The notes below the pieces were generated by a model that was not told the origin of the DNA, searched no databases, and saw nothing but the letters and a program-made list of their open reading frames with translations. Positions 1-64,000 of a DNA stretch of 64,000 bases are shown one piece after another. The stretch spans positions 1-64,000 of IMG/VR virus record IMGVR_UViG_3300021598_001001; one strand, 5' to 3'. Source of the DNA: a virus. Positions within the stretch are counted from its first letter, which is position 1. Each line of letters begins with the position of its first letter. A program made the position numbers and the translations under genes.

Positions 1-440
<440 letters not shown>

Positions 441-466
441 TAAAAACTGAATAACTGATATAATTG

Positions 467-491
467 GAGGGTGTAACAACCCTCTTTTTTT
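467..491 (+). terminator. Intrinsic terminator after psbA
   Basis: Stem GAGGGT (467-472) pairs with ACCCTC (479-484) around a 6-nt loop and is followed by seven T residues (485-491). It lies 27 bp after the psbA stop. The T-tract runs directly into the ATG of the next tiny ORF. Confidence 0.85.
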
Positions 492-614
492 ATGTCTCAT
501 AATCACAACTACGAACCTATGCCTTCCTGGGTCATCTGGGCAGGTGTAGGTATGATGGTATTTACTGTTCTTGTATTTGTCTTATTCACCCTCGGGCAGA
601 TTTACTGGGGATGA
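492..614 (+). CDS. Tiny single-pass membrane protein between psbA and psbD
   Basis: A 40-residue ORF with a polar start (MSHNHNYEP), one hydrophobic helix of about 23 residues (from WVIWAGVGMMVF) and an aromatic end (QIYWG). Its ATG abuts the T-tract of the psbA terminator. The only GGAGG nearby (466-470) lies in the terminator stem, about 21 bp upstream, too far for a normal ribosome site; an in-frame ATG at 519 is an alternative start. Size and topology resemble the small one-helix photosystem subunits, but I do not recognise a specific one. It lacks the chlorophyll-binding signature of Hli proteins. Its place between two photosystem II genes makes a membrane role plausible. Confidence 0.5.
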   Translation: MSHNHNYEPMPSWVIWAGVGMMVFTVLVFVLFTLGQIYWG

Positions 615-627
615 GTACAAACACTCA

Positions 628-661
628 TTGACTTCCTTGTTAAGTAATGTTAAGATAAATA
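628..661 (+). promoter_or_regulatory. Promoter region of psbD (sigma70-type plus late-type motif)
   Basis: TTGACT (628-633), a 17-bp spacer and TAAGAT (651-656) form a good sigma70-like promoter. Overlapping its -10 is GATAAATA (654-661), which fits the T4-type late motif nATAAATA seen upstream of other genes here. psbD could therefore be read both early by host-type polymerase and late by phage-modified polymerase. Confidence 0.6.
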
Positions 662-682
662 TGAGAAATAACTAAGGAGGCT

Positions 683-1744
683 ATGACTTCTTCAACACTT
701 TCACAACCTATTTCACAACGGGGATGGTTCGATGTACTCGATGACTGGCTTAAAAGAGACCGTTTCGTTTTTGTTGGCTGGTCTGGACTTCTTCTTTTTC
801 CCACAGCTTATCTTGCTCTTGGTGGTTGGCTTACTGGGACAACTTTCGTTACGAGTTGGTACACTCATGGCCTTGCATCCTCCTATCTTGAGGGTGCAAA
901 CTTTCTTACTGCGGCAGTTAGTACTCCAGCAGATGCTATGGGTCATTCTCTTCTTCTTCTCTGGGGCCCTGAGGCTCAAGGAGATATCGTCAGGTGGTTC
1001 CAACTTGGGGGACTCTGGCCTTTTGTGGCGCTCCACGGAGCCTTCGCTCTTATAGGTTTCATGTTGCGTCAGTTTGAGATCTCTCGTCTAGTGGGCATTC
1101 GTCCTTATAATGCAATCGCATTCTCTGGTCCTATCGCTGTATTCGTCAGCGTCTTCCTGATGTACCCACTGGGTCAATCCAGTTGGTTCTTTGCTCCCTC
1201 CTTTGGGGTCGCTGCCATCTTCCGCTTCCTACTGTTTCTTCAGGGTTTCCACAACTGGACTCTCAACCCCTTCCATATGATGGGAGTTGCTGGTATACTG
1301 GGTGGAGCACTTCTCTGTGCTATTCACGGAGCAACAGTAGAAAACACACTTTATGAAGATGGTGAACAATCAAACACTTTTAAGGCATTTGAACCTACCC
1401 AAGAGGAAGAGACTTACTCTATGGTCACGGCTAACCGTTTCTGGTCGCAGATCTTTGGTATTGCTTTTTCCAATAAGCGTTGGCTTCATTTCTTTATGCT
1501 TTTCGTTCCTGTTATGGGGCTCTGGACATCTTCTATTGGCATTATTGGTCTCGCTCTCAATCTCCGTGCTTATGATTTCGTAAGTCAGGAAGTAAGGGCT
1601 GCAGAAGACCCTGAGTTTGAAACCTTTTATACGAAGAATATTCTTCTAAATGAAGGACTACGTGCCTGGATGGCTCCAGTAGATCAACCTCACGAACAGT
1701 TTGTGTTCCCAGAGGAAGTTCTACCTCGCGGAAACGCACTCTAA
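683..1744 (+). CDS. psbD: Photosystem II D2 protein
   Basis: 353 residues, the usual length of D2, and alignable end to end by eye. Tyr161 in [11 protein letters not shown] corresponds to redox-active TyrD. His198 in [12 protein letters not shown] is the P680 chlorophyll ligand, and His215 ([12 protein letters not shown]) and His269 (RWLHFFML) bind the non-heme iron. The C-terminus [22 protein letters not shown] is typical. Five transmembrane helices are expected in the thylakoid. The ATG is chosen because AAGGAGG (674-680) sits at ideal spacing. D2 pairs with D1 in the reaction centre, so phage-made D1 and D2 can both be supplied. A terminator follows at once. Base composition resembles psbA more than the neighbouring phage genes. 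Confidence 0.98.
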
Positions 1745-1753
1745 AAATAAATA

Positions 1754-1779
1754 AAGGAGTTCTCTGAACTCCTTTTTTT
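1754..1779 (+). terminator. Intrinsic terminator after psbD
   Basis: GGAGTTC (1756-1762), loop TCT, GAACTCC (1766-1772), then seven T residues (1773-1779), with a flanking AA/TT extension of the stem. It starts 10 bp after the psbD stop. An AATAAATA stretch (1746-1753) precedes it. Confidence 0.9.
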
Positions 1780-1860
1780 ATGATCTTGATTCTCACACTT
1801 TTTATTCTCTTTGGAGTTTTTATGTTTATAATGTCTATAACCCAAAACTCTAATACATAG
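1780..1860 (+). CDS. Very small hydrophobic peptide after psbD terminator
   Basis: A 26-residue ORF beginning MILILTLFILFGVFMFIM and ending in a short polar tail; it is almost entirely one membrane helix. Its ATG directly follows the terminator T-tract, as for the ORF after psbA. There is no ribosome binding site at the first ATG, but GGAG (1813-1816) lies before the in-frame ATG at 1822. It may be chance, but the parallel placement earns it a low-confidence entry. Confidence 0.25.
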   Translation: MILILTLFILFGVFMFIMSITQNSNT

Positions 1861-1872
1861 AAAGGTTGCACT

Positions 1873-2040
1873 ATGACTATGAAAACTCTATCACTTTCAG
1901 AAGACCAGATCAAACTACTTGCGGATGCTCTTTGGATGAGGCAAAGATGTTTTATTGCTGGAGATAAAAGATTTAAAGAATATGGAGCAATGTTGGAAGA
2001 ACTTCTGGAAGGAATGCAGTATACTCCTGGTAGATTTTAA
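1873..2040 (+). CDS. Small conserved-type cyanophage protein
   Basis: 55 residues, predicted mostly helical (LSEDQIKLLADALWMRQRC). A second ATG two codons later (1879) could also start it. It reads like the short early proteins that fill this phage type. No catalytic or metal-binding motif is visible. Function unknown. Confidence 0.6.
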   Translation: MTMKTLSLSEDQIKLLADALWMRQRCFIAGDKRFKEYGAMLEELLEGMQYTPGRF

Positions 2041-2045
2041 AAAAA

Positions 2046-2186
2046 ATGATTTCTTCTGAAACTCCTTATAAGTTGTCAGAAATTATTCGAGACACTTGGC
2101 CTCAACTTTACAGACCTTCTAAAAAAGAAAATAATTGTAATGAATCTTCCAAAAAACTTTCAACAAACTTCAGATCATCCCTATGA
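2046..2186 (+). CDS. Possible small protein overlapping next gene
   Basis: 46 residues starting MISSETPYKLSEIIRDTWPQ, six bases after the previous stop. It overlaps the next gene by 47 bp in another frame, which is more than the few bases usual here. The N-terminal half looks protein-like; the Ser/Asn/Lys-rich C-terminal part may be read-through into the neighbour. Function unknown. Confidence 0.4.
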   Translation: MISSETPYKLSEIIRDTWPQLYRPSKKENNCNESSKKLSTNFRSSL

Positions 2187-2349
2187 TAGACATGATTATA
2201 AATTAGTTTATTCTAATAAAAAGTGTTCTATTTTTGATAACTTTGAGGATCTTCGGAAAGAATGGTGGCAAACTCCAGAACAGTTTCTAAGTCATGTGGA
2301 AGTTCTGGATAAACAAAAAGAAAAAAGTAAGTCTAAAGGATTTAATTAA
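2140..2349 (+). CDS. Small hypothetical protein
   Basis: 69 residues with a central segment YKLVYSNKKCSIFDNFEDLRKEW, then a charged tail. The pattern of a self-contained acidic/aromatic segment is common in small cyanophage proteins. The stop overlaps the ATG of the next gene by one base, so the pair is translationally coupled. Function unknown. Confidence 0.6.
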   Translation: MNLPKNFQQTSDHPYDRHDYKLVYSNKKCSIFDNFEDLRKEWWQTPEQFLSHVEVLDKQKEKSKSKGFN

Positions 2350-2657
2350 TGAACAAGTACAACGATGAAGATTATTTCACAGTAAGAGAAAGAAGGACTC
2401 ATAAGAAAATCTGTGATTGTGGTAATTTTGAAGATGCAAGAATGATGATGCATTTAGACGGACCAAATCGTGAAATTATAAAAAACAAAACACTGATGAG
2501 TCCAGTGATTGATATTGAGATTCCAAAGGCATTGCCAACGAATGAGATTGTGGTGAATATGGATGGTGGTGTTGGGGGTTCTTGGGAAGTAAAAGAACCA
2601 GAAAAACTACCACAAATTAAGCTTCCAGACAGACAAGCAGAACCTGTGAGGGTATGA
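2349..2657 (+). CDS. Hypothetical protein
   Basis: 102 residues. The N-terminal part (DYFTVRERRTHKKICDCGNFEDARMMM) carries a CDC pair; the C-terminal half is Pro/Glu-rich and probably extended. It overlaps the next gene by 4 bp. I do not recognise the family. Confidence 0.6.
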   Translation: MNKYNDEDYFTVRERRTHKKICDCGNFEDARMMMHLDGPNREIIKNKTLMSPVIDIEIPKALPTNEIVVNMDGGVGGSWEVKEPEKLPQIKLPDRQAEPVRV

Positions 2658-2857
2658 ATCCCAGAAAACATAAACAATCGGAGAATTTGAAAAACAAAGT
2701 GTATACACCGGAAGGATATATTGCGGACCCACCTGATGCAATATGCCCTCATTGCGGTCAGAAGGGAAAGTCATGTTCTCATGTTAATAGTTTGAGTCGT
2801 GCTTGGGCTAGAAGTGCTTGTTCTAAAAAACATAATAATGATTCAAATAAAGAATAA
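2654..2857 (+). CDS. Small protein with Cys/His cluster
   Basis: 67 residues. Cys and His are clustered at CPHCGQKGKSCSH with a further Cys downstream, suggesting a single zinc-binding knuckle. The ends are strongly basic. A nucleic-acid or protein-binding adaptor is possible, but no family is recognised. The ATG overlaps the previous stop (ATGA type). Confidence 0.6.
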   Translation: MNPRKHKQSENLKNKVYTPEGYIADPPDAICPHCGQKGKSCSHVNSLSRAWARSACSKKHNNDSNKE

Positions 2858-2860
2858 ATA
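2853..2860 (+). promoter_or_regulatory. T4-type late promoter motif AATAAATA
   Basis: AATAAATA, 21 bp before the ATG at 2882. It matches the nATAAATA late -10 element known from T4-like cyanophages. It overlaps the end of the previous gene. Confidence 0.5.
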
Positions 2861-2881
2861 AGAACGCATTGGAACTTTTTT

Positions 2882-3037
2882 ATGCCAAGAAATGAACTGA
2901 CTAAAGAAGAGATTAAGGTCAGAGTGATCAATTTAAAAAACAAGTTGATCAAAGAAGATAGATATCCTGGCGAGAAAGAACTTGCCGACAAATACCTGAA
3001 TGAGGTATTATTCATTATTGAACAGTATTCAAGATAA
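2882..3037 (+). CDS. Small helical protein
   Basis: 51 residues, highly charged and probably all helical (MPRNELTKEEIKVRVINLKNK at its start). It sits behind a late-type promoter motif. No motif beyond amphipathic helix character is visible. Function unknown. Confidence 0.6.
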   Translation: MPRNELTKEEIKVRVINLKNKLIKEDRYPGEKELADKYLNEVLFIIEQYSR

Positions 3038-3039
3038 TT

Positions 3040-3354
3040 ATGATTTTGCCACATCAAGAACATAATTCACTTATTGCTACTAGAGCTTTTCTTGAAGATC
3101 TTGCAAATCTAGAAAAGTTGACAGATGTTCCTGAAAAAATTAAATTAAATGCTAAGTACCTTTTAAAGTATTTTCCTAGTAAAGAAAAATTAAATAAACT
3201 TTATCAAGGAAATACAATAGAAGATATATCTTCATTAAAAAATACTGAGGAATCTGAGGATAATTCTAATAAAATTCTAAATAATAATCAAACTTGGGAT
3301 ACTCCAGGATTTAAATGGAAGACCGAAGTTGAATTTCTGTCTCAAGAATCTTGA
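3040..3354 (+). CDS. Hypothetical protein
   Basis: 104 residues. The first ~60 are helical with Leu/Lys periodicity; then comes a low-complexity Asn/Glu/Ser linker and a short C-terminal segment with TWDTPGFKWKTE. It starts three bases after the upstream stop and ends just before tRNA-Ala. Function unknown. Confidence 0.55.
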   Translation: MILPHQEHNSLIATRAFLEDLANLEKLTDVPEKIKLNAKYLLKYFPSKEKLNKLYQGNTIEDISSLKNTEESEDNSNKILNNNQTWDTPGFKWKTEVEFLSQES

Positions 3355-3362
3355 GATTCTTT

Positions 3363-3435
3363 GGGGAATTAGCTCATTTGGTAGAGCACTGCTTTTGCAC
3401 GGCAGGGGTGAGGGGTTCGAGTCCCCTATTCTCCA
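3363..3435 (+). tRNA. tRNA-Ala (anticodon UGC)
   Basis: A complete 73-nt cloverleaf. Acceptor GGGGAAT pairs with ATTCTCC. The D-arm is AGCTCATTTGGTAGAGC. The anticodon stem CTGCT/GGCAG encloses loop TTTGCAC (anticodon TGC), and the T-arm contains GGTTCGAGTCC. Discriminator base is A and no CCA is encoded. It could help decode GCA codons, favoured by AT-rich phage genes. Confidence 0.95.
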
Positions 3436-3449
3436 TTTTAAAATCTCAC

Positions 3450-3478
3450 TTGACCGAAGTGGTTAAATACTATAGAAT
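3450..3478 (+). promoter_or_regulatory. Sigma70-like promoter downstream of tRNA-Ala
   Basis: TTGACC (3450-3455), 17-bp spacer, TAGAAT (3473-3478), 24 bp before the ATG at 3502. It is a good match to the host housekeeping consensus, suggesting early expression of the following small genes. Confidence 0.55.
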
Positions 3479-3501
3479 AACCGAGAGTTTAAAACTTGGT
3501 T

Positions 3502-3675
3502 ATGAACGTTCCGAGTCGATCAGATTTAATGCACATGCGACTACAAGCATGGATGCGTGAGTACTCTTGTAGTGATATTGAGTATCTTGGTCAAAGAGAA
3601 GGTGAACATTATTACAGAATTGCTGATTATGAAGTACCCGTTTCTAACATAGAAGGTTTGGAGGAAGTAGTATGA
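3502..3675 (+). CDS. Small hypothetical protein
   Basis: 57 residues (from MNVPSRSDLMHMRLQAWMRE). It lies behind a sigma70-like promoter; no strong ribosome binding site is visible. The stop overlaps the next ATG by 4 bp (ATGA), implying coupled translation. A longer frame covering tRNA-Ala and this region was rejected in favour of this one. Function unknown. Confidence 0.6.
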   Translation: MNVPSRSDLMHMRLQAWMREYSCSDIEYLGQREGEHYYRIADYEVPVSNIEGLEEVV

Positions 3676-3833
3676 CTGATGTTCGGGTTTCGGCTATCAA
3701 CAGAGTGTTGTACTTTACTATCCCAGAACAAAGGATTGTTTATAAAGCCATGAAAATGTACTTGGAAAAACATCCAGAAAATCAAGATGCACAAATTATT
3801 AAAGAAGATTTTTATCGACAATCTTTTGAATAG
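3672..3833 (+). CDS. Small hypothetical protein
   Basis: 53 residues with MTDVRVSAINRVLYFTIPEQ at the N-terminus, then a helical segment. It overlaps the previous stop by 4 bp. No recognised motif. Confidence 0.6.
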   Translation: MTDVRVSAINRVLYFTIPEQRIVYKAMKMYLEKHPENQDAQIIKEDFYRQSFE

Positions 3834-3852
3834 TCCTATTGCAACTAAAAAA

Positions 3853-4050
3853 ATGAAAGAAACTTATTACATTTATGATGCTGAATCTAAACAGGATAAG
3901 TGGAATCGGGGTCTAGATTTGTTTATTGAAAGTGTCCATAAACCTGACAATGAACTTAGACAGGCTGCACATGATCAGAAGTGCTTCCATGAACTTATGG
4001 ATGTTAGAGAAACTGTCCTTGAGTATTTAAAAACACTTCGTTGGGAGTAA
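3853..4050 (+). CDS. Small hypothetical protein
   Basis: 65 residues from ATG 3853 (MKETYYIYDAESKQDKWNRG). The frame is open from 3787, but that extension overlaps the previous gene by 47 bp and looks unlike the rest, so the internal ATG is preferred. Acidic and helical, with an HELMD segment. Function unknown. Confidence 0.55.
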   Translation: MKETYYIYDAESKQDKWNRGLDLFIESVHKPDNELRQAAHDQKCFHELMDVRETVLEYLKTLRWE

Positions 4051-4051
4051 A

Positions 4052-4291
4052 ATGGAATACTACTATTTTTGGTTTTTCTTATTTGCACTTGCTGCATATT
4101 TTATTGTAACCGATTCAAGTGTTGCTAGATTGGTTGATCTTGCAACTAAACTTCTTAGGTTTCAGTATGAGAAAACTAAATGGTGGTTAATTCATAACCC
4201 TCGTAATCCAATAGTAAAGTATATGATGTGGAGACGAGCTATGAAAATCGCTGAAGAGTTACATAAGGAGTTCAATAATGACAAACTATGA
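4052..4291 (+). CDS. Small membrane protein with N-terminal helix
   Basis: 79 residues. The first ~20 (MEYYYFWFFLFALAAYFIV) are one transmembrane helix; the remainder is basic and aromatic, with a KWWLIHNPRNPIVKYMMWRR stretch expected on the cytoplasmic face. It overlaps the next gene by 14 bp. Function unknown; a membrane-surface interaction during infection is plausible. Confidence 0.6.
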   Translation: MEYYYFWFFLFALAAYFIVTDSSVARLVDLATKLLRFQYEKTKWWLIHNPRNPIVKYMMWRRAMKIAEELHKEFNNDKL

Positions 4292-4448
4292 TAAAGTTAT
4301 TGACGCAATTTCTAATGAAATATATCTATTAAATGTTTCTAATGAAAGTTGGAATGAAGACTCTGCTAAAAAAACTTCTCGCAGAATTCTTGAAATAGTA
4401 GAAGAATTCCAGAGAATTAAATATAAAACAATTAATGATAATCTATGA
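4278..4448 (+). CDS. Small acidic helical protein before kdsB
   Basis: 56 residues (MTNYDKVIDAISNEIYLLNV at the start), probably two helices. AAGGAG (4264-4269) is a suitable ribosome site. Its TGA overlaps the kdsB ATG (ATGA), so translation is coupled. No family recognised. Confidence 0.6.
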   Translation: MTNYDKVIDAISNEIYLLNVSNESWNEDSAKKTSRRILEIVEEFQRIKYKTINDNL

Positions 4449-5146
4449 ACGCTACTATTGTTATTCCTGCAAGAATTGAAAGTTCTCGTTTACCGAAGAA
4501 AGTTTTATCTGATATTGGAGGTAAAACCTTAATTCAGAGAGTGGTAAACCAGTGTATGATTACTGGTCTGGAAACTTATGTAATCACAGATAGTTTTGAA
4601 GTTTATGAGTCTGTTAGAGACACTAAAGTGAAAGTAGTCTTACAACAAGCCGAAGCCTCTAGTGGAACAGAACGCATTTCTAATGTGATGACATCTATTC
4701 CTGGAGAAAAAATTATTAATGTTCAAGGTGATCAACCATTCATTTCACCAGAAGCTATTTTGGAAATGAATGAGCATCTCCTTAAAGAAAATTATGATGT
4801 TGTTACTCCGTATAAACTATATGATAAAAATAGTAAGTACGGAAAGTCTCAAGATAAACCAAAATTAGTTACTAGTCAATCTGGAAAAGTTCTATATTTT
4901 AGTAGACATCCTATTGGAACTGATCAACTAAAAATTCATATGGGAATATATGGATACACTAGAAATTTTTTAGAGAATTTTAGTCAATTAAAAACCTCCC
5001 AGTTGGAAGAGACTGAGAGGTTGGAACAACTACGGTTTCTTGATAATGATGTTTCTGTTTTTTCTTATGAAACAGAACATGATGTGTTTTCTGTAGACAC
5101 CCCAGAAGACTTAGAAGACGCTAGAGAGATAGTTCGGAAACTCTGA
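4445..5146 (+). CDS. kdsB: 3-deoxy-manno-octulosonate cytidylyltransferase (CMP-Kdo synthetase)
   Basis: 233 residues, slightly below the usual ~250. It transfers CMP from CTP to Kdo, activating the sugar for transfer into LPS or another glycan. Family motifs appear in order: VIPARIESSRLPKK (6-19, nucleotide loop), SGTERIS (73-79), NVQGDQPF (92-99, metal and CTP site), YFSRHPIG, HMGIYGYTR, LEQLRFL and VDTPEDLE at the end. Together they separate it from CMP-sialate synthetases. The gene is coupled to a small upstream ORF. Its 3' end overlaps the convergent kdsA by 36 bp. Kdo-8-P phosphatase and arabinose-5-P isomerase are not seen in the window, so the host would have to supply those steps. 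Confidence 0.93.
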   Translation: MNATIVIPARIESSRLPKKVLSDIGGKTLIQRVVNQCMITGLETYVITDSFEVYESVRDTKVKVVLQQAEASSGTERISNVMTSIPGEKIINVQGDQPFISPEAILEMNEHLLKENYDVVTPYKLYDKNSKYGKSQDKPKLVTSQSGKVLYFSRHPIGTDQLKIHMGIYGYTRNFLENFSQLKTSQLEETERLEQLRFLDNDVSVFSYETEHDVFSVDTPEDLEDAREIVRKL

Positions 5147-5845
5147 TAAAGGAATCTGACAATCCTTGTCTGAGAGTGCCTCAGAGGGCTTAGGATGCAC
5201 TTCTACAAACAGTGCATCAGTTCCCCAAACGAGAGCACTCTTGGACAATTTTTCTGCATACTTCCAGTTTCCACTTGTAACAGAGTCTCCTCCTTCCTGA
5301 GTAGAGTGTGTTGCATCAAAACATACTTTGAATCCTGCATTCTTAAGAATATCAATTGTTCTAAAGTCTACTACTAAGTTGTCATATCCAAAACAACTTC
5401 CTCTTTCGCAAATATAAAAATCTTCACAACCATACGATTCCATCTTTTCTCCAAGAAGAATTGCATTTCTAGGAGAAATAAATTGTCCTTTTTTTACATT
5501 TACTAGTTTTCCACTTTTTGCAACAGCTTCTAATAGTTCCGACTGTCTACACAAAAATGCTGGAACTTGGAATGCATCTACATAATCATGAAATAAATCT
5601 ACTTGATTTGGTAAGTGTATGTCAGTGATAATTTTATACCCAGACGTTCTGAGTTCTGAGAATACGTCCATTGCGTATCCATAACCTTTTCCAGTAAAAC
5701 TATTATGACTTGATCTGTTTGCTTTCTCGAAAGAAGTTTTGAAGTAAAAGTCTACGTGTTTTGGGATGTATTTTGAAATTGTTTTTGCAACTTCAAAACA
5801 AACCTCTCCGGATTCTAGAGCACAAGGACCTGCAAATAATTTCAT
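5111..5845 (-). CDS. kdsA: 2-dehydro-3-deoxyphosphooctonate aldolase (Kdo-8-phosphate synthase)
   Basis: 244 residues against the usual ~280. It condenses phosphoenolpyruvate with arabinose-5-phosphate to Kdo-8-phosphate. Motifs: GPCALES (6-12), KTSFEKANRSS (36-46), TDIH (74-77), QVPAFLCRQ (93-101), KKGQF (118-122), ERGSCFGYDNLVVD, DATHS and VHPKPSEALSD. Cys8 in GPCALES is the metal ligand of the metal-dependent class; metal-independent enzymes have Asn there. The later His, Glu and Asp ligand segments are also present. It lies alone on the minus strand among plus-strand genes, tail to tail with kdsB and head to head with an amidinotransferase. A DAHP synthase is less likely given QVPAFLCRQ and the length. 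Confidence 0.93.
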   Translation of the reverse strand: MKLFAGPCALESGEVCFEVAKTISKYIPKHVDFYFKTSFEKANRSSHNSFTGKGYGYAMDVFSELRTSGYKIITDIHLPNQVDLFHDYVDAFQVPAFLCRQSELLEAVAKSGKLVNVKKGQFISPRNAILLGEKMESYGCEDFYICERGSCFGYDNLVVDFRTIDILKNAGFKVCFDATHSTQEGGDSVTSGNWKYAEKLSKSALVWGTDALFVEVHPKPSEALSDKDCQIPLSEFPNYLSSVF

Positions 5846-5849
5846 TTCA

Positions 5850-5858
5850 TGTTATAAT
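5850..5858 (+). promoter_or_regulatory. Extended -10 promoter, plus strand, for the amidinotransferase
   Basis: TGT-TATAAT (5850-5858), 22 bp before ATG 5880, with no clear -35. It lies in the 34-bp divergent spacer shared with kdsA. Confidence 0.5.
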
Positions 5859-5868
5859 TTCTAAAGAC

Positions 5869-5877
5869 ATTATATCA
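5869..5877 (-). promoter_or_regulatory. Extended -10 promoter, minus strand, for kdsA
   Basis: Reading the minus strand, TGA-TATAAT (5877 down to 5869), about 23 bp before the kdsA start codon. It faces the plus-strand extended -10 at 5850-5858 in the same spacer. Confidence 0.5.
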
Positions 5878-5879
5878 CA

Positions 5880-6770
5880 ATGAGTAAATATTTTCCAGAA
5901 TATAACAAACTTAAAGAATGTTGGGTGGGTAGGGCCTACTCGTCCGATCTCGTTGAAGATTCTTTTATCAAAGAAATTCTTGATGAAACTGAAGAAGATC
6001 TAAAAAACTTTTCAGAAGTATTGGAAACATTTGGTGTTGTAGTTAAAAGACCGACATATAAAAATCCAGATGTAACAAAAAAACCTCAACTACTACATGC
6101 AAGAGATCACCTACAATATATTAATAATAAGTTGTATGTTGGTCCTAGATATGAAGAAAATATCATTGATTGGTTGGAGTTGTTAGATCATAGAAGTAAC
6201 TATATTACGTTAGATAATCTTTGTGCTCCTAGTGTTATCCGAGCTGATCGAGTTTATTTTGATGCAGTTGCATGGACGAGAAAGAGATTCGATTACTTTA
6301 AAAATGCAAATCCTGAAGTGGAATGTATTTATGAAAGATTTTCTTGTAGGGATTTTAATATCGAACGACACACAGATGGAGTCTTTGTGGTTGTAAAAGA
6401 AGGTGTAATCATATCTACACCTCAAGGTCGTAACTTGGAACATTGTTTTCCTGGGTGGGATATTTTGTACTTGGAACACAATACTCAAGACATTAAGGCT
6501 ATGGATATGACCAAAGATAAATTTGTTTGGTCCCCAAATCAAATTCCGTATGAGTATAAAGATTGGGTAGGATATTCTCCAGAAACTTTTTTTGATGTTA
6601 ATGCTCTTCAATTAGATTCAGAACATCTAATGGTTACTAGATATAACAAACAAGTTTTCGAGTTTCTGGAAAAACATAATGTTGAACCAATCATTGTTCC
6701 CTTTAGGCATAGGTATTTGTGGGATGGGGGACTACATTGTATGACATTTGACTACCTACGAGAAGAGTGA
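5880..6770 (+). CDS. Amidinotransferase-family protein (GATM/StrB-like)
   Basis: 296 residues, somewhat shorter than Arg:glycine amidinotransferase. This family uses a Cys-His-Asp triad in a five-fold pseudo-symmetric propeller to move an amidino group from arginine to an amine. Visible landmarks: N-terminal EYNKLKECWVG, Asp in VYFDAVAWTRKR (~residue 127), His in ERHTDGVFVVV (~residue 162) and the nucleophile Cys in GGLHCMTFDY near the C-terminus. It overlaps the following oxygenase-like gene by 4 bp. A second family member lies at 19726-20694 but is well diverged, so this is not a recent duplication. The acceptor amine is unknown; deiminase or hydrolase activity within the superfamily cannot be excluded. 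Confidence 0.75.
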   Translation: MSKYFPEYNKLKECWVGRAYSSDLVEDSFIKEILDETEEDLKNFSEVLETFGVVVKRPTYKNPDVTKKPQLLHARDHLQYINNKLYVGPRYEENIIDWLELLDHRSNYITLDNLCAPSVIRADRVYFDAVAWTRKRFDYFKNANPEVECIYERFSCRDFNIERHTDGVFVVVKEGVIISTPQGRNLEHCFPGWDILYLEHNTQDIKAMDMTKDKFVWSPNQIPYEYKDWVGYSPETFFDVNALQLDSEHLMVTRYNKQVFEFLEKHNVEPIIVPFRHRYLWDGGLHCMTFDYLREE

Positions 6771-7486
6771 TGTTGTTAAATGAGGAACCTATTGTTGGAG
6801 GTCAAATATTACAAGAACCTTGGCCTCATCAGATCATAGAACAAACTATAGATCAAAAATCTTTTGAAGTTTTAAAGACGATACCAAGATTCCTTTTAAC
6901 TAAAGAAAATATTCAAAAAAATTCTTTTCTTAAGGAGAAGATATTTTTTGATGCTAGGACTTCACCTGGAGGAGCCGTACTTGATATTCTGGATTTAATT
7001 AAGTGCGGAGTGTCCGAAGATGTGGTTGAAGTATTATTTGATGTTGCTCAAGATTTTTTAAAGTTATCTAAGTCTATCCTTGATAGGTATCCTAATAGTA
7101 GAAAACCATCACCAGAACAAGAAGTTTTTGTTCAGGCAAACATCAACTTAGATTTTCCTTATAATTGGTTTCCTCCGCATGATGATGTTAGTAGAAAAAT
7201 TATAACTTTTATAGTTTATCTCTCACCAGAAAATAACATAGGAACAATACTACACTCTATTGAATCTGAAGATGATGTACAAAAAATAGTAGAGTGGAAA
7301 CCAAACTCTTCTATTTTATTTTGTCCAGAAAAAGATGTGACATGGCATTCGTTCAAAGCTTCTGATAAACTTAGAGTTGTTTGTGCGTTTTTTATTGAAG
7401 TAAATGTAGAGTCACGACCTATATTTGAATATAATTTTTCTAGTGGTAAGAAAGCTAGATGGATTGGAAAGCCCAAAGTCAACTGA
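6767..7486 (+). CDS. 2-oxoglutarate/Fe(II) oxygenase-like protein
   Basis: 239 residues. The C-terminal half has a jelly-roll signature: FPPHDDVSRKIITFIVYLSP provides His-x-Asp, followed by SILFCPEKDVTWHSF with the distal His, then Arg in DKLRVVCAFF for 2-oxoglutarate binding. Spacing agrees with phage 2OG/Fe(II) dioxygenases. It is translationally coupled to the upstream amidinotransferase (ATGATG overlap), so the two may act on the same substrate. The N-terminal ~110 residues are not recognised. The hydroxylation target is unknown. Confidence 0.6.
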   Translation: MMLLNEEPIVGGQILQEPWPHQIIEQTIDQKSFEVLKTIPRFLLTKENIQKNSFLKEKIFFDARTSPGGAVLDILDLIKCGVSEDVVEVLFDVAQDFLKLSKSILDRYPNSRKPSPEQEVFVQANINLDFPYNWFPPHDDVSRKIITFIVYLSPENNIGTILHSIESEDDVQKIVEWKPNSSILFCPEKDVTWHSFKASDKLRVVCAFFIEVNVESRPIFEYNFSSGKKARWIGKPKVN

Positions 7487-7494
7487 CACCCACC

Positions 7495-7522
7495 TTGCAT
7501 AAAATCAAAAGTGTGGTAGAAT
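7495..7522 (+). promoter_or_regulatory. Sigma70-like promoter with extended -10
   Basis: TTGCAT (7495-7500), 16-bp spacer, TGG-TAGAAT (-10 at 7517-7522). It overlaps an upstream in-frame ATG (7521) of the next gene, which argues for the internal ATG at 7545 as the true start. Confidence 0.6.
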
Positions 7523-7544
7523 GTGGGAAACATATATTCTGAAC

Positions 7545-7796
7545 ATGATTGATCGTATTGTTACCATTAAAAACATTGGAATCTTCGGATTATCCATTTT
7601 AATTGGTGGTTCTATTGGATCTTCTACTGGATCTTATCGTTCTGTAGAAGACACTTTGATTCTCTGTAATCAAAGGCCTCATGAATGTAAATTTAAGTAC
7701 GACATTTTAATGTATGAGAAAAATGGTAAAGTTCCCTATGAAGATCCGACTAAAGTAAAAACACAACCCAAAACTCAAACAACCGTAGTAAAATGA
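7545..7796 (+). CDS. Small membrane-anchored protein
   Basis: 83 residues from ATG 7545 (MIDRIVTIKNIGIFGLSILI). A hydrophobic Gly/Ser-rich helix (~12-32) is followed by a polar domain with two Cys (LCNQRPHECKFKYD) and a Thr/Lys-rich tail. The start is chosen because the upstream ATG at 7521 falls in a promoter -10. The two Cys could form a disulfide if the domain is periplasmic. It overlaps the next gene by 4 bp. Function unknown. Confidence 0.55.
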   Translation: MIDRIVTIKNIGIFGLSILIGGSIGSSTGSYRSVEDTLILCNQRPHECKFKYDILMYEKNGKVPYEDPTKVKTQPKTQTTVVK

Positions 7797-8047
7797 AAGA
7801 CCTCCGAAAAATTAAATATATTTCTAGAGAAATCAAGGAAGGAGACTTTGTAAAATTTACTGGATGCACCCGAGAACAAGTTATGTGGGGTAATAATACT
7901 GATCCAGAAAATCTTCTTATCTATGGTGGAATTTATTATGTTGAGAAAATGATTGTAAAATCTTCTCACACTAAACTTATTCTTCGTGGAGTCGAAGGTA
8001 AATTTAATAGTGTTTGTTTTGAGTGTTTAGGAAATGGCTCTTTCTGA
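7793..8047 (+). CDS. Small protein with SH3-like segment
   Basis: 84 residues. EGDFVKFTGCTREQ followed by IYYVEKMIVKSSHTKLILRG has the alternating beta pattern of a small SH3/KOW-like barrel, a form common in short phage proteins. Overlaps its neighbours by 4 and 14 bp. Function unknown. Confidence 0.6.
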   Translation: MKDLRKIKYISREIKEGDFVKFTGCTREQVMWGNNTDPENLLIYGGIYYVEKMIVKSSHTKLILRGVEGKFNSVCFECLGNGSF

Positions 8048-8225
8048 GAAGTCAAAAATTTATTATAATGTTTGGTGTTGTGCCTATCGAAGACGATATT
8101 TTGCCAAGTGTAAGGGAGACTGGGAATTATATGATCGTGAACATCAAACTTTGTTAATGTGTCTTAGAATGAAAGATGCAAAATGGACGACATTTGATAC
8201 TGAAAAACCTAACTATTTAAAATAA
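8034..8225 (+). CDS. Small hypothetical protein
   Basis: 63 residues, basic and aromatic (YYNVWCCAYRRRYFAKCKGDW). Three Cys but no clear metal site. The stop shares one base with the next start. Function unknown. Confidence 0.55.
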   Translation: MALSEKSKIYYNVWCCAYRRRYFAKCKGDWELYDREHQTLLMCLRMKDAKWTTFDTEKPNYLK

Positions 8226-8419
8226 TGATTTCAATTTTTGATTTATTTCACGATGAACGTCGGTATGGTTGGTCTGTGGATAAACGTTACGACTGGATCA
8301 ACATGCTCATAACAATGCAAAAGAAAAAACCCCAACGGTTCAAAGAATTTCAATATTCAAACTCAACCATCTATCATCATATAGATAGAGTACAACAAGA
8401 ACAAAATTTATATGATTGA
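8225..8419 (+). CDS. Small hypothetical protein
   Basis: 64 residues (MISIFDLFHDERRYGWSVDK at the start), aromatic and charged, with no recognised motif. It overlaps the following radical SAM gene by 8 bp, suggesting coupled translation. Confidence 0.55.
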   Translation: MISIFDLFHDERRYGWSVDKRYDWINMLITMQKKKPQRFKEFQYSNSTIYHHIDRVQQEQNLYD

Positions 8420-9449
8420 ATTAAAGGATAAAAAAATTATTCGAGTAATTCAAAAAGATTCATCTTTGATGCATTTGACATGGATGATTAATAATATATG
8501 CAATAATAAATGCACATATTGTTTACCAGAATTAAACTCAGGTAAAGGTCATCATTATAAATGGGAGAATGCAAAAAAATTCTTAGAATTATTATTCGAA
8601 AAGTATCCAAAAATTCATTGTTCAGTTACTGGTGGTGAGCCAAGTATTAGTCACTTTTTTCCTGAGTTGGTAAAGTTTTTTAATTCTAATGGTCATACTA
8701 TAGGTACAACTAGTAATGCATTTAAACCAATAGAATATTGGGAAGATATTTCAAAGTATTTAAAGTATGTTTGTTTTTCATACCACCCAGAATTTCCTGT
8801 TAAAGATTTTAAAGAAAAAGTAATTGCTGCAAGTTTAAACACATTCGTAACTGTGCGACTAATGATGCTTCCTTCTAAGTGGGATCATTGTATAGAAGTT
8901 TTCAATTCATTAAAAGATATTGATACTTGCTTTTTGGAACCAGTTAGAATTATGGATTGGGGTAGTAAACATAAAGAAACTCATATCTACACAAAAGATC
9001 AATTAGATTGGTTTCATACTGATGAAGCTGCAAAACCCCACCAAAAGATACTAAAACATTTGGGAAAACAGGAAATTCTAAAAATAACATCCGATTTTCA
9101 ATTTGAAGATGGATCTATTTTGTTAGATGACCCAAATAACAATATAAATTCAATAGAATTTATTAATTGTGGTATGACTAATTTTGAAGGATATGTTTGT
9201 GAAGTTGGATTGAAAAGTTTATTTGTAAATTCATCTGGACAGATATATCTAGCTAATTGTGGTATTGGTGGACCCATTGGAAATATAGATGAGTTTGAAC
9301 AAATAAAATGGCCGACTATGCCTGTCATTTGTAATAAAAAATATTGTCATTGTACTATTGATGTTAATGTTAATAAGTGGGTTAGAAATTATAATCAGTT
9401 AAAGAATCAAGGTCTAATCAAACCAAGAATACTTAATCCAAATACTTAA
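8412..9449 (+). CDS. Radical SAM enzyme with C-terminal Cys cluster (SPASM-like)
   Basis: 345 residues. The radical SAM cluster motif is CNNKCTYC (Cys30, 34, 37), followed by the SAM-binding TGGEPS. The C-terminal region carries LANCGIGGPIGN and then CNKKYCHC, the spacing of an auxiliary iron-sulfur cluster as in SPASM/twitch proteins. Such enzymes start radical chemistry on peptides, sugars or nucleotides. No precursor peptide is obvious nearby. Neighbours are small genes upstream and a membrane peptide plus SGNH-type hydrolase downstream. A second radical SAM gene at 51851-52597 has a different sequence and context. The substrate is unknown. Confidence 0.85.
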   Translation: MIELKDKKIIRVIQKDSSLMHLTWMINNICNNKCTYCLPELNSGKGHHYKWENAKKFLELLFEKYPKIHCSVTGGEPSISHFFPELVKFFNSNGHTIGTTSNAFKPIEYWEDISKYLKYVCFSYHPEFPVKDFKEKVIAASLNTFVTVRLMMLPSKWDHCIEVFNSLKDIDTCFLEPVRIMDWGSKHKETHIYTKDQLDWFHTDEAAKPHQKILKHLGKQEILKITSDFQFEDGSILLDDPNNNINSIEFINCGMTNFEGYVCEVGLKSLFVNSSGQIYLANCGIGGPIGNIDEFEQIKWPTMPVICNKKYCHCTIDVNVNKWVRNYNQLKNQGLIKPRILNPNT

Positions 9450-9456
9450 GATAATT

Positions 9457-9627
9457 ATGGAAAAAGATCTACTTAAACATCACCAAGTAAAATCTAAATG
9501 GTACTATATTTTTTGGGGAATCATGGCCATTGCCGTAGTGAGTGGTCAGGTGTATGTTGGTATGGGTTATCGTGAGATGTCTAATGCCACAAAGTCTGTG
9601 GATATCCAAGTAAAATGTGTTAAATAA
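9457..9627 (+). CDS. Small single-pass membrane protein
   Basis: 56 residues. A basic N-terminus is followed by one hydrophobic helix (YYIFWGIMAIAVVSGQVYVG) and a short tail with one Cys. It lies between the radical SAM and SGNH-type genes and overlaps the latter by 11 bp. Function unknown. Confidence 0.6.
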   Translation: MEKDLLKHHQVKSKWYYIFWGIMAIAVVSGQVYVGMGYREMSNATKSVDIQVKCVK

Positions 9628-10495
9628 TATAAAAATTATTTTTATTAAAGTGCCAAAAATAGATCATCTAAACTTTAATAAGTATGAGAGATTCTTTTCT
9701 TTTGGATGTAGTATGACTGACTATTTTTGGCCAACTTGGGCTGACGTTATCGGACTTCACATTCCAAAATATTATAATTTTGGATCTCCTGGAGCCGGAA
9801 ACGCATTTATATCAAATCAAGTTGCTGAAATGAATCAAAGATTTCATTTTAACAATAAAGATTTGATAATAGTAATGTGGACTACAGTAAATCGTGAAGA
9901 CCGATATATTAATAGAAAATGGCAGTGTTGTGGAAACATATACAATTCTATTCATGACGGATTGTATGATTTACAATATATTAAAAATTATGTCGATTAT
10001 AGAGGATTTCTAATTAGAGATCTTGGATTAATATCATTAACTTTTAATTTTTTAAATTACATTGATTCGGACTTTTTGATGTTGAGTCATATGCCTATTA
10101 TCAAAAAAACAACTAATTGTCATTCTTACAATTCTCTAGATGATGTAGTATTGGATACATCTGACGTGTTAGATTTATATAAAGATCTATTAAATGAAAT
10201 AGAACCAGATTTCCTAACAGTGCAGTATAATTCAACTACTTGGCCTGGAGTAAAAATAAAAAAGAATGATTGCGGTAGATATAGGTACAAGTATGATTTA
10301 CATCCTCCACCTATTGATCATGTTTCGTATTTAACAAAAATAATACCAAATTTAAAAGTCAGTGAAAAAGTTTTTAATTTTATTCAACAAGAAGATCTCA
10401 AAATAAGAACATTTGAAAGAACTAATTTTTTGTATGATCTAAATTCTCCAGAAATGCAATGGAAAAAAATGTCTAAATCTTATGTAAGTTTATGA
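9617..10495 (+). CDS. SGNH/GDSL-type hydrolase-like protein
   Basis: 292 residues. Block I FFSFGCSMTDYFWP offers the nucleophilic Ser. NFGSPGAGN supplies the block II Gly, WTTVNRED resembles block III, and DLHPPPIDH gives the block V Asp-x-x-His pattern in contracted form (DLH). Such enzymes de-acylate or trans-acylate sugars and lipids. A Phe/Tyr/Asn-rich composition is shared with the other island proteins. No signal peptide, so cytoplasmic. Acetyl-ester removal from a glycan would suit the surrounding glycosyltransferases, but the substrate is inferred only from context. Confidence 0.5.
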   Translation: MLNNIKIIFIKVPKIDHLNFNKYERFFSFGCSMTDYFWPTWADVIGLHIPKYYNFGSPGAGNAFISNQVAEMNQRFHFNNKDLIIVMWTTVNREDRYINRKWQCCGNIYNSIHDGLYDLQYIKNYVDYRGFLIRDLGLISLTFNFLNYIDSDFLMLSHMPIIKKTTNCHSYNSLDDVVLDTSDVLDLYKDLLNEIEPDFLTVQYNSTTWPGVKIKKNDCGRYRYKYDLHPPPIDHVSYLTKIIPNLKVSEKVFNFIQQEDLKIRTFERTNFLYDLNSPEMQWKKMSKSYVSL

Positions 10496-10520
10496 ACAAA
10501 ACATTATTATATAATCAATC

Positions 10521-10994
10521 ATGAGCGAAGTATCTTTCAAAAAACACAGGGTTTTCCGTGAGACAGATTCGGTTGTCTTCTATGATATTTCAGTAGAAAA
10601 CTCAAATGCACAAGACCTTGTTGTTCATACAGGTCCTGCAATTTCTCCACCTGATGATGTTGTCGGTGCAAAACAATTTTATATTCACTATCAACAGATT
10701 GACCACAATCGTGTACTGTCTGGAATCAGAACCTTTGAACTTGTGAATCCAACTTGGAGGTATCCATATCATATTGTTCACCTGAATCGTAGTTCTGGTG
10801 CTCTTGTGATTCCAAAGATGACCTATCATCGCTCATATTCTGGTGAGGAAGGTTCAATCGTCATCAATCAGGCAATTCGTGACGAAGACTTCAACCCTGA
10901 GACCGAATTTGTTCCAATTTCTGCCGCTCAGGATGCAGAACTGTATCGCATTCTTGCACACGAAAAACCAGTGATTCATACCCTCGGAGAATAA
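10521..10994 (+). CDS. Conserved-type cyanophage protein, beta-rich
   Basis: 157 residues. Predicted largely beta, with a run such as HIVHLNRSSGALVIPKMTYHRSY and an acidic C-terminus. Codon use and composition differ from the AT-rich island proteins and look more like core phage genes. It may mark the edge of an inserted block. No catalytic motif recognised; function unknown. Confidence 0.6.
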   Translation: MSEVSFKKHRVFRETDSVVFYDISVENSNAQDLVVHTGPAISPPDDVVGAKQFYIHYQQIDHNRVLSGIRTFELVNPTWRYPYHIVHLNRSSGALVIPKMTYHRSYSGEEGSIVINQAIRDEDFNPETEFVPISAAQDAELYRILAHEKPVIHTLGE

Positions 10995-11167
10995 TGGCCA
11001 TTTCTAGTAATGAAAAATTTCCTTACGAATCTTTTCCGTATAGACTTGATGTAAAGGAGGGTAAAGACAAAAGAACCTGTTGGTTTGAATGTAAAGAACA
11101 TCTAGATAAGTATCTTACTAGACATAAACTTAATAAAAAAGATTACGAGTTGACTGTAAATTCTTGA
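10994..11167 (+). CDS. Small conserved-type cyanophage protein
   Basis: 57 residues, with KRTCWFECKEHLDKYLTRH as its most distinctive part. The ATG overlaps the previous stop. A compact alpha/beta fold is likely. Function unknown. Confidence 0.6.
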   Translation: MAISSNEKFPYESFPYRLDVKEGKDKRTCWFECKEHLDKYLTRHKLNKKDYELTVNS

Positions 11168-11172
11168 TAACT

Positions 11173-11385
11173 ATGGAAAATTTTGAGTGGATTGACGATG
11201 CGTTTCGAGTAGAAGAACGCAAGTGGGGTACATGGGACTCTTACGATAGAGATGGTAAGAGTATTATAACCTCACTGACAAAGGAAAATTGTATTAATGC
11301 AACTCGGTGGTATCTAAAACAAAAACAGGAAGGGTTTTCTGAAACAGAAATTAAATATGAAAGTTTTGTTGGAGGAAAACTTTGA
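11173..11385 (+). CDS. Small hypothetical protein
   Basis: 70 residues from ATG 11173 (MENFEWIDDAFRVEERKWGT). A TTG nine bases upstream is in frame but less likely. Its 3' end contains the GGAGG (11371-11375) used by the next gene. Function unknown. Confidence 0.6.
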   Translation: MENFEWIDDAFRVEERKWGTWDSYDRDGKSIITSLTKENCINATRWYLKQKQEGFSETEIKYESFVGGKL

Positions 11386-11609
11386 AAAGAAAAAAGACTA
11401 TATGGAGATGGTGGGCAAAAGCTCTTGGGGAAAAGGCATCTAAGTGCGATAAAGAGTCTGACCTTGTTGCTTGGATAAGAACTTTTATTTTTATCACATA
11501 CCTAATTACAAATTGTTTTATTGTTGCGGGAGTAATTAGACATTGGAATGATAGTCAGGACATTTATATAGAATTAAATACTAATGACCAACCAACACCC
11601 GCAATCTAA
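11382..11609 (+). CDS. Small membrane protein (TTG start)
   Basis: 75 residues. GGAGG (11371-11375) sits 6 bp before a TTG codon at 11382 that overlaps the previous stop as TTGA; no ATG or GTG is available near it. A basic, Trp-rich N-terminus (KRKKTIWRWWAKALG) is followed by one transmembrane helix (IRTFIFITYLITNCFIVAGV) and a short tail. Function unknown. Confidence 0.6.
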   Translation: MKRKKTIWRWWAKALGEKASKCDKESDLVAWIRTFIFITYLITNCFIVAGVIRHWNDSQDIYIELNTNDQPTPAI

Positions 11610-11730
11610 TACAGTACCACTTGTAATTGTCCTAGTTATTCTTTTTTTGCTTGACTTAATAATTATAGGTGGTGTATTATATAAGGGACATGCAAATTTT
11701 GTAGAGTTATTTAAACATCTAAAACTATGA
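11584..11730 (+). CDS. Tiny single-pass membrane protein
   Basis: 48 residues with a hydrophobic helix VPLVIVLVILFLLDLIIIGG and polar ends. It overlaps the previous membrane protein gene by 26 bp and the next gene by 4 bp. Two adjacent membrane peptides suggest a paired role, not proven. Confidence 0.55.
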   Translation: MTNQHPQSNTVPLVIVLVILFLLDLIIIGGVLYKGHANFVELFKHLKL

Positions 11731-11864
11731 CTAAAAGAACTTACACACAAAAAGATGGAACAATTTGGGAATGGGACGAAACTCCAGAACTTCTTCAACT
11801 CCTTAAAGAACTACACACAAAGGAGTCCACACCCAGCTCTGGATCCAACAACTCCGTGGTATGA
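11727..11864 (+). CDS. Small hypothetical protein
   Basis: 45 residues (MTKRTYTQKDGTIWEWDETP at its start), then a Leu-rich helix and a Ser/Asn-rich end. It overlaps the frame at 11755-11976 by 110 bp. AAAGGAG occurs inside it at 11818-11824. Confidence 0.55.
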   Translation: MTKRTYTQKDGTIWEWDETPELLQLLKELHTKESTPSSGSNNSVV

Positions 11865-11976
11865 TTGGTTATGTTATTGTGAAATCTGTGAAAGTTTAGG
11901 CCCTATTCCAGGGCAACCTTCTCTTCGCAGATTTATGGCATATAGAAGATACCTAAAAGAAGTTGGAATACTGTAA
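11755..11976 (+). CDS. Overlapping small protein with uncertain start
   Basis: The frame is open from an ATG at 11755. The protein-like part is the C-terminal half (TPWYDWLCYCEICESLGP), which follows the end of the previous gene. No ATG or GTG lies near 11820-11870 in this frame; AAAGGAG (11818-11824) precedes a CTG at 11839 by 14 bp. The real product may start at a non-standard codon, start at 11755, or arise by +1 frameshift from the upstream gene. The CYCEIC cluster could bind a metal. Start unresolved. Confidence 0.45.
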   Translation: MEQFGNGTKLQNFFNSLKNYTQRSPHPALDPTTPWYDWLCYCEICESLGPIPGQPSLRRFMAYRRYLKEVGIL

Positions 11977-11993
11977 ATTTTTTGGAGATTATT

Positions 11994-12647
11994 ATGAAAA
12001 TATTTTTGGATACTGCAAATTTTGAAGAAATTTCTGATAAGTATGTCACAGGATTGATTGATGGAGTTACCACCAATCCAACTCTAATTAAAAAGAGTGG
12101 TAAAGATCCATATCAAGTTATTAAAAGTATTTCAGAATCTTTCTCTGAGTTTGAATCTATCTCTGCAGAAGTAGTTTCGAATACATGTGAAGGTATGGTC
12201 GAGCAAGCTCAACCATATTTGCAACTTGATAACGTTACAATAAAAGTTCCCTGTACTGTAGAAGGACTTAAAGCTTGTAGACAACTTCGTAGTATTGGTG
12301 CAACAGTTAACGTAACTCTCATCTTCTCTGCATCTCAAGCTGTTCTTGCTGCAAAGGCTGGTGCAACTTATGTTTCTCCTTTTGTAGGACGCTTGACTGA
12401 TAATGGATTTGATGGACTTGAGTTGATTAAGAGTATTCGTATGATTTATGATAACTGTTATGATACTTCTGTTCCGCAAATTTTGGCCGCATCAGTTCGT
12501 AGTCCAGAAGTAGTTGCGTTGTGTTATCGTGAGGGAGCTGATATTGTAACTATTCCTTCATCAATCTTTGATAAAATGTATGAAAGTGTTCTTACTCGTG
12601 AAGGACTTGATATCTTCCAAAAGGATTGGGATAGTATTAATGTTTAA
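11994..12647 (+). CDS. talC: Transaldolase (TalC/fructose-6-phosphate aldolase-like)
   Basis: 217 residues from ATG 11994, chosen because TTGGAGA lies just upstream and the family begins MKIFLDTAN; an ATG-less extension upstream was dropped. The short TalC type is present: LDTANFEEI, GVTTNPTLI, the Schiff-base Lys84 in NVTIKVPCT, NVTLIFSASQA and SPFVGRLTDNG. It transfers a dihydroxyacetone unit in the non-oxidative pentose phosphate pathway. Cyanophages commonly carry it to push carbon towards ribose-5-phosphate and NADPH for nucleotide synthesis. It overlaps the next gene by 8 bp. Function is secure; the exact donor preference is not. Confidence 0.95.
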   Translation: MKIFLDTANFEEISDKYVTGLIDGVTTNPTLIKKSGKDPYQVIKSISESFSEFESISAEVVSNTCEGMVEQAQPYLQLDNVTIKVPCTVEGLKACRQLRSIGATVNVTLIFSASQAVLAAKAGATYVSPFVGRLTDNGFDGLELIKSIRMIYDNCYDTSVPQILAASVRSPEVVALCYREGADIVTIPSSIFDKMYESVLTREGLDIFQKDWDSINV

Positions 12648-12972
12648 ATATTATATTGATAAGTTTTCTCTAAAATTTCAATCTGTTTGGAAAAAAATCA
12701 TGAATGATTATAGTTTTACAAATCACACATTTGTTATTGATGAAATTACAGGAGAAAAATACTCTTTAACAGATCTTCTAGTTGATCTTCAACGTAGAGT
12801 ATCTGAACTGGAGGACAGGTACACTAGTCTCATTTTTGACGTTCGTAAACTTGAAGATGAGAATGTTGAGACTACAAATACTCTATACGAAATTACAAAC
12901 TCTATTGATGCTGTTGATGCTCGTATAGATATATTGACTGCTGAAAAATGGACTATGGTCAAACTAAGGTAG
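12640..12972 (+). CDS. Coiled-coil protein upstream of collar-type fibre genes
   Basis: 110 residues from ATG 12640; an in-frame ATG at 12700 is also possible. After a basic N-terminus comes a coiled-coil stretch (SLTDLLVDLQRRVSELEDRY, then further heptads to the end). Its position before two tail-collar proteins suggests a trimerising fibre or chaperone component. No family recognised. Confidence 0.55.
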   Translation: MFKYYIDKFSLKFQSVWKKIMNDYSFTNHTFVIDEITGEKYSLTDLLVDLQRRVSELEDRYTSLIFDVRKLEDENVETTNTLYEITNSIDAVDARIDILTAEKWTMVKLR

Positions 12973-12976
12973 ATAT

Positions 12977-13525
12977 ATGGCTATATTAACTACTAATGGA
13001 ATATTTTTCTCTGCTGGAAATGAATTAAATTCTAGGAGACAACTTTTTCCAACTTCAACAGTTTGGTCATACTTTCAAGCAGCTGCACCTACTGGATGGA
13101 CCAAAATAATAACACAAGATAATAAAGCTTTAAGAGTTGTTTCGGGTACGGGTGCAGGTTCTGGTGGAACTACAAATTTTACTACGGTATTTTCCCCTAC
13201 TGTAGCTTTAACTGGAACAGTAACTGCACCTACCAGTGGAATTCAACCTGGACCTGCTTTAGTTACAAGTCAAATTCCTTCCCACATCCACTCCAATGGT
13301 GGTGAAGTATCCTTAACTATTAACCCTCAAAACCCAGATGGTTCATATACTGGTGGAGATGTTAGAGCTGGAACTGGTTGGTCAAGAAATTCACCAGCAA
13401 CAGGTTCAGGTGGATCAGATCAAACTCACACCCATCCATTTACAGGATCTGGTCCAATTGGTAGTTTGGGTCTAAGTGTCGGTGTTCAATATATTGACAT
13501 CATCATGTGTAGTTTTGATGGATAA
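12977..13525 (+). CDS. Phage tail collar-domain protein, copy 1
   Basis: 182 residues. FQAAAPTGWTKI followed by ALRVVSGTGAGSGG is the collar-domain core seen at the tips of short tail fibres. His-rich segments QIPSHIHSN and THTHPF match the metal-coordinating His pattern of T4 gp12-like tips. The C-terminus GVQYIDIIMCSF is shared with copy 2. The protein probably trimerises and adorns a fibre or the virion. The two copies share their N-terminal layout but differ in the middle, consistent with duplication and receptor-driven divergence. Confidence 0.75.
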   Translation: MAILTTNGIFFSAGNELNSRRQLFPTSTVWSYFQAAAPTGWTKIITQDNKALRVVSGTGAGSGGTTNFTTVFSPTVALTGTVTAPTSGIQPGPALVTSQIPSHIHSNGGEVSLTINPQNPDGSYTGGDVRAGTGWSRNSPATGSGGSDQTHTHPFTGSGPIGSLGLSVGVQYIDIIMCSFDG

Positions 13526-13532
13526 AATAAAT
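13525..13532 (+). promoter_or_regulatory. T4-type late promoter motif AATAAATA
   Basis: AATAAATA between the two collar genes, 34 bp before ATG 13567. It overlaps the stop of copy 1. Confidence 0.5.
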
Positions 13533-13566
13533 AACTTAAAATATCTCTTAGTCGGATAATAGTATA

Positions 13567-14088
13567 ATGGCAGCAGTATTAACAACAACTGGAATAACGT
13601 TTGGTGACGGTACATCACTAAATTCCAAATATGGAATAGTGCCTCAGAGTAGCGTATCGGTTTTTTTCCAAGCATCTGCCCCTACTGGATGGGCTCAAGT
13701 AACGACCCAAAACGATAAGGCTTTAAGAGTCGTTTCTGGTACTGGTGGTGGTTCTGGAGGTACTACTGCTTTTTCATCTGCTTTCCCTAATAGTTTAAAA
13801 CCTGTTACTACTACAGTTACTATTACTGGAACTGTAGGGGATACTACTCTTACGACAGCACAACTACCTTCGCACACTCATGCTAATGGTGGATCCATAG
13901 GATTAACTCCTGGTGGCGGTGATGTTGCCTCTGGTGGAGGTTGGACAAGAAATTTCCCCAATAGTGGAGCTAACCCCGTACCTAATGGTGGGGCTCACTC
14001 ACACCCATGGAGCGGTACAGCTCCTTTTTCAGCAAGTATAGATTTTAGAGTTCAATATATTGATGTTATAATTTGTTCTTTATCCTAA
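13567..14088 (+). CDS. Phage tail collar-domain protein, copy 2
   Basis: 173 residues, paralogous to the preceding gene. FQASAPTGWAQV, ALRVVSGTGGGSGG, QLPSHTHANGG, HSHPWSG and the ending VQYIDVIICSL repeat the collar pattern with its paired His motifs. It has its own late promoter motif. The variable middle suggests a receptor-contact or decoration role. Confidence 0.75.
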   Translation: MAAVLTTTGITFGDGTSLNSKYGIVPQSSVSVFFQASAPTGWAQVTTQNDKALRVVSGTGGGSGGTTAFSSAFPNSLKPVTTTVTITGTVGDTTLTTAQLPSHTHANGGSIGLTPGGGDVASGGGWTRNFPNSGANPVPNGGAHSHPWSGTAPFSASIDFRVQYIDVIICSLS

Positions 14089-14092
14089 TTTT

Positions 14093-14101
14093 TGGTATAA
14101 T
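14093..14101 (+). promoter_or_regulatory. Extended -10 promoter
   Basis: TGG-TATAAT, five bases after the previous stop and 25 bp before ATG 14127. No clear -35. Confidence 0.45.
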
Positions 14102-14126
14102 TATTGTATTCGTGGACTGATCTTAT

Positions 14127-14492
14127 ATGTTTAAAAAGACTGAACCTGGGACATACTGCCCTTTAATCAAAAAAGATTGCATTGAAAATAAATGTGCTTG
14201 GTATATGCATGTTAGAGGTATGAATCCAAATACTGGTGAAGATGTTGATCACTGGGGATGCGCTGTTTCATGGATGCCAATGCTTACAATAGAAAACTCT
14301 CAACAACAAAGATCTACTGGAGCTGCTGTAGAGTCATTTAGAAATGAAGTTGTTAAGGCTAACGAAACGAATAGGGAAATATATATACAAGGATTAATGA
14401 ATCAAAACTTTGTTCCTGTCAATGTAACTCCATTGACTCAAACAGGATTGCCTTTCGGAGAAGAAAATGAGACTGACGATAATTCCAAGTGA
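14127..14492 (+). CDS. Cys-cluster protein
   Basis: 121 residues. The N-terminal ~50 hold CPLIKKDCIENKCAW and a later WGCAVSW: four Cys in a C-x6-C-x4-C...C layout typical of a small metal or iron-sulfur site. The rest is helical with a low-complexity end. It overlaps the next gene by 26 bp. Similar small Cys-rich proteins occur in other marine phages, but I cannot assign a function. Confidence 0.6.
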   Translation: MFKKTEPGTYCPLIKKDCIENKCAWYMHVRGMNPNTGEDVDHWGCAVSWMPMLTIENSQQQRSTGAAVESFRNEVVKANETNREIYIQGLMNQNFVPVNVTPLTQTGLPFGEENETDDNSK

Positions 14493-15003
14493 TAGAACTG
14501 TTTACATAGACGGTGAGTATTATTCTGACATTGATATGAGTTGGGTTCCCCAAATCAATGGTGTAGCTGTACACGCTGTTCAGTGGTATGGTGATCATGG
14601 TAGTGTAGAGTTGGTTACTCAAGATCCGAATATCGAAATTACAGAGTTGGGTGTTTGGGAACAATCTATAGAGTTATGGCAAAAGAAAAAAGAAGAACAT
14701 CAATTGTGGTTGGAAGAACAAAAAGCATTGATGGAAGTTCGCAATTTTTCTCAGTATGAAGGATATGGTGACTTAGATGATCTAATGGCTCTAGATTATA
14801 TTTTGGAAGAAGAAGAGGAAGAGGAAATAGTTGAAATTGATGTAATGGCTGAAGACTTTGAAAATCAAAGTGTAGAAGAAGCTTCTGAATCTGATTTGGT
14901 GGTTGGTGATATAAACTACGAAGAACTTGAGTCTGTAGACAATGAAGTATCGGAAGAGGATCAAATTTATTACGATATTGAAGAGTTGTTAAAAGAAATT
15001 TAA
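14467..15003 (+). CDS. Tail-fibre-associated/assembly-type protein
   Basis: 178 residues. MRLTIIPSDRTVYIDGEYY then VAVHAVQWYGDHGSVELV resembles the small proteins that follow fibre genes in marine myoviruses and probably act in fibre assembly. The middle is a helix (QSIELWQKKKEEHQLWLEEQ). The C-terminal ~70 residues are extremely acidic, with an uninterrupted run of Glu near residue 120. The acidic tail looks like an added extension. Role inferred from position and N-terminal pattern. Confidence 0.5.
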   Translation: MRLTIIPSDRTVYIDGEYYSDIDMSWVPQINGVAVHAVQWYGDHGSVELVTQDPNIEITELGVWEQSIELWQKKKEEHQLWLEEQKALMEVRNFSQYEGYGDLDDLMALDYILEEEEEEEIVEIDVMAEDFENQSVEEASESDLVVGDINYEELESVDNEVSEEDQIYYDIEELLKEI

Positions 15004-15019
15004 AATTTTTTTGTTTGTT

Positions 15020-16228
15020 ATGAATAATCTAAATCCTTCCATCAAGGTAAACAATTATCTTGTTGTCAAAAATTTTATAGACATTAAAAGATCTAAAAGT
15101 TTATCAGATGAGTTTAATTCTTTCTGTGATAAAAATAATGTACTTGGTGACGATCAGGCTTTAAACTCGTCCTCGGTATACAATTATATTTCTTTCTTAG
15201 AACTTCTTTGTGAAAAAACTCCAGAGATTAGTAAAATCTGTGGGGAAACTGTATTGCCTACTTATTCTTATGCCAGAACTTATCGAAAGGGCAGTGTTTT
15301 AAAAAAACACACTGATAAAGATCAATGTGAAGTATCATTGACTGTTAACTTAGGTAGTGATCGGCCGTGGTTAATTTGGATTGAAACTCCCAATAGTGAT
15401 AAACATAATATTATGTTGTCTCCTGGAGATGCATTACTGTATATGGGATGCGATGCACCTCACTGGAGAGATGAATATGATGGTGAATGGTACACACAAG
15501 TATTCCTGCATTATGTTTTCAGTCGTGGAAATAGAGTTAATAGTTATTTTGATAAAAGTCATTTAGGGATAAATTGTGATCAACATGGAAATAAAGTTGA
15601 AAAAACTTTAGAAGAAAGTAAAATTATAAAAACTCCAGAACTTATAGTTAAACCTAGTATTAGAAGTCAAACAAAGCTAGAAGATTTTATTGTTGTTTTA
15701 GATTCTTTAGTATCAGATGAACTTTGTAATAAAATTATATCTGAATATAAAGATTGTGACTTATGGAAAGATACAAGTGTCGGCGGTGGTGAAGTAAATC
15801 CAAACGTTAGAAGTTGTTCAGTATTGAATATTAGTGAAGAAAATACCTTACAGTACAATACACAATATAGAAAACAACTTGATTCAGATTTCTTTCTTTC
15901 CGCTTCACAAGCCCTTCAGAAGTATAAAGAAAAATTTCCTGATGCAAATGTAGATATAGATACTGGATATGATCTACTCAGATATAAAGAAGGTCAATTT
16001 TATATTCAACATACAGATTCATTTAAATTACAACAAAGAGCAATTAGTTGTTCATTCAGTTTGAATGATGATTATGAGGGTGGTGAATTTGCATTTTTTG
16101 ATAGAGAGATAGTTATTAAGACTAAAAAGGGAGACGCCATTCTCTTCCCATCAAACTTTATGTATCCGCATGAAGTTATGCCTGTTACTTCAGGAACAAG
16201 ATATTCTATTATAACTTGGTATGTCTGA
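15020..16228 (+). CDS. Tandem 2-oxoglutarate/Fe(II) dioxygenase (two domains)
   Basis: 402 residues from ATG 15020; an in-frame TTG at 15011 is less likely. Domain 1 (~1-185) has LKKHTDKDQCEVSLTVNLG (His-x-Asp) and PGDALLYMGCDAPHWRDE (distal His). Domain 2 (~215-402) has YIQHTDSFKLQQRAISCSF, GGEFAFFD, KGDAILFPSNFMYPHEV and Arg in SGTRYSIITW, a full prolyl-4-hydroxylase-like iron and 2-oxoglutarate set. Domain 1 lacks an obvious 2OG-binding Arg at the expected place and may be inactive or differ in mechanism. Fusion of two such domains is unusual. It overlaps the GT25-like gene by 8 bp, suggesting action on the same glycan or protein. Confidence 0.75.
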   Translation: MNNLNPSIKVNNYLVVKNFIDIKRSKSLSDEFNSFCDKNNVLGDDQALNSSSVYNYISFLELLCEKTPEISKICGETVLPTYSYARTYRKGSVLKKHTDKDQCEVSLTVNLGSDRPWLIWIETPNSDKHNIMLSPGDALLYMGCDAPHWRDEYDGEWYTQVFLHYVFSRGNRVNSYFDKSHLGINCDQHGNKVEKTLEESKIIKTPELIVKPSIRSQTKLEDFIVVLDSLVSDELCNKIISEYKDCDLWKDTSVGGGEVNPNVRSCSVLNISEENTLQYNTQYRKQLDSDFFLSASQALQKYKEKFPDANVDIDTGYDLLRYKEGQFYIQHTDSFKLQQRAISCSFSLNDDYEGGEFAFFDREIVIKTKKGDAILFPSNFMYPHEVMPVTSGTRYSIITWYV

Positions 16229-17003
16229 AAAACTTAAAGGACTTCCTACCATATACTATCTAAATGTTGATAGTAAAACAGAAAGAAAAGAATACATGGA
16301 ATCCCAATTCGATAAATGGGAAATTTCAAATGTAACTAGATTTTCTGAAGGTATTTTTTATCCGGAGAATTTTAAAGAGTGGGAAAGTCTTGTTTATAAA
16401 AGTGAAATATACAAAGAACAAGACTACTTAAAGGTTTGTATAAATCTTTCCACATTGGAAATGGTTAGACATTGGTTAGAGAATACGAATGAAAAATATC
16501 TTATTTTGTTTGAAGATGATTATGATCTGAACCTAATAGAATACTGGCATTTTGATTGGAAATATCTAATGACTCATCTTCCATATGATTGGGACTGTAT
16601 TCAATTGGGATTTGAATCTCATAATTATATTTCATTCTTTCTGCACCCAAAAACAAGCCATAGTTTTTATGGACCAGTATTAATAAATCGACACTTTGCA
16701 CAAAAGTTAATCGATATCCACACGATCAAGGGAAAATATTCCTTTATCCATAACTATGGTCCAGAATATTTTTATAGATGTCTAGGATTAGATCAGTTTT
16801 TTGGATTTGTTGGTAAGACATATCAGATTCCTTTGATTACACAAAACCCAAATCTAGATGAGATTCCAAAGAAACATCATTTCATTTGTAGAGATCTTTA
16901 TTATAATTGGTGGAAAAACAATAGAGATGATTTTACCCTAAAGGATTTTTTCACATACGGTAAAAAATATGATCATCTAATGACTGTACCGGTTGTTGAA
17001 TGA
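16221..17003 (+). CDS. GT25-like glycosyltransferase, copy 1
   Basis: 260 residues. The start GLPTIYYLNVDSKTERKEYME matches the N-terminal motif of family 25 (LPS glycosyltransferase). LILFEDDYDLN (~94-104) provides the EDD metal/sugar-nucleotide motif, followed by YWHFDWKYLMTHLPYDWDCIQLGF. It is the first of three tandem paralogs in overlapping or abutting frames. GT25 enzymes add galactose, glucose or related sugars to LPS core or protein. No membrane segment, so cytoplasmic. Acceptor unknown. Confidence 0.75.
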   Translation: MSEKLKGLPTIYYLNVDSKTERKEYMESQFDKWEISNVTRFSEGIFYPENFKEWESLVYKSEIYKEQDYLKVCINLSTLEMVRHWLENTNEKYLILFEDDYDLNLIEYWHFDWKYLMTHLPYDWDCIQLGFESHNYISFFLHPKTSHSFYGPVLINRHFAQKLIDIHTIKGKYSFIHNYGPEYFYRCLGLDQFFGFVGKTYQIPLITQNPNLDEIPKKHHFICRDLYYNWWKNNRDDFTLKDFFTYGKKYDHLMTVPVVE

Positions 17004-17800
17004 CTGAATCGAAATTAAAAGATATTCCTCCAATTTATTACTTGAATTTGGATCATAGAGTAGAAAGAAAGCTGTATATTGAAAATCAGTTTAGAAAGTA
17101 TAATATTAAAAATTATACTAGAATTTCTGCCTCACGTTATGACCCAAAAAATTATTCTGAGTGGAAGTCAAAAATAATTGCGGATGATATTTTAACTCAA
17201 CCGCAATTTCTTTCTGTATTATTGAATAGGATACAGAGTATTGTGGATTGGTATAACTCAAATACATCTGAAGTTTGTATGATGATAGAGGATGATCTAT
17301 CATTTGATACGGTAGAATACTGGGACTTTAATTGGAAAGATATCTTTAACAAACTTCCTTGTAATTGGGATTGCATTCAATTTCATATCATAGGCGAGAG
17401 GTATATTCCAATGTTCTTATCGAAGTGGACTAAGAACAATCATGCTGCAACTTGTTTTATGATAACAAGATCTTATGCAGAGAAAATGATAAGATTGCAC
17501 TATGACAATGGATTCTTTAAATTTTATACAAACTATGGATTAAGTGAAAAATGGCCAAAGTATCATTATCAATCTGGTGATTTTGTTCCATATCAAATAG
17601 GCGTTACTTATTCCCTACCCCTCTTCATATCGAATTCTCATTTTATAAGTGATGGTTATTTGGATAAACCAAACCATCTAGCTAAAAAGTCTGATGAAGT
17701 TGTTTTAGATTGGTGGAAAAATAAGAGTACAAACTACAATATATGTGATATAATGTCTATAGATTCTGTCAATAAAAACGATCTATTAATAAAGTTATAG
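17000..17800 (+). CDS. GT25-like glycosyltransferase, copy 2
   Basis: 266 residues, paralogous to both neighbours: DIPPIYYLNLDHRVERKLYIE at the N-terminus, MMIEDDLSFDTVEYWDFNWK around the EDD motif, and DWDCIQF-type sequence after it (NWDCIQFHI). Divergence is well beyond recent duplication, with a shorter middle and different C-terminal half, implying different sugar or acceptor preference. It overlaps copy 1 by 4 bp. Confidence 0.72.
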   Translation: MTESKLKDIPPIYYLNLDHRVERKLYIENQFRKYNIKNYTRISASRYDPKNYSEWKSKIIADDILTQPQFLSVLLNRIQSIVDWYNSNTSEVCMMIEDDLSFDTVEYWDFNWKDIFNKLPCNWDCIQFHIIGERYIPMFLSKWTKNNHAATCFMITRSYAEKMIRLHYDNGFFKFYTNYGLSEKWPKYHYQSGDFVPYQIGVTYSLPLFISNSHFISDGYLDKPNHLAKKSDEVVLDWWKNKSTNYNICDIMSIDSVNKNDLLIKL

Positions 17801-17801
17801 T

Positions 17802-18653
17802 ATGAATTTAAAAGATAAACTTAAAGGATTGCCAACGATTTATTATTTAAATCTTGACGAAAGACCTGATAGAAAACAATATACTGAAGAACAATACGAA
17901 AAATATAAAATTAGTAACTTTAAAAGGTTTTCTGCTTCTAGTTATCAACTTCAAAATTTTGATGAATGGAAAAGTAAAGTAATACTGAATGATATTTCAA
18001 CATGTAAAAGGTGGAGACAACATTTAATAGAAGTAGCTACTGCTCTTTCCACTATTGATATGCTCAAAAGTTGGTTGGAAAATACAATTGAAGAATATGT
18101 TATCTTAATGGAAGATGATTATGATTTAAGTTATATTGATTATTGGCATTTTGATTGGGAATACTTGATGAATAACATTCCTTTCGATTGGGATTGTATT
18201 CAACTGGGTTTTGAAAATGAAAAAATTATTCCATGTTATCTACATCCAATATTGTCTGGACATGATAGTGGAGCTGCATTGATAAGAAGAAGTTACGCAG
18301 AAAAATTAATAAGACTTTTTTGTGTAGATGAAAAGTATAATCTTGCTCATAAAATTTCAAATTGGAAATGGTCGATAGGACTAGATATACCTAATGTAAC
18401 TATAGATTATTTCCTAATACATAGTGGAAGAACTTATTCAATGCCTTTGATAAGTGTAAATCCAGATATTGGTAGTTATTCGGTAAATTATGTAAGATCT
18501 GATAGACCTGATTTAGTTCTTGCTAGGAAGGCTTATAAGAAATGGTGGACCGTTCTGAGAGATGATTATACATTAGAAGAGTTTTTCATGTATGGAAAAC
18601 CAAATGATAGAGTTATAACACCTAGAGAACCCGACATTGATAAGTATGTTTGA
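17802..18653 (+). CDS. GT25-like glycosyltransferase, copy 3
   Basis: 283 residues, closer to copy 1 than to copy 2: GLPTIYYLNLDERPDRKQY, VILMEDDYDLSYIDYWHFDW and FDWDCIQLGFENEK. It begins one base after copy 2 and overlaps the aminotransferase-like gene by 8 bp. The three-gene array suggests stepwise assembly of a short glycan. Confidence 0.75.
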   Translation: MNLKDKLKGLPTIYYLNLDERPDRKQYTEEQYEKYKISNFKRFSASSYQLQNFDEWKSKVILNDISTCKRWRQHLIEVATALSTIDMLKSWLENTIEEYVILMEDDYDLSYIDYWHFDWEYLMNNIPFDWDCIQLGFENEKIIPCYLHPILSGHDSGAALIRRSYAEKLIRLFCVDEKYNLAHKISNWKWSIGLDIPNVTIDYFLIHSGRTYSMPLISVNPDIGSYSVNYVRSDRPDLVLARKAYKKWWTVLRDDYTLEEFFMYGKPNDRVITPREPDIDKYV

Positions 18654-19236
18654 AAAAGTAAATGAGTTTGAAAACAAAGTCGCAGAATATTTCTCAGCCC
18701 CATATGCTGTAGCTGTAGACTCATGTACACATGCAATAGAATTATGTCTTAGACATACTTCATGCAATAATTTGACTATTCCAACTAACACTTATGTTTC
18801 TATTCCAATGACTTTAATGAAATTGGAATTGAATTGGACATGGAGAAATGAAGACTGGGAAGATTATTATCAACTAGGCAATTCAAATATTATTGACGCT
18901 GCTGTACTATGGAAAGAAAATAGTTATATTCCTGACACCTACATGTGCCTTAGTTTCCAGTATAAAAAACATCTTAGTGTTGGTAGGGGTGGAATGATTC
19001 TGTTGCAAAACAAAAATGACTATGATATACTAAAGAAAATGTCTTACGATGGTAGAGATGTTTCTAAGCCTTGGGCTAAACAAGACATTGATACCGTAGG
19101 TTATCATTATTATATGACTCCAGAGACAGCTATCTTGGGTTCTTTTAGGTTTAATGAAGTTCGTGATAAACAACCTAAAAAATGGACTTATCTAGATTAC
19201 CCACACTTACCTGACATGTCTGTGTTTAAATGTTAA
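18646..19236 (+). CDS. Short DegT/DnrJ/EryC1/StrS-type aminotransferase
   Basis: 196 residues from ATG 18646 (an upstream TTG was not used), about half the normal ~370. PLP-fold landmarks are present: YAVAVDSCTHAIELCLR, TIPTNTYVSIP, IIDAAVLW (Asp84 for the pyridine nitrogen) and SFQYKKHLSVGRGGMIL with the Schiff-base Lys (107 or 108), then MTPETAILG. The C-terminal domain is missing; the frame ends normally and overlaps the next gene by 7 bp with no sign of a frameshift. Full-length relatives put amino groups on nucleotide sugars or cyclitols. Whether this minimal version is active is uncertain. Confidence 0.7.
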   Translation: MFEKVNEFENKVAEYFSAPYAVAVDSCTHAIELCLRHTSCNNLTIPTNTYVSIPMTLMKLELNWTWRNEDWEDYYQLGNSNIIDAAVLWKENSYIPDTYMCLSFQYKKHLSVGRGGMILLQNKNDYDILKKMSYDGRDVSKPWAKQDIDTVGYHYYMTPETAILGSFRFNEVRDKQPKKWTYLDYPHLPDMSVFKC

Positions 19237-19736
19237 ATCATATAAAACCTAATTGGAATATCAAAGATTTTTATAATCTAGACTACGTTTTGTCTACACA
19301 TAAAGATGAAGAGTTGGTTAACCAATATTTAAGTTCTGGTCACAGTGAGGAAAAATTATCTATATACAAGTACCAACAACCAGATCCAATGCCAAAGTGC
19401 GTTGAGGAATATATCATTCCTCAATTTTATTTTTTAGATAAAGTTGGCGCAGCAGTAAATTATTTTAAACCAGGACAATATCTACCTCTTCATACAGATC
19501 TTTTTGGTAAATATCTAGAAATTAATAACATAGGATCTGAAAATGTTATTAGATGTATGGTTATGTTGGAAGATAATTCTCCAGGCCAAATTTTGCAAGT
19601 GAAAGATACTTGTTACTGTGATTGGAAGGCTGGTGATTGTTTTTACTGGAACTATGATGAAATCCATGCATTTTATAATTTCAGTATGAAAGATAGATAT
19701 GCAATTCAAGTAACTGGAGTATTAAATGAACAATAG
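19230..19736 (+). CDS. Cupin-type 2OG/Fe(II) oxygenase-like protein
   Basis: 168 residues. YLPLHTDLF gives His-x-Asp. CDWKAGDCFYWNYDEIHAFYNFS gives the distal His, and Arg in MKDRYAIQVTG could bind 2-oxoglutarate. The arrangement resembles aspartyl/asparaginyl beta-hydroxylase-type cupins. It sits between and overlaps both the aminotransferase-like and amidinotransferase genes, so a shared small-molecule pathway is likely. Substrate unknown. Confidence 0.6.
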   Translation: MLNHIKPNWNIKDFYNLDYVLSTHKDEELVNQYLSSGHSEEKLSIYKYQQPDPMPKCVEEYIIPQFYFLDKVGAAVNYFKPGQYLPLHTDLFGKYLEINNIGSENVIRCMVMLEDNSPGQILQVKDTCYCDWKAGDCFYWNYDEIHAFYNFSMKDRYAIQVTGVLNEQ

Positions 19737-20694
19737 TACTAATGAGTGGGGAAGATTAAAAAAGGTTATTGTGGGTATTGCAGATTATGCAAGAGTGCCT
19801 GAAATGGATCGTAGTCTGAGATTGATTAACTATGCAGATCGTGAAGATGTTTCCGATGTAAAGTCAGGATTATATCCTGATCAAGTTATACAAGAAGCTA
19901 ATGAAGATCTAGAAATCTTCGCAAACTTCTTAAGACAAGAGGGAGTAGATGTAGTAAGACCTCATAGTGAACCAACAGGATATTATAATTTCTGTCCCAG
20001 AGATTGTATATTCATCCATGGAAATAACTATTTTGCAACTCCAATGCCCCTAAAGGCTAGGAGGTATAATTTTGGTTCAATCGCTCATCATTTTGATGGA
20101 TTAGTTCCATTAACTTGTACCTATGATGACAAATTGTATAATGATGAATGTCTAGGGAATAAAGATGTTTTAGCACTCACTGAACACTCTCCTGCTTTTG
20201 ATGCTGCCAATATTATTAGGGCTAATGATCATGTTTTATATCTAGTTTCTAATAGTGGAAACATTTCTGGTGCGAATAAACTTCAACAAGTTTTGGGTCC
20301 AGACATTCAAGTTCATTTACTTCAAGGTGTGTATAGTTATATGCACATTGACACAACAATTGCATTTCTAAGAGAGGGATTATTATTGGCTAATCCAGAA
20401 AGGATTAAGAGTAAAGATGTTCTTCCTGCACCATTTAAAAATTGGGATGTAATTTGGTGCCCAGAACCTGTTGACATTGGATACTATCCAGGTTATAATC
20501 ATGCCTCAACATGGATTAACATGAATCTTTTTAGTGTCAATCCTAATCTCGTTGTTTTAGAAGAACATCAAGAACCAACAAGAAAAGAGTTAGAAAAATA
20601 TGGTATAGATTGTGCCATGCTTCCTATGAGACACTCAAGAACTTTAAGTGGGTGTTTCCATTGTGTAACTTTAGATTTAGAAAGAGATGACTGA
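19726..20694 (+). CDS. Arg:amine amidinotransferase (GATM/StrB-like)
   Basis: 322 residues, close to family length. NEWGRLKKVIVG opens the fold. YNFCPRDCIFIHGN and SPAFDAANIIRAND (catalytic Asp) follow, then YMHIDTTIAFLREGLLLANPERI (catalytic His) and SGCFHCVTLDLERDD (nucleophilic Cys ~315). The complete triad supports transfer of the amidino group from arginine to an amine. Members make guanidinoacetate, guanidinylated inosamines of streptomycin, or toxin precursors. The adjacent StrS-like aminotransferase favours an amino-sugar or aminocyclitol acceptor, but this is inference. It overlaps both neighbours by about 10 bp. Confidence 0.88.
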   Translation: MNNSTNEWGRLKKVIVGIADYARVPEMDRSLRLINYADREDVSDVKSGLYPDQVIQEANEDLEIFANFLRQEGVDVVRPHSEPTGYYNFCPRDCIFIHGNNYFATPMPLKARRYNFGSIAHHFDGLVPLTCTYDDKLYNDECLGNKDVLALTEHSPAFDAANIIRANDHVLYLVSNSGNISGANKLQQVLGPDIQVHLLQGVYSYMHIDTTIAFLREGLLLANPERIKSKDVLPAPFKNWDVIWCPEPVDIGYYPGYNHASTWINMNLFSVNPNLVVLEEHQEPTRKELEKYGIDCAMLPMRHSRTLSGCFHCVTLDLERDD

Positions 20695-20866
20695 AAATAC
20701 TCCTATACATCCCAGTGGATTAAATATTATCCAAAATGATGACGGCTCTTTTGCTTTTGAGTGGGATAAAAACGATGAACGATGGTCTTGGCTAAATGAC
20801 TTGACAGATGATCAAATTAAGATTATTATGGAACAAGCAATCAAGGACTTGACCGATGGACTTTGA
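20687..20866 (+). CDS. Small conserved-type cyanophage protein
   Basis: 59 residues with NIIQNDDGSFAFEWDKNDERW followed by an acidic helix. Overlaps the genes on both sides by 8-11 bp. Function unknown. Confidence 0.6.
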   Translation: MTENTPIHPSGLNIIQNDDGSFAFEWDKNDERWSWLNDLTDDQIKIIMEQAIKDLTDGL

Positions 20867-21716
20867 CTATAAGAAGTATTCTCTTGAGAATCTTGAAAAT
20901 TGGATGTATGATTCTTTGTCTTCTTCTGAAGCAACCCCACAGGAAATCTATGATGTAATCAAAGGTGTCGTTGAAGAACAATATAATCACTTCACAATTA
21001 ATGCAAATCGTTGTAATGAATTACTTGTTCTTCTAAATGGTAATAGTCAGAGTAACAAATATGAGACTCATCTGAATAAAGTTTTCAGTTGTGATAAGGA
21101 CGATTCATCTGAAGAATGTAAAAAGTCTTGGACTTCTTTCTGGGAAGAGAATTATTATCCAGAAGAATACAAAGGTTCGACGGTAAGTAGTGTAAGTAAA
21201 GATGACTGTATGCCCCCATGGGGACATAGTGATATGGAAGCACTTCGTTATACCGAAGAAGAACTGAATGAGATGTGTGACAAAGCATCATCGGATCAGG
21301 AAAAAGAAAAGTGTCGTGAATATAATCTAAGAGAAGCTGAGTACTACGATAAACGAGCAAAACTTGATGGAGAATACTCCAAATATTACTATGATTATGA
21401 CCGAAATGATCCAAGTCGGTTGAACCCCTTCAGTGGGAAAATTTATGAGTCTCCAGATGGAGGGAAGACAGTTTATGCTCGCAATCCTGGAGAAACTGAA
21501 CGAGTTTTGATCAAGGAAGATAAAGTAAAGAAGTGGTTACTTCCCGTTCAACAATCAGTAATTGATGGTGTGGATGACTATTATGTAAATTTTCCAGATG
21601 ATCTTCTAGAAGCTGCAAACCTTAAAGAAGGAGATCAAGTTGAGTGGGTAGATAATAATAATGGTTCTTATACTCTTCGCAAAGTTACTAAATCACTTGG
21701 AATGGATGAGTGCTGA
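20856..21716 (+). CDS. Large hypothetical protein with C-terminal AbrB/MazE-like segment
   Basis: 286 residues. The first ~200 are acidic and rich in Cys, Tyr and Glu, with several Cys-Asp/Glu pairs and a Tyr-rich stretch (YSKYYYDYDRND). The last ~50 (VNFPDDLLEAANLKEGDQVE, then a GSYTLRKV strand) look like the swapped-hairpin DNA-binding domain of AbrB/MazE antitoxins. A regulatory or DNA-associated role is possible, but no toxin partner is seen. Conserved-looking in context with small cyanophage genes. Confidence 0.55.
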   Translation: MDFDYKKYSLENLENWMYDSLSSSEATPQEIYDVIKGVVEEQYNHFTINANRCNELLVLLNGNSQSNKYETHLNKVFSCDKDDSSEECKKSWTSFWEENYYPEEYKGSTVSSVSKDDCMPPWGHSDMEALRYTEEELNEMCDKASSDQEKEKCREYNLREAEYYDKRAKLDGEYSKYYYDYDRNDPSRLNPFSGKIYESPDGGKTVYARNPGETERVLIKEDKVKKWLLPVQQSVIDGVDDYYVNFPDDLLEAANLKEGDQVEWVDNNNGSYTLRKVTKSLGMDEC

Positions 21717-21886
21717 TGATTGAAGCTCTTATTTGTGGATACAATCTTTTCTGTCATGTAAAAAATGTGGTAGAATATCCAAGGATACAAACACCTGTAA
21801 TAAAATATTATGAACCAGGTAAGTCTTGTTATGTAAATGGAACCTTTTATACTAAATGTGAGGATAGACTAAATGGCACTAAGTGA
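21716..21886 (+). CDS. Small Cys-containing protein
   Basis: 56 residues (MIEALICGYNLFCHVKNVVE at the start), four Cys scattered through a beta-like sequence. It overlaps the previous stop by one base and the next start by 14 bp. Function unknown. Confidence 0.55.
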   Translation: MIEALICGYNLFCHVKNVVEYPRIQTPVIKYYEPGKSCYVNGTFYTKCEDRLNGTK

Positions 21887-22106
21887 ATCTGTAGAAACAA
21901 GTTTAAAAGAAGCCGAACAATCTTTGCGTAATGCTCTTGCGTATGCTGCTCGCCAAGAAAAACCTTTCGTCGGTAAACATATTGCAGATATGATTATGGA
22001 TATTGATAATCTCATTTCTGCAGATAAATTAATTGATAAATTGGAAGAAAGGATGAACGGAGATGATGATAGTAAGAGGGGTCGTTGGGGCCCTTTTGGA
22101 ATGTAA
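21873..22106 (+). CDS. Conserved-type cyanophage protein
   Basis: 77 residues, an all-helical core (SLKEAEQSLRNALAYAARQE) with a basic, Gly-ended tail (KRGRWGPFGM). Similar helical proteins are common in this phage group; function unknown. Confidence 0.65.
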   Translation: MALSESVETSLKEAEQSLRNALAYAARQEKPFVGKHIADMIMDIDNLISADKLIDKLEERMNGDDDSKRGRWGPFGM

Positions 22107-22170
22107 TTGTTACTGCTTGTAAATCAAATATAAAAACATTATTAACTATCATAGATATTGATGGGCGTTG

Positions 22171-22179
22171 TGTTAGAAT
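22171..22179 (+). promoter_or_regulatory. Extended -10 promoter
   Basis: TGT-TAGAAT, 22 bp before ATG 22202, with a strong GAGGAGG ribosome site between. The upstream spacer (22107-22170) has no convincing -35. Confidence 0.45.
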
Positions 22180-22201
22180 TTAAACACAAACGAGGAGGTT
22201 T

Positions 22202-22411
22202 ATGACTCATTCCAATTTTCAAACAGGTTCTCTGACAGATTCCGAATGGAACGAGTTGGTAGCACTTAAAAATGCAATCAATCAAAATCCGGCTTCAGTC
22301 CATCCAGATAAAATGGAACTCTTTACAGAATTGCTTGTTAGGTCTTGGGATGCAAAGTGTGATCCTCCTAACACATCTACTTGGCGTAAAGGCCATCCAA
22401 TGGAGGAGTGA
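22202..22411 (+). CDS. Small conserved-type cyanophage protein
   Basis: 69 residues. GAGGAGG just upstream gives a very strong start. Sequence such as LTDSEWNELVALKNAINQNP and VRSWDAKCDPP suggests a helical protein. Its TGA shares a base with the next ATG. Function unknown. Confidence 0.65.
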   Translation: MTHSNFQTGSLTDSEWNELVALKNAINQNPASVHPDKMELFTELLVRSWDAKCDPPNTSTWRKGHPMEE

Positions 22412-22551
22412 TGACTTTAGAAGAAAAAATTGATCTCCTCTTTAAAAAAATTAATGTGATTGAAGAAGACGTAAAAGGTATTCAAATACAGATTGACTTA
22501 ATTGCAGATAGAGTGTATGATTACACAAATGAGTATGAAATAGAACTCTAA
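22411..22551 (+). CDS. Small coiled-coil protein
   Basis: 46 residues, one amphipathic helix with heptad spacing (MTLEEKIDLLFKKINVIEED onwards). Translationally coupled to the upstream gene. Function unknown. Confidence 0.55.
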   Translation: MTLEEKIDLLFKKINVIEEDVKGIQIQIDLIADRVYDYTNEYEIEL

Positions 22552-22554
22552 ATA
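22548..22554 (+). promoter_or_regulatory. Late promoter-like motif CTAAATA
   Basis: CTAAATA, 23 bp before the glutaredoxin ATG. Same form and spacing as motifs at 24523, 39313 and 54425. Confidence 0.4.
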
Positions 22555-22577
22555 TTACAAAATATCAACAACAAAAA

Positions 22578-22814
22578 ATGAAGTTTACTGTATATTCTAA
22601 ACCTGAATGTCCTTATTGTTATAAAATTAAACAAGTTCTAGAACTTTGTGGTAAAGAATTTGTTGTTTATACTTTAGACAAACACTTTACTAAAGAAGAA
22701 TTTTATTCAGAATTTGGTGAAGGAAGTACCTTTCCACAAGTTGTTATGGACAACAAAGTTTTAGGTGGTTGTAATGATACTATCAAGTACCTAAAAGAAC
22801 TTTCAGTTCTATAA
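22578..22814 (+). CDS. Glutaredoxin
   Basis: 78 residues. The active-site CPYC (11-14) in KPECPYCYKIK, the cis-Pro segment STFPQVVMD and the glutathione-binding LGGCND make a complete minimal glutaredoxin. It would reduce disulfides, most likely serving phage ribonucleotide reductase (not in this window), as T4 NrdC does. A late-type motif precedes it. Confidence 0.92.
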   Translation: MKFTVYSKPECPYCYKIKQVLELCGKEFVVYTLDKHFTKEEFYSEFGEGSTFPQVVMDNKVLGGCNDTIKYLKELSVL

Positions 22815-22816
22815 TT

Positions 22817-23008
22817 ATGACTAAGCCTCGTGAGTTGTACATAAATAGAGGTGTGGAATTATTGTTAAGAAAAAGGAGGGAAAAACCTGATCAACCAAAA
22901 ACCTTTAAGTTCAGTTTTGGTAAGATGGTTTCTCTCCTTAGAAGAGAGATTCACGTCTATTTTGAATTTTCATTTGACATAAAAAAGAAAGGAATCTCTC
23001 GGAGGTAG
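22817..23008 (+). CDS. Small basic protein
   Basis: 63 residues, strongly basic (GVELLLRKRREKPDQPKTFK) with an aromatic beta-like C-terminal half. It starts two bases after glutaredoxin. Nucleic-acid binding is possible; function unknown. Confidence 0.55.
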   Translation: MTKPRELYINRGVELLLRKRREKPDQPKTFKFSFGKMVSLLRREIHVYFEFSFDIKKKGISRR

Positions 23009-23012
23009 AACC

Positions 23013-23237
23013 ATGACAGCACCATTAGTTGCCATATTTTGTATGGTATCTTTCATGTTCTTAATAATTGGTGGTATAGTGGGTTGGTTATGGAAAGAAC
23101 ATGTTGTTTTTTCAACTCCTCAACAAGTATTCGCTCATCCAGAAATGTTTGACGACAATGGGAATATCATTCCAGACGAAATAATTGCAGTACGATTTGA
23201 AAATAGCTATGACGACTACGAAGAAGACGACGACTAG
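23013..23237 (+). CDS. Small membrane protein with acidic tail
   Basis: 74 residues. GGAGG (23001-23005) supports the ATG. One N-terminal helix (LVAIFCMVSFMFLIIGGIVG) is followed by a soluble tail ending in an acidic run. It overlaps the next gene by 29 bp. Function unknown. Confidence 0.65.
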   Translation: MTAPLVAIFCMVSFMFLIIGGIVGWLWKEHVVFSTPQQVFAHPEMFDDNGNIIPDEIIAVRFENSYDDYEEDDD

Positions 23238-23763
23238 TAAAAAGTCTTCGACAACTACTAAAAGTCCTGTCGCAAAAAAGACAACGACTCCTAAGGTTAC
23301 TAAAACCGTAGAGAAGATTGAATTGACTCCAACTTCTTACGTCCATGAAATTTTTTCGGCTGTTGTTGCCGAAAGAACTAAGGATAAAAAAATTAATATC
23401 CTTCAACAATATAATGAAAACTTTATTAAATCTCTTTTGATTTGGAACTTTGATGAGTCAATAACCTCAGTCCTTCCAGAGGGAGAAGTTCCTATTCAAC
23501 AAAATGAAAATGCTGATAAATCTCCAAGTTCTAATATCCGTAAAGAATGGAGTAAATTTTATAACTTTGTGAAAGGTGGAAATGATAGTATGAATAAACT
23601 TCGTAAAGAAACGATGTTTATTAATATGTTGGAATCTTTTCACCCAGGAGAGGCTGAGGTATTATGTCTTGTAAAAGATAAAAAACTTCAAACTAAATAT
23701 AATATCACCAAAGAACTTGTATCTGAGGCGTACCCTGATATTACATGGGGGAATCGTTCTTGA
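23209..23763 (+). CDS. Hypothetical protein with Thr/Lys-rich N-terminus
   Basis: 184 residues from ATG 23209; a longer TTG-started frame (23185) lies inside the previous gene and was rejected. The first ~40 residues are almost only Thr, Lys, Ser and Pro, an unstructured basic tail. The rest is helical (YVHEIFSAVVAERTKDKKIN onwards) and contains LESFHPGEAEVLCLVKDKKL, the pattern of a conserved T4-like phage family of unknown function. Confidence 0.6.
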   Translation: MTTTKKTTTSKKSSTTTKSPVAKKTTTPKVTKTVEKIELTPTSYVHEIFSAVVAERTKDKKINILQQYNENFIKSLLIWNFDESITSVLPEGEVPIQQNENADKSPSSNIRKEWSKFYNFVKGGNDSMNKLRKETMFINMLESFHPGEAEVLCLVKDKKLQTKYNITKELVSEAYPDITWGNRS

Positions 23764-23764
23764 T

Positions 23765-24022
23765 ATGTCAGTGAATATTATTCATGGAAATTGTGATCCC
23801 GTTCTTGCAAAAAATCGTGATCTGCCCAGGAACTCATATCTAGTTACTTATGGTATAGATGATGATGTCCAGTATGATGTAGTTCAAGCTGGATCACAAG
23901 TTGATATTTTTAATTATTATTGGGATAAGTACAGAGATGTGAGAGGTATTAAATGGACGGACGGAACGATCAATCCAAAGATGTGGAACTATCAACCACC
24001 AGAGAAGAAAAAGAAAAAGTAA
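23765..24022 (+). CDS. Small hypothetical protein
   Basis: 85 residues from ATG 23765. RDLPRNSYLVTYGIDDDVQYD and DIFNYYWDKYRDVRGIKW indicate a compact alpha/beta domain; the end is Pro/Lys-rich. It overlaps the next frame by 70 bp. Function unknown. Confidence 0.6.
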   Translation: MSVNIIHGNCDPVLAKNRDLPRNSYLVTYGIDDDVQYDVVQAGSQVDIFNYYWDKYRDVRGIKWTDGTINPKMWNYQPPEKKKKK

Positions 24023-24195
24023 TTTCTGGTGATTTAAATATTCAAATGAACCTTGATCAAATCAAGGAAGTGAAAAAACAGTATAAAAAAATTAAAAGGT
24101 ATATGCGATCTTCTATTTACACTGTAGCCATGATGGACGGAAGAGAACAAATCGTAAGTCGTTTACTAAAGGATCAGGAGGACAATCCTACTTAA
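23953..24195 (+). CDS. Small helical protein upstream of speD
   Basis: 80 residues if started at 23953. The convincing part is the C-terminal half (LDQIKEVKKQYKKIKRYMRS onwards), so an internal ATG at 24047 is an alternative that would remove the 70-bp overlap. It ends directly against the speD ATG, and AGGAGG at its 3' end serves speD. Function unknown. Confidence 0.5.
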   Translation: MDGRNDQSKDVELSTTREEKEKVISGDLNIQMNLDQIKEVKKQYKKIKRYMRSSIYTVAMMDGREQIVSRLLKDQEDNPT

Positions 24196-24522
24196 ATGGG
24201 AAAGCACTATCTTCTTAACTTGTTTGGATGCTCATTCGCTCACTTGAACGATGAGCATTTTCTTATGGATCTCTTAGAAAATGCAGCAGCTGCAAGTGGA
24301 GCAACTGTATGTCAAACTATCTTTAAAAAATTTGATCCACAAGGAGTAACTGTACTCTGTTTATTATCTGAGAGTCATATAAGTATTCATACTTGGCCGG
24401 AAGATGGTAAAGCCGCATGTGATGTTTATACATGTGGAGATTGTAATCCAAAAATAGGATGTGATATAATAATTGCACAACTAAATGCAACAAATCACAC
24501 ACTAAGTTATATTGAGCGTTAA
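24196..24522 (+). CDS. speD: S-adenosylmethionine decarboxylase proenzyme
   Basis: 108 residues, the short prokaryotic class. SESHISIHTWPE contains the self-cleavage site: Glu59-Ser60, with Ser60 becoming the pyruvoyl group. The His pair and DVYTCGDCNP complete the family signature. It makes decarboxylated SAM for spermidine synthesis; polyamines help package DNA. Cyanophages often carry this gene. AGGAGG at the end of the previous gene supports the start. A late-type motif follows for the next gene. Confidence 0.93.
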   Translation: MGKHYLLNLFGCSFAHLNDEHFLMDLLENAAAASGATVCQTIFKKFDPQGVTVLCLLSESHISIHTWPEDGKAACDVYTCGDCNPKIGCDIIIAQLNATNHTLSYIER

Positions 24523-24529
24523 CTAAATA
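24523..24529 (+). promoter_or_regulatory. Late promoter-like motif CTAAATA
   Basis: CTAAATA starts at the speD stop and lies 20 bp before ATG 24550, with GGAGAA between. Confidence 0.4.
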
Positions 24530-24549
24530 CACTATATCTGGAGAAGTAT

Positions 24550-24867
24550 ATGCTCTCTACTCAATACCGTCTTCGCCTAGAAGCAATCTGTGAACGAATT
24601 GCAAAAGGTGAATCTGTAGAGCTAAGTGATATGATATGGGCAGAAAAATTATCTAAGTCTAACAGAAGTGCAGCAACAATTTTAAGACAAGCAAGACGAC
24701 GTGCTGCTAATCCCAATATGCAAGAAGGTGATATGGATGACTTTATGAATCAACTAGATTTAGGTGATCCAGATCCTTCAAATCATAGAACAGGATTCAA
24801 TAGTGTAGATGATATAATCGACTTCTTTTCTGGTGATAAACCAGATGATTGGAGACAAAGAGATTAA
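24550..24867 (+). CDS. Conserved-type cyanophage protein
   Basis: 105 residues. A basic helical N-terminal half (YRLRLEAICERIAKGESVEL, then KSNRSAATILRQARRRAANP) and an acidic C-terminal half that includes SVDDIIDFFSGDKPDDW. The split charge pattern suggests a nucleic-acid-linked adaptor. GGAG upstream supports the start. Function unknown. Confidence 0.65.
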   Translation: MLSTQYRLRLEAICERIAKGESVELSDMIWAEKLSKSNRSAATILRQARRRAANPNMQEGDMDDFMNQLDLGDPDPSNHRTGFNSVDDIIDFFSGDKPDDWRQRD

Positions 24868-24891
24868 TTGTAACAAATAATACAAAATAAC

Positions 24892-24921
24892 TTGCATAGA
24901 TAGTATGAATAGAGGTATAAT
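24892..24921 (+). promoter_or_regulatory. Sigma70-like promoter
   Basis: TTGCAT (24892-24897), 18-bp spacer, consensus TATAAT (24916-24921), 20 bp before ATG 24942. The -35 hexamer is the same as in the promoter at 7495. Confidence 0.65.
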
Positions 24922-24941
24922 AATCCTCTAACGTTCATCCT

Positions 24942-25142
24942 ATGACTAAGGCACTTTTGCTTTTGGCATGGGTTCCACTTCTTTCTGTTTCTACGCCACA
25001 ACCAAAGTCATTTCCTGTGAGTATAAGTTGTGACGCAGCGTGGGAACTAATGGACATCGTTAAAAACGACGATGTAGTTATTCAAAGAGTAGAAGACCGA
25101 TTGCTATTAGAACTCCGAAAGGATGTTGTCAATAAGTGCTAA
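24942..25142 (+). CDS. Small exported protein
   Basis: 66 residues. MTKALLLLAWVPLLSVSTPQ is a likely signal peptide with cleavage near residue 17-20. The mature ~47 residues carry two Cys (near residues 30 and 66) that could form a disulfide. It sits behind a strong sigma70 promoter, so early expression is expected. Function unknown; a periplasmic role in host takeover is possible. Confidence 0.6.
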   Translation: MTKALLLLAWVPLLSVSTPQPKSFPVSISCDAAWELMDIVKNDDVVIQRVEDRLLLELRKDVVNKC

Positions 25143-25151
25143 AACTGAATA

Positions 25152-25185
25152 GGACGGAAGTAAGCCGACTCGGAACGGATCGTTC
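25152..25185 (+). repeat. Leader-like motif, copy 1, with small hairpin
   Basis: GACGGAAGTAAGCCGACT followed by GGAACG, then a perfect 5-bp hairpin GAACG-GAT-CGTTC (25173-25185). It ends 4 bp before the next start codon. A similar sequence recurs at 25328-25352. Confidence 0.5.
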
Positions 25186-25189
25186 ATCT

Positions 25190-25345
25190 ATGGAAGCATT
25201 CCTTTTAACTTGTCTTCAGGCCAATTTTATTATTGGGAGGGTAATTACCCATCCAAAATTGGACGCTCAACAAAGAAATGATATAGTTTGGGAGGTTAAA
25301 CAAGTAACTAAAAAAGGTTGCTTTATAGACGCAAAAGCCGACTGA
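25190..25345 (+). CDS. Small hypothetical protein
   Basis: 51 residues from ATG 25190 (MEAFLLTCLQANFIIGRVIT at the start). A GTG at 25136 would add 18 residues but overlaps the previous gene and the leader motif, so the ATG is preferred. The end (IDAKAD) is encoded by the second leader-like motif. Function unknown. Confidence 0.55.
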   Translation: MEAFLLTCLQANFIIGRVITHPKLDAQQRNDIVWEVKQVTKKGCFIDAKAD

Positions 25346-25352
25346 AGGAACG
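25328..25352 (+). repeat. Leader-like motif, copy 2
   Basis: GACGCAAAAGCCGACT then GAAGGAACG, alignable with copy 1 at 25152. It overlaps the stop of the upstream gene and lies 32 bp before the next ATG. Confidence 0.5.
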
Positions 25353-25383
25353 CTCTTTAGCCTCAAAATTAAGGAGAACCCTA

Positions 25384-25542
25384 ATGTCTAAAGTCGTTTA
25401 TAGAGGGTGTCAGTACGACACTGAAGATGCAAAGAAAGAGTATGTGTCTTGGTATAACAAAACACACGCTCCTGCTCATCCACAAAATACATATCGTGGA
25501 GTAGCGTATCGTCCATGCAAAAACATGGAGGTGCAGAAGTGA
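25384..25542 (+). CDS. Small DUF4278-like protein
   Basis: 52 residues from ATG 25384, behind AAGGAGAA. VVYRGCQYDTED near the start and NTYRGVAYRP near the end are the YRG-x-x-Y signature of the cyanobacterial DUF4278 family. It was probably taken from a host. Its 3' end carries GGAGG for the next gene. Function unknown. Confidence 0.65.
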   Translation: MSKVVYRGCQYDTEDAKKEYVSWYNKTHAPAHPQNTYRGVAYRPCKNMEVQK

Positions 25543-25637
25543 AAAAACTTAACTTCCTACAACTCATTAAAGAACAAAAACAAAAACAAGATCGTCGTTA
25601 TCAAGCTCAACTTGCACAATTAGTAGGGGCAAAATGA
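25539..25637 (+). CDS. Very small basic protein (GTG start)
   Basis: 32 residues from GTG 25539, with GGAGG (25528-25532) 6 bp upstream and a 4-bp overlap with the previous stop. Gln/Lys-rich helix (KLNFLQLIKEQKQKQDRRYQ). Function unknown. Confidence 0.5.
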   Translation: MKKLNFLQLIKEQKQKQDRRYQAQLAQLVGAK

Positions 25638-25723
25638 TGGCACAAATCATCATATCGTCTACTGCTGCAATTGCTTTAACTACGATAATGTTATCCTTGT
25701 ATATTCAATGGATTTATAAGTAA
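25634..25723 (+). CDS. Very small membrane peptide
   Basis: 29 residues, nearly all one membrane helix (MMAQIIISSTAAIALTTIML then SLYIQWIYK). The ATG overlaps the previous stop (ATGATG), and a terminator follows 7 bp later, so it ends the operon. Size resembles one-helix photosynthetic subunits, without a specific match. Confidence 0.5.
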   Translation: MMAQIIISSTAAIALTTIMLSLYIQWIYK

Positions 25724-25730
25724 ATTATTG

Positions 25731-25757
25731 AGGAGGGTTGATCCCCTCCTTTTTTTA
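25731..25757 (+). terminator. Intrinsic terminator
   Basis: AGGAGGG (25731-25737), 6-nt loop, CCCTCCT (25744-25750), then a T-tract to 25756. It closes the small-gene run and is followed at once by an extended -10. Confidence 0.9.
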
Positions 25758-25766
25758 TGGTAAAAT
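25758..25766 (+). promoter_or_regulatory. Extended -10 promoter
   Basis: TGG-TAAAAT, directly after the terminator and 22 bp before ATG 25788. It gives the thyX segment its own start of transcription. Confidence 0.5.
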
Positions 25767-25787
25767 GGATGAGAGAACTATTATTCC

Positions 25788-25955
25788 ATGGATAAAGAAA
25801 GACTAAAATTAATCGTAAGAAATTTGGAATCACTTGTAGATGCACTTAAATCTGAAGTTTATTCGGATCCAGATTCTTACAAACAACCAAAAGAAAACCT
25901 GAATCATATCAGTGATTATGATGAGGTTTTTGACGACGATGGATACCCAGATTGA
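25788..25955 (+). CDS. Small acidic protein before thyX
   Basis: 55 residues (MDKERLKLIVRNLESLVDAL at its start): one helix followed by an acidic tail. It ends 10 bp before thyX and lies in the same transcription unit. Function unknown. Confidence 0.65.
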   Translation: MDKERLKLIVRNLESLVDALKSEVYSDPDSYKQPKENLNHISDYDEVFDDDGYPD

Positions 25956-25964
25956 GGAATTGAA

Positions 25965-26597
25965 ATGACTGTAAAACTTATTTCGGTAACGCCTGATGCA
26001 GAAAAAACAATGGCGTATGTTGCACGAGTTAGTAATCCTGCGAATCAAGACAACGAAAACTATGCCAAGTTGCTTGCTTATTGTATTAAGCATAATCATT
26101 GGTCTGTTTTTGAACAGTCTTTTATGACTCTTGAAATTGAAACGAATCGTGGTATCGCAGCCCAAATCCTTCGACACCGTTCGTTTACATATCAAGAATT
26201 TTCACAACGTTATGCAGATTCTTCTTTGTTGAGTGACTATATTCCTGTTCCAGATCTTCGTCGTCAAGATACCAAGAATCGTCAGAACTCAATTGATGAT
26301 ATTCCAGACTATGAGAAACTGACTCTTCAAAGTAAGATTCAAGAACACTTCGCACAATCAATGCAACTTTATAAACAACTTCTTTCTCATGGTGTTGCAA
26401 AGGAGTGTGCTCGTTTTGTTCTTCCCTTGGCTACACCTACACGTATCTACATGTCTGGCTCTTGCCGTAGTTGGATTCATTATATCAATCTGCGTTCTGA
26501 AAATGGAACTCAAAAAGAACACATGGATATTGCCTTGGCTTGCAAAGAAGTCTTTAAAGAACAGTTCCCTTCAGTGGCTGAAGCACTGGAATGGTAA
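25965..26597 (+). CDS. thyX: Flavin-dependent thymidylate synthase
   Basis: 210 residues, normal length. The ThyX signature runs from Arg70 (RHRSFTYQEFSQRY, ending with Ser80 and Arg82) and binds FAD and dUMP. ECARFVLPLATPTRIYMSGSC and LRSENGTQKEHMDIA are further conserved blocks. It makes dTMP from dUMP using methylenetetrahydrofolate and reduced flavin, without producing dihydrofolate. This supports phage DNA synthesis. GAGGAA precedes the ATG. Confidence 0.97.
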   Translation: MTVKLISVTPDAEKTMAYVARVSNPANQDNENYAKLLAYCIKHNHWSVFEQSFMTLEIETNRGIAAQILRHRSFTYQEFSQRYADSSLLSDYIPVPDLRRQDTKNRQNSIDDIPDYEKLTLQSKIQEHFAQSMQLYKQLLSHGVAKECARFVLPLATPTRIYMSGSCRSWIHYINLRSENGTQKEHMDIALACKEVFKEQFPSVAEALEW

Positions 26598-26630
26598 CTA
26601 TATAAAATTGCCCCTATAGGAGGTATAATC

Positions 26631-26813
26631 ATGTACTATCAAACACAAGCCCTATCCAAAGACAATGGTTGGACAACATGCACAATTGTAGACAATTCAA
26701 ATAAAGATAAGTGGATTGTAGAATATAATGAAGATGGAAACATGGTTAAAAAGGAAATAAATCCAGAAGAAATTCATAGTTTAGATTATTCAATTATGGA
26801 GTTGAGCCAATAA
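26631..26813 (+). CDS. Small hypothetical protein
   Basis: 60 residues. AGGAGG (26618-26623) is a strong ribosome site. SKDNGWTTCTIVDNSNKDKW then IVEYNEDGNMVKKEI suggests a small beta barrel. It ends one base before the first GT2-like gene. Function unknown. Confidence 0.6.
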   Translation: MYYQTQALSKDNGWTTCTIVDNSNKDKWIVEYNEDGNMVKKEINPEEIHSLDYSIMELSQ

Positions 26814-26814
26814 A

Positions 26815-27957
26815 ATGTCTGTATCTATTATATGTGCCTGTAAAAATAGGTTGAATGCTCTTAAAATTTCTTTGAGTTCTTGGTTGTTATTTGACGAAGT
26901 AAAAGAAATTATTATTGTTGATTGGAGTTCTGATCAACCTATTCATCATTTAGCTTCTTTGAGTTCTAGAATCAAAGTCATTAGAGTTAATAATGAAGAA
27001 TATTTCAATCAATCGCAACCATTAAATCTTGCAGCTAGATTTGCAACACAAGAAAATATACTCAAATTAGATTGTGATCATATCCTAAATCCTTATTATA
27101 ATTTTTTTAATATCCATAGTTTCGGTCGAAAAGGTATTTTTTATACTGGAATTAATGATAAAGTTGATGATCCTTGTGTGCATCCTCTTTGGGGAATTCT
27201 TTATGTTAGAAAAGAAGACTTTATTAACGTAAATGGATTTAATGAAAAGATGGGTAAATATTATGCTGTTGAAGATGATGAATTAGTAATGCGCCTAAGA
27301 ACCTTTGGATTGGAAGCGTTACCAATTCATTTAAAAGTTCTTTCTGCTATCCATATTCCACATCCAGATAGGGTTAGGGTAGAAAATTTTGAAGGATATG
27401 AAGAGTCTTCAGAAAAATTTGATGAGAATGCATTTGAGATCTATCAAGAAACTACTGGTAAAGAACATCCTCAAGGTATGTTAGGTTTGTTAGATCCATC
27501 TGTTCAATTAGTAAAATATTCTCATTTGGCTAGAGAACATAAAGAGAAAAACATGCATGAGTTTGGAGTTAAAAACTTTATTAATAATCCAAACGTTAAA
27601 AGACATATAGATGATAGGAAAGGCTATTATCGATATAAATTATTTGACTGGAAAACTAAAGAAGTTCTCCCTGGTGTCTTTTTAGCTAAGAAAAAAGAAC
27701 TTTATAAACCAGAAGAGTTGGAAGAACTGAATAACAAAATCGAATTAGAAGTTGATGTTGCTTTTGAAAAAGAAAAACTTCATGAACTTCAAAATTTAGA
27801 GGAAGAAACTTTTTCTGAGTTGGAAAGACTTATGGAAGAGATTCAGTGTGATGATGAAGAAGAAGTTCAAGATAACTCTGAAGAAGTAGAAAATGTAGAA
27901 GAAGAACTACATGATGTCGAACAGATTTTAAAGAAAATTGAGCCTACAAATATCTAA
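26815..27957 (+). CDS. GT2-like glycosyltransferase with acidic C-terminal tail, copy 1
   Basis: 380 residues. The GT-A core (1-~230) has VSIICACKNRLNAL, IIIVDWSSDQP, LKLDCDHILNPYYN (DxD-type motif), GFNEKMGKYYAVEDDELVMRL (base region). The arrangement resembles galactosyltransferase/chondroitin-polymerase type GT2 domains. A long acidic coiled-coil follows from ~300 to the end. It is paralogous to the next gene, which lacks the tail. No membrane segment. Acceptor unknown; LPS or virion decoration is the natural guess. Confidence 0.75.
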   Translation: MSVSIICACKNRLNALKISLSSWLLFDEVKEIIIVDWSSDQPIHHLASLSSRIKVIRVNNEEYFNQSQPLNLAARFATQENILKLDCDHILNPYYNFFNIHSFGRKGIFYTGINDKVDDPCVHPLWGILYVRKEDFINVNGFNEKMGKYYAVEDDELVMRLRTFGLEALPIHLKVLSAIHIPHPDRVRVENFEGYEESSEKFDENAFEIYQETTGKEHPQGMLGLLDPSVQLVKYSHLAREHKEKNMHEFGVKNFINNPNVKRHIDDRKGYYRYKLFDWKTKEVLPGVFLAKKKELYKPEELEELNNKIELEVDVAFEKEKLHELQNLEEETFSELERLMEEIQCDDEEEVQDNSEEVENVEEELHDVEQILKKIEPTNI

Positions 27958-27966
27958 AAGTTAAAA

Positions 27967-28770
27967 ATGAGTGTGTCGGTAATTTCTGCTTGCATGAATA
28001 GGGTAGATCCTCTTAGTGTATCCATAAATTCTTGGGTTTTATTTGATGAAATTGATGAAATTGTATTCGTAGACTGGAGTTCTGATAAGTCTTCAGATCA
28101 TCTCTTGAAGATTAGTGAGAAAATAAAAAGAGTTTATGTTCCAGATCAAAAATACTTTAACAAAACTCAGTCATTAAATCTCGCATTTAGCTTGACTAAA
28201 GGAGATAATATATTAAACTTAGATTCGGATACAATTTTGAATCCATACTATAATTTTTTCAAACAATATGAAGTAGATGATACATGTTTTGTAAGTGGAA
28301 TGTATAATCCACCACATCCATGTTATAGACCTCTATGGGGAACTTTATATGTTACTAGAAAAAACTACCAAAAAATTGGTGGGTATAATGAAAATATGGG
28401 AGAGTTTGTAGCTTGGGAAGACGATGAAATTGTAAATAGACTTCTCTTATGTGGATTAAAACATAAAAAAATACGACACACACATCAAACAGCTTTTACT
28501 CTTTCACATGACAATAAAAAGAGAATAGAAAATTTTGAGGCATATCACACCAATCAACAAATTAAAGAAGATCTTGAAAGTCTTTTGGTGAAAAAATCTA
28601 GAGATGTTGATTCTTATATCGACTATGCAATATTATCTCACCATACTGTACTTAATATGAAAAAGTACAAAAGATATAAAGGAGATGACTTTTATGTTGA
28701 TCCTGTGGTAAAATGGAATGTAGAACAAGTAGATAATCAAAACTACATTGCTCGAAAAATAACCCAATAA
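27967..28770 (+). CDS. GT2-like glycosyltransferase, copy 2
   Basis: 267 residues, paralog of the upstream gene: VSVISACMNRVDPLS, IVFVDWSSDKS, LNLDSDTILNPYYNFF (here DSD replaces DCD), HPCYRPLWGTLYVTRKN and GEFVAWEDDEIVNRL. It lacks the acidic tail of copy 1. The two may act in sequence or as a pair. A late promoter motif overlaps its stop. Confidence 0.75.
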   Translation: MSVSVISACMNRVDPLSVSINSWVLFDEIDEIVFVDWSSDKSSDHLLKISEKIKRVYVPDQKYFNKTQSLNLAFSLTKGDNILNLDSDTILNPYYNFFKQYEVDDTCFVSGMYNPPHPCYRPLWGTLYVTRKNYQKIGGYNENMGEFVAWEDDEIVNRLLLCGLKHKKIRHTHQTAFTLSHDNKKRIENFEAYHTNQQIKEDLESLLVKKSRDVDSYIDYAILSHHTVLNMKKYKRYKGDDFYVDPVVKWNVEQVDNQNYIARKITQ

Positions 28771-28773
28771 ATA
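28766..28773 (+). promoter_or_regulatory. T4-type late promoter motif AATAAATA
   Basis: AATAAATA, 22 bp before ATG 28796, overlapping the stop of the previous gene. It could drive the unit containing phoH. Confidence 0.5.
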
Positions 28774-28795
28774 AACTCATAGTCATTATTATCTT

Positions 28796-29038
28796 ATGCC
28801 CACATATCCTGTAATCAATCTTGAAACTGGCGAAACTCAAGAACTCGTAATGTCTGTGAAAGACTATGAACAATGGAGGAAGGACAATCCTAATTGGGAC
28901 AAAGATTGGTCTCAAGGATGTGCTTCTGTCGGTGAAGTCGGTGAGTGGAAAGATAAACTGATCTCCAGAAATCCAGGCTGGAATGATGTTCTCCACAAAG
29001 CCTCAAAAGCACCTGGTTCTACTGTAAAAAAACTCTAA
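28796..29038 (+). CDS. FmdB-like small protein without zinc ligands
   Basis: 80 residues. MPTYPVINLETGETQELVMS followed by YEQWRKDNPNW matches the layout of FmdB-type zinc-ribbon proteins as modified in cyanophages. The usual Cys pairs are absent, and only one Cys remains. It abuts phoH, to which it is probably transcriptionally linked. Function unknown. Confidence 0.6.
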   Translation: MPTYPVINLETGETQELVMSVKDYEQWRKDNPNWDKDWSQGCASVGEVGEWKDKLISRNPGWNDVLHKASKAPGSTVKKL

Positions 29039-29797
29039 ATGGCAAGATCAAGAAAATCATCAACTGGCAACATTGGAGTCGGAATGAGTGCCAAACAAAT
29101 GAGGCGCAAAAAGCCCATTAATTCGGATTTGATGGTGGACATTTCTCCACTAACTGACAATCAAAAATTATTCTTTGATGAATATAAAAAAGGAAAGAAT
29201 GTTTTTGCCTATGGTGCTGCTGGTACTGGTAAAACATTTGTAGGATTGTACCTTGCTCTTAGAGACGTTCTTGATGAAAGAACTCCTTATGAAAAAGTTT
29301 ACATTGTAAGATCTCTTGTTGCTACTCGTGAAATTGGTTTCCTTCCAGGAGACCATGAAGATAAGTCTAGTCTTTATCAAATTCCTTATAAGAACATGTG
29401 TAAGTACATGTTTGAACTTCCATCAGATGCAGACTTTGAAATGCTCTATGGTAATCTGAAAGCTCAAGAAACAATTTCATTCTGGTCTACAAGTTTTATT
29501 CGTGGTACTACTCTTGATAATGCAATTGTCCTTGTAGATGAAATGCAAAACTTGAACTTCCATGAATTAGATAGTATAATTACTCGTATTGGTGAAAATA
29601 GTAGGATTGTTTTTTGTGGTGACGCAACTCAATCTGACTTAATTAAAACCAATGAAAGAAATGGAATTATTGATTTCATGAAAATTATTCGTGCAATGAC
29701 ATATGATTTCTCAATGGTTGAATTTGGAGTTGATGATATTGTTCGTTCTGGACTAGTCAAAAACTACATTGTTACTAAATTGGCTCTAGGTATGTAA
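29039..29797 (+). CDS. phoH: PhoH-like ATPase
   Basis: 252 residues. Walker A GAAGTGKT (59-66), Walker B VLVDEMQN (~165-171), then FCGDATQSDL and FGVDDIVRSGLVKNYI, in the order typical of PhoH. The host protein is a phosphate-starvation ATPase with proposed RNA/helicase functions; its role in phage is unsettled. It is a widespread marine phage gene. It shares a base with the nuclease gene downstream. Confidence 0.95.
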   Translation: MARSRKSSTGNIGVGMSAKQMRRKKPINSDLMVDISPLTDNQKLFFDEYKKGKNVFAYGAAGTGKTFVGLYLALRDVLDERTPYEKVYIVRSLVATREIGFLPGDHEDKSSLYQIPYKNMCKYMFELPSDADFEMLYGNLKAQETISFWSTSFIRGTTLDNAIVLVDEMQNLNFHELDSIITRIGENSRIVFCGDATQSDLIKTNERNGIIDFMKIIRAMTYDFSMVEFGVDDIVRSGLVKNYIVTKLALGM

Positions 29798-30474
29798 TGT
29801 TCGTTCATTTAGATTATTTAAAAGAAGAAGTTGATTTACAAGCAGAAATGATTGAAGGGACTCGTTTTTACAGAGTCCCTTCTGGTAAATTATATCCTTC
29901 AATCACTTCCGTAACTAGTTTTTACGGAAGACAAAAATTCATTGATTGGCGTAAGAAAGTTGGTGAAGAAGAAGCCAATAAGATCACTAAGGTTGCAACA
30001 GATCGAGGAACAAAATTTCATGACATTGTTGAAAAGTATTTGTTGAATGAAGACATTGACAAATACAATCCTCTTCCTGTAACGAAGTTTCTATTTCTTG
30101 CGGCAAAACCTTATCTTGATCGTATAAATAATATACATGCTTTGGAAAAGTCGCTCTATAGTGACTATTTCGGACTTGCGGGCAGAGTTGATTGTATCGC
30201 AGAGTACGAAGGGGAGCTCGCAGTTATTGACTTCAAGACTTCAAAGAAAATAAAACCAGAAGAATGGATTGAAAATTATTTTGTCCAGGAAACAGCATAT
30301 GCTTGCATGTATTATGAAATGACTGGTATTCCAGTTAAAAAATTGATTACAATTATGGTCGCTGACAATGGAGAATGTTTTGTCTATGAAAAAAGAAACA
30401 AGGATCACTATATTAAACTTCTTACCAAATACATCCGAGAGTTCGTCACTCACAAAACAGAAACCTATGTATAA
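29797..30474 (+). CDS. PD-(D/E)XK family nuclease (RecB-like)
   Basis: 225 residues. GTKFHDIVEKYL is the upstream helix with His. GLAGRVDCIAEYEGELAVID followed by FKTSKK gives the core D-x(n)-D-x-K motif, and WIENYFVQETAYACMY the Gln-Tyr helix of RecB-type nucleases. Likely exonuclease or recombination nuclease. It sits between phoH and gp33 in the replication block and overlaps gp33 by 8 bp. Confidence 0.85.
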   Translation: MFVHLDYLKEEVDLQAEMIEGTRFYRVPSGKLYPSITSVTSFYGRQKFIDWRKKVGEEEANKITKVATDRGTKFHDIVEKYLLNEDIDKYNPLPVTKFLFLAAKPYLDRINNIHALEKSLYSDYFGLAGRVDCIAEYEGELAVIDFKTSKKIKPEEWIENYFVQETAYACMYYEMTGIPVKKLITIMVADNGECFVYEKRNKDHYIKLLTKYIREFVTHKTETYV

Positions 30475-30730
30475 CAATACTGAACAAGTAGACTCACTAA
30501 TAAAAGAAAAGTTTCTTTGTCAGTCAAAGTTTGCACAGGATATCGAGTATCTTGTAATGACATCTAAAATTAATTACATAGAGGCTATTGTAACCTATTG
30601 TGAAGAAAATGGAATTGAATTTGAATCGATATCAAAGTTAATTTCTAAACCACTAAAAGAAAAATTAAGAAACGAAGCAACCCAACTTAATTTTCTTAAA
30701 AAAACAAGTCGTGCTAAATTAGTATTCTGA
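30467..30730 (+). CDS. 33: gp33-like late transcription coactivator
   Basis: 87 residues from ATG 30467; a longer frame from 30368 lies inside the nuclease gene and was rejected. Assignment rests on size, helical character, the C-terminal LNFLKKTSRAKLVF (hydrophobic sliding-clamp-type tail) and the T4 order 33-59-32. In T4 gp33 links RNA polymerase with gp55 and the clamp at late promoters. Late promoter motifs elsewhere in this window agree with such a system. Confidence 0.7.
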   Translation: MYNNTEQVDSLIKEKFLCQSKFAQDIEYLVMTSKINYIEAIVTYCEENGIEFESISKLISKPLKEKLRNEATQLNFLKKTSRAKLVF

Positions 30731-31320
30731 TGACGCCAATAGAGGTATATAAAACATACCTGGCATTCAAGAATCATTTCACTAAACCAAACTACGATTA
30801 TTTTCAATATTGCGGAAAGTCCAGGGCTTCAACAGAGTCCTTTAACAAAAGGAAAGATCGTTACTTCTTTGAACGTATGTCTCGTCAGAAATCTGATGAC
30901 GAGATCCGTCAATACTTCTTGGCTAATTTTGTAGAATGTGATGATCCTTCTAAACTCTGGATCGGTGAAATTATTGAGTCAGGTGAAAAAAATTACACCA
31001 ACTGGTTAAAAAGATCACAAAGTCTTTCTTATCTCTTCAAAACTGAGGCTGAAGTGTTTCTACATAAAGATTCTTTTGATTCATTATTTGAGATTAAAGG
31101 TTCATCTCACCCAGATATTCTTAAAAAATATCTACAAAACGCAATATCCATAGAAACTTTCGTTATAATGGATATAATCCTAAATTTTTCTAAAAAATTT
31201 GATAAAAAACTACTAGATCCTGTGTGGGAATCCGTCAGTTTGCGTATAAAAAAATACAAGTCTTTCCTAAATATTGATAAGGAAAAGTACACACAGACAC
31301 TAAAGGAGATTGTATTGTGA
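30730..31320 (+). CDS. 59: gp59-like helicase loader
   Basis: 196 residues, near the size of T4 gp59 (217). MTPIEVYKTYLAFKNHFTKP at the N-terminus and NKRKDRYFFERMSRQKSDDE are typical of cyanophage gp59. In T4 it loads gp41 helicase onto forked DNA coated with gp32. All helical, with no catalytic residues. Position between gp33 and gp32 is diagnostic. It shares a base with gp33 and overlaps the next gene by 4 bp. Confidence 0.9.
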   Translation: MTPIEVYKTYLAFKNHFTKPNYDYFQYCGKSRASTESFNKRKDRYFFERMSRQKSDDEIRQYFLANFVECDDPSKLWIGEIIESGEKNYTNWLKRSQSLSYLFKTEAEVFLHKDSFDSLFEIKGSSHPDILKKYLQNAISIETFVIMDIILNFSKKFDKKLLDPVWESVSLRIKKYKSFLNIDKEKYTQTLKEIVL

Positions 31321-31649
31321 GTGGATTTTTTCAATCCGAAATTGTAAGAGAATCCATCAAAGAGATGGAAGAACTTCAACAACGTATTATTAGAGAAACC
31401 TTTAAAGCTCCCATGATGAATAGGGAAGAAAAGAAGGAACATGTAGAACTGATGAGAACTTTTCTAGAGAAACAGAAGAATTTATACTTTCGTCTCTCAC
31501 TTTCTGATGACCCAGAAGCACTAGAAATGAAACAAAGAATTGAAGAAGCTGCAGAGTTTCTTGGGTTTAATGGTAATAATGTCAATGAGTTATTTTCTGA
31601 AATGGAAAATACTCTAGAAAGACTAGATAAAATTGCAGAAATAGAATAA
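31317..31649 (+). CDS. DUF1825-like protein (cyanobacterial family)
   Basis: 110 residues from GTG 31317, with AAAGGAG at proper spacing. FFQSEIVRESIKEMEELQQR and the later EEKKEHVELMRTFLEKQKNL match the DUF1825 family of ~110-residue cyanobacterial helical proteins. Its place inside the gp33-gp59-gp32 block, and its wide occurrence in T4-like cyanophages, suggest a replication or transcription-related role. Function unknown. Confidence 0.75.
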   Translation: MSGFFQSEIVRESIKEMEELQQRIIRETFKAPMMNREEKKEHVELMRTFLEKQKNLYFRLSLSDDPEALEMKQRIEEAAEFLGFNGNNVNELFSEMENTLERLDKIAEIE

Positions 31650-31650
31650 C

Positions 31651-31920
31651 ATGTCCTACCACTACAAAATCACCTCCGCATATTGTTATCACAATGGTGA
31701 GATTGTAGACATGTATTTCATCAATGGAATTCCTTTTACATTTGATGATATTCCTTTAATTATGCAACAAGATCCTTATATTCAAATGGAAGCTGAAGAT
31801 AATTATTCATACACATCTGAAGATATGTATAGGTGGTCTAATTATCTGATTGATGAACTATGTCATCCACTTCTTTTCGAGGTGGCTCTAGAAAATCCAG
31901 AAGAAATGCCTAAAGACTAA
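31651..31920 (+). CDS. Hypothetical protein
   Basis: 89 residues, Tyr-rich and acidic (YYKITSAYCYH-type start, then IVDMYFINGIPFTFDDIPLI). It begins one base after the DUF1825-like gene and shares a base with the next. No family recognised. Confidence 0.55.
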   Translation: MSYHYKITSAYCYHNGEIVDMYFINGIPFTFDDIPLIMQQDPYIQMEAEDNYSYTSEDMYRWSNYLIDELCHPLLFEVALENPEEMPKD

Positions 31921-32492
31921 TGAAGACTTTCAAACAATTCTGCACAGAAGCTTATCAAGTACAAGAACTATTTGGATTTGGTCAAAAACCAAAACCCAAA
32001 CCAAATAAACAAGTTCTTGCTTATAAAAACTATCAACCAGGAGTACTTGATAAATCAACAGGAAAATTTACTCAAAGAGCTCATACTGGTGATGAACAAA
32101 AGAGATATGGATGGAAACCAGTGAATGTAAGTTCATATAGTAAGGCAGATACTCCTGGATCACTAACCGCTAGTGGACATAAGTTTGATGACAAACAAAA
32201 ATTAGTTGCAGTTCCTTATGCATCTAAAACTAGTTCCAAACCATCTACACCATTTGGAACTAAACTTCACATGACTAGAGCTCCTGGAGTTACACCCGTT
32301 GCAAAAACTTCTGTCCAAGACACTGGAAATTTTGGGCCTGCAGGAGATTACAATAAGAAAACTAGTTATGATCTTTCTCTTTCGACTGCAAGAGATGTGG
32401 TTGGAAAACCAAATATTACTGCACAACAGTTTGGTAAACAAAAAGTTTACGTTCGTAATGAACCTCAAACGAAACCAACCAAGAAAAAATAA
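31920..32492 (+). CDS. 3D-domain (RlpA/MltA-like) protein
   Basis: 190 residues. MKTFKQFCTEAYQVQELFGF is a short helix common at the start of cyanophage virion-linked proteins. Residues ~30-190 match a 3D double-psi barrel: TPFGTKLHMT near residue 115, a conserved Asp in VQDTGNFGPAG, and YDLSLSTARDV. 3D domains occur in lytic transglycosylases. It is not exported by a signal peptide, so it is either a virion protein or needs a holin. Placement directly before gp32 is notable. Confidence 0.55.
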   Translation: MKTFKQFCTEAYQVQELFGFGQKPKPKPNKQVLAYKNYQPGVLDKSTGKFTQRAHTGDEQKRYGWKPVNVSSYSKADTPGSLTASGHKFDDKQKLVAVPYASKTSSKPSTPFGTKLHMTRAPGVTPVAKTSVQDTGNFGPAGDYNKKTSYDLSLSTARDVVGKPNITAQQFGKQKVYVRNEPQTKPTKKK

Positions 32493-32505
32493 TTCTAGAT
32501 GGGGC

Positions 32506-32534
32506 TTGACATCCCCAGTTCACTGCGGTAAACT
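32506..32534 (+). promoter_or_regulatory. Sigma70-like promoter of gp32
   Basis: Consensus TTGACA (32506-32511), 17-bp spacer, TAAACT (32529-32534), 45 bp before ATG 32579. One of the best sigma70 matches in the window. CGGAGAA provides the ribosome site. Confidence 0.75.
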
Positions 32535-32578
32535 AAAGTCGTCCCAAAGGCCAAATACACTCAATACGGAGAATACAA

Positions 32579-33508
32579 ATGTCTTTTGCTGATCTCAAGA
32601 AACAGTCCCGCGCTGGTTCGCTGACTGAAAAACTGATCAAACAAGTTGAAAAACTGAATAGTGGAGAAGGTGGATCTGATGAACGTTTCTGGAAACCTGA
32701 AGTAGACAAAGCCGGAAATGGTTATGCAGTTATCCGATTCCTCCCCGCACCCGAAGGATGTGAACTTCCTTGGGCCCAAGTATGGAGTCATGCTTTCCAA
32801 GGTCCTGGTGGTTGGTACATCGAAAACTCTCTGACAACTCTGGGACAAAAAGATCCTGTGTCTGAACACAATCGTGTTCTGTGGAACTCTGGATCTGATC
32901 GTGATAAGGAGATTGCTCGGAAACAAAAACGCAAACTCTCTTATTACGCCAACATCTATGTGGTGAGTGATCCTGCACACCCTGAGAACGAAGGTCGTGT
33001 ATTCCTTTATAAATTCGGTAAGAAAATCTTTGACAAGATTACCGAAGCGATGCAACCACAGTTTGCAGATGAGGAAGCTATTAATCCTTTCGACTTCTGG
33101 GCTGGTGCTAACTTCAAACTGAAGATCCGTAAGGTCGAAGGTTACTGGAACTATGATAAGTCTGAGTTTGATCGTCCTTCTGCACTTTCGGATGATGATG
33201 ACAAACTGGAACGCATCTACAAGAACCTGAACGATCTCAATGAGTTCAGTGACGCAAAGAACTTCAAGTCCTATGAAGAACTGAAGAAGCGCCTAGACTA
33301 CACTCTGGGGGTTCGTGGTGTCCCTAAGAATCAAGACCCTGAAGTAGTTGCAGAAGAAGAAGAGTGGGAAGCCGAACGTCGTGGAGAACCTTCTCCTAAG
33401 CGGTCTACTCCTTCCTTTGAAATCTCTAAACCAGTGTCTCGTGATGAGGAAGATGATGAAGATGCAGATGATGCTCTGAGTTACTTTCAAAAACTAGCTG
33501 AGAGCTGA
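32579..33508 (+). CDS. 32: gp32-like single-stranded DNA-binding protein
   Basis: 309 residues against 301 in T4. KKQSRAGSLTEKLIKQVEKL is the N-terminal cooperativity region. YYANIYVVSDPAHPENEGRV then FLYKFGKKIFDKI aligns with the T4 core, as does FWAGANFKLKIRKVEGYWNYD. The Cys/His zinc ligands of T4 gp32 are not seen: where T4 has its CPVC, this protein has polar residues. The acidic C-terminus (RDEEDDEDADDALSYF) is the protein-interaction tail. It has its own sigma70 promoter and a strong terminator, suiting high expression. It coats single-stranded DNA in replication and recombination. Confidence 0.96.
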   Translation: MSFADLKKQSRAGSLTEKLIKQVEKLNSGEGGSDERFWKPEVDKAGNGYAVIRFLPAPEGCELPWAQVWSHAFQGPGGWYIENSLTTLGQKDPVSEHNRVLWNSGSDRDKEIARKQKRKLSYYANIYVVSDPAHPENEGRVFLYKFGKKIFDKITEAMQPQFADEEAINPFDFWAGANFKLKIRKVEGYWNYDKSEFDRPSALSDDDDKLERIYKNLNDLNEFSDAKNFKSYEELKKRLDYTLGVRGVPKNQDPEVVAEEEEWEAERRGEPSPKRSTPSFEISKPVSRDEEDDEDADDALSYFQKLAES

Positions 33509-33528
33509 AAAATAGTCCGAAAAAAATT

Positions 33529-33559
33529 CCCTGGCTTTTTTGGAAGCCAGGGTTTTTTT
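33529..33559. terminator. Bidirectional intrinsic terminator between gp32 and gp53
   Basis: CCCTGGCTT (33529-33537), 6-nt loop, AAGCCAGGG (33544-33552), a perfect 9-bp stem. Seven T follow on the plus strand (33553-33559) and an A-run lies on the other side (33520-33526), so it can stop transcription both ways. It overlaps the last codon of minus-strand gp53. Confidence 0.9.
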
Positions 33560-35882
33560 ATACTCCAGTAAATTTAGGATTATAAGTTCTCTTTAATTTA
33601 GATGAAACTACGTTTTCAGAATCTTTATTATACTTCATAATTTTCTTTAGATCATCAATAATAGTAGAAATATATGATGGTTTTGGTACAATAATTAAAG
33701 TTTTTTCTTCGTTTAATCTTAATTCATATTCCAAATTCGTTATCGGTTTGGAAATACCACTACCATTTACACTAATTATATTCAATCCATCTAAGAATTG
33801 GAATGGTCTTGTGATTTGTTCTTGCCATGCGGTTCCATTCCATTTCCAAATTTTGTTATTTTGAGTGTAAGTTTCGTCAACTTCTACATTGAGAACCTGT
33901 TCTGGTGATATATCAAAAGTTATTGACGGAGGGTTATCATAATTTTCTCCTGGAGAAGTAATTGTAATTGCTGATATTTTTCCATCAACTACTGAAGCAA
34001 TTCCTGTTGCTCTTGAATAAGTTGGTGCTTGAGCAATCGTGACCGTAGGTGCGATAGTATAACCGAATCCAGCATTAGTAATATTGACAGACAATACAGA
34101 TCCATCAACTACTGTAGCCGTTGCCGTTGCATTTACTGCTGGATATGGAGCACCAATCGTTACCGATGGGGCTGTCGTGTATCCAAATCCAACTTCGGAA
34201 ATAGTAATGGAATTAAGAGATCCATTAACTAAGTTTGCGGTTCCTTTAGCTCTGACTTTTATGGAATATTCAAATATAGAATCTCCAGACCCACCAGATA
34301 CCAATAAGTGTTCTACATCTGAACTTATAAATGCATCGGATGGATTTGGAATTCTATCTCCAACATATAGGAAACTACTGAATGTTAAGGTTGTTAAGTC
34401 CCAGGAATTTAAATTAAATTCATATACTGTGGAGTTTGATAGTCCAGTTGCATACATTTTATTTCCACCATTCAAGAAAGAAAATCCAATAATCTCATTG
34501 TCTCCTGTTGGTGTTTCTATATTATATGAGGCTACGAAAGATTTCGTTGTAACGTTCCATGCCGATGATAATGTATATTCTTCAATGGAATCTGGGGAGT
34601 CCATGTTTAATGAATACATCCTAGAACCATCAGACTTGAATCTAACACCACCAGGAGCTGTCAATGAAGTTTGATTTACATATGTTGCTGTGGATATTGA
34701 CCATGGTGTGGATAAATTATAAGCAGCAACAAAGAAATTACCACTAAGTCCACCAGTAACAAACATTTTAGTTCCATCTGGACTAAATTCTATTCCAGTA
34801 CAATAACCGAATACTGCACTAACATCTAATTCATAAGATAAAGAAAGAGTTGTAATATTCCAAGCTGTAGACAACGTAAATTCTTTAATTAGATTTGATC
34901 CTATAGTGCTTGCAGTATAGACTTTATATCCATCAGATTTTACATACATCCCTTCTATTTGATTTCCAACAGAAACTGGAGATTGTTCTCTGTAGATGGT
35001 ATTTGAGATAAAGTTTTGTGGTAAACTGAAGGATACTGATGGGGGAGTTAATCCATATCCACATCCAGAATTAGTAATTTCTACACTTACTACTGTACCT
35101 CCAGTGAATTCTGTTTGACCTAGAGAACTAACTCCTACTGCTTGGATTGAAGTTGGAGCCGTTGAAATGGATACTACAGGTACAGATTTATATCCAAATC
35201 CAGAAGTTAATGATGTAACAGAAGATACCCTAAAACTTTGAATTCCAACAGATGCTGACGCTGAACTTGTGATGGTGGGCTCTGAGAAGGTTAGTTTTGG
35301 TACTTGTTTATAACCAAAACCTTCTTCTATAATATCAATTTCTGTAACTCCACCACTTTCTATAATGCATGAAGTAATTGCAACAACAGGATTTAAATAA
35401 ATCGGAGGAAATGTGATTCCAGGAGGAGTTTCTGTGATTGTTTCATATTCTGGAGCATTATAAAATGTTTCATCTACAATTAAATCTTTTGGAAGTACAA
35501 CTCTATTAAATGAATCTCTTAATTCTATAGTTTCATAGTGATGTATCTCCTGTAATGCATCTTCAGTTCCATATTTACTGATTAAATAGTTATTAAACTC
35601 ATTTACAGTTAATGGCCACTGATCGTAGTAATTGATAATATTATTTGAAACTAAGATAACCCAATCAAGACCTGCATCTCCATATAGTTTTTCTGCTATT
35701 TGATCTGGTCTCTCTCCTTCAACAATAGTATAATATTCAAATCCAGCAAAAACTGATATTAAATCTTCTCTTACTTTTACTCTTCTGAATATATTTTTTG
35801 CTAAAGTTGTTTCATCATTAGATTTCGTATTTGGAAATCTATTTACATATTCAACGTTTGGTAGTTCTGTAAAGTATGCCAT
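33558..35882 (-). CDS. 53: gp53-like baseplate wedge protein with large beta insertion
   Basis: 774 residues; T4 gp53 has 196. The N-terminal ~140 (NRFPNTKSNDETTLAKNIFR, YYTIVEGERPDQIAEKLYG, DWVILVSNNIINYYDQWPL) are gp53-like with a LysM-type segment, and the C-terminal ~110 contain WKWNGTAWQEQITRPFQFLD. Between them lie Gly-rich beta repeats of the form GFGYxxxPxVxI (~180-290 and ~545-660) flanking a propeller-like region (~300-545). That region has at least four repeats of LSxxWxI(S/T)T with GTKMFVTGG-type loops. The insertion probably projects from the baseplate. Last gene of the minus-strand operon. Confidence 0.85.
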   Translation of the reverse strand: MAYFTELPNVEYVNRFPNTKSNDETTLAKNIFRRVKVREDLISVFAGFEYYTIVEGERPDQIAEKLYGDAGLDWVILVSNNIINYYDQWPLTVNEFNNYLISKYGTEDALQEIHHYETIELRDSFNRVVLPKDLIVDETFYNAPEYETITETPPGITFPPIYLNPVVAITSCIIESGGVTEIDIIEEGFGYKQVPKLTFSEPTITSSASASVGIQSFRVSSVTSLTSGFGYKSVPVVSISTAPTSIQAVGVSSLGQTEFTGGTVVSVEITNSGCGYGLTPPSVSFSLPQNFISNTIYREQSPVSVGNQIEGMYVKSDGYKVYTASTIGSNLIKEFTLSTAWNITTLSLSYELDVSAVFGYCTGIEFSPDGTKMFVTGGLSGNFFVAAYNLSTPWSISTATYVNQTSLTAPGGVRFKSDGSRMYSLNMDSPDSIEEYTLSSAWNVTTKSFVASYNIETPTGDNEIIGFSFLNGGNKMYATGLSNSTVYEFNLNSWDLTTLTFSSFLYVGDRIPNPSDAFISSDVEHLLVSGGSGDSIFEYSIKVRAKGTANLVNGSLNSITISEVGFGYTTAPSVTIGAPYPAVNATATATVVDGSVLSVNITNAGFGYTIAPTVTIAQAPTYSRATGIASVVDGKISAITITSPGENYDNPPSITFDISPEQVLNVEVDETYTQNNKIWKWNGTAWQEQITRPFQFLDGLNIISVNGSGISKPITNLEYELRLNEEKTLIIVPKPSYISTIIDDLKKIMKYNKDSENVVSSKLKRTYNPKFTGV

Positions 35883-35883
35883 A

Positions 35884-37368
35884 TTAGTAACCTACTGCGT
35901 CGTTAGCAACTGGAGAAAGATCTGTTCTTTGTGAGTTGACTGTATCTTGATAATCGACATCATAAATTGGTTCAAGTTCTGCGAATTGTAGGGTTATTCT
36001 TGTAGAAACTGGTTGACCTTCATCATATGCAACCCAGAAACCATCTGGGGTATAATCTGTTTGCATAGAAACCAACGCACAAGTCTTAAATCTACTGATT
36101 GCTTTATTTTCTCCAGTTGTTGTTTTAAATTCCAATTTGAATACATTTGGAGTTTTAAGAAAATAAGATGCTCCTCCTGCACCTCTACCAGATCTCTTTT
36201 TTGGTGACATTCCTTGTTTAAAGAATCTGAGTATTCTCCTAATCATCATCGCTTCATCTCTACTTCTTGCTGTTAGTCTATAACTAACACCAAAAGATCT
36301 TAATTGGGGTCCGTTGAATAACAACTCTAAATTATTATTTGGAACAATTCCTGCACCTCTAGCCAATATTGTTTCTATTTCAGTTCCAAATTGAGCCATT
36401 TGAAGAAGTTTTTGAACACCAATGGTTCCCATTAAACCTCTCCCTTCTGCTGTGGCACTTGCTTCGTTAAGGAGTTTACCATAAGCAAGTGTTTGACCTC
36501 CTGCGGATGCTCCAGATCCTGCTCCACCAGCAACACTGCCGCCCATCTTACTACTAATAAAAGCACCCAACCCAGCGCCAACTAAACCTGCTGCTGCATA
36601 TTGTCCTGGATTTTTTATGACATCTGCCATCATTCCAGCACTAATATTATTCATTTGATCTGGACCCCATCCAACATCCTTGGTTTCGGAGATACTAGAA
36701 GGCATAGGAAAAGTTACAGTTCCTATAACTTTTTCTGGTCTAAAATCACTACCTCTCTGTAAACCATTTTGAATAATACTTGAAAAGTCTCCATTTAGAA
36801 GTTGATCTCCAGCTGGAGCAGCATACTCAAATTGACTTATAAAGAGAGTATCCTGTTTCCTGGAATTCATATCAATTGGATACTTCAATCCTTTGAAAAG
36901 TAATTTAGCTTCATTTCCAGCTCCATAGTCTTGATTTGCTATTTCTCTTATAGCTTCACTTGGGTTTATTAGTGCTCCAAATGCTGCTCCTATGTTTCCC
37001 GGACTTGTAGAATTACTCGAAACACTTTGACTTGGAGTTGATGTACTTTGACCCGGAGGTTGTCCTTGATTCTGTTGTTGGGCCCAAGCAGGTAGAACTA
37101 AACCAGCAGAAGTTCCACCTAAAGCCCTAAACGAAGTTCTTACAGAAGTTTGAATATTTTCGTGTATTGTTTGTTGTTCTTGTGAAGATATTGATAAAGA
37201 ATTGACACTAGAAGAATTCCATTTACCATCCGTATAAATCGCTGGTGTCCCAGTGGCAGCATTTTGTTGAATGAGTTGTACTTCACCAGTACGTTTATTG
37301 TACTGTAAATTATAATTTACAGAATTTTTTGTAAAGTATGGTACTGGTGAAATATTTTGATATGTCAC
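35884..37368 (-). CDS. 48: gp48-like tail tube cap protein (GTG start)
   Basis: 494 residues (T4 gp48 has 364). The start codon reads GTG on the minus strand, directly after the stop of the upstream gene. Characteristic segments: KLLFKGLKYPIDMNSRKQDT, FNGPQLRSFGVSYRLTARSR, DEAMMIRRILRFFKQGMSP and FLKTPNVFKLEF. gp48 sits on the baseplate hub and templates the tail tube with gp54. The middle has an Ala/Gly-rich hydrophobic insertion (~255-300, GQYAAAGLVGAGLGAFISSK), unusual for this family. Two bases separate it from gp53. Confidence 0.88.
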   Translation of the reverse strand: MTYQNISPVPYFTKNSVNYNLQYNKRTGEVQLIQQNAATGTPAIYTDGKWNSSSVNSLSISSQEQQTIHENIQTSVRTSFRALGGTSAGLVLPAWAQQQNQGQPPGQSTSTPSQSVSSNSTSPGNIGAAFGALINPSEAIREIANQDYGAGNEAKLLFKGLKYPIDMNSRKQDTLFISQFEYAAPAGDQLLNGDFSSIIQNGLQRGSDFRPEKVIGTVTFPMPSSISETKDVGWGPDQMNNISAGMMADVIKNPGQYAAAGLVGAGLGAFISSKMGGSVAGGAGSGASAGGQTLAYGKLLNEASATAEGRGLMGTIGVQKLLQMAQFGTEIETILARGAGIVPNNNLELLFNGPQLRSFGVSYRLTARSRDEAMMIRRILRFFKQGMSPKKRSGRGAGGASYFLKTPNVFKLEFKTTTGENKAISRFKTCALVSMQTDYTPDGFWVAYDEGQPVSTRITLQFAELEPIYDVDYQDTVNSQRTDLSPVANDAVGY

Positions 37369-37896
37369 TTAAGGTTTACTCCAAGCTTTGTGATTTGGAA
37401 ATGGTTGACCCCTTGTATCAACAAATTTTTCAGTTGGTAATATTGAAACGGAGGGCCAATCCTTTTCGGGAACTCTCAAAAATCCCCCTCCAACTCCAGA
37501 AAAAAAGTAACGATGAATGCTATTACGAGGTACACTTACGGTATCTGAATTATTTATTAGGCTTTTTGCTATTCCTTCCCTATATTGCCTATTAATATAA
37601 TGCAAATTTATTCCAATGAAATAATTTTTACTGTAACTTACTTCAGTAACATACGTCAATGGTTGAGTATCAAAAAATTTAAGTCCAGGAGTAGATGCTC
37701 CGTAGATAAAAAAATACATCTTACCAACTTCTATACCTCCTGTATCCATTTCATTAATATTAAATTGATCCAGTTCACCAAGATACTGTCTTAGTTGTCC
37801 AGTATACCAATCATTTTTTACATTTTTTCCTTTGGTTTTTTTAATGAGATCGTATCCAAAACCTTTTCCAGGTTCGAACGTGCCATCGAAACTCAT
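37369..37896 (-). CDS. Conserved T4-like structural or assembly protein
   Basis: 175 residues. VGKMYFFIYGASTPGLKFFD followed by TQPLTYV and later FIGINLHYINRQYREGIAKS is a layout seen in many tailed phages, where it accompanies neck or baseplate genes. No function is established to my knowledge. It overlaps gp4 by 4 bp and precedes gp48 with no gap, so it is made in the same late operon. Confidence 0.7.
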   Translation of the reverse strand: MSFDGTFEPGKGFGYDLIKKTKGKNVKNDWYTGQLRQYLGELDQFNINEMDTGGIEVGKMYFFIYGASTPGLKFFDTQPLTYVTEVSYSKNYFIGINLHYINRQYREGIAKSLINNSDTVSVPRNSIHRYFFSGVGGGFLRVPEKDWPSVSILPTEKFVDTRGQPFPNHKAWSKP

Positions 37897-38330
37897 ATTC
37901 CTAAATCCTCCTCAGTCATGATTCGGAACTCATAATTACGATCTGCACAGAACTCTTTAGCTGCTTTCCATTTTGCTTGGTTTTTTACCCAAGTTTGAAC
38001 TTTATATGCCCAAGATTTTGTCCTTCTTTTTGGATTTTGTTCTGGCATGTCTACTTCTTTTTTGGGTTTTATTTCTATAACTACTGTTCGTGTATTTCCA
38101 CTCTTATCTTTATACTTTACAAAAAAATCTGGAAAATATCTATGAACTTTACCATCAAGAGGGCAAAGATATGGAATCCAGAATTCTTCAGATTGCCATT
38201 GATTTACATTTTCATTTAAGTCACAATAACGCATGAATTTTCTTTCCCACAAAGAACGATAAACAATATTTGTGGGATCACCTTTATACTTTTTTGGATT
38301 TTCTGGACGATATTTTCCTTTATAACTCAT
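37893..38330 (-). CDS. 4: gp4-like head completion protein
   Basis: 145 residues from the ATG at 38330, which matches the T4 gp4 start (MxYxGK). The frame is open 90 bp further, but that would run past the promoter and into the divergent gene. YRSLWERKFMRYCD, WQSEEFWIPYLC, HRYFPDFFVKYKDKSG and VIEIKPKKEVDMPE reproduce the T4 gp4 order; the D...E-x-K pattern is that of a small PD-(D/E)XK nuclease fold. It acts in completing filled heads. First gene of the minus-strand operon. Confidence 0.93.
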   Translation of the reverse strand: MSYKGKYRPENPKKYKGDPTNIVYRSLWERKFMRYCDLNENVNQWQSEEFWIPYLCPLDGKVHRYFPDFFVKYKDKSGNTRTVVIEIKPKKEVDMPEQNPKRRTKSWAYKVQTWVKNQAKWKAAKEFCADRNYEFRIMTEEDLGI

Positions 38331-38355
38331 ATACATACTATAGATCCTTAAGAAA

Positions 38356-38363
38356 TATTTATA
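38356..38363 (-). promoter_or_regulatory. Canonical T4 late promoter TATAAATA, minus strand
   Basis: The plus strand reads TATTTATA; the minus strand is exact T4 consensus TATAAATA, 25 bp before the gp4 ATG. It can drive gp4, the 175-residue gene, gp48 and gp53. The spacer to the divergent gp54 gene is only 34 bp. Confidence 0.7.
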
Positions 38364-38364
38364 G

Positions 38365-39306
38365 ATGGCTGAGCCATTTAGGCCTGATTTCCCAGGTAAT
38401 CCATATAGAGTTGATCCCATCTATCTTAGGATGACTCTACCAAGAAACACTAGAGATAGTAGAAGTTCTCTTCCTAGTGTTCAAGATCTTTTTGGTGAAT
38501 TATCAGTTACTAGTCAATTTAAGATCACTCTTTGGTTTGGAGAAAACGTATCTACCGTTGAGTCGGACTCAAATTTAAATTCTTGGTTAGTTTCTTGTGG
38601 GATTTTTGACAAGAGTTTAAGTTCACTTCAATATGAATTCATGTGTCATAATGCTATTCTTCCAGGTTCAACCTTATCCACTTTAGAAGAATCTGGAAGT
38701 AGACAAGGAGTTATGGAAAGATTTCCAATAATGAGACAATTTCCAGAACTTACTTTAGATTTTTATGTTGATGCGGATTATGGAGTTATTCGTTTATTTG
38801 AAGAGTGGATTAATTTTATAAATCCTCTTCATACTGTAAACGGTAAATCTATCAGAGGATCTTCCAGAGGAAGTACAAGTGATGAAGTAAGTTTTGATGA
38901 TGAAAATTTCTATAGAATGAGGTATCCGAACACCTATAAAAGAAAAATATCAATAACTAAATTTGAGAGAAATGTACAGTTTGATAGCTATGGGAATCTT
39001 TTAGAGTCCCCATCAATGTTAACGTATCAGTTTTTAAATGCTTTTCCAGTGAATTTAACTGCATTACCAGTTTCTTATGAAGGAAGTACAGTAACAAAGA
39101 CAAGTGTTACTTTTAACTATGATCGATATGTTGTCTTAAAACACAATGGAACTGGATCACCTGACTATGAACAAAAAGTAACTTCTAGTGGTCAACAAAT
39201 ATTGTCTGCTACAAATAACGGTAGTGGAAGTCAATCCGGACAATCTATTCAAAATTCTACCAATAATTTACCAACTCCAACAGGTAATACAAGATCTACT
39301 ACATAA
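38365..39306 (+). CDS. 54: gp54-like baseplate tail tube initiator
   Basis: 313 residues; T4 gp54 has 320. Tube-like segments: VTSQFKITLWFGENVSTVES, QYEFMCHNAILPGSTLST, MRQFPELTLDFYVDADYGVI and FINPLHTVNG, then MRYPNTYKRKISITKFERN and YQFLNAFPVNLTALPVSYEG. This pattern is common to gp19/gp48/gp54 tube proteins. The C-terminus is a Ser/Asn/Gly-rich low-complexity tail. First plus-strand gene of the baseplate block, divergent from gp4. Confidence 0.82.
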   Translation: MAEPFRPDFPGNPYRVDPIYLRMTLPRNTRDSRSSLPSVQDLFGELSVTSQFKITLWFGENVSTVESDSNLNSWLVSCGIFDKSLSSLQYEFMCHNAILPGSTLSTLEESGSRQGVMERFPIMRQFPELTLDFYVDADYGVIRLFEEWINFINPLHTVNGKSIRGSSRGSTSDEVSFDDENFYRMRYPNTYKRKISITKFERNVQFDSYGNLLESPSMLTYQFLNAFPVNLTALPVSYEGSTVTKTSVTFNYDRYVVLKHNGTGSPDYEQKVTSSGQQILSATNNGSGSQSGQSIQNSTNNLPTPTGNTRSTT

Positions 39307-39312
39307 CCCGCA

Positions 39313-39319
39313 CTAAATA
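39313..39319 (+). promoter_or_regulatory. Late promoter-like motif CTAAATA
   Basis: CTAAATA, 25 bp before ATG 39345. Confidence 0.4.
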
Positions 39320-39344
39320 ATTTTATCTGAATTTATAATATTCA

Positions 39345-40073
39345 ATGCCATTACCAAAGATTTCTACACCAACTTATGAACTTGAGTTGCCTTCTACTGG
39401 AAAATCTATAAAATATAGACCATTCCTCGTTAAAGAAGAAAAAATTCTTATCTTAGCTCTTGAAAGTCAAGATATTAAACAAATCACACTTGCTATTAAA
39501 CAAGTACTAAAAGATTGTATTATAACAAAAGGAATTAAAATAGAAGATCTACCTTCTTTCGATATTGAATACATTTTCTTAAATGTTCGTGGAAAATCTG
39601 TTGGAGAGGCCATAGATCTGGTTGTAACTTGTTCCGATGATGGTACTACAGAAGTCCCAGTTAAAGTGTACGTTGATGAAATCAATGTACAAAAAGACTC
39701 TGAACATACTTCGGAAATTAAACTAGATGATGATATTGTTGTAAAAATGAAATATCCATCACTAGATCAATTCATTAAAAATAACTTTGATTTCAGTGTA
39801 CAAGAATCTGCAAGTACAATTGATAAGTCTTTTGATATTATTTCATCTTGTATTGAAGCTATTTTTACTGCAGAAGAATCTTGGGCTGCTTCAGATTGTA
39901 CGAAGAAAGAACTTGTTGAGTTTATAGAGAGTATGAATTCATCTCAGTTTAAGAAAATTGAACAGTTTTTTGAGACAATGCCTAAATTATCTCATACTTT
40001 TACTGTAAAAAATCCGAAGACTGGAGTAGAAAATACGGTTACGTTGGAGGGTTTAACCAGTTTTTTCGGTTGA
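39345..40073 (+). CDS. 26: gp26-like baseplate hub protein
   Basis: 242 residues (T4 gp26 has 208). YELELPSTGKSIKYRPFLVK then EEKILILALES is the hub-family N-terminus, and VKYPSLDQF-type sequence (MKYPSLDQFIKNNF) and a C-terminal FEGLTSFFG-like end follow. It takes part in hub assembly with gp51, which overlaps it by 4 bp exactly as expected for this group. Confidence 0.88.
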   Translation: MPLPKISTPTYELELPSTGKSIKYRPFLVKEEKILILALESQDIKQITLAIKQVLKDCIITKGIKIEDLPSFDIEYIFLNVRGKSVGEAIDLVVTCSDDGTTEVPVKVYVDEINVQKDSEHTSEIKLDDDIVVKMKYPSLDQFIKNNFDFSVQESASTIDKSFDIISSCIEAIFTAEESWAASDCTKKELVEFIESMNSSQFKKIEQFFETMPKLSHTFTVKNPKTGVENTVTLEGLTSFFG

Positions 40074-40261
40074 CAATGGCTCACATTGATTTGGAAGCCT
40101 ATTATCGTATTAATTTTGCTCTCATGCAGTTCCATAAATACTCTTTGACTGAGGTTGAAAATTTAATGCCTTGGGAAAGAGATATCTATCTTGCCCTATT
40201 GAAACAACATATTGAAGAAGAAAACTTAAAGGCACAACAGGCGGCAAATCGTGGCAATTAA
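40070..40261 (+). CDS. 51: gp51-like baseplate hub assembly catalyst
   Basis: 63 residues. LEAYYRINFALMQFHKYSLT followed by EVENLMPWERDIYLALLKQH is the short form typical of cyanophages; T4 gp51 is longer. Probably acts once in hub assembly and may not remain in the virion. It overlaps gp26 by 4 bp and the next gene by 11 bp. Confidence 0.85.
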   Translation: MTMAHIDLEAYYRINFALMQFHKYSLTEVENLMPWERDIYLALLKQHIEEENLKAQQAANRGN

Positions 40262-42014
40262 ATCACCACTAAATCCAGGAGTTATTGCTAGAGAACGTAG
40301 AGTTACACCAGAAGCAGTTCAGAACTTTATTTCTGGTGGTTCTCCTCTTGGATCTTCTGTGGTTGCTAGTGCTGCTAACAAAATTGTAGGATTTCAAAGA
40401 GGAACTGCTGGAGTTGCTCCACAAGTTCCAGATCTTGGTTCGATCATTAATACTTTATCATCAAATATTTTAAACAATGTTGAGAATAGAGTACAAGCAA
40501 TAACTCAAAATGTAAATCAGATTGTTCAAAAAACTGTAGGAGATTTACAAAATAGATTTATTTCTAAAACAGATTCTATTGATGCAAACGCTCCGAATAA
40601 AATTTTATCCAATTTCTTGAGTTTATATGATAAAGCAATTGGATATATAAGATTTTTTGCAAATCCAAATAATATAAAAAGTCTAAATGAAAGTTTAGTA
40701 GAACTCAGGAAAGTATTCGATGAAACTTTCAAAGTCGCTAAAAGCATTCGTCAAACAATTATAAGAATAGTCGATCAACTTTCCAATCTACCTACAGCTA
40801 ATGCAGGAGGTGGTGGAATAGATTTGGATGTTAAAGTTCCAGGCCCACCATTAAAAAGAGCGGGAAACACTGGAATATTAAGGTCTATGAGAAGACGCCC
40901 TGGATTAATGTTGGGTGGTGCTGCTCTTGCTGGTGCAGGCACTGGAGCAATGGTGACCAATGCTCTTCAAGACGTTGGCGGTGGAGTTCAACCTCAGTTA
41001 ATGGGAGAAACTGGTGAAGGATTATCTGGACCATTACTAGACAAGTTTAATGCAATATTAGATAGATTTTCTGCTGTTCTAAAGTCATTATCAACGAGAC
41101 CATCAAAACAACAACCTGGAGGAGGAAAATCCACATCTACACAAGCGAAAGATGGAGCTCGAGGAGCTACAGGAGCACCTGGAGCACCTGGTGTTTCTGG
41201 ATCACCTGGTGTTACTACGACTGGAGAAAAGGGGGTATTAGATCTTATTGCTTCAGTCGAACAAGGTCCAGAGGGATATGATAGTTTTAATACAAGTGCA
41301 GGAAAAACTCCCGGTAAGGCTACAGAGCAAACGATTGGGTGGTTGGCTAAAAACGCACGAGGAGCAATTGGTAGATATCAACAAATGCCCCAATATCTAT
41401 TGGAAAGAGCGCAAAGAGCTGGATTCAATGCAAATACAAAATTTACACCAGAAGTTCAAGATGCAATAACACTAAACGAATTAAGATCAAGTCATGGAAT
41501 AAATGAGTTTTTATCCGGTAAAATATCAGAAGAACAATTTTTACAAAAACTTGCTCCAACATGGAGAGGATTGCCTCAGGGAAAAATTAATGCTGCAAAA
41601 CTAGGCGGAACAGCAGATTTAACATATCAAGATCAATATTCTGGAAGAAATCTTGCTGGCAAAACATATGCAACTACTATTTCCGAATTGAGAAATATTA
41701 GATCAGGTGGTAATAAACCAGTCGCATCAACTCAACAACGAAATAAACCGGCAGTTGTTGCCGCTCCAGCACAACAACAAATGCAACAACAATCTGCACA
41801 ACAGGTTGCACAAGTTCCTGTAACACAATCGCAACCACAAGTAAATATTCTTCCTTTGCAAGGTGGAGGTGGAAATCAACAAGGAACCGCAAAACCACCT
41901 CAAGCACCTATAACAGGCATTAGAGGAGAAACTGTTCCAATGTTACCCACCACAAATCCTGATAATTTCCTTACATTATATTCTAAAATGGTTTACAACA
42001 TCGTTGACGGATAA
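40251..42014 (+). CDS. Large virion protein with lysozyme-like domain
   Basis: 587 residues. N-terminal helices (~60-180) and a Gly/Ala membrane-like segment (MLGGAALAGAGTGAMVTNAL, ~220-240) precede a collagen-like stretch of Gly-x-x (~301-325, GARGATGAPGAPGVSG). Residues ~328-441 resemble a phage muramidase: VLDLIASVEQGPEGYDSFNT (Glu possible catalytic residue), then GAIGRYQQMPQYLLERAQRAG and FTPEVQDAITLNELR. A Gln-rich tail follows. T4 carries its tail lysozyme inside gp5; the gp5-like protein here lacks it, so this neighbour may provide that function. Confidence 0.7.
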   Translation: MAIKSPLNPGVIARERRVTPEAVQNFISGGSPLGSSVVASAANKIVGFQRGTAGVAPQVPDLGSIINTLSSNILNNVENRVQAITQNVNQIVQKTVGDLQNRFISKTDSIDANAPNKILSNFLSLYDKAIGYIRFFANPNNIKSLNESLVELRKVFDETFKVAKSIRQTIIRIVDQLSNLPTANAGGGGIDLDVKVPGPPLKRAGNTGILRSMRRRPGLMLGGAALAGAGTGAMVTNALQDVGGGVQPQLMGETGEGLSGPLLDKFNAILDRFSAVLKSLSTRPSKQQPGGGKSTSTQAKDGARGATGAPGAPGVSGSPGVTTTGEKGVLDLIASVEQGPEGYDSFNTSAGKTPGKATEQTIGWLAKNARGAIGRYQQMPQYLLERAQRAGFNANTKFTPEVQDAITLNELRSSHGINEFLSGKISEEQFLQKLAPTWRGLPQGKINAAKLGGTADLTYQDQYSGRNLAGKTYATTISELRNIRSGGNKPVASTQQRNKPAVVAAPAQQQMQQQSAQQVAQVPVTQSQPQVNILPLQGGGGNQQGTAKPPQAPITGIRGETVPMLPTTNPDNFLTLYSKMVYNIVDG

Positions 42015-43879
42015 TGGCTAAAGGAATCTCTTCAATGCTGCTGAATGCAGCAAACAATATTGTAAGTACAAATAGATCCACTTCACAAATGAAGAGGTCT
42101 CAAACTACCTATCAAGATTTTGTTCGTTTCATGCAACTGGAAACGAATAATTTAAAGGCAATAAAATTTAATCAAAGAAAACTTAAGAAAGCTTTAGGAG
42201 CAAATGTAGCTGTAAGTTTTGGAAGTGCCGGTAACTTATTGAGTGGTCTTGCAAGTGGGGCTTTAGATGCTGCATCTTTTGTTGGAGATTTCTTCGGAAA
42301 AAAAGATGGTAAATCAAAATTACCAAAACCAAATAGTAAAGCAGGAAGACCATTACAATCTGGTACAAAAATAAAAATACCAGGCGTTAGAGCATTAGGT
42401 GTTTTGACACCACTTTTGGCTGGACTTGATTTTGCTCAGGGGATTTCTCAAGGAGAATCGACTGGAAAAGCTGCTGCAGGTGCTGCTGGATCTGCAGCTG
42501 GAGGAATTGCTGGTGCAGCCGCTGGTGGAGCTTTAGCGGGTGCTATAACATCTGGAATGATTGGACAAGGTTTAGTTCCTATTCCTGGATTGGGATTTGT
42601 TTTAGGTGCTGCTGTAGGTGGATTAGGGGCTTTTGCTGGTGGATATTTTGCAGATAGAGCTTATGAAGCTACAGAAAAAAATGCAAAACAAAAAATAGAA
42701 TCAAAACTTAAAATACAAGAGGCAAAACAAAAAGAAGCAGCTGCAGCCGCTGCTAAATTATCTTTACCAGAAGTTTTAGATAAGTTTGAAAGGGTAGTAT
42801 TTCAATTTGAAAGAGTTTCTTATAATTTACAATTATCAGAGGTCACTGATACTCCAACAGGATATGATGAAGAGTTAGATCCGGAAGAATTGCCGCCTCC
42901 AACGGATGAATCTACTGGTGGACCAGTTCAGTACGGATCTGGTAATGCGGAATTTGGAGAAACGGGAAACGTAAGAAATTCTACTGGTTGGGTTCATGGA
43001 CATTTCCAGGGAGAAACTGTTTCTGAAGTCGTGAATGATACTACAACAGTGGTAAAAGCATTATTAAAACAAGGATCTCCAGTATATTTAAATCCAGGAA
43101 TTGATTTGTTACCATCAAAACAATATAGTGATTCGGAATTGAGAAATTATGTTGATGCCGCAAGAAGATCGCATACTCATAGCGGTAGTGGAAAATCAAT
43201 TGATGTATTTGTAAGAAAAGGAACCAAAGTACCTGTTCCTTTGAGTAATATAGGTCCAACTGGAAAAGATTTTGGTGGTTATGGAAGGGGAGGACTTGGT
43301 GGATATATTCAGGGAACAAGAACTTGGATTGGCCATTTAGCTCCAAATTCCAAACCCGGTCTTGCACAAACAAAAGGGGAAATAAAACCAAAAGGAAAAG
43401 AATCTGGAGAGATGCAAGATCTTGTCCCCAATCCAAATATGATGAATAAAACCTCGACAGACCAAACTACTATCCAAAGGCAATCACAAGTAATGAGTCA
43501 GAGGTTTATCAAACCATCCACTCAATCTTCATCTAATAATTTAATCCAAGCGCAAACAAATGTTTTTCCGCAAGAAAAACTAACTCAAATGAAATATGAT
43601 GAAAATAATATTTCTAAAGTACAGGACTCGATGATACAACCAACATCTACACAATTGGTTGTAATACCTCAACAAATCCAACAATATCCATCTTATAATA
43701 TGCCACAATCATCAGTAACTTTGATTCCTATACTTTCTGGAAATGGTAATCAAAAACCTGTCGTTATTTCTACGCCAAATGGAGGTTCTCAAACAGTAGT
43801 AGTGTCTGGGCCAAGTGAAGGTCAAGTGTTAAATAGTTTATATAAGAACATACTTCTAACATCTCTATCAGCCACATAA
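42014..43879 (+). CDS. Large virion protein with degenerate M23-type peptidase-like domain
   Basis: 621 residues. The N-terminus has conserved-looking helices (TTYQDFVRFMQLETNNLKAI). Residues ~144-216 form long Gly/Ala-rich hydrophobic helices (AAAGAAGSAAGGIAGAAAGG), a membrane-active or tape-like feature. Residues ~324-440 recall M23 metallopeptidases: GWVHGHFQ, RRSHTHSGSGKSIDVFVRKG and TWIGHLAP could supply His, Asp and His ligands. The remainder is Gln/Ser-rich. With its upstream neighbour it might digest peptidoglycan at entry. Family assignment is by pattern only. Confidence 0.6.
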   Translation: MAKGISSMLLNAANNIVSTNRSTSQMKRSQTTYQDFVRFMQLETNNLKAIKFNQRKLKKALGANVAVSFGSAGNLLSGLASGALDAASFVGDFFGKKDGKSKLPKPNSKAGRPLQSGTKIKIPGVRALGVLTPLLAGLDFAQGISQGESTGKAAAGAAGSAAGGIAGAAAGGALAGAITSGMIGQGLVPIPGLGFVLGAAVGGLGAFAGGYFADRAYEATEKNAKQKIESKLKIQEAKQKEAAAAAAKLSLPEVLDKFERVVFQFERVSYNLQLSEVTDTPTGYDEELDPEELPPPTDESTGGPVQYGSGNAEFGETGNVRNSTGWVHGHFQGETVSEVVNDTTTVVKALLKQGSPVYLNPGIDLLPSKQYSDSELRNYVDAARRSHTHSGSGKSIDVFVRKGTKVPVPLSNIGPTGKDFGGYGRGGLGGYIQGTRTWIGHLAPNSKPGLAQTKGEIKPKGKESGEMQDLVPNPNMMNKTSTDQTTIQRQSQVMSQRFIKPSTQSSSNNLIQAQTNVFPQEKLTQMKYDENNISKVQDSMIQPTSTQLVVIPQQIQQYPSYNMPQSSVTLIPILSGNGNQKPVVISTPNGGSQTVVVSGPSEGQVLNSLYKNILLTSLSAT

Positions 43880-43882
43880 ATT

Positions 43883-45160
43883 ATGTCAGTAGCAGTAGGT
43901 AGTTTAAGATTTAATGCGGTTGAGTTAATAGCTTTAAATGATACTAAAAGAATTGATTTAACTAATAGTGTTGTTTTTATCGATTACTTTGAGGATATTC
44001 TTTCGCCATGCGTGACGATGAATATGCAAATAGCCACAGGAAACTCTATTTTCAACACCTTACCAATACGTGGTGGAGAAAAGGTAGTTTTTGATATATC
44101 TACTGCGACTGGTAATTTTACGTTAGATGGTGATTATGGAATGTATGTCTACAAAGTCAGTGGTTATGCTTCTGACGGACAAAAAGAAATGTTTACATTA
44201 CATCTAGTTTCTAGAGAAGGACTGACAAACGAAACTTCAAGATGTCAAAAGAAATATGAAAAGTTACCTATAAATGAACATGTAACTTCTATATTAGATG
44301 AAGTATTAACTACAAAAAAATATGAATCATCTAATATTGAAAGAACTTCAAATTCGTATAGTTTTATTGGTAATCAGAAAAAACCTTTTCATATTTTAAC
44401 TTGGTTAGGTCCAAAGGGAATTCCTTCAACCGGATCTTCAGGAACTAGTGGAGAACTAGCCAAAGGAGTTGCTGGATTTCTTTTTTATGAAACAAAAGAC
44501 GGATTTAATTTTAAAAGTATCGATAAATTAGTTTCTGCAACCACAAGTGGAGCTGAAGATTCCTCTGTAATAACTTATACTTATAATAATGTTATTCAAG
44601 AAAATTCTATTCAAAATAATTTTACAATCTTAGATTATGCTTTGGAAAAAAATATTGATTTAATGAAATCTCTTCGAGTTGGAATGTACGCAAATAAAAC
44701 TTATTTTTATGATTTGTACACAAATAAGTTAGATATCTATGCATACTATCTAAAAAATGAAATTCGTAGTAAACTAGGTACTCAAGATGATCTTGTGATA
44801 CCGAGTGGATTTGAAGAATCTTTTTCCCGAATTCTAGTTAGAACAAGTGATAAAGGTACTTTAGACCCAAATGATATTGCAGGTAGTTCTGGAAGAGACA
44901 ATGCTGACATGGCTAAATCTTTTTCCAGATATAACTTGCTCTTTACTCAATCGCTAAATATGGTAGTGCCATGTAACGTTAATCTTCGTGCAGGTGGGGT
45001 TGTGAAAGCTCAATTTCCAAAAGTTGAATCATCACAACAAACAAGTCTCGATGAAGAACAAAGTGGTAAATACTTAATTAAAGAATTGAGACATCATTTT
45101 GAAGGCAACAACATGGTCACCTCTCTAAAATTAGTTAGAGATTCTTACGGATTGTATTAA
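43883..45160 (+). CDS. 27: gp27-like baseplate central hub protein
   Basis: 425 residues (T4 gp27 has 391). RIDLTNSVVFIDYFEDILSP then CVTMNMQIATGNSIFNTLPI is the first tube-like domain. GGEKVVFDIST and VYKVSGYASDGQKEMFTLHL follow, then SREGLTNETSRCQKKYEKLP. gp27 trimers cup the gp5 spike and connect it with the tube. A small gene lies between it and gp5. Confidence 0.88.
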   Translation: MSVAVGSLRFNAVELIALNDTKRIDLTNSVVFIDYFEDILSPCVTMNMQIATGNSIFNTLPIRGGEKVVFDISTATGNFTLDGDYGMYVYKVSGYASDGQKEMFTLHLVSREGLTNETSRCQKKYEKLPINEHVTSILDEVLTTKKYESSNIERTSNSYSFIGNQKKPFHILTWLGPKGIPSTGSSGTSGELAKGVAGFLFYETKDGFNFKSIDKLVSATTSGAEDSSVITYTYNNVIQENSIQNNFTILDYALEKNIDLMKSLRVGMYANKTYFYDLYTNKLDIYAYYLKNEIRSKLGTQDDLVIPSGFEESFSRILVRTSDKGTLDPNDIAGSSGRDNADMAKSFSRYNLLFTQSLNMVVPCNVNLRAGGVVKAQFPKVESSQQTSLDEEQSGKYLIKELRHHFEGNNMVTSLKLVRDSYGLY

Positions 45161-45166
45161 ATTACC

Positions 45167-45379
45167 ATGGAAAACATAGATGCACATATTGCCAAGGATA
45201 AAGCTCTCCTTGACGACCCACTAATTTCTGCACAATCACGCAGACATACAGAAGAAGAATTAGAAGCTCTTGAAGCTTATAAAATGAATCATCCAGAAGA
45301 TAGTCATGACCCAACTCCATTAGAGTTGTTCTGTGATTCTAATCCAAATGCTCTAGAATGTAGAATTTACGATGATTGA
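45167..45379 (+). CDS. Small conserved-type cyanophage protein between gp27 and gp5
   Basis: 70 residues, acidic, with a helix (QSRRHTEEELEALEAYKMNH) and a conserved-looking end DPTPLELFCDSNPNALECRI that includes two Cys. It overlaps gp5 by 8 bp. Consistent position in the hub block suggests an assembly function; none is known. Confidence 0.65.
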   Translation: MENIDAHIAKDKALLDDPLISAQSRRHTEEELEALEAYKMNHPEDSHDPTPLELFCDSNPNALECRIYDD

Positions 45380-47534
45380 AGAATCTTTACTTAAATCTAA
45401 CTTTATCGGAAAAGATGGTTTCGTTTGGTGGATCGGCCAAGTTGCCGATCCGAAAGTTTGGCGTACCGAAAAGTCCAGAGTAGATGAAAGTAAAGATACA
45501 AGTTGGGCATATAGATGTAAAGTACGAATAATAGGGTATCACAGTTTTGATGCAAATATTTTACCCGATGAAGATCTACCTTGGGCTCATATTTTAACCA
45601 GTGCTTCAGAAGGATCTCCAGGACAAGGTAGTTTTGGTAAAACTCATATGATAGTGGGAGGAGAATCTGTTTTAGGATTCTTCTTAGATGGCGAAGAAGG
45701 TCAACAACCAGTTGTTGTATCTTGTTTTTATAGATCAAAAGCAGTAGAAAACGCAAAAGAACCTGGACCTTTTAAACCTTTCACTGGGATGCAAGGTAAT
45801 TTAAAGGCCAGTGCAACAAGAATAAAAGCTCCTGCAACTGGAGTCATAAAAGAAGCCGAAAAAAATACAGTTGAAAGTGGATCAGCAATAAAATTTTCAC
45901 AAAATCCAGAATTTGGAATAGGAGATTCTGGATTAGATTTATCCCCTAATTTTAATCCACTTACGCCAGATACAGGAAATTCATCAGGAAGTTTTAGAAA
46001 AATACCTGGTGCATCTTCTGACGAACTTTTTTACAAGGATGTAGGAAATCTTGCATTTTTAAAGGCTTTTAATGATGCAGGAGAAGTGTCTGGATCTAAC
46101 GGATGTTTGACAAATGTATTAGCTAATATTACTAGTGCTTTACAGGGATTCATTGGATTTGTGAATGGTTTAGAAAAGACTATTTTTGGATTCATAGACC
46201 CAATAAGAAATAAAATTGTAGATATAGGTTCACAAATAAAATCAGTCGCAAGATTGATAGCATCTCTTATGAAATTCATCATAAATGGGATGCGTGACAA
46301 TATAATAAAGTTAACAGGGTGTTTATTTAGAGCTTTTTCGATAACAATACCACTTCCTCAGTGGTTAAGACTATCCGAAGCAGCTAAAAGAATTTTAGAT
46401 ATAATTTTTTGTATCTTTGAAAAATTATTTGGACCAATAGAAAATTTTATTGCTGGATTACTGTCAGGACTAATCGGAAAAACTCCAAATATTCCAAGAT
46501 GTGCTGCAGAAGAACTTACTGCTTCTCTTATTTCCAAACTTATGGAAATGGTCGATGACAGTTTAGCTACAGTTCTTTCTGGTTTGGATTGGTTAGTTGG
46601 TGGAGTAGGTGAAATCACAGGATATTTAAAAACTGCAGCTCAAGAAATTTCTCAACTACTTAGTTTCTTAAACTGTGATGGACTTCTATGCCAAACTCCT
46701 GGAACATGGGATCCATTTAAAGGAGTAAAGTTCCCAGAGACTGATGAGTGGGCAAAAGTAGTTGGTAATATAGATTTACTAGGTGGTTATGGTGGTGAAG
46801 TCAATGATTGGATAGGTTTACTGTCATCGTTTGGATCTGCAGACACTCCATTCAAAGATTGTAGAAACAAAGCATTAAATCCAAAGAATCAAAAAGATCT
46901 TCCACCCATACCACCAGGTACATTATTCTATAAGTGTATTCCACCAGAAGTAATTATAAATGGTGATGGAACAGGTGCAAAAGCAATACCTGTTATAGAA
47001 CCTACATCTGGTTCTATTTTAACAGTAAAAGTTCTAGAAGCTGGTAAAGGATATAGTAGACCACCTTCTATTTCGATTCTTGATAACAGTAATTATGGAT
47101 CTGGTGCTGAAGCAAAATCAACCATCAAAAATGGACAAATAGAATCAATTTACATTGTAAAATCTGGATCTGGATATTGTTTAACTGTTGGTGTTGGTAC
47201 AACCAGTTCTGCTGGAATTTCTACCGTACCTGTTGGAATTATAACCTCTTTAGTAGTAGAATCTCCAGGATTTGGATATACTTCTGGTGATACTATCTTA
47301 GTCGGTAGTTGCGTTTATAGTCCTATTTTAACTACTAATGGTTCAATAATAGGTATAAACTCAGTTTCATATTGTTCTCAACAATTCAAAATTGTTCCAC
47401 CAGTGACCATAAATACAACTACTGGGGTTGGTGCTGAAGTATATCCAGTATTACAATATATTCCACAATATATTGTCAATAATCAACCTACAACTGGTAT
47501 AGGTTCAATCACAGAAGTAGTAGAGTGCGTATGA
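45372..47534 (+). CDS. 5: gp5-like baseplate hub/spike protein without lysozyme domain
   Basis: 720 residues. The N-terminal ~125 form an OB-like domain as in T4 gp5: GFVWWIGQVADPKVWRT, CKVRIIGYHSFDANILPDED, LPWAHILTSASEGSPGQGSF and GFFLDGEEGQQPVVVSCFYR. The middle (~255-440) is helical and hydrophobic (FIGFVNGLEKTIFGFIDPIR and later stretches), unlike T4. The C-terminal ~180 consist of GKGYSRPPSISI-type beta repeats related to those in the gp53-like protein. There is no T4-type lysozyme domain or triple-helix VxGxxxxx repeat. It overlaps the following spike gene by 10 bp. Confidence 0.8.
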   Translation: MIEESLLKSNFIGKDGFVWWIGQVADPKVWRTEKSRVDESKDTSWAYRCKVRIIGYHSFDANILPDEDLPWAHILTSASEGSPGQGSFGKTHMIVGGESVLGFFLDGEEGQQPVVVSCFYRSKAVENAKEPGPFKPFTGMQGNLKASATRIKAPATGVIKEAEKNTVESGSAIKFSQNPEFGIGDSGLDLSPNFNPLTPDTGNSSGSFRKIPGASSDELFYKDVGNLAFLKAFNDAGEVSGSNGCLTNVLANITSALQGFIGFVNGLEKTIFGFIDPIRNKIVDIGSQIKSVARLIASLMKFIINGMRDNIIKLTGCLFRAFSITIPLPQWLRLSEAAKRILDIIFCIFEKLFGPIENFIAGLLSGLIGKTPNIPRCAAEELTASLISKLMEMVDDSLATVLSGLDWLVGGVGEITGYLKTAAQEISQLLSFLNCDGLLCQTPGTWDPFKGVKFPETDEWAKVVGNIDLLGGYGGEVNDWIGLLSSFGSADTPFKDCRNKALNPKNQKDLPPIPPGTLFYKCIPPEVIINGDGTGAKAIPVIEPTSGSILTVKVLEAGKGYSRPPSISILDNSNYGSGAEAKSTIKNGQIESIYIVKSGSGYCLTVGVGTTSSAGISTVPVGIITSLVVESPGFGYTSGDTILVGSCVYSPILTTNGSIIGINSVSYCSQQFKIVPPVTINTTTGVGAEVYPVLQYIPQYIVNNQPTTGIGSITEVVECV

Positions 47535-48088
47535 CGGATCAACCAAAAGAGTATTATGAAAAAAGACCCGGATTTGAAATAAAATCTGGAGTTCCTGATG
47601 GTGCAGGTAGAACGATAGATTATTCTGTAATAACTGATAAAGCACAAGGATTTCAATATTCTACTGATGGTACTAAATTTGATCTGACAAATAAAACATC
47701 ATATGAATTGTGCGGTGAAGATTGTCAACCTAAAGAACCTGCTAAAATAATTCGTGCAAAGAATGGAGATATAATTATTGAGGCAATGTCTGGGGAAATT
47801 GTCTTGCGTGGAAAAAATATAAGAATAGAAGCAATAGATGGAAAAGGTGAAGTTACTGTAACTTCTACTAGTCAAATTGCTTTAAATAGTCCCATTCAAA
47901 GTTTTAAATCCACAAATTCAAATTCAGTATCAACAAATAACCATACAGTGGCTGGTAATGTTGTTGAAGATACAGCTGGAGTAGTTAAATCTAGTAGTGT
48001 AGCTACAGATGCAACTCAAGGAAGTTTTCTTGGATCATTAATGAAAGTGATTGAAAAATTCAAAAAATGGTTAGAGTGCGCTCCATAA
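47525..48088 (+). CDS. Spike needle protein resembling gp5 C-terminal part
   Basis: 187 residues. IRAKNGDIIIEAMSGEIVLR then GKNIRIEAIDGKGEVTVTST is a ladder of short strands ending in aromatic-free turns, as in VgrG/gp5 beta-prism needles. A Ser/Asn-rich stretch and a helical end (SLMKVIEKFKKWLECAP) follow. Splitting of the needle from the OB-domain protein into a separate, overlapping gene contrasts with T4, where proteolysis separates gp5* from gp5C. Confidence 0.6.
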   Translation: MRMTDQPKEYYEKRPGFEIKSGVPDGAGRTIDYSVITDKAQGFQYSTDGTKFDLTNKTSYELCGEDCQPKEPAKIIRAKNGDIIIEAMSGEIVLRGKNIRIEAIDGKGEVTVTSTSQIALNSPIQSFKSTNSNSVSTNNHTVAGNVVEDTAGVVKSSSVATDATQGSFLGSLMKVIEKFKKWLECAP

Positions 48089-48094
48089 GAAAAA

Positions 48095-48943
48095 ATGACA
48101 AACTCTATCAAACACATAGGTGATAAACTAGTAGTAGGTGAGTTAGATGTTTCATTCCTTGATGTGGGATCAAGGTTGTTACCAGGAACATCCGTATTGA
48201 ATGGTCCAGTTTATATTGGTTTAGTTGCTAGTGCAGTTATTCCAAGAGCAAACTGCATGATGGGCCCTGGTATAACTTCACCAAAAACATTAGAAGTTGT
48301 TGGTGTTTCCGACATTATTGGAATTACAAACGTCACTGGCGTCGTGAATAGATTTGCATTTACTACTGCAAAAGGTGCTACAATAAAGTTAGGAGTAAGT
48401 ATAAAAAAAGCTTTAGGTGCTAGTTTAGGATTAAGTACAAAAGCAGCAAAACAACTAACGCACGGAAAGAAAATTTGTAGTGCAGGAATCGTAACTCCAA
48501 GCATTAAGGCCGGATTAGGAAAATTTGTAACTTGTAAAGCAGATCTAGGTGTATTCAAAGCAGTTGCAGCACCATTTAAAAAATTTGATATACCCCATCC
48601 ATCAAAACCTGGATATAGACTTACTCACACCTGTATCGAAGGTCCAGAGATAGGGGTATATTATAGAGGAAAATTAAAAGATTCTAATGTTATAGAATTA
48701 CCAGATTATTGGAAGAATTTAATAGATCCAGAAACTATCACTGTACATTTAACACCACATACTTTTCATCAAGAACTCTATGTAAAAGATATTCAATGGG
48801 GTTCTAGAATCAATATAATAAATAATTCTGGTGGAAACATTGACTGCAGTTATATTGTTTATGCAGAAAGAATTGATGTAGAAAAATTAGTAGTTGAATA
48901 CGAAGAAAAAAAATCAGATTTTTGTCCAGAAAAAAATAATTAA
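48095..48943 (+). CDS. Tail/baseplate structural protein
   Basis: 282 residues. The first half contains strand-rich, Gly-containing sequence (LVASAVIPRANCMMGPGITS, then KTLEVVGVSDIIGITNVTGV). The second half has FDIPHPSKPGYRLTHTCIEG followed by PEIGVYYRGKL and IELPDYWKNLIDPETITVHL, a C-terminal domain also found at the ends of many marine phage structural proteins. I cannot name the domain. Its position after the needle gene suggests a spike-tip or fibre-attachment role. Confidence 0.6.
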   Translation: MTNSIKHIGDKLVVGELDVSFLDVGSRLLPGTSVLNGPVYIGLVASAVIPRANCMMGPGITSPKTLEVVGVSDIIGITNVTGVVNRFAFTTAKGATIKLGVSIKKALGASLGLSTKAAKQLTHGKKICSAGIVTPSIKAGLGKFVTCKADLGVFKAVAAPFKKFDIPHPSKPGYRLTHTCIEGPEIGVYYRGKLKDSNVIELPDYWKNLIDPETITVHLTPHTFHQELYVKDIQWGSRINIINNSGGNIDCSYIVYAERIDVEKLVVEYEEKKSDFCPEKNN

Positions 48944-48945
48944 TT

Positions 48946-50586
48946 ATGAGTTTATCAACCCATTTTAGAGCAGAACTAGAAGAGGAAATTGAAATTCTAG
49001 AGAATCAAAAGGATGCTATCCGAAGTGAAGTAACTTTACTAGATACCCAGCTGGATAGATATGATGTTATAATAGAAAATATTGATAGAGATTTAGTGCC
49101 ATTAATTAATGAAATTAATGTTGGTATCAATTCTGTAAAAAACGCATATGATAATAGGGTCTCTATAGGATGCAAAAATGATCTAAGTTGGGAAGTCGTC
49201 AAACAAACTAAAGTTAGATTTGGAATAACTGAATATAATTCTGTAACATATGAAGTTAAAAAGAATTCAGACGTATCCGAAACTACCAATTATTATGGAG
49301 TAAAGTTCTACAGAAAACCACAAAATAAAGACTATGGATCTAATGTAATAGGAGAATTCACTGGAACAATTAGTTTGGGTTCAACAAGTTTAGCAGTAAT
49401 AAGCATAGGCGGAACATCGGGTATATTAGTCGGAGACACAATCGTAGATAACATTGATGATCCAGTAATATTTTCAAGTGGAAATCTACCAACAGTTGTT
49501 GGATTTGATACTACTTCAGAAATCGGAATCAATACAACTATCAGTGGTTCAATATCTGTTGGATCTACTATTCTGGCTTTTACTGGAACAGGAAGCACGA
49601 TTGGTATTAATACTGGAGATGCAATAGGACTTGAGTATATTTTACCAGAAAACACAACCGTTGTTGGATTTAGTACTGGATCAATTACTTCAGAAATTTG
49701 GGTTGGTGGATCTGGATTTATAACAACTTCTGTAGTTGTTCCTAGTTTAGTTTTAAGTGACTCTGCTGTTGGAAATACAACTAGTGGAATATTTAAAGTT
49801 GGCGTTGTATCGGAATTTTCTTCAATATTATTAAGTACAAGTCCAACAGCATCTGTAACTGGACAACTTTTTACAGCAATAAGAAATACTGAAATAGGCA
49901 GTTCTGTTTTCAATGAAGAGACAAATCCCATAGATCCAGTATCAATTGATTTAATGGATTTGAACAAAGCTGGACTTGGACATAAGGTAGTTTTAGTAAA
50001 CAATGGAAGTCCGATTGGACCATTCCAATGGCATGAAGTCAGAGAAGATCGTGAACCAGATTGTGGAGCAAGTTTCGCTCTTTACTATCCAGGAAACGAA
50101 TCATGGCCAAGTATCTCAACATTTACATATAATCCTAGCACTGGTGCATTAATTTCAGTAGCAACTACATATGCGTCAATAGGAGCTAGAGTAACTATTG
50201 GAGTGGGAACATTAAGTTCTAATGGTATAGGAACTATAACAAGTAAACCTGCTCGTTTTAATGGTACTGTTCCATCTGCTGGAGTATGTGCTTCATATTC
50301 AAGTAGTATTACATCCTATGAAAGTTCTCTGACAACCATTATTAATAGAAATGTTCCGAAAATTACGGAACTTATTTCTAAATCCTCCATCTTAAGAAGA
50401 CTTAGAGATAAAAAAGAAAGTGCTGCATTTTCTCTTTCTCAGGCATATGACTTTGTGGTTTCGGAAATACAACAAGCCACTTCTGATCTAAACAATCTTA
50501 GGGTTGAAGATTTTAGTAAATATGATCCTGACAATTACAAACCAACGAGAAGGTCCACTGCAGTTGGTATTGCGTCCGCAATTTAA
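48946..50586 (+). CDS. Large virion structural protein
   Basis: 546 residues. A coiled-coil N-terminus (EEIEILENQKDAIRSEVTLL, ~10-60) is followed by beta-rich Ser/Thr/Gly repeats (GTISLGSTSLAVISIGGTSG and GSISVGSTILAFTGTGSTIG) and a C-terminal coiled coil (~440-520). The conserved-looking GPFQWHEVREDREPDCGASF lies before the second coil. The layout suggests a trimeric fibre or baseplate appendage. It ends the structural block; small early-type genes follow. Confidence 0.65.
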   Translation: MSLSTHFRAELEEEIEILENQKDAIRSEVTLLDTQLDRYDVIIENIDRDLVPLINEINVGINSVKNAYDNRVSIGCKNDLSWEVVKQTKVRFGITEYNSVTYEVKKNSDVSETTNYYGVKFYRKPQNKDYGSNVIGEFTGTISLGSTSLAVISIGGTSGILVGDTIVDNIDDPVIFSSGNLPTVVGFDTTSEIGINTTISGSISVGSTILAFTGTGSTIGINTGDAIGLEYILPENTTVVGFSTGSITSEIWVGGSGFITTSVVVPSLVLSDSAVGNTTSGIFKVGVVSEFSSILLSTSPTASVTGQLFTAIRNTEIGSSVFNEETNPIDPVSIDLMDLNKAGLGHKVVLVNNGSPIGPFQWHEVREDREPDCGASFALYYPGNESWPSISTFTYNPSTGALISVATTYASIGARVTIGVGTLSSNGIGTITSKPARFNGTVPSAGVCASYSSSITSYESSLTTIINRNVPKITELISKSSILRRLRDKKESAAFSLSQAYDFVVSEIQQATSDLNNLRVEDFSKYDPDNYKPTRRSTAVGIASAI

Positions 50587-50621
50587 ACTGGCACACACCT
50601 CCACCCAACCGCAAATTTCTG

Positions 50622-50630
50622 TGGTATGAT
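50622..50630 (+). promoter_or_regulatory. Extended -10 promoter
   Basis: TGG-TATGAT, 26 bp before ATG 50657. It opens the accessory patch after the structural block. No -35 seen. Confidence 0.5.
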
Positions 50631-50656
50631 ATTGGAGTACAACAAAATTACTCTAA

Positions 50657-50833
50657 ATGCAAATTGATCGTGATGTCTTGAAGTCCCTTCAAGAACTACA
50701 AGAAGATGTTGCCGCAGCCTTTACAGATGAAAACTTTCCAATTAGTGGTGAAGTTTACTGGACTGCTGTAGAGTGTCTTGCAACTGCAAAACTTGCAGAA
50801 CTTCGTGGCGAATTGATTGCAGATGAAGTATAA
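50657..50833 (+). CDS. Small helical conserved-type protein
   Basis: 58 residues (MQIDRDVLKSLQELQEDVAA at its start), helical, acidic. Composition is less AT-rich than the following aminotransferase gene. It overlaps the next gene by 11 bp. Function unknown. Confidence 0.65.
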   Translation: MQIDRDVLKSLQELQEDVAAAFTDENFPISGEVYWTAVECLATAKLAELRGELIADEV

Positions 50834-50981
50834 GGTCGATTATAAAAAACCAAAGAAAAAAGGTTACAGTAATCAGAGTGTGATTTTCTTTAATATTGAA
50901 GATGCTATCAGGTGGGAAAATCATGTAAAAGAAAACTGTTGTATAAATGTAGAAGTAATTCCGATTTTAAATGATGTTTGA
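50823..50981 (+). CDS. Small basic protein
   Basis: 52 residues; a Lys-rich start (MKYKVDYKKPKKKGYSNQSV) and a short alpha/beta end. It overlaps the aminotransferase ATG by 11 bp. Function unknown. Confidence 0.55.
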   Translation: MKYKVDYKKPKKKGYSNQSVIFFNIEDAIRWENHVKENCCINVEVIPILNDV

Positions 50982-51873
50982 GAGAGTAGACTGGACACTG
51001 AAAAAAGAGTCAAATAACAAATTAGATTTGTCGAATAATGTTTGTTTTGACTCAATTTTGCAAAATCAAATTGCAGGTCTTTTTCGCAATAAGGGTCCAG
51101 TCTGCAATCAATATGCAGATGAAGGGGTGGTTTATGACATTCTTTCAGAATATTATGAAATTTCTTCCAGACAAATTGCAATAGGACTTGGATTGGGAGA
51201 GTTGATACCAAGAATCTTTCAACTCTATAGAGACAGAAAGTTCTCTATTATTACTCCCACATGGATGATGGCTACAGGATTCTGTGAGATTTACAATATC
51301 AATTATGTGGAGGGAATTGATACCTCTGCTGACGTATTGTATATTGCGAATCCTAATGGAATGACAGGGGAATATACACATCCAGACAAGATACGAGAGC
51401 TATTTTCTCAATTTGAATTAGTAATCATTGATGAAGCCTACGCAGAGTTTTGTGTGGAAATTGATTGTTCTCTAATTTCTTCCGCAATAACTCTTGATAA
51501 TGTGATCGTATGTAAAACCTTGAGTAAAAGTCTTGCTTTACCTGGACTTAGATTTGGATATTGTTTTTCTAATGAAAAAACGATTTATGAGATCCAAAAA
51601 GTAAGACCTTCTGGTGTATGTAATACTATCATTCCTAGTATTGGAATAGAACTTTTTGAACTAATTCCTCAACATGTAAAAAGGATGTTAGACTGTAGAA
51701 CGTATATCCAACGTAAATATGATTGTGTTCCATCGCACTCTAATTTTGTTTTGTTGAAGAACAAAGAAAAGTTTTTAGATTTTGTAAAATATAAAACTAT
51801 CAATGGTCTACATAGAATGTCCCTTTTAGATTACAGTTCTTTTAGATATTATGAAGAGATTTCAAACCTTTGA
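50971..51873 (+). CDS. HisC-like class I/II aminotransferase
   Basis: 300 residues, shorter than histidinol-phosphate aminotransferase (~350). PLP landmarks: LGLGELIPRIFQLY (74-86), IANPNGMTGE (125-134), IIDEAYAEF (152-160) with Asp154 for the pyridine nitrogen and Tyr157, and KTLSKSLALPGLRFGY with Lys186 (Schiff base) and Arg194. The start at 50971 could move to the adjacent ATG at 50974. It overlaps the radical SAM gene by 23 bp, so the two are likely co-expressed. HisC, CobD-like and phosphonate-type aminotransferases share this fold; the substrate cannot be read from sequence. Confidence 0.85.
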   Translation: MMFERVDWTLKKESNNKLDLSNNVCFDSILQNQIAGLFRNKGPVCNQYADEGVVYDILSEYYEISSRQIAIGLGLGELIPRIFQLYRDRKFSIITPTWMMATGFCEIYNINYVEGIDTSADVLYIANPNGMTGEYTHPDKIRELFSQFELVIIDEAYAEFCVEIDCSLISSAITLDNVIVCKTLSKSLALPGLRFGYCFSNEKTIYEIQKVRPSGVCNTIIPSIGIELFELIPQHVKRMLDCRTYIQRKYDCVPSHSNFVLLKNKEKFLDFVKYKTINGLHRMSLLDYSSFRYYEEISNL

Positions 51874-52597
51874 TGGAACAAGTGGAAAAGATTTAATTAA
51901 TTCTACACTTAAAAGCATAGAACTAAATATAACCACTACATGTAATCGATCTTGTTCTTTTTGTCCACATTCATGGGGATTCAAAAAAGAAGATACAAGG
52001 GAGAAATTTGTTTCATTGGATATCGTAGATAGATTTATTGAATGGTTATCAGACTATGATAATCAAATTACGTTATGTGGTCTTGGTGAGCCCACTATGC
52101 ACCCACAGATTAATGATATCCTTGATAAATTCCAAAAACTAAACAACAAAATTATTCTTGTAACTAATGGATATAAACTAAAAGATGTTGTAAATCATTT
52201 GGGTAAAATTCGTGCAAGGGTAAGTCTATATGAAACTATGGATTTGCCGAATATTGATTGTGATATTTTGGATTACACAAATCAAGGAGAAAATGAATAC
52301 TTCAATAATAGAAGTTATGGTGAAGGGATAACTAAATCATGTTATCTTCCATCATATAAAATGGTAGTAGATACCAATGGTGGAATTTTACCTTGTGACA
52401 ATAACTGGCAAGAAATTTTATACCTTGCCAATATCCAGGAGGACACATTAGAGTATGCATGGTTGGAAAAATTCGGACCATTCAGACTAAACTGTTCCAA
52501 AGATAGAAAGTTGAATGATTACTGCAAGTCTTGTAATGCACATGGAACTCTCTATGGGGAAAGTGAAATGAGGCTCTTGACAACTGACCAAATCTGA
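51851..52597 (+). CDS. Radical SAM/SPASM protein
   Basis: 248 residues. CNRSCSFCPH (Cys31, 35, 38) and CGLGEPTMHP are the radical SAM and SAM-binding motifs. GGILPCDNNW and later NCSKDRKLNDYCKSCNAHG supply an auxiliary Cys cluster, typical of SPASM enzymes. It is shorter than the one at 8412 and not closely related. Coupling to the aminotransferase by overlap suggests modification of one metabolite or a peptide. No candidate precursor peptide with obvious leader is adjacent, though two small ORFs lie upstream. Confidence 0.85.
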   Translation: MKRFQTFDGTSGKDLINSTLKSIELNITTTCNRSCSFCPHSWGFKKEDTREKFVSLDIVDRFIEWLSDYDNQITLCGLGEPTMHPQINDILDKFQKLNNKIILVTNGYKLKDVVNHLGKIRARVSLYETMDLPNIDCDILDYTNQGENEYFNNRSYGEGITKSCYLPSYKMVVDTNGGILPCDNNWQEILYLANIQEDTLEYAWLEKFGPFRLNCSKDRKLNDYCKSCNAHGTLYGESEMRLLTTDQI

Positions 52598-52600
52598 ACT

Positions 52601-52813
52601 ATGATGCATATGTACAAAATCAATTATGAATCCTTGAAGGAAGTTCCAGTAAAAACAACTCCAAAAAATGTACAAGAAGCCAATGAAGCTTTATTTCATG
52701 CACGAATGACTATTCCTGCCGCTGCTAAACACTGTGGAATGACCACCAAAGAAATGAAGTTGACATTTCACGAGTTTCTGAAGTATAATCCTCCTATCTA
52801 CAAACAAGAGTAG
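52601..52813 (+). CDS. Small protein with HTH-like segment
   Basis: 70 residues; an in-frame ATG at 52610 is an alternative. VQEANEALFHARMTIPAAAK followed by HCGMTTKEMKLTFHEFLKYN resembles a helix-turn-helix (IPAAAKHCGMTTKEMK). It may be a small DNA-binding regulator. Ends just before tRNA-Leu. Confidence 0.6.
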   Translation: MMHMYKINYESLKEVPVKTTPKNVQEANEALFHARMTIPAAAKHCGMTTKEMKLTFHEFLKYNPPIYKQE

Positions 52814-52823
52814 AACTTTTCTT

Positions 52824-52907
52824 GGGAGCGTGGCGGAAGTGGTAGACGCACCGGACTTAAAATCCGTTGGGAGCAATCCCGTGAGAGTTCAAGTCTCTCC
52901 GTTCCTA
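52824..52907 (+). tRNA. tRNA-Leu (anticodon UAA)
   Basis: 84 nt with a long variable arm, as for Leu. Acceptor GGGAGCG pairs with CGTTCCT with two G-T pairs. The anticodon stem (CGGA/TCCG) encloses loop CTTAAAA (anticodon TAA), and the T-arm carries GTTCAAG. No CCA encoded. TTA codons are frequent in AT-rich phage genes. Confidence 0.95.
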
Positions 52908-52911
52908 CTTT

Positions 52912-52919
52912 AATAAATA
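52912..52919 (+). promoter_or_regulatory. T4-type late promoter motif AATAAATA
   Basis: AATAAATA between tRNA-Leu and cpeT, 19 bp before ATG 52939. Confidence 0.45.
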
Positions 52920-52938
52920 AATCAAAATATTTCTGATC

Positions 52939-53418
52939 ATGACTATTAAAGCTAAGTTCATTTCATATTTTGAAGGTTACTTTAACAATCAAAAACAAGC
53001 TTTCCACATGCCCAGAGAGTTTGCACTTATTGAAGTAAATCATACTAAAATTTCTGCAAATAAATTTAGAGTAACTCAAAAGTATATCATTGATCAACAT
53101 CCATATAGACAATCAATTATTGAAGTAACTCAAAAAGACGGAAAAATCATCTTAAAATCATATAGAGATACAGAAGATCAACCTTATTTGAGTGGATGTG
53201 ATGTAGAATTTGAATATAATGAAGAAAAGGATGAGTTTCATGGACAAAACACTTGTAAAGAGTGTTTCATTGAAAAAAATGGTAAAAACACATATCTAGT
53301 TACTGAAGCTTATCTCGGAAAAGATTACTATACAGTAATTGATAAAGGATATGATCCCGAAACAGATTCTCAAGTTTGGGGTTCATATCACGGACATTTC
53401 CTATTTGATAGGAAATAA
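52939..53418 (+). CDS. cpeT: CpeT/CpcT-family phycobilin lyase
   Basis: 159 residues, shorter than host CpeT (~200) as in other phage copies. YFEGYFNNQKQAFHMPREFA opens the calycin-like barrel; RVTQKYIIDQHPYRQSIIEV and GCDVEFEYN follow, then the typical YLVTEAYLGKDYYTVIDKG and DSQVWGSYHGHFLF end. Host CpeT attaches phycoerythrobilin to phycoerythrin beta. Its presence hints at a phycoerythrin-bearing Synechococcus host. It lies between two tRNA genes, which suggests it was gained as a cargo gene. Confidence 0.88.
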   Translation: MTIKAKFISYFEGYFNNQKQAFHMPREFALIEVNHTKISANKFRVTQKYIIDQHPYRQSIIEVTQKDGKIILKSYRDTEDQPYLSGCDVEFEYNEEKDEFHGQNTCKECFIEKNGKNTYLVTEAYLGKDYYTVIDKGYDPETDSQVWGSYHGHFLFDRK

Positions 53419-53439
53419 TCGGAGAAATCCGATTTTTAC

Positions 53440-53513
53440 GCCTTCGTAGCTCAGTTGGATAGAGCAGGGCTTTTGTAAAGCTCAGGTCGCAAGTTCAAGT
53501 CTTGTCGGGGGCT
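53440..53513 (+). tRNA. tRNA-Thr (anticodon UGU)
   Basis: 74 nt. Acceptor GCCTTCG pairs with CGGGGGC (two G-T pairs). The D-arm is AGCTCAGTTGGATAGAGC, the anticodon stem GGGCT/AGCTC encloses loop TTTGTAA (anticodon TGT), and the T-arm contains TTCAAGT. No CCA encoded. ACA codons suit AT-rich phage genes. Confidence 0.95.
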
Positions 53514-53533
53514 TTGAGTTAATAAAAACTTAA

Positions 53534-53704
53534 ATGTCTTTACTATCACAAAAAGATAGGGAAATCACTATCGCCGCATTGGAAAACTACCTAATGAAAC
53601 TGAGGTTAGAATCTCAGTTTGATGATTCTAAAATTACAGAAACAAACTCTCTTTTAAATTGGATTAAATTAGACTACCAAAAGAATAATTTATCAGGAAA
53701 CTAA
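53534..53704 (+). CDS. Small helical protein
   Basis: 56 residues (MSLLSQKDREITIAALENYL at its start), two predicted helices. It starts 20 bp after tRNA-Thr. Function unknown. Confidence 0.6.
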   Translation: MSLLSQKDREITIAALENYLMKLRLESQFDDSKITETNSLLNWIKLDYQKNNLSGN

Positions 53705-53728
53705 AACAAAATAAGTAAAAATACTTAG

Positions 53729-54340
53729 ATGAAATCGGATTTTTATATAGATAGAGTTAGTAAAGATGAAATTAAAGATCTTCTTTATACTCATCATTAC
53801 TTAAAAGATGAATCCAAAGATTTCAAATCTGGGTATAACTATGGACTTTTCAAGCATCCAGACTGGGAATGCCCTCTTAGACTTGGCGGGTGCCTTGGTG
53901 CTTGCGTTTTTACTGGTCTCCCAGTTCCAGAAATAGCAGTAGGAGCATTTGGATTAGATCGTAATGAACAACAAGGAATCTTTGAACTCTCCAGACTTTG
54001 CATCGAACCTAGTACGCAGTCATGCGAATATAACATCACTTCTTGGTTTGTGTCACGAGCGATTAGACAACTTCGGAAAGATACTGAAGTTAAAGCGATC
54101 ATCTCTTACGCTGATAACAGTCACCATGTTGGTACAATCTATCGCGCTTGCAACTTTAAGTATTACGGTCTCACGGATAGAAAAAAAGATTTCTATTATT
54201 CAGACGGAACTAAACACTCTCGTGGAAAAGTAAAAGGACAAGAGGGTGAATGGAAAAATCGAAGCCAAAAACACAGATATGTAATGATCTTTAATAAAGA
54301 GTTGAACGATAAACTTGCCTGGAAAGAAGTAAAGTGGTAA
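53729..54340 (+). CDS. Mom-like GNAT-fold DNA modification protein
   Basis: 203 residues. LLYTHHYLKD opens the sequence, followed by GGCLGACVFTGLPVPEIAVG, IFELSRLCIEPSTQ, NITSWFVSRAIRQLRK and AIISYADNSHHVGTIYRACN. This is the pattern of the phage Mu Mom-related acyltransferase-like family, where Mom adds a carbamoylmethyl-type group to adenine to block restriction. A basic C-terminal region could contact DNA. No Com-type zinc regulator is visible nearby. A strong terminator follows. Whether this one modifies adenine is inferred from family only. Confidence 0.7.
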   Translation: MKSDFYIDRVSKDEIKDLLYTHHYLKDESKDFKSGYNYGLFKHPDWECPLRLGGCLGACVFTGLPVPEIAVGAFGLDRNEQQGIFELSRLCIEPSTQSCEYNITSWFVSRAIRQLRKDTEVKAIISYADNSHHVGTIYRACNFKYYGLTDRKKDFYYSDGTKHSRGKVKGQEGEWKNRSQKHRYVMIFNKELNDKLAWKEVKW

Positions 54341-54390
54341 TATATACTTGGTGATACTAACACCGTGACAAATCCCTTCCGTGTGACTTC

Positions 54391-54419
54391 AAAACCTCCT
54401 CTTTTTGGGGAGGTTTTTT
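54391..54419 (+). terminator. Intrinsic terminator after Mom-like gene
   Basis: AAAACCTCC (54391-54399) pairs with GGAGGTTTT (54409-54417) around a loop of C, T and G residues and ends in a T-tract to 54419. It separates the accessory patch from the long fibre gene. Confidence 0.9.
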
Positions 54420-54424
54420 AGTGT

Positions 54425-54431
54425 CTAAATA
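54425..54431 (+). promoter_or_regulatory. Late promoter-like motif CTAAATA
   Basis: CTAAATA directly after the terminator and 35 bp before the fibre gene at 54467. Confidence 0.45.
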
Positions 54432-54466
54432 TAAAAAGAATAGATTTGTCACTGTAGGATAACGCA

Positions 54467-57400
54467 ATGCCCCTAAGTAGATTAGAGAATTTCCTCAAAA
54501 ATGCTGAAGGTAATATTCTTTATGTAAACCCAGCAGACTTCGATGCTACAGATAGTTTTGAAAATAGAGGTAACTCGTTAACCAGACCCTTCAGAACAAT
54601 TCAAAGAGCATTAATTGAAGCGGCAAGATTTTCATACAGAGAAGGAAGAAATAACGATAAAATTGACACTACGACTATCTTAGTTTATCCAGGAACTCAC
54701 TATATTGATAATAGACCTGGACATTCTATTCAAAATGTAAGTGGATCAGCTGTATTTAAAAAATTAGTAAACGGTGCGTGGACTACTTCTGGTGCTACCT
54801 TAACGGAATTTGATGAAAATTCAAACTTTGATATCTTTGATGAAGATAATGATTTATACAAATATAACTCGGTAGAAGGCGGTACTATTTTACCAAGAGG
54901 AACATCAATCGTTGGATTAGACCTCCGTAAAACTAAAATTCGTCCATTATATGTACCAGATCCATATAACGATAATATTGCAAACTCCGCTATTTTCCGA
55001 GTAACTGGTACTTGTTACTTCACTGCTTTTACCATATTCGATGCTGATCCTTCAAGAGTCGCTTATAGGGATTCCACAACAGCAAAAGTAAATCCAAATT
55101 TCTCTCACCATAAGTTAACTTGTTTTGAATATGCTGATGGTGTTAATAAAGTAATCCTTGACTCAAATACTACGGGTCTAACTGACCTTGAAATGTATTA
55201 TTATAAAATTACTTATGCCTTTGGTGATACATCTGGTAGAGGTTTACCCAACTTCCCAGTAGCTACTGGAACTGATTTTGAACCTTCTATTGATGAATAT
55301 AGAATCGTTGGAGATCTTAGATCCGATGCTATTGGTATTACAAGCATAAAAGCAGGAGATGGTGTAGTCGCTACCAAGACTATTTCGGTTAAAACTTCAG
55401 AGTCTCATGGATTGTTTAAAGATACCCCAGTGCTAATTGCGGGTATTACTACGAACTTAGAGTCATATAATGGATCTTTCTTCGTAGCTGATGTATTAAG
55501 TGATACTGAATTTACCTATGTTTCTCCATCACAACCAACAGATCCACTACCAGATGTTGCTACATTTGTAAACTCATCAGTAATTGTAGAGTCTGATAGT
55601 ACATCTTCGGCTTCTCCATATATCTTCTCATGTACGTTGAGATCCGTTTATGGTATGAACGGTCTTCATGCAGATGGATCAAAAGCAACTGGATTTAAAT
55701 CCATGTTGACTGCACAATTTACTGGAATTTCTCTACAAAAAGATGATAATGCATTTATACTTTATGATCCAGAAACTGGAATTTATAATGACAATTCCAC
55801 TGTAGCTGATAATGAAAAACCACTACACATAAATTCCAGAGCAATTTATAAGCCTAGTTACGAAAACGTACACATGAAGGCATCTAACAATGCCATTATT
55901 CAGTGCGTATCTATTTTTGCTATTGGTTATGCAAAACATTTCGTTTCCGAGTCTGGTGGAGACCAGTCCATTACAAACTCAAACTCAAACTTTGGTGCAA
56001 TTTCCCTAGAGTCTTCTGGATTTAGAGGAGAATCTTTTGACAGAGATGATGTAGGATACATCACACACGTTATTCCACCAAGAGAACCTGCTCCAAGAAC
56101 TTCAGCAGTTACTTGGTTACCTCTTGACGCACTAAAAATTGTCTCTGCTGCAACAACAAGTAGATTATACATTGCAAATTACAAATCTGCAGATATTCCA
56201 CCACCAAGCCAAATTGACAGTTATAAGGTAGGTGGAAAAAGAGGAGAAGAGTTATACTTCTCTACAATTATTGGTATAGCTCAGAGTACATTCTCTTCTC
56301 CAGTATTGATGCAAGTTCCTTCTGGAATTAGTACATCGGCTGAAAAGATCTATACCGTTGGTAGATCAGCAGGTATTAATAGTATTTCATCAAATATTAT
56401 TACTCTTACCTCAAATCACCAGTTATTTAATGGAGAAAAAGTAAGAATTTATAGTGATACAGGAGAACTCCCATCAAACGTACAAAATAATAAAATTTAT
56501 TATGCATTAACTAATGGTGTAGCATCTAATCAAATTAAACTCTCATCTACATTAAATGATGCCAACTCTGGAAATAATATTACTGGAATTTCAAATGGAG
56601 GGGGAGTAATAACTATTCTAAGTACTGTTTCTGATAAAAATCCAGGAGATGCAGGACACCCAATTCAATATGATACAACTGAAAGACAGTGGTATGTACA
56701 AAGTTCCCCAACAACTTCAACTAATAAAATTTACGATGCAATTGTAGGAATCGGAACTAGTGTTCTTGGAGAAGTTACAGGTGCATGTTACATCTTAAGA
56801 AGAGTAGACAATAGAGGTATTGATGAAAGAATTTATAGATTACGTTACGTAATTCCAAAAGAATATCTTAATGCTAGACCACCAACAGATGGATTTATTC
56901 TTCAGGAAACAAAATCAGCTGGTATTGGAAGTGCTTCGTTTGTAAGTTCAAACGTAGAAGATCCCACACAACTAAAAAATCCAAAGATAATACTAGATGC
57001 ATCATACCTATCAGGAACCGCAACAATCAAAACAGAGTTACCACATAACTTAGTTGCTGGGGACCTAGTAAAAATAACCAATGTTGTAAGTAGTAATAAT
57101 ACAACTGGTTCTAATGAAATACCATACAATGGTAGTTTTATAGTCAATGAAGTTCTAGGTCCAAGAGAATTTAATTATATTGGATTAACAAGTAGTCCAG
57201 GAACGTTCTTAAATCAGACAAACCAAAGAACCACACAACAACAAATTGAAGCTCTACCTACAGTACAAAGAGAAAAATACAAAGAAAGTATTTTCATCTA
57301 TAGAAGTACAGAAATTAAAAAACATATTCCAGGTTCTGATGGCCAGGATGGAATTTATAACTTAACAGCGATTTGTGGAAGTATTAGACCAGAAACCTCT

Positions 57401-60400
57401 GTTGGATTTGGTTTAAGTGAGAAAAGGTTCAATCAAGACGTAAGAAATTTATATCCACAACAAGATAGAGATAATTTCAATTCAGATCCACTACCATCTA
57501 CAAGTTTTGCAGATCTCGATCCACTAGGAAAAATTAGTACTAATGATAAGAGACTCTCAATTACCAAAGAAGCTCTAAACATTTTCCTTGAAAATAATAG
57601 AATAGGATATGCAATTACCGGTGCAACTGTAAGTGGAGTTGGTAATACTACAATTACATTATATACAAATGTTGAACATGGTTTAAACCAGATTAAATCT
57701 TTATCATTGATTAATCCTGGGGCAGGATATAATAATAGTGCTGGTGTTACTAGTACAATATACTCTGCTGACTTAGTTAATGGTAGTATAAATGGCGAAG
57801 GTGCATCCGTAAAAGCAAACATCTCAGTAGGTAATACTATTACTAGTATTTCATTAGTAAATGGTGGTTGTGCTTATGGTGTTGGAAATACCATGACCAT
57901 ATCAGCTTCTCCTGCTGGTTCCCCAACAACATCTGCCGTAGTACAAGTAACAGAAATATTTGATAACGTCGGTGATACCTTAGAACTGTCTGGATTTGTT
58001 AATCCTGCATATAATGGAATTTTTAGAATTTTATCTGTACCAAATTCCAGATCTGTTCAAATTTTAAATACTGGATTAGGAACAGATTCAAGTGCTGCAG
58101 CATACAGACAAAGAACAGACTCCAGATATCCAATAGCCACATTAGTTTCCAATGGGGTCGGTATAACCACTATATCATACACTAAAGAAACTGGTATAGC
58201 GACAGTAACATGTTTAAGTGCTCATGGACTCATTCCAGGAAATACTTTCAAACTGGTTGGAACAGGAAGTACATTCTTCAGTGAAAAATTCTTTGTAAAT
58301 GAATCTGTTGGCATTAATACATTTAATTTTAGTGCAGGAATTTCCACAATTTCTCATACTACTTCTTCAAGTGGAATGACCGTACACAAATATGGAATTT
58401 CTGCTAATGCAAGGGCTTTAGGAGCTGGTGAGGAGAATTTAGGTGGAAGAGGATCATACATTTATGCAGGAATTACTACAACTCTAAGTGGAAATATTAG
58501 TAATACTACGACGACATTATCTCTAACATCTGCAAATGGATTCAAAAAGGGTGATTATATTTTAATCAACTCCGAAATTTTAAGAATTACTTCAGATCCA
58601 GTAGGAAATTCAATCACCGTATCTAGAGGACAATTCTCTACTTCAGTTTCATCTGCACTTTCTGGATCTTCTGTTAGAAAGATCCGTGTCTTGCCTATGG
58701 AAATTCGCAGACACTCTATTCTTCGTGCATCTGGCCATACTTTTGAATATCTTGGATATGGTCCAGGTAACTATTCAACAGGTTTACCTGTAAAACAGAA
58801 TCGTGTGTTGAGTGAGGATGAGGTTCTAATCTCACAAGCAAGAGAACAAGATGGTGGTACTGTCGTTTACACTGGAATGAACGATAGAGGAGAGTTCTAT
58901 TCTGGTGCAACTAAAATTAATGGTGCAACAGGAGAAGAAACTGTTATTGAGGCTCCTATTGTTACATTTTTTGGAGAAGATGAGACCGACACTGACGTTA
59001 ATAATAAACTCAGTGGAGTTTTTGATGATTTAGTTGTAAAAGAAAGAATTACTATTGAAGGTGGTGAAAACAATAACCAAACATCACAGTTCTATGGTCC
59101 TGTAAACTTTGGACAAAAAGTTACTTGTGCTTCAGAAGATGGACTTGAGACAAGAGATCTATTTGTAAAGGGTATCGCATCACAACCAAAACTCATAACT
59201 GTTGGACTTGCAACTCCTACAGATCCTAAGAAACCTGGTGATATTTCACTCCTAGCAACTCCAACTCCATCTGGATACATTGGACATGTTTATGCTGATG
59301 GAGATTGGCGTCGTTGGGGATTAATTTCTCAACAAAAAGATAGAAACTTCTTAAAATTTGATCAAATTGGTGTAGGATCAAGTGAAGGAGTATACAACTT
59401 TACTGATGCTGCAGAAGTTAATGGTACTTTGAAGGTTAAGAATCTTTATGTGGGTGGTGCGGTTACGTTTGCATCCAATCAGGCATTCACAGCTGTTACC
59501 TATGAAGACATTACTGTTACAAATCAAATTAACTATGCAGGAACTGGATCATCAACTTATACAATCAGACATCCAGATGCTACATCTATTGCACAATTCC
59601 AAAACATAGAAGTTACTGGAACTGCTGCAACATTTACAACTGCAAGAGTAAGACTAGAGAATTCTCTAAATTCCGTTTTTGCTGGAGTATCTACTTTTGC
59701 TGGAACGGTTGAAATAGGAAATCTTGTATGTAGTGCAGGAATTCTAACTGTATTTGAATTAAGAGGAAATCAGATCGGTATTGATACAATAACTGTAAGA
59801 AACAATGCTTTCATAACATCAGGTATTGTAACTAACTTATATACGAATGTTTCTTCTGCAACCAGTTTCTTCGGATATGTGGGTGTTATTACATCTCTAA
59901 CTGGTCTTGCATGTACATTCACAAATGTTAATGGTACAAATGGATTCCTTAGTGGTCTTCGTGCAACTTCATCATTTGCAACACCAAATGCTTTCGTTAA
60001 TGTTGGAGTAACCACAACACTTTCCGGAACAAGTTTAACTTATACCAGATCTTCAATTGGTTTAGCTACCATCACGAACTTAAATTCTACTGACTGGATT
60101 GGAGCTCCAACTGCTTATATAAATTCAGGACTTGTAACTGCGATTACCGCAAATTATATTGGCGGTGGTTTAGGTGGAAATCCACTATCTATTTCAGTCA
60201 ATAGTGGTGTTATCACATCTCTAACTGGAACCGCAGCAACATTCACAAGTGTAAGAGCATCTTCTAGTTTAGTTTCTAATGATCTGGTATCATCTCCAGT
60301 AGGTGTTATTACAGCATTAAGTGGAGATAGAGCAAACTATACTGGTATTGTTACTGCACAAAGGTACGAATCAACAGTTGCAACTGGAGCTCCACCAATA

Positions 60401-61048
60401 GTTGTTGCTTCAACTACAAAAGTAACTAATCTGAACGCAGATTTACTGGATGGTTTAGATGAATCAACATTCTTAAGAAGAACAAATGATGTATGGCATA
60501 CCAGTCAAGATGGTGATAATAGATTCTATTTCACAACAGACGGAAAAACTTTATATGGATCTGCAAATGGACATGAGTTTAGAAACAGTTCAGATTCTGC
60601 TAGTTTCATCATAAACAATGATGGAACAGTAAACTTTAGTTCAACTGCAGTATTATCTTCTAATGGAATAACTGCTACAACAAACGCTCTTGTTGATAAG
60701 GTCATTTTAAAGAACTATGCAGAAAGACTCGTAAATGTTGGAAATACTGGTAGTGCTACAACACTAAATCTTGCCGATGGTAATTTCTTCGCTGCAACAT
60801 TAAATGCTAACTGTACTTTCACTTTCTCTTTAGGAGTTAATAACGCTTCTGCAACGAGTTTCACATTATTATTAACAAATGATGGTACTTCAGGTAGATC
60901 AATTGTATGGCCTGCCAGTGTTAAGTGGCCAAACTCAACCGTTCCAACAAGAACCACATCAGCAAATCGTTCGGATGTTTATACGTTCTTCACTACTAAT
61001 GGAGGTGCAAACTGGTATGGTGCCTTAGCACTATATAATTATGCATAA
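54467..61048 (+). CDS. Very large tail fibre/virion structural protein
   Basis: 2193 residues, the largest gene here. The N-terminal ~110 (NILYVNPADFDATDSFENRG, PFRTIQRALIEAARF, LVYPGTHYIDNRPG) resemble the opening of a right-handed beta-helix. Several hundred residues of strand-rich Ser/Gly/Ile sequence follow, including GAGYNNSAGVTST and GGCAYGVGNTMTI repeats of the type seen in gp53 and gp5. Near the end NLNADLLDGLDESTFL is the LDG motif common in fibre repeats. The last ~120 residues (ERLVNVGNTGSATTLNLADG onwards to GGANWYGALALYNYA) form a fibre tip-like domain. Likely a trimeric long fibre or adsorption structure; no chaperone autocleavage motif is evident. Confidence 0.8.
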   Translation: MPLSRLENFLKNAEGNILYVNPADFDATDSFENRGNSLTRPFRTIQRALIEAARFSYREGRNNDKIDTTTILVYPGTHYIDNRPGHSIQNVSGSAVFKKLVNGAWTTSGATLTEFDENSNFDIFDEDNDLYKYNSVEGGTILPRGTSIVGLDLRKTKIRPLYVPDPYNDNIANSAIFRVTGTCYFTAFTIFDADPSRVAYRDSTTAKVNPNFSHHKLTCFEYADGVNKVILDSNTTGLTDLEMYYYKITYAFGDTSGRGLPNFPVATGTDFEPSIDEYRIVGDLRSDAIGITSIKAGDGVVATKTISVKTSESHGLFKDTPVLIAGITTNLESYNGSFFVADVLSDTEFTYVSPSQPTDPLPDVATFVNSSVIVESDSTSSASPYIFSCTLRSVYGMNGLHADGSKATGFKSMLTAQFTGISLQKDDNAFILYDPETGIYNDNSTVADNEKPLHINSRAIYKPSYENVHMKASNNAIIQCVSIFAIGYAKHFVSESGGDQSITNSNSNFGAISLESSGFRGESFDRDDVGYITHVIPPREPAPRTSAVTWLPLDALKIVSAATTSRLYIANYKSADIPPPSQIDSYKVGGKRGEELYFSTIIGIAQSTFSSPVLMQVPSGISTSAEKIYTVGRSAGINSISSNIITLTSNHQLFNGEKVRIYSDTGELPSNVQNNKIYYALTNGVASNQIKLSSTLNDANSGNNITGISNGGGVITILSTVSDKNPGDAGHPIQYDTTERQWYVQSSPTTSTNKIYDAIVGIGTSVLGEVTGACYILRRVDNRGIDERIYRLRYVIPKEYLNARPPTDGFILQETKSAGIGSASFVSSNVEDPTQLKNPKIILDASYLSGTATIKTELPHNLVAGDLVKITNVVSSNNTTGSNEIPYNGSFIVNEVLGPREFNYIGLTSSPGTFLNQTNQRTTQQQIEALPTVQREKYKESIFIYRSTEIKKHIPGSDGQDGIYNLTAICGSIRPETSVGFGLSEKRFNQDVRNLYPQQDRDNFNSDPLPSTSFADLDPLGKISTNDKRLSITKEALNIFLENNRIGYAITGATVSGVGNTTITLYTNVEHGLNQIKSLSLINPGAGYNNSAGVTSTIYSADLVNGSINGEGASVKANISVGNTITSISLVNGGCAYGVGNTMTISASPAGSPTTSAVVQVTEIFDNVGDTLELSGFVNPAYNGIFRILSVPNSRSVQILNTGLGTDSSAAAYRQRTDSRYPIATLVSNGVGITTISYTKETGIATVTCLSAHGLIPGNTFKLVGTGSTFFSEKFFVNESVGINTFNFSAGISTISHTTSSSGMTVHKYGISANARALGAGEENLGGRGSYIYAGITTTLSGNISNTTTTLSLTSANGFKKGDYILINSEILRITSDPVGNSITVSRGQFSTSVSSALSGSSVRKIRVLPMEIRRHSILRASGHTFEYLGYGPGNYSTGLPVKQNRVLSEDEVLISQAREQDGGTVVYTGMNDRGEFYSGATKINGATGEETVIEAPIVTFFGEDETDTDVNNKLSGVFDDLVVKERITIEGGENNNQTSQFYGPVNFGQKVTCASEDGLETRDLFVKGIASQPKLITVGLATPTDPKKPGDISLLATPTPSGYIGHVYADGDWRRWGLISQQKDRNFLKFDQIGVGSSEGVYNFTDAAEVNGTLKVKNLYVGGAVTFASNQAFTAVTYEDITVTNQINYAGTGSSTYTIRHPDATSIAQFQNIEVTGTAATFTTARVRLENSLNSVFAGVSTFAGTVEIGNLVCSAGILTVFELRGNQIGIDTITVRNNAFITSGIVTNLYTNVSSATSFFGYVGVITSLTGLACTFTNVNGTNGFLSGLRATSSFATPNAFVNVGVTTTLSGTSLTYTRSSIGLATITNLNSTDWIGAPTAYINSGLVTAITANYIGGGLGGNPLSISVNSGVITSLTGTAATFTSVRASSSLVSNDLVSSPVGVITALSGDRANYTGIVTAQRYESTVATGAPPIVVASTTKVTNLNADLLDGLDESTFLRRTNDVWHTSQDGDNRFYFTTDGKTLYGSANGHEFRNSSDSASFIINNDGTVNFSSTAVLSSNGITATTNALVDKVILKNYAERLVNVGNTGSATTLNLADGNFFAATLNANCTFTFSLGVNNASATSFTLLLTNDGTSGRSIVWPASVKWPNSTVPTRTTSANRSDVYTFFTTNGGANWYGALALYNYA

Positions 61049-61057
61049 TTGATCTAA

Positions 61058-61651
61058 ATGATGGATATTAAATACTTAGATTTTATAGGGATGTACTCAG
61101 AAGTATATCCCGATGGATTTTGCAATCATGTAATTAATGAATTTGAAAAGTTAATAACTGCAGGACATTGTGGAAATCGTCAAGATAATGAAGGAGTGAC
61201 AAAAACAAAAAAAGAAGATGTCTATTCTTTTTTAAACCTAAAAAATCACTTATTAAAACCCTTTAATGGTGTCCCAGTTGTCGATATTTTTTTTGAAGGT
61301 TTGCAAAAATGTTATGAAAGTTACACTGACCAATTTGACATTTTAAAAGGCATAAGTCTTAAATGTACTGCTATAAAAATTCAAAAAACAGTTCCAGGTG
61401 CAGGTTATCATGTTTGGCATTGTGAACAGGGAAGCGATCTTGGCGCTGACAGATGTTTGGTTTATTCGTTATATCTAAATGACATAGATGGTGCTGGGGA
61501 AACGGAATTCTTATATCAAAAACTAAGAATTGAACCAAAAGAAAATTGTATGATTATATGGCCAGCAGCATATACTCATACACATCGAGGAAATGTTGTT
61601 CATGGCAATAAATCCAAATATATAATAACAGGTTGGTTTTATTTGGATTAA
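61058..61651 (+). CDS. 2OG/Fe(II) oxygenase-like protein with His-x-Glu
   Basis: 197 residues. GYHVWHCEQGSDLGADRCLV gives His-x-Glu instead of the usual His-x-Asp, then VYSLYLNDIDGAGETEFLYQ. NCMIIWPAAYTHTHRGNVVH provides the distal His, and Lys in GNKSKYIITGWFYLD stands where Arg is usual. This is the form seen in phage prolyl-hydroxylase-like genes beside fibres. It lies between two fibre genes and could hydroxylate a fibre protein; that is inference from position. Confidence 0.7.
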   Translation: MMDIKYLDFIGMYSEVYPDGFCNHVINEFEKLITAGHCGNRQDNEGVTKTKKEDVYSFLNLKNHLLKPFNGVPVVDIFFEGLQKCYESYTDQFDILKGISLKCTAIKIQKTVPGAGYHVWHCEQGSDLGADRCLVYSLYLNDIDGAGETEFLYQKLRIEPKENCMIIWPAAYTHTHRGNVVHGNKSKYIITGWFYLD

Positions 61652-61655
61652 AAAG

Positions 61656-62774
61656 ATGCCTATAACCAGAGACATTTTCAGAGCAACAATGGAAGGTGGT
61701 GGAAGTGTAACTTTCATTGCTCCTGACACTTCAAATTTTGAAACTACCTGGACAACACCTGCGAAAATTTCAAAAGTTTCTGTTGAAGGTGAAGGTGGTG
61801 TTGGAAATCCAGGTGGTGAAGGAATTGCTGGATCTGGAGGAAATGCTGGTGTAGGTAATGATGGAAACGCAGGCCGCTGCGGTGGTGGCGGAGGTGGTGG
61901 TGGTGCATGTTCAACCGCAGGAGATTTTAGAACCCAAGATGGTGCCTCAGGAAATCCCGGTACTTTTCCTGGAGGAGGTGGAGGTGCTGGAGGAGCAAAA
62001 CGAGCTTCACTAAGTTACGGTACTTCCCCTAGACCCTCAGCAACTGCCACTGCAGGTTCTTCTGGTGGTGGCGGTACAAATGGAAATCCAGGCACTACTA
62101 CTTCTGCAGGTTCTGGTGGTTCTGGTGGTTTTGGTCCTAGTGGTAACCCAGGAAGAGCTAGTACTGTTTTTGGAATATCCTTTCCAGGGGGAGCTGGAGG
62201 TTCTGGTGGATCCGGAAATAATGGTACTCCAGGAACTAATGGTGGGGCTGGTACTGGTGGAGCCGGTGGTTCTGGTGGTGGCGGCGGCGGAGCTGGAAGT
62301 ATTAATGCTGGAACATTTACTTCGGCTAGTGGAAATACTAGTTTCGGTGGTCCTGGTGGATTGGGAGCAGGAGACATATTTCCCGTAGTTTCATCCAGAA
62401 CAGGAAATCCTGGAGGCAGTGGACCCGGAAGAACGGGTACAGGTACTGCGACTGGCGGAGGAGGTGGAGGCGGCGGCTTCGCGGCCGACGGTCAACGTGG
62501 CGGCGATGGTGGTTCAGGTGGATCAGTAACCCCACCAACAAATGCTCCACAGATCAAATCTGCTGGCGGTGGAGGAGGTGGAGGAGGTGCTTCAAATCCA
62601 GGTAATGCAGGATTTGATGGTGATTTTGGAAATCCAGGAGATTCTAATCCCGGTAATGATGGAAGTCCAGCAAATCCAACTACTGCAAGTGATATTGCAG
62701 TTACCCCTCTAACTAATTATCCAGTTTCTGTTGCTGCTGGTGGATACATAACAATCACTTGGGGTTCCCAATAA
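61656..62774 (+). CDS. Glycine-rich adhesin-like tail protein
   Basis: 372 residues. A strand-rich ~50-residue N-terminus (GGGSVTFIAPDTSNFETTWT) leads into ~300 residues dominated by Gly, Ser, Asn, Pro and Ala (GNPG and GGSGG units). Such sequence forms bundled polyglycine-II helices in the gp38 adhesin at the tip of S16-type phage fibres, and loops between the helices bind receptor. It ends VAAGGYITITWGSQ, a closing strand. Located after the long fibre gene. Codon choice is shifted to GGT/GGA with some GC-rich Gly runs. The adhesin function is inferred. Confidence 0.6.
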   Translation: MPITRDIFRATMEGGGSVTFIAPDTSNFETTWTTPAKISKVSVEGEGGVGNPGGEGIAGSGGNAGVGNDGNAGRCGGGGGGGGACSTAGDFRTQDGASGNPGTFPGGGGGAGGAKRASLSYGTSPRPSATATAGSSGGGGTNGNPGTTTSAGSGGSGGFGPSGNPGRASTVFGISFPGGAGGSGGSGNNGTPGTNGGAGTGGAGGSGGGGGGAGSINAGTFTSASGNTSFGGPGGLGAGDIFPVVSSRTGNPGGSGPGRTGTGTATGGGGGGGGFAADGQRGGDGGSGGSVTPPTNAPQIKSAGGGGGGGGASNPGNAGFDGDFGNPGDSNPGNDGSPANPTTASDIAVTPLTNYPVSVAAGGYITITWGSQ

Positions 62775-62777
62775 ATA
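62770..62777 (+). promoter_or_regulatory. T4-type late promoter motif AATAAATA
   Basis: AATAAATA, 23 bp before ATG 62801, overlapping the stop of the glycine-rich gene. Confidence 0.5.
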
Positions 62778-62800
62778 GAAGTACTTACTGAAAATTAATT

Positions 62801-63253
62801 ATGGCACCTAAGAAAACATCAAAAACAAGACAGAAAATCCATCAACTTTATGAAGAAAACGAACTCGCAAATTTAGAGTCAAATAGAAATAGAGCGAGAT
62901 CATTTTCAGTAGGAACAACCACTGGTGGAATCTTAGAAATAAGTATGAGAGGTGACTATTCTCATCTTTGGTATATACTCCAACCTGTAGAAGCTGTAGA
63001 GATAATTAACCAATTGGCAGCTGCAACTGGATTAGAAGTTGCGATGAGACCCAGACAAGATTTTGCCACTTGGAGAGGATGGGACACCGATACTCCAAAT
63101 GGTGCTTTTTGGGTGGGAGCTGCTGCTTGGCAACTAAAGGAAGAAGATAGACTTAAAATAGAGGAAACGAAAATGAAAAATATAAAATCAATTGAACCAG
63201 TAAATGAAAATGATGAAGTAAAAGAAGAAAGTGAAGTAAATGACGAAGAATGA
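62801..63253 (+). CDS. Hypothetical protein of the late region
   Basis: 150 residues. A basic start (MAPKKTSKTRQKIHQLYEEN) leads to a compact domain around ILEISMRGDYSHLWYILQPV and GWDTDTPNGAFWVGAAAWQL, then a highly acidic tail. It sits behind a late motif after the adhesin-like gene. Overlaps the next gene by 14 bp. No family recognised. Confidence 0.6.
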   Translation: MAPKKTSKTRQKIHQLYEENELANLESNRNRARSFSVGTTTGGILEISMRGDYSHLWYILQPVEAVEIINQLAAATGLEVAMRPRQDFATWRGWDTDTPNGAFWVGAAAWQLKEEDRLKIEETKMKNIKSIEPVNENDEVKEESEVNDEE

Positions 63254-63797
63254 TTTTTATGTTTTAGTAGATACTAATACGAAACAAATAATAAGTAAAT
63301 TAGAACCACTCCCAGAATACTGGAAAAATATAGCTGGCCTAACCAATTTTTCTGAAGAAGAATTAAAGGACTTAAGTTGGAGTGGGAATCCAGGTTTAGG
63401 ATGGATTAAAATAACTTCAGAATTATTGGAAGACTATAGTTCATCTCCAGAAAATTTAACTCTGAATAAAAATCATTTTAAACAAATTATTTCCGATCAT
63501 TTTGAATTAAAAAAGGAAATAGGTGTTACTTATAAAAATATAAGGTGTCCTGTTAATAAAACTACTATTTTTGATTTAAATATTAAAAATTTACAAGCCG
63601 ATCAAAGTCCAGAAAAAACATTTGTTTATAAGATAATAAACGATTATTATTCATTCCGTGCAGAAGAAATAAAAGAATTGTGTGATCTTATAAATCAACA
63701 TGATATTGAATTATCACTATCAGAAATGAACATTTTTAAAGAAATTGAATCTTGTTCGACAGTACACGAGCTATCTAAAATTAATTATGATCTCTGA
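63240..63797 (+). CDS. Hypothetical fibre-region protein
   Basis: 185 residues. DFYVLVDTNTKQIISKLEPL and NIAGLTNFSEEELKDLSWSG, followed by NPGLGWIKI, resemble small proteins that accompany tail fibres and may be assembly chaperones. Helical C-terminal part. It overlaps the next gene by 11 bp. Function inferred from location. Confidence 0.55.
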   Translation: MTKNDFYVLVDTNTKQIISKLEPLPEYWKNIAGLTNFSEEELKDLSWSGNPGLGWIKITSELLEDYSSSPENLTLNKNHFKQIISDHFELKKEIGVTYKNIRCPVNKTTIFDLNIKNLQADQSPEKTFVYKIINDYYSFRAEEIKELCDLINQHDIELSLSEMNIFKEIESCSTVHELSKINYDL

Positions 63798-64000
63798 CTT
63801 TTTTTCATATAAAAATTCTTTAGATGATATCTATCAATTCCAAGTATTATCTAACGGATCAACTAGTGGATATTGGTATTTAAATCCTAAAGAGACTGTA
63901 AGTTATTCAACAGAAGATAATATCTTTGGTCCTGAAGAAATAAGGGCAATTATCTTTATTTCAAAAAAACTAAAAAAACAATATGGAACTGTTGGATCCG
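63787..64000 (+). CDS. Hypothetical protein, 3' end outside window
   Basis: The ATG at 63787 overlaps the previous stop, and the frame stays open to the window end (71 residues visible, starting MISDFFSYKNSLDDIYQFQV). Aromatic-rich with a segment SNGSTSGYWYLNPKETVSYS. Too short to classify. Confidence 0.55.
   Translation, partial: MISDFFSYKNSLDDIYQFQVLSNGSTSGYWYLNPKETVSYSTEDNIFGPEEIRAIIFISKKLKKQYGTVGS

What the first reader, a model, noticed from the sequence alone, without database searches (positions are those of the whole stretch)
18646..20694. Overlapping trio: StrS-like aminotransferase, cupin dioxygenase, amidinotransferase
Three genes overlap by 7-11 bp. Seen: a PLP-type aminotransferase core with Lys107/108, a His-x-Asp...His cupin, and an amidinotransferase with its full Asp/His/Cys triad. 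Known: in streptomycin-type pathways DegT/StrS aminotransferases make aminocyclitols that StrB amidinotransferases guanidinylate. Inferred: the phage may make a guanidinylated amino sugar, perhaps added to a glycan by the three GT25-like enzymes directly upstream. I know of no described phage pathway of this kind.
Basis: partly seen in the sequence, partly recalled or inferred. Interest (0 to 1): 0.85.

Follow-up and report, generated by a model that had tools for sequence, protein, structure and literature searches.

The report
Phage genes for a guanidino sugar
A cyanophage carries three overlapping genes that look like a small assembly line putting an amine, and then a guanidine-type group, on a sugar; the aminotransferase is an unusually small, phage-typical version, and how the product is used is not known.

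Summary
The trio is real and non-random. (1) 18646-19236: a 196-aa compact DegT/StrS-type protein that keeps the PLP residues and catalytic Lys108, lacks about half of a normal DegT enzyme, yet is predicted to fold well (pLDDT 95.6). (2) 19230-19736: a 2OG-Fe(II) hydroxylase-like oxygenase (HxD..H plus Arg), not a recognised cupin. (3) 19726-20694: an amidinotransferase of the StrB1 class (216 bits to StrB1, 115 to AGAT; Z 43.0 against about 38) with an invariant Asp/His/Cys triad. Of 23 dereplicated phage amidinotransferase loci with enough flank, 22 also hold the compact DegT, 20 the oxygenase and 18 glycosyltransferases, in differing arrangements. A second branch of compact DegT, in immuto-like phages, is mostly followed by a NeuD-type sugar N-acetyltransferase instead. 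This suggests a layout: make a sugar amine, then cap it (acetyl or amidino). Aminocyclitol (streptomycin) chemistry, the acceptor and the final target (host surface glycan or virion) are unproven; no activity was measured. Novelty: a new variant of phage glycan-modification clusters; the half-size aminotransferase is the most unusual part.

The parts
18646..19236 (+). compact DegT/StrS-type PLP protein (196 aa), probable sugar aminotransferase
   Evidence: PF01041 62.9 bits (cut-off 19.8) in two pieces (scanned from the upstream TTG at 18637); T28, D84, S103, K108 invariant in 29 sequences; AF2 pLDDT 95.6, best PDB matches DegT sugar aminotransferases
19230..19736 (+). 2OG-Fe(II) oxygenase of Asp/Arg-hydroxylase type (168 aa)
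   Evidence: PF05118 6.8e-4, below cut-off; H88-x-D90, H146, R156 invariant in 17 sequences
19726..20694 (+). StrB1-class L-arginine amidinotransferase (322 aa)
   Evidence: 1BWD StrB1 7.3e-63, 216 bits; Foldseek 9.6e-32 and Z 43.0 to 1BWD; D159/H207/C313 invariant in 21 sequences
17802..18653 (+). GT25-like glycosyltransferase, overlaps the compact DegT gene by 8 bp
   Evidence: phrog_2835 5.4e-41; PF01755 3.4e-4, below cut-off
17000..17800 (+). GT25-like glycosyltransferase
   Evidence: phrog_2835 3.2e-38
16221..17003 (+). GT25-like glycosyltransferase
   Evidence: phrog_2835 9.3e-35
15011..16228 (+). two-domain 2OG-Fe(II) oxygenase at the head of the array (start codon uncertain, TTG as listed)
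   Evidence: PF13640 8.5e-20 in the C-terminal half; phrog_3531 and phrog_2954 best over the N-terminal half

Best explanation
A phage-encoded module for making a guanidino sugar. The compact DegT-type PLP enzyme puts a primary amine on a keto sugar or similar ring (inferred). The StrB1-class enzyme moves the amidino group of L-arginine onto that amine, releasing ornithine (class well supported, acceptor inferred). The oxygenase hydroxylates the sugar or its carrier (inferred, weakest step). The GT25-like enzymes transfer the decorated sugar (inferred). No gene of the array has a membrane-like segment by a simple hydropathy scan, so assembly is probably cytoplasmic, on host lipid A-core or surface-glycan precursors or on a virion protein. 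The likely benefit is a changed, more cationic surface: receptor masking, superinfection exclusion, or adhesion and protection of the virion (inferred).
For: Class of the amidinotransferase: StrB1 216 bits against HsvA 134 and AGAT 115; Z 43.0 against 37.6-39.3 for SxtG, AGAT and HsvA, and 25.9 or less for deiminases. In the printed alignments the loop before the catalytic His is one residue shorter than in AGAT and HsvA, as in StrB1. Linkage: mini-DegT in 56 of 57 amidinotransferase loci with over 4 kb upstream and 2.5 kb downstream; of 23 dereplicated clusters, mini-DegT in 22, oxygenase 20, GT 18, radical SAM 13, carbamoyltransferase 9, counted anywhere in the locus, while the rest of the neighbourhood varies; in 67 of 76 linked loci at most one + strand ORF lies between the pair. 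Glycan neighbours: NAD epimerase 3, GDP-mannose dehydratase 3, carbamoyltransferase 2, UDP-glucose dehydrogenase 2, GT47 2, sulfotransferase 1, besides radical SAM 6 and 2OG oxygenases, of 69 other neighbours scanned (69 of the 98 listed; one protein can match several families; 25 of 39 families shown). Swap of cap: in the immuto branch the mini-DegT is followed by a NeuD/PglB/VioB-type sugar acetyltransferase (TIGR03570, 1.8e-45) as the next gene in 48 of 80 loci, and one is in the locus in 58 of 69 with over 3 kb downstream; no amidinotransferase in those loci and no such acetyltransferase in the 162 records held before.
Against: No activity or product was measured. The mini-DegT lacks most of the small domain that in full DegT enzymes helps to hold the substrate (recalled). 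L037 and its near copy L043 have the amidinotransferase but no mini-DegT in the stretch held. Conversely mini-DegT occurs without the amidinotransferase: 18 of 80 loci, 6 of 47 flanked ones, among them loci with GTs only (L116, L124), and a 642-kb phage stretch, L249. The acetyl/amidino split could merely follow phage lineage. No sugar context was shown for the cellular relatives: in 41 of 80 cellular loci the next ORF is a protein of 1,106-1,707 aa of unproven function (start seen for three). The phage clade sits on a long branch with no firm sister.
Confidence: 0.5

Rival explanations
1. The enzyme guanidinylates a small metabolite (glycine as in creatine-type metabolism, an amino acid, or a polyamine made with the help of phage speD), and its place beside the glycan genes is incidental.
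For: AGAT and HsvA (a polyamine amidinotransferase by its PDB title) are also full-length relatives; speD lies 3.5 kb downstream; several phage relatives are annotated as possible glycine amidinotransferase, as is a gene in a table of viral genes in PMC8226683 (passage).
Against: Closer to StrB1 in sequence and fold; AGAT and HsvA sit in a separate supported clade (99/98) without the phage proteins; speD is present in only 31 of 80 amidinotransferase loci and 7 of 23 flanked clusters (loci reach about 8 kb from the gene), against mini-DegT in 75 of 80.
Confidence: 0.15
2. The mini-DegT is not an aminotransferase: it binds PLP or a sugar without catalysis, or does another PLP reaction (for example dehydration or epimerisation) or serves as a subunit of the amidinotransferase.
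For: 196 aa; parts of the large domain and most of the small domain have no counterpart in the alignment; full-length DegT genes lie in the same clusters in some phages (labelled in 15 of the 84 records; two in L135, one of them labelled there), so it is not simply replacing them.
Against: Catalytic Lys, PLP Asp and phosphate-binding Thr/Ser positions invariant in 29 sequences (roles recalled), Lys also in 78 sequences of the distant immuto branch; paired there with a sugar acetyltransferase of a family that often acts on amines (activity recalled).
Confidence: 0.25
3. The module modifies phage DNA or nucleotides (hypermodified bases) rather than a glycan.
For: 2OG oxygenases, glycosyltransferases and carbamoyltransferases are known tailoring enzymes of phage DNA hypermodification (recalled).
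Against: No C5-cytosine methylase (PF00145) and no thymidylate-synthase-type starter (PF00303) in the 162-kb record, which may be incomplete; several neighbours are nucleotide-sugar enzymes.
Confidence: 0.05
4. Carried LPS-type genes with no current function ('stuffer' DNA), as was raised for cyanophage LPS clusters.
For: Named as a possibility in PMC3037559 (passage read).
Against: Triad and PLP residues kept in diverse phages; linkage kept while surroundings change; all three genes intact and overlapping here.
Confidence: 0.05

Closest known systems
StrB1, L-arginine:inosamine-phosphate amidinotransferase (Streptomyces griseus, PDB 1BWD)
   Same: fold (Z 43.0, 318 residues, rmsd 1.7), Asp/His/Cys triad, FDAAN stretch, S-x-SGN stretch, loop length before the catalytic His
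   Different: 37-39% identity in the structure alignments; the phage proteins form a clade of their own; the partner is a half-size DegT, and no streptomycin-type cyclitol genes were recognised in the array
DegT/DnrJ/EryC1/StrS sugar aminotransferases (perosamine synthase 3DR4, WlaRG 5U1Z, sugar transaminase 7B0D)
   Same: fold of the retained core (Z 19.4, 187 residues, rmsd 2.4 for 7B0D and 5U1Z; 3DR4 best by Foldseek), PLP residues and catalytic Lys
   Different: 196 aa instead of about 360-400; N-terminal arm, part of the large domain and most of the small domain without counterpart
PglE-PglD, VioA-VioB, PerA-PerB type aminotransferase plus N-acetyltransferase pairs (recalled)
   Same: immuto-branch mini-DegT followed by a NeuD/PglB/VioB-type acetyltransferase
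   Different: in the window branch the partner is an amidinotransferase
Campylobacter phage CP220/CPt10 radical-SAM clusters with a putative glycine amidinotransferase (PMC2853527)
   Same: phage gene cluster with an amidinotransferase relative, radical SAM and nucleotide-sugar-transferase-like genes
   Different: 24% identity, far branch in the tree; no mini-DegT labelled in the 21-kb stretch of CP220
Synechococcus phage S-SCSM2R (GenBank PQ898602)
   Same: all three genes (58%, 66%, 78% identity) in a glycosyltransferase array
   Different: a radical SAM and a GT gene lie between the DegT and the oxygenase, and a GT2 follows
LPS-type gene clusters of cyanophages and pelagiphages (PMC3037559, PMC9602691, PMC7029224)
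   Same: glycosyltransferases and nucleotide-sugar enzymes in phage genomes, in pelagiphages in the region of the tail-fibre genes (passages read)
   Different: 'aminotransferase' gave 0 occurrences in the main text of these three papers; PMC9602691, PMC3037559 and PMC7029224 were not searched for 'amidinotransferase' individually

Membership tests
L-arginine amidinotransferases (StrB/AGAT) | catalytic Asp, His and Cys | tested here: met
   D159, H207, C313 invariant in 21 phage sequences, window included
L-arginine amidinotransferases (StrB/AGAT) | full-length pentein fold closer to amidinotransferases than to deiminases | tested here: met
   Z 37.6-43.0 for amidinotransferases, 25.9 or less for deiminases and DDAH
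L-arginine amidinotransferases (StrB/AGAT) | amidino transfer from arginine to an amine | not testable with these tools
   needs an enzyme assay
StrB1 (inosamine-phosphate) subclass | closest to StrB1, with the shorter loop before the catalytic His | tested here: met
   216 bits against 101-134 for HsvA, AGAT and SxtG; one residue fewer than AGAT and HsvA in the printed alignments
StrB1 (inosamine-phosphate) subclass | grouping with StrB1 in a tree | tested here: inconclusive
   phage clade 100/100 on a long branch, sister not resolved; AGAT and HsvA in a separate 99/98 clade
StrB1 (inosamine-phosphate) subclass | inosamine-phosphate as acceptor | not testable with these tools
   needs an enzyme assay
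DegT/DnrJ/EryC1/StrS aminotransferases | PF01041 match above the gathering score | tested here: met
   62.9 bits against 19.8; 34.3 and 27.5 bits as two separate pieces
DegT/DnrJ/EryC1/StrS aminotransferases | catalytic Lys and PLP-binding positions | tested here: met
   K108, D84, S103, T28 invariant in 29 sequences; roles by alignment and recall
DegT/DnrJ/EryC1/StrS aminotransferases | complete two-domain enzyme of about 360-400 aa | tested here: not met
   196 aa; model columns 15-76 and 166-240 of 360 matched; alignment. So: works like a DegT enzyme (likely), not filed as a standard member
cupin | match to a cupin model | tested here: not met
   no cupin family up to E 0.1 in Pfam; 0 NCBIfam families
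2OG-Fe(II) oxygenases (Asp/Arg hydroxylase type) | HxD...H iron ligands and a downstream Arg | tested here: met
   H88, D90, H146, R156 invariant in 17 sequences
2OG-Fe(II) oxygenases (Asp/Arg hydroxylase type) | curated Pfam score | tested here: inconclusive
   PF05118 19.9 against 22.6 bits; best PDB profile hit only E 0.059
Glycosyltransferase family 25 | PF01755 above cut-off | tested here: inconclusive
   matched by one of three genes, 21 against 24 bits; all three match phrog_2835
streptomycin-type aminocyclitol pathway | inosose-forming dehydrogenase, kinase and full-length StsC-type aminotransferase | tested here: inconclusive
   no full-length DegT in the record and none of these among the Pfam hits for 15011-20694; dehydrogenase and kinase not searched in the whole record

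The most novel reading that the evidence does not exclude
Marine and freshwater phages carry a family of half-size sugar aminotransferases (to my knowledge among the smallest proteins of the DegT fold) that work with interchangeable amine-capping enzymes: an N-acetyltransferase in one branch and a StrB-type amidinotransferase in the other. The second branch would be a phage-encoded route to N-amidino (guanidino) sugars, in part of these phages perhaps O-carbamoylated as well, displayed on the infected cell or on the virion.
Probability: 0.4. Interest if true: 0.78.

Novelty: new variant of a known kind. Interest (0 to 1): 0.62.

Why it matters
Phage glycosyltransferase clusters are common and mostly unexplained. 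A module with a nameable chemistry (amine, then amidine from arginine) gives a mass and a charge that can be looked for directly, in an isolated phage-host pair (S-SCSM2R and Synechococcus WH7803). The half-size DegT would show how little of this large enzyme fold is needed for sugar transamination, and the acetyl/amidino exchange would show how phages diversify surface sugars.

Tried and rejected
DNA hypermodification: searched the 162-kb record for PF00145 and PF00303, no match; the record may be incomplete. Collagen-like virion targets for the oxygenase/GT25 genes: a G-x-y scan (six or more repeats) of the joined record gave two ORFs, 40251-42014 and 61656-62774, with short stretches; not pursued. 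A polyamine link through speD: speD present in only 31 of 80 amidinotransferase loci.

Cellular pairs: one genome scan confirmed 89 stretches and kept 80 loci. In the neighbourhood listing, which shows five ORFs on each side, the only mini-DegT label was in L229, a contig filed under a Chloroflexi MAG that reads like a phage contig. No AT-type ORF was labelled in 8 of 80 loci (L165, L182, L216, L222, L227, L230, L231, L238), probably because ORF picking dropped it, so a mini-DegT there could be missed in that listing; 69 cellular rows went into the tree.

The mini-DegT model against viral predicted structures gave 7 hits at E up to 0.001, all longer than 300 residues. Profile search of the oxygenase against the PDB gave nothing below E 0.059. 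Literature: 10 searches in open PubMed Central text listed no paper describing this phage pathway; of the listed papers I read passages of six and only titles and abstract starts of the rest. S-SCSM2R gave 0 papers. Subscription journals and preprints are not covered.

Loci selection: counts mix loci fetched by the amidinotransferase and by the mini-DegT (DegT in 38, oxygenase 33, GT 27, radical SAM 15 of 39 clusters); less biased counts are those (amidinotransferase query only). In one search the misses were L002, L005, L018, L020, L037 and L043 of 82; L005, L018 and L020 hold little upstream sequence. The acetyltransferase count used a profile built here (E 1e-5, ORFs of 100 aa or more), so distant acyltransferases could be missed. 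For the neighbour scan I gave 69 of the 98 dereplicated proteins listed. The tree has long branches (L213, L002 and others), flagged by the program.
Full report
WHAT IS THERE. The window is part of a 162,060-base virus record that reads as a T4-like cyanophage (SpeD match at 24196; transaldolase at 11982; photosystem and T4-type structural genes recognised by eye). The three genes are intact, on the + strand at 18646-19236, 19230-19736 and 19726-20694, overlapping by 7 and 11 bp; the first also overlaps the upstream gene by 8 bp. They close an array that begins with a two-domain 2OG-Fe(II) oxygenase (15011-16228) and three phrog_2835 'glucosyltransferase' genes.

GENE 1, A COMPACT DegT. The 196-aa product matches PF01041 above its cut-off, but as two pieces covering model columns 15-76 and 166-240 of 360. 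In an alignment of 29 phage sequences 47 positions are invariant, among them T28, D84, S103 and K108, the positions of PLP contacts and the catalytic lysine by alignment with DegT enzymes (roles recalled). Lys107 varies. AlphaFold2 gives pLDDT 95.6 and pTM 0.91. The best PDB matches are sugar aminotransferases: perosamine synthase 3DR4 at 2.7e-10 by Foldseek, and 7B0D and WlaRG 5U1Z at Z 19.4 over 187 residues, rmsd 2.4. So it looks like a folded, conserved, reduced DegT rather than a decaying fragment. Of 77 copies, 71 are 194-206 aa long; three shorter ones are 127-141 aa and three longer ones 228-234 aa.

GENE 2, AN OXYGENASE. No cupin model matches; the nearest are Asp_Arg_Hydrox and 2OG-FeII_Oxy_3, both below cut-off. 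H88-x-D90, H146 and R156 are invariant in 17 sequences.

GENE 3, AN AMIDINOTRANSFERASE. Against the PDB by sequence: StrB1 7.3e-63 (216 bits), HsvA 134 bits, AGAT 115 bits, SxtG 101 bits. By predicted structure (pLDDT 90.4): StrB1 E 9.6e-32 and Z 43.0, SxtG 39.3, AGAT and HsvA about 38, deiminases 25.9 or less. D159, H207 and C313 are invariant in 21 phage sequences. The loop before the catalytic His is one residue shorter than in AGAT and HsvA, as in StrB1 (alignments). In a tree of 95 rows, 22 of 23 phage proteins form one clade (100/100); AGAT and HsvA sit in another (99/98); the sister of the phage clade is not resolved, and the Campylobacter phage relative lies far apart on a long branch.

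IS THE TRIO A MODULE? In 80 viral loci fetched with the amidinotransferase alone (best 80 of 197), the mini-DegT was found in 75 by tblastn; of 57 loci with over 4 kb upstream and 2.5 kb downstream, in 56, the exception being L037; its near copy L043, with 3.2 kb upstream, lacks it too. After dereplication at 90% identity, 23 flanked clusters remain (pairwise identity down to 61%): mini-DegT in 22, oxygenase 20, GT 18, radical SAM 13, carbamoyltransferase 9, counted anywhere in the locus. The order and the other genes vary: only the pair is labelled in L065/L066, while L072, L073, L075 and L077-L082 have mini-DegT, SGNH-like gene, amidinotransferase, oxygenase. This is hard to explain by one inherited block alone, although the phages are related. 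Among 69 other neighbours Pfam finds nucleotide-sugar enzymes, carbamoyltransferases, radical SAM proteins and 2OG oxygenases, besides phage genes such as PhoH. The converse is looser: 62 of 80 mini-DegT loci, and 41 of 47 flanked ones, hold the amidinotransferase, and this sample leans towards relatives of the window.

A SECOND BRANCH WITH ANOTHER CAP. The mini-DegT of the isolated Flavobacterium phage vB_FspM_immuto (28% identity) lies in an annotated glycosyltransferase cluster. Its relatives keep the catalytic lysine (invariant in 78 sequences). The next gene is a NeuD/PglB/VioB-type sugar acetyltransferase in 48 of 80 loci, and one is in the locus in 58 of 69 with over 3 kb downstream. 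The immuto copy scores 155 bits to TIGR03570 (1.8e-45), just under the curated 160.8, with Hexapep and PglD_N in Pfam. No amidinotransferase was found in these loci, and no such acetyltransferase in the 162 records held before, which overlap in part. The simplest common reading is that the mini-DegT makes a sugar amine and the partner caps it. The split also follows phage type, so lineage alone could produce it.

MECHANISM, WITH STATUS OF EACH STEP. Amine formation by the mini-DegT: inferred from residues, fold and partners. Amidino transfer from arginine: well supported as a class, not assayed. Acceptor is the mini-DegT product: inferred from linkage. Role of the oxygenase: a guess. Transfer by GT25-like enzymes: inferred from the array; a loose EDD-type motif is found in 395 of 431 homologues of these and related GT labels, which is weak evidence as the pattern is short. 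Destination: open; no protein of the array has a membrane-like segment (highest 19-residue hydropathy 1.18), and the LPS-type genes of cyanophages and pelagiphages have been proposed to alter the host surface (passages of PMC9602691 and PMC7029224), or left open (PMC3037559).

WHAT IS KNOWN. Of 50,697 phage records only Synechococcus phage S-SCSM2R matches all three genes (records very near the window may be left out by the tool); it carries them in a similar array. Campylobacter phages have a distant relative in radical-SAM clusters, reported as a putative glycine amidinotransferase without a pathway in the passages read (PMC2853527). A global ocean survey of viral metabolic genes discusses GAMT and mentions GATM for creatine synthesis (PMC11360552, passages). 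My ten literature searches listed no description of a phage guanidino-sugar route; subscription papers and preprints were not searchable.

VERDICT. Observation real with corrections; interpretation supported in outline; chemistry and target unproven.

Noticed in passing
window 5880-6770 (+): A second, divergent amidinotransferase-like protein (296 aa; weak, mainly C-terminal match to StrB1/HsvA/AGAT) beside KdsB (4445-5146), KdsA (5111-5845, minus strand) and a 2OG oxygenase; S-SCSM2R has the same block, this protein at 76% identity.
   Followed up: partly
L025:9811-11328 and 32 other loci: A carbamoyltransferase gene is in the same locus as the amidinotransferase in 33 of 80 loci (9 of 23 dereplicated), hinting at O-carbamoyl decoration of the same product.
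   Followed up: partly
L152:7558-9333, L153:8336-10057: The trio's oxygenase is fused to a further domain of about 400 aa (L152: no Pfam family); similar-looking stand-alone proteins lie beside the oxygenase or amidinotransferase in L072, L141, L149 and L159 (similarity by eye).
   Followed up: no
L125:5290-6603: Mini-DegT fused behind an N-terminal domain that resembles the preceding gene by eye, a possible natural fusion.
   Followed up: no
L037:6620-7030, L043:1878-2288, L068:8963-9373: A 136-aa protein near or next to the amidinotransferase; the L068 copy scores 39.7 bits to the WbuC-like cupin model TIGR04366 (cut-off 42). L037 and L043 also have a GDP-mannose-dehydratase-like gene by eye.
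   Followed up: no
cellular loci, for example L190 and L196: In 41 of 80 cellular loci the amidinotransferase relative is directly followed by an ORF of 1,106-1,707 aa; in three of them the start, seen by eye, resembles an adenylation domain.
   Followed up: no
L229: A contig filed under a Chloroflexi MAG reads like a phage contig and holds a divergent mini-DegT, an amidinotransferase and a carbamoyltransferase-like gene (the last by eye).
   Followed up: no
window 20471-20499 and 20801-20829 (+): A perfect TTGACA-17-TATAAT match inside the amidinotransferase gene and an 11-of-12 match before the gene at 20856; the total number of matches in the region is as expected by chance (42 against 41.3).
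   Followed up: no

Follow-up and report, generated by a model that had tools for sequence, protein, structure and literature searches.

A predicted five-bladed propeller on repeat arms within the baseplate wedge protein gp53 of a cyanophage

Background

The baseplate wedge protein gp53, or BW4, has been described as a small protein that is universally conserved across contractile systems (PMC10811340). The T4 protein, with its LysM fold (PDB 5IV5, 5HX2), resembles the gp53 analyzed in this work in its N-terminal core and in the location of its gene beside gp48. Nevertheless, T4 gp53 has only 196 residues, and the protein described here differs from it by approximately 520 residues that lie between the two gp53 cores.

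A full-length homologue with the same overall organization is encoded by the cultured Synechococcus phage S-SCSM2R (XQU49932.1; host, Synechococcus WH7803), as a single CDS of 780 aa that includes the same arms and propeller and is 40% identical to our protein. Its propeller is just ~34% identical to ours, and the protein is annotated merely as "baseplate wedge protein 53". As a cultured relative, S-SCSM2R makes the role of the insert directly testable. No paper dealing with S-SCSM2R, or describing a cyanophage baseplate with a propeller, was retrieved by our literature search, which had most subscription papers outside its reach.

Five-bladed propellers have been found in baseplates before. 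In the receptor-binding protein Gp45 of Staphylococcus phage phi11, such a domain is the proposed GlcNAc site (PMC4901313). Gp45 is a separate, trimeric receptor-binding protein of a siphophage rather than an insertion within a wedge core protein, and no sequence relation between it and the gp53 propeller has been shown; functionally, it is the closest precedent for such a propeller in a baseplate, by analogy and not by membership. Among cellular proteins, the archaeal surface-layer protein of PDB entry 1L0Q combines a YVTN propeller with PKD domains, unlike the phage protein analyzed here with its five-blade insert.

The gp53 gene and its insert

We analyzed a stretch of 64,000 nucleotides, hereafter the window, which corresponds to positions 1 to 64,000 of the IMG/VR record IMGVR_UViG_3300021598_001001. 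Since the record carries psbA (767-1636), a photosynthetic host can be inferred. At the window start (3-314) lies a further fragment that resembles a photosystem reaction-centre gene and may be psbD, truncated by the edge of the record.

The gp53 gene consists of a single frame with no internal stop (Table 1). It adjoins the gene of a gp48-like tail tube cap, with a DNA end protector and gp32 encoded nearby, in a gene order that resembles that of other T4-like cyanophages. The Phage_gp53 family (PF11246) matches residues 4-116 (E=6e-9, 36.2 bits against a cut-off of 21), and PHROG 232, "baseplate wedge subunit", matches the protein in two stretches (E=3.5e-57). The second of these stretches, together with the alignment with the gp53 of phage S-SSM7, places the C core in the same chain as the N core. 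In S-SSM7 gp53 (251 aa), which is insert-free, the C core directly follows the N core, and the alignment against this protein delimits the insert from about residue 148 to about residue 665. The original prediction, made from the sequence of the window, was that some 500 residues separate the N- and C-terminal parts of gp53 and that T4 gp53 has nothing similar. Both statements agree with our results, given that the insert comprises ~520 residues and that the solved T4 chain aligns only with residues 4-116. A gene break, a frameshift or an assembly fusion as the origin of this architecture was ruled out by the presence of identical ORFs (100% identity) in other contigs and by the gene of isolate S-SCSM2R, so that gp53 and the insert belong to one gene, as had been proposed.

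The insert is organized as three GxGY repeats of ~40 aa, a beta-propeller, and three further GxGY repeats, in accordance with the predicted occurrence of such repeats on both sides. The motifs are located at residues 188, 228 and 273 in the N-side arm and at residues 565, 605 and 645 in the C-side arm, the last of which reads GENY. The profile of the C-side arm detects the N-side arm with E=6e-20, which indicates that the two arms are homologous. No Pfam family scored above its cut-off for either the GxGY repeats or the propeller, and the search of solved structures returned for the repeats just a weak match to the tailspike Dpo31/Dpo36 (E=0.0035). GxGY repeats are also present elsewhere in the same genome, in a gp5-like hub/lysozyme protein, in a 4379-aa frame and in a 478-aa frame (window positions 45372-47534; record positions 107578-117978 and 148029-148394).

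Table 1. Location of gp53, its predicted domains and its upstream neighbour in the window.
Feature	Residues	Window positions	Strand	Evidence
gp53 (baseplate wedge / BW4) gene with insert	774 aa	33558..35882	-	ORF and profile matches
gp53 N core, LysM-like region of Phage_gp53	1-147	35442..35882	-	PF11246, PHROG 232, T4 gp53 5hx2_F and 9f4a_AL
N-side arm, three GxGY repeats	164-288	35019..35393	-	Arm profile (iE 6e-20); three 3-strand units in model
Closing ("velcro") outer strand of blade 5	295-300	34983..35000	-	Strand order in model; 5:4 inner:outer ratio in relatives
Blade 1	309-352	34827..34958	-	Model and blade HMM
Blade 2	360-406	34665..34805	-	Model and blade HMM
Blade 3	410-454	34521..34655	-	Model and blade HMM
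Blade 4	464-506	34365..34493	-	Model and blade HMM
Blade 5, three strands (fourth strand, residues 295-300)	514-541	34260..34343	-	Model and blade HMM
C-side arm, three GxGY repeats	546-662	33897..34247	-	Model and arm profile
gp53 C core	665-774	33561..33890	-	Alignment with S-SSM7 gp53
Upstream neighbour, gp48-like baseplate tail tube cap		35884..37368	-	PHROG 230 (E=1e-59); T4-like gene order

Evidence for a five-bladed propeller

The propeller occupies about residues 290-545 of gp53. A blade HMM built exclusively from non-gp53 proteins of other phages gave five matches at residues 310-541 (141.6 bits, E=4e-44); the best of 200 segment shuffles, used as the chance control, reached 9.4 bits. 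Five inner-strand motifs were identified, together with four W-x-(I/V/L)-(S/T)T motifs, one in each of blades 1 to 4. No W-motif half follows blade 5, because the N-terminal strand formed by residues 295-300 supplies its outer part in the model. The "at least four" LSxxWxI(S/T)T repeats counted originally hold as far as the W motifs are concerned; the unit count is, however, five blades.

If an outer strand from the N-terminal end closes the ring, five inner and four outer halves would be predicted. Among related proteins from viral and bacterial contigs, this is also the commonest pattern, and of their 153 blade clusters 141 contain 5, 10, 15 or 20 inner halves. Based on the five inner strands and on these multiples of five, we discarded both a four-bladed ring and an open solenoid.

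Structure prediction with AlphaFold2, run on a 46-sequence alignment, likewise yielded a compact five-bladed propeller, as expected from the propeller-like insertion first proposed. The model of the propeller alone (pLDDT 94.3, pTM 0.91) has 20 strands ordered as five four-stranded blades, with residues 295-300 as the closing strand, while that of the whole protein (pLDDT 84.5, pTM 0.49) fixes the domains but not their arrangement. The predicted closure of the ring rests on the strand order, the pTM and the ratio of inner to outer repeats; the strand order and the 5:4 ratio fit it. A Foldseek comparison with the PDB gave more than 1,000 matches at E<=0.001 (best E, 7e-11), and the 50 matches listed were propeller proteins judging by their titles. 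The TM-scores on the query were 0.46-0.58, mostly against seven-bladed propellers; values of about 0.5-0.58 would be expected for a five-bladed ring laid on rings most of which have seven blades. The best sequence-profile match of the propeller in the PDB was the archaeal surface-layer propeller 1L0Q (E=3e-11). Together, the repeat counts and the prediction support a five-blade fold, and the gp53 proteins of the window cyanophage and its relatives are predicted to carry an arm-propeller-arm cassette at one fixed site between their cores.

Homologous propellers outside gp53

Homologous five-blade units were found in several phage proteins other than gp53, where they differ from the gp53 propeller in their setting. 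The unit stands alone in gp51 of the Lentibacter podophage ICBM2, is present in three tandem copies in gp43 of Roseobacter phage CRP-13, and is embedded in an unannotated giant virion protein of phage S-SKS1 (L179:1635-6437) beside a YHYH domain (PF14240, E=3e-21). Proteins whose C-terminal domains are of the tail-fibre type (PHROG 9017/7760) also contain homologous propellers. Additionally, several phage contigs (L217, L221, L228, L245, L248 and others) contain at least two consecutive genes that each encode at least one five-blade propeller; such genes reach 20 blades in one protein, suggesting the repeated duplication of fibre-like genes.

In Pelagibacteraceae, Pelagibacter included, an autotransporter (PF03797, E=5e-35) has a propeller of the same family as its passenger. 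At L199:2785-5322 and similar loci of Pelagibacteraceae (SAR11), the propeller autotransporter also includes a Big_5 domain and is a candidate surface adhesin.

Sequence variability and proposed role

We calculated pN/pS from 99 pairs of sequences at 70-99% identity; the pairs share sequences, so the values are descriptive. They were 0.18 for the N core, 0.36 for the N-side arm, 0.27 for the propeller, 0.33 for the C-side arm and 0.23 for the C core, indicating that the insert is maintained under purifying selection. The propeller and the C core diverge at similar rates, and neither pN/pS nor the identity comparison revealed in the propeller the hypervariability that would be a receptor signature. 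Within the propeller, variability is highest in the B-C and D-A loops, with a mean entropy of 1.9-2.0 and 15 insertion columns; the loops A-B and C-D are conserved, with a mean entropy of 1.4-1.5 and 2 insertion columns. Three residues, E310, R414 and D516, are near-invariant and are located on predicted inner strands.

We favour, with a probability of roughly 0.45, the interpretation that the propeller is a stalk-displayed adhesion domain, present six times per baseplate, that binds host surface glycans. Its main ground is that the relatives of the propeller occur in extracellular or virion contexts; the variable face formed by the B-C and D-A loops and the phi11 precedent have also been considered in its favour. 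If the two ends of the propeller meet at the closing strand, as predicted, its presence would leave the gp53 fold undisturbed, and the paired GxGY arms could hold it at their tip. The T4 baseplate contains six copies of gp53. By this copy number, six propellers on short stalks would surround the wedge ring, where the variable face would most likely bind cyanobacterial cell-surface glycans, and the propeller would act as an accessory adhesion site beside the tail fibres. The exposure of the propeller at the wedge is plausible rather than firm, because the full-length model (pTM 0.49) leaves the domain arrangement unfixed. Two observations count against adhesion: the slow divergence of the propeller, which is mild for a receptor-binding domain, and its absence from most cyanophage records, which implies that infection does not generally require it.

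Sugars and other virion parts had both been suggested originally as binding partners, and a contact within the virion is almost as probable as glycan adhesion. The propeller may be a docking or clamp module internal to the virion, which would hold the retracted fibres, the sheath or a neighbouring wedge protein and thereby tune baseplate switching, a possibility that we take seriously while placing it below even odds. Purifying selection in place of hypervariability would be natural for such a module, as would the conservation of E310, R414 and D516, and GxGY repeats are common to other virion proteins of the same genome. However, other gp53 proteins carry unrelated modules or nothing at the same site, which fits surface display better than an essential contact, and the contexts in which homologous propellers act differ widely and include that of an autotransporter passenger.

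The same conserved charged residues on the inner strands could also point to a glycosidase- or lactonase-like enzyme for the degradation of polymers on the host surface. The structural matches include propellers of the phosphogluconolactonase type (Foldseek) and paraoxonase (sequence profile), and weak Pfam matches to the SGL and Lactonase families were obtained. Nevertheless, the Pfam scores fall under the curated cut-offs (15 bits against 26.3 and 13.2 against 21.7), no known family's catalytic set was recognized, and equivalents of E310 and R414 were not seen in the non-gp53 relatives, as inspected by eye; we therefore consider an enzymatic role improbable. Persistence of the insert as a neutral element, with no function in its own right, would agree with the lack of a propeller in most gp53 proteins, yet it is very improbable given the propeller pN/pS and an arm-propeller-arm layout that is conserved down to 32% identity.

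For the adhesion domain that we favour, the implications concern the baseplate contact between cyanophages and their hosts. Tripled in length by a propeller on arms, this gp53 would show that display domains can be carried by a core wedge protein as well as by fibres and rim proteins.

Distribution and history among gp53 genes

Scans of IMG/VR, the counts of which are lower bounds and not frequencies, identified at least 77 complete genes that combine the N core, the propeller and the C core, with lengths of about 775-905 aa; insert-free gp53 proteins were about 217-263 aa long. The 32% identity to which the layout is retained refers to comparison with the window protein. Among 844 phage records with a match to the gp53 N core, a propeller inside gp53 was found only in S-SCSM2R.

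In the N-core tree, the propeller-bearing gp53 proteins fall into two clades, and a single clade was rejected (AU p=1e-5). A single gp53 core lineage bearing the propeller was thus discarded on the N-core tree; the C-core tree is too short to decide. In the propeller tree, all gp53 propellers form one cluster, within which the two groups of the N-core tree are again separated. The simplest reading of both trees is that the propeller entered gp53 once and then either passed once from one gp53 lineage to another or was lost in others.

At the same insertion site, other gp53 proteins are empty, contain a reelin-like module or add a cupredoxin-like one beside the propeller. In the gp53 of phage S-H9-2 (L006:3001-5028) and in that of contig L054 (L054:3483-4964), a reelin-subrepeat-like domain replaces the propeller; the two proteins have PHROG 30655 in common, and the domain in L054 matches PF21471 with E=2e-5, just under the cut-off. 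Three gp53 proteins of ~900 aa (L115:2616-5297, L126:372-3059 and L140:2047-4755) contain, in addition to the propeller, a domain of ~115 aa within the C-side arm. We named this domain cupredoxin-like from the motif HPFWIK ... YYYxCxxHxxM, a possible copper-ligand pattern; it had no Pfam match.

A known protein, BW4/gp53, would here carry a display-type propeller, and its insertion site shows signs of accepting exchangeable modules. A wider generalization, which we put forward tentatively and regard as rather unlikely, is that cyanophage gp53 is an exchangeable display platform, in which one site accepts propeller, reelin-like and cupredoxin-like modules, often on GxGY arms, and that the wedge ring would thereby gain a second means, independent of the fibres, of making contact with the host or the environment.

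At L146:2847-4396, a propeller-bearing gp53 is split by frame changes and may be a pseudogene or an assembly error.
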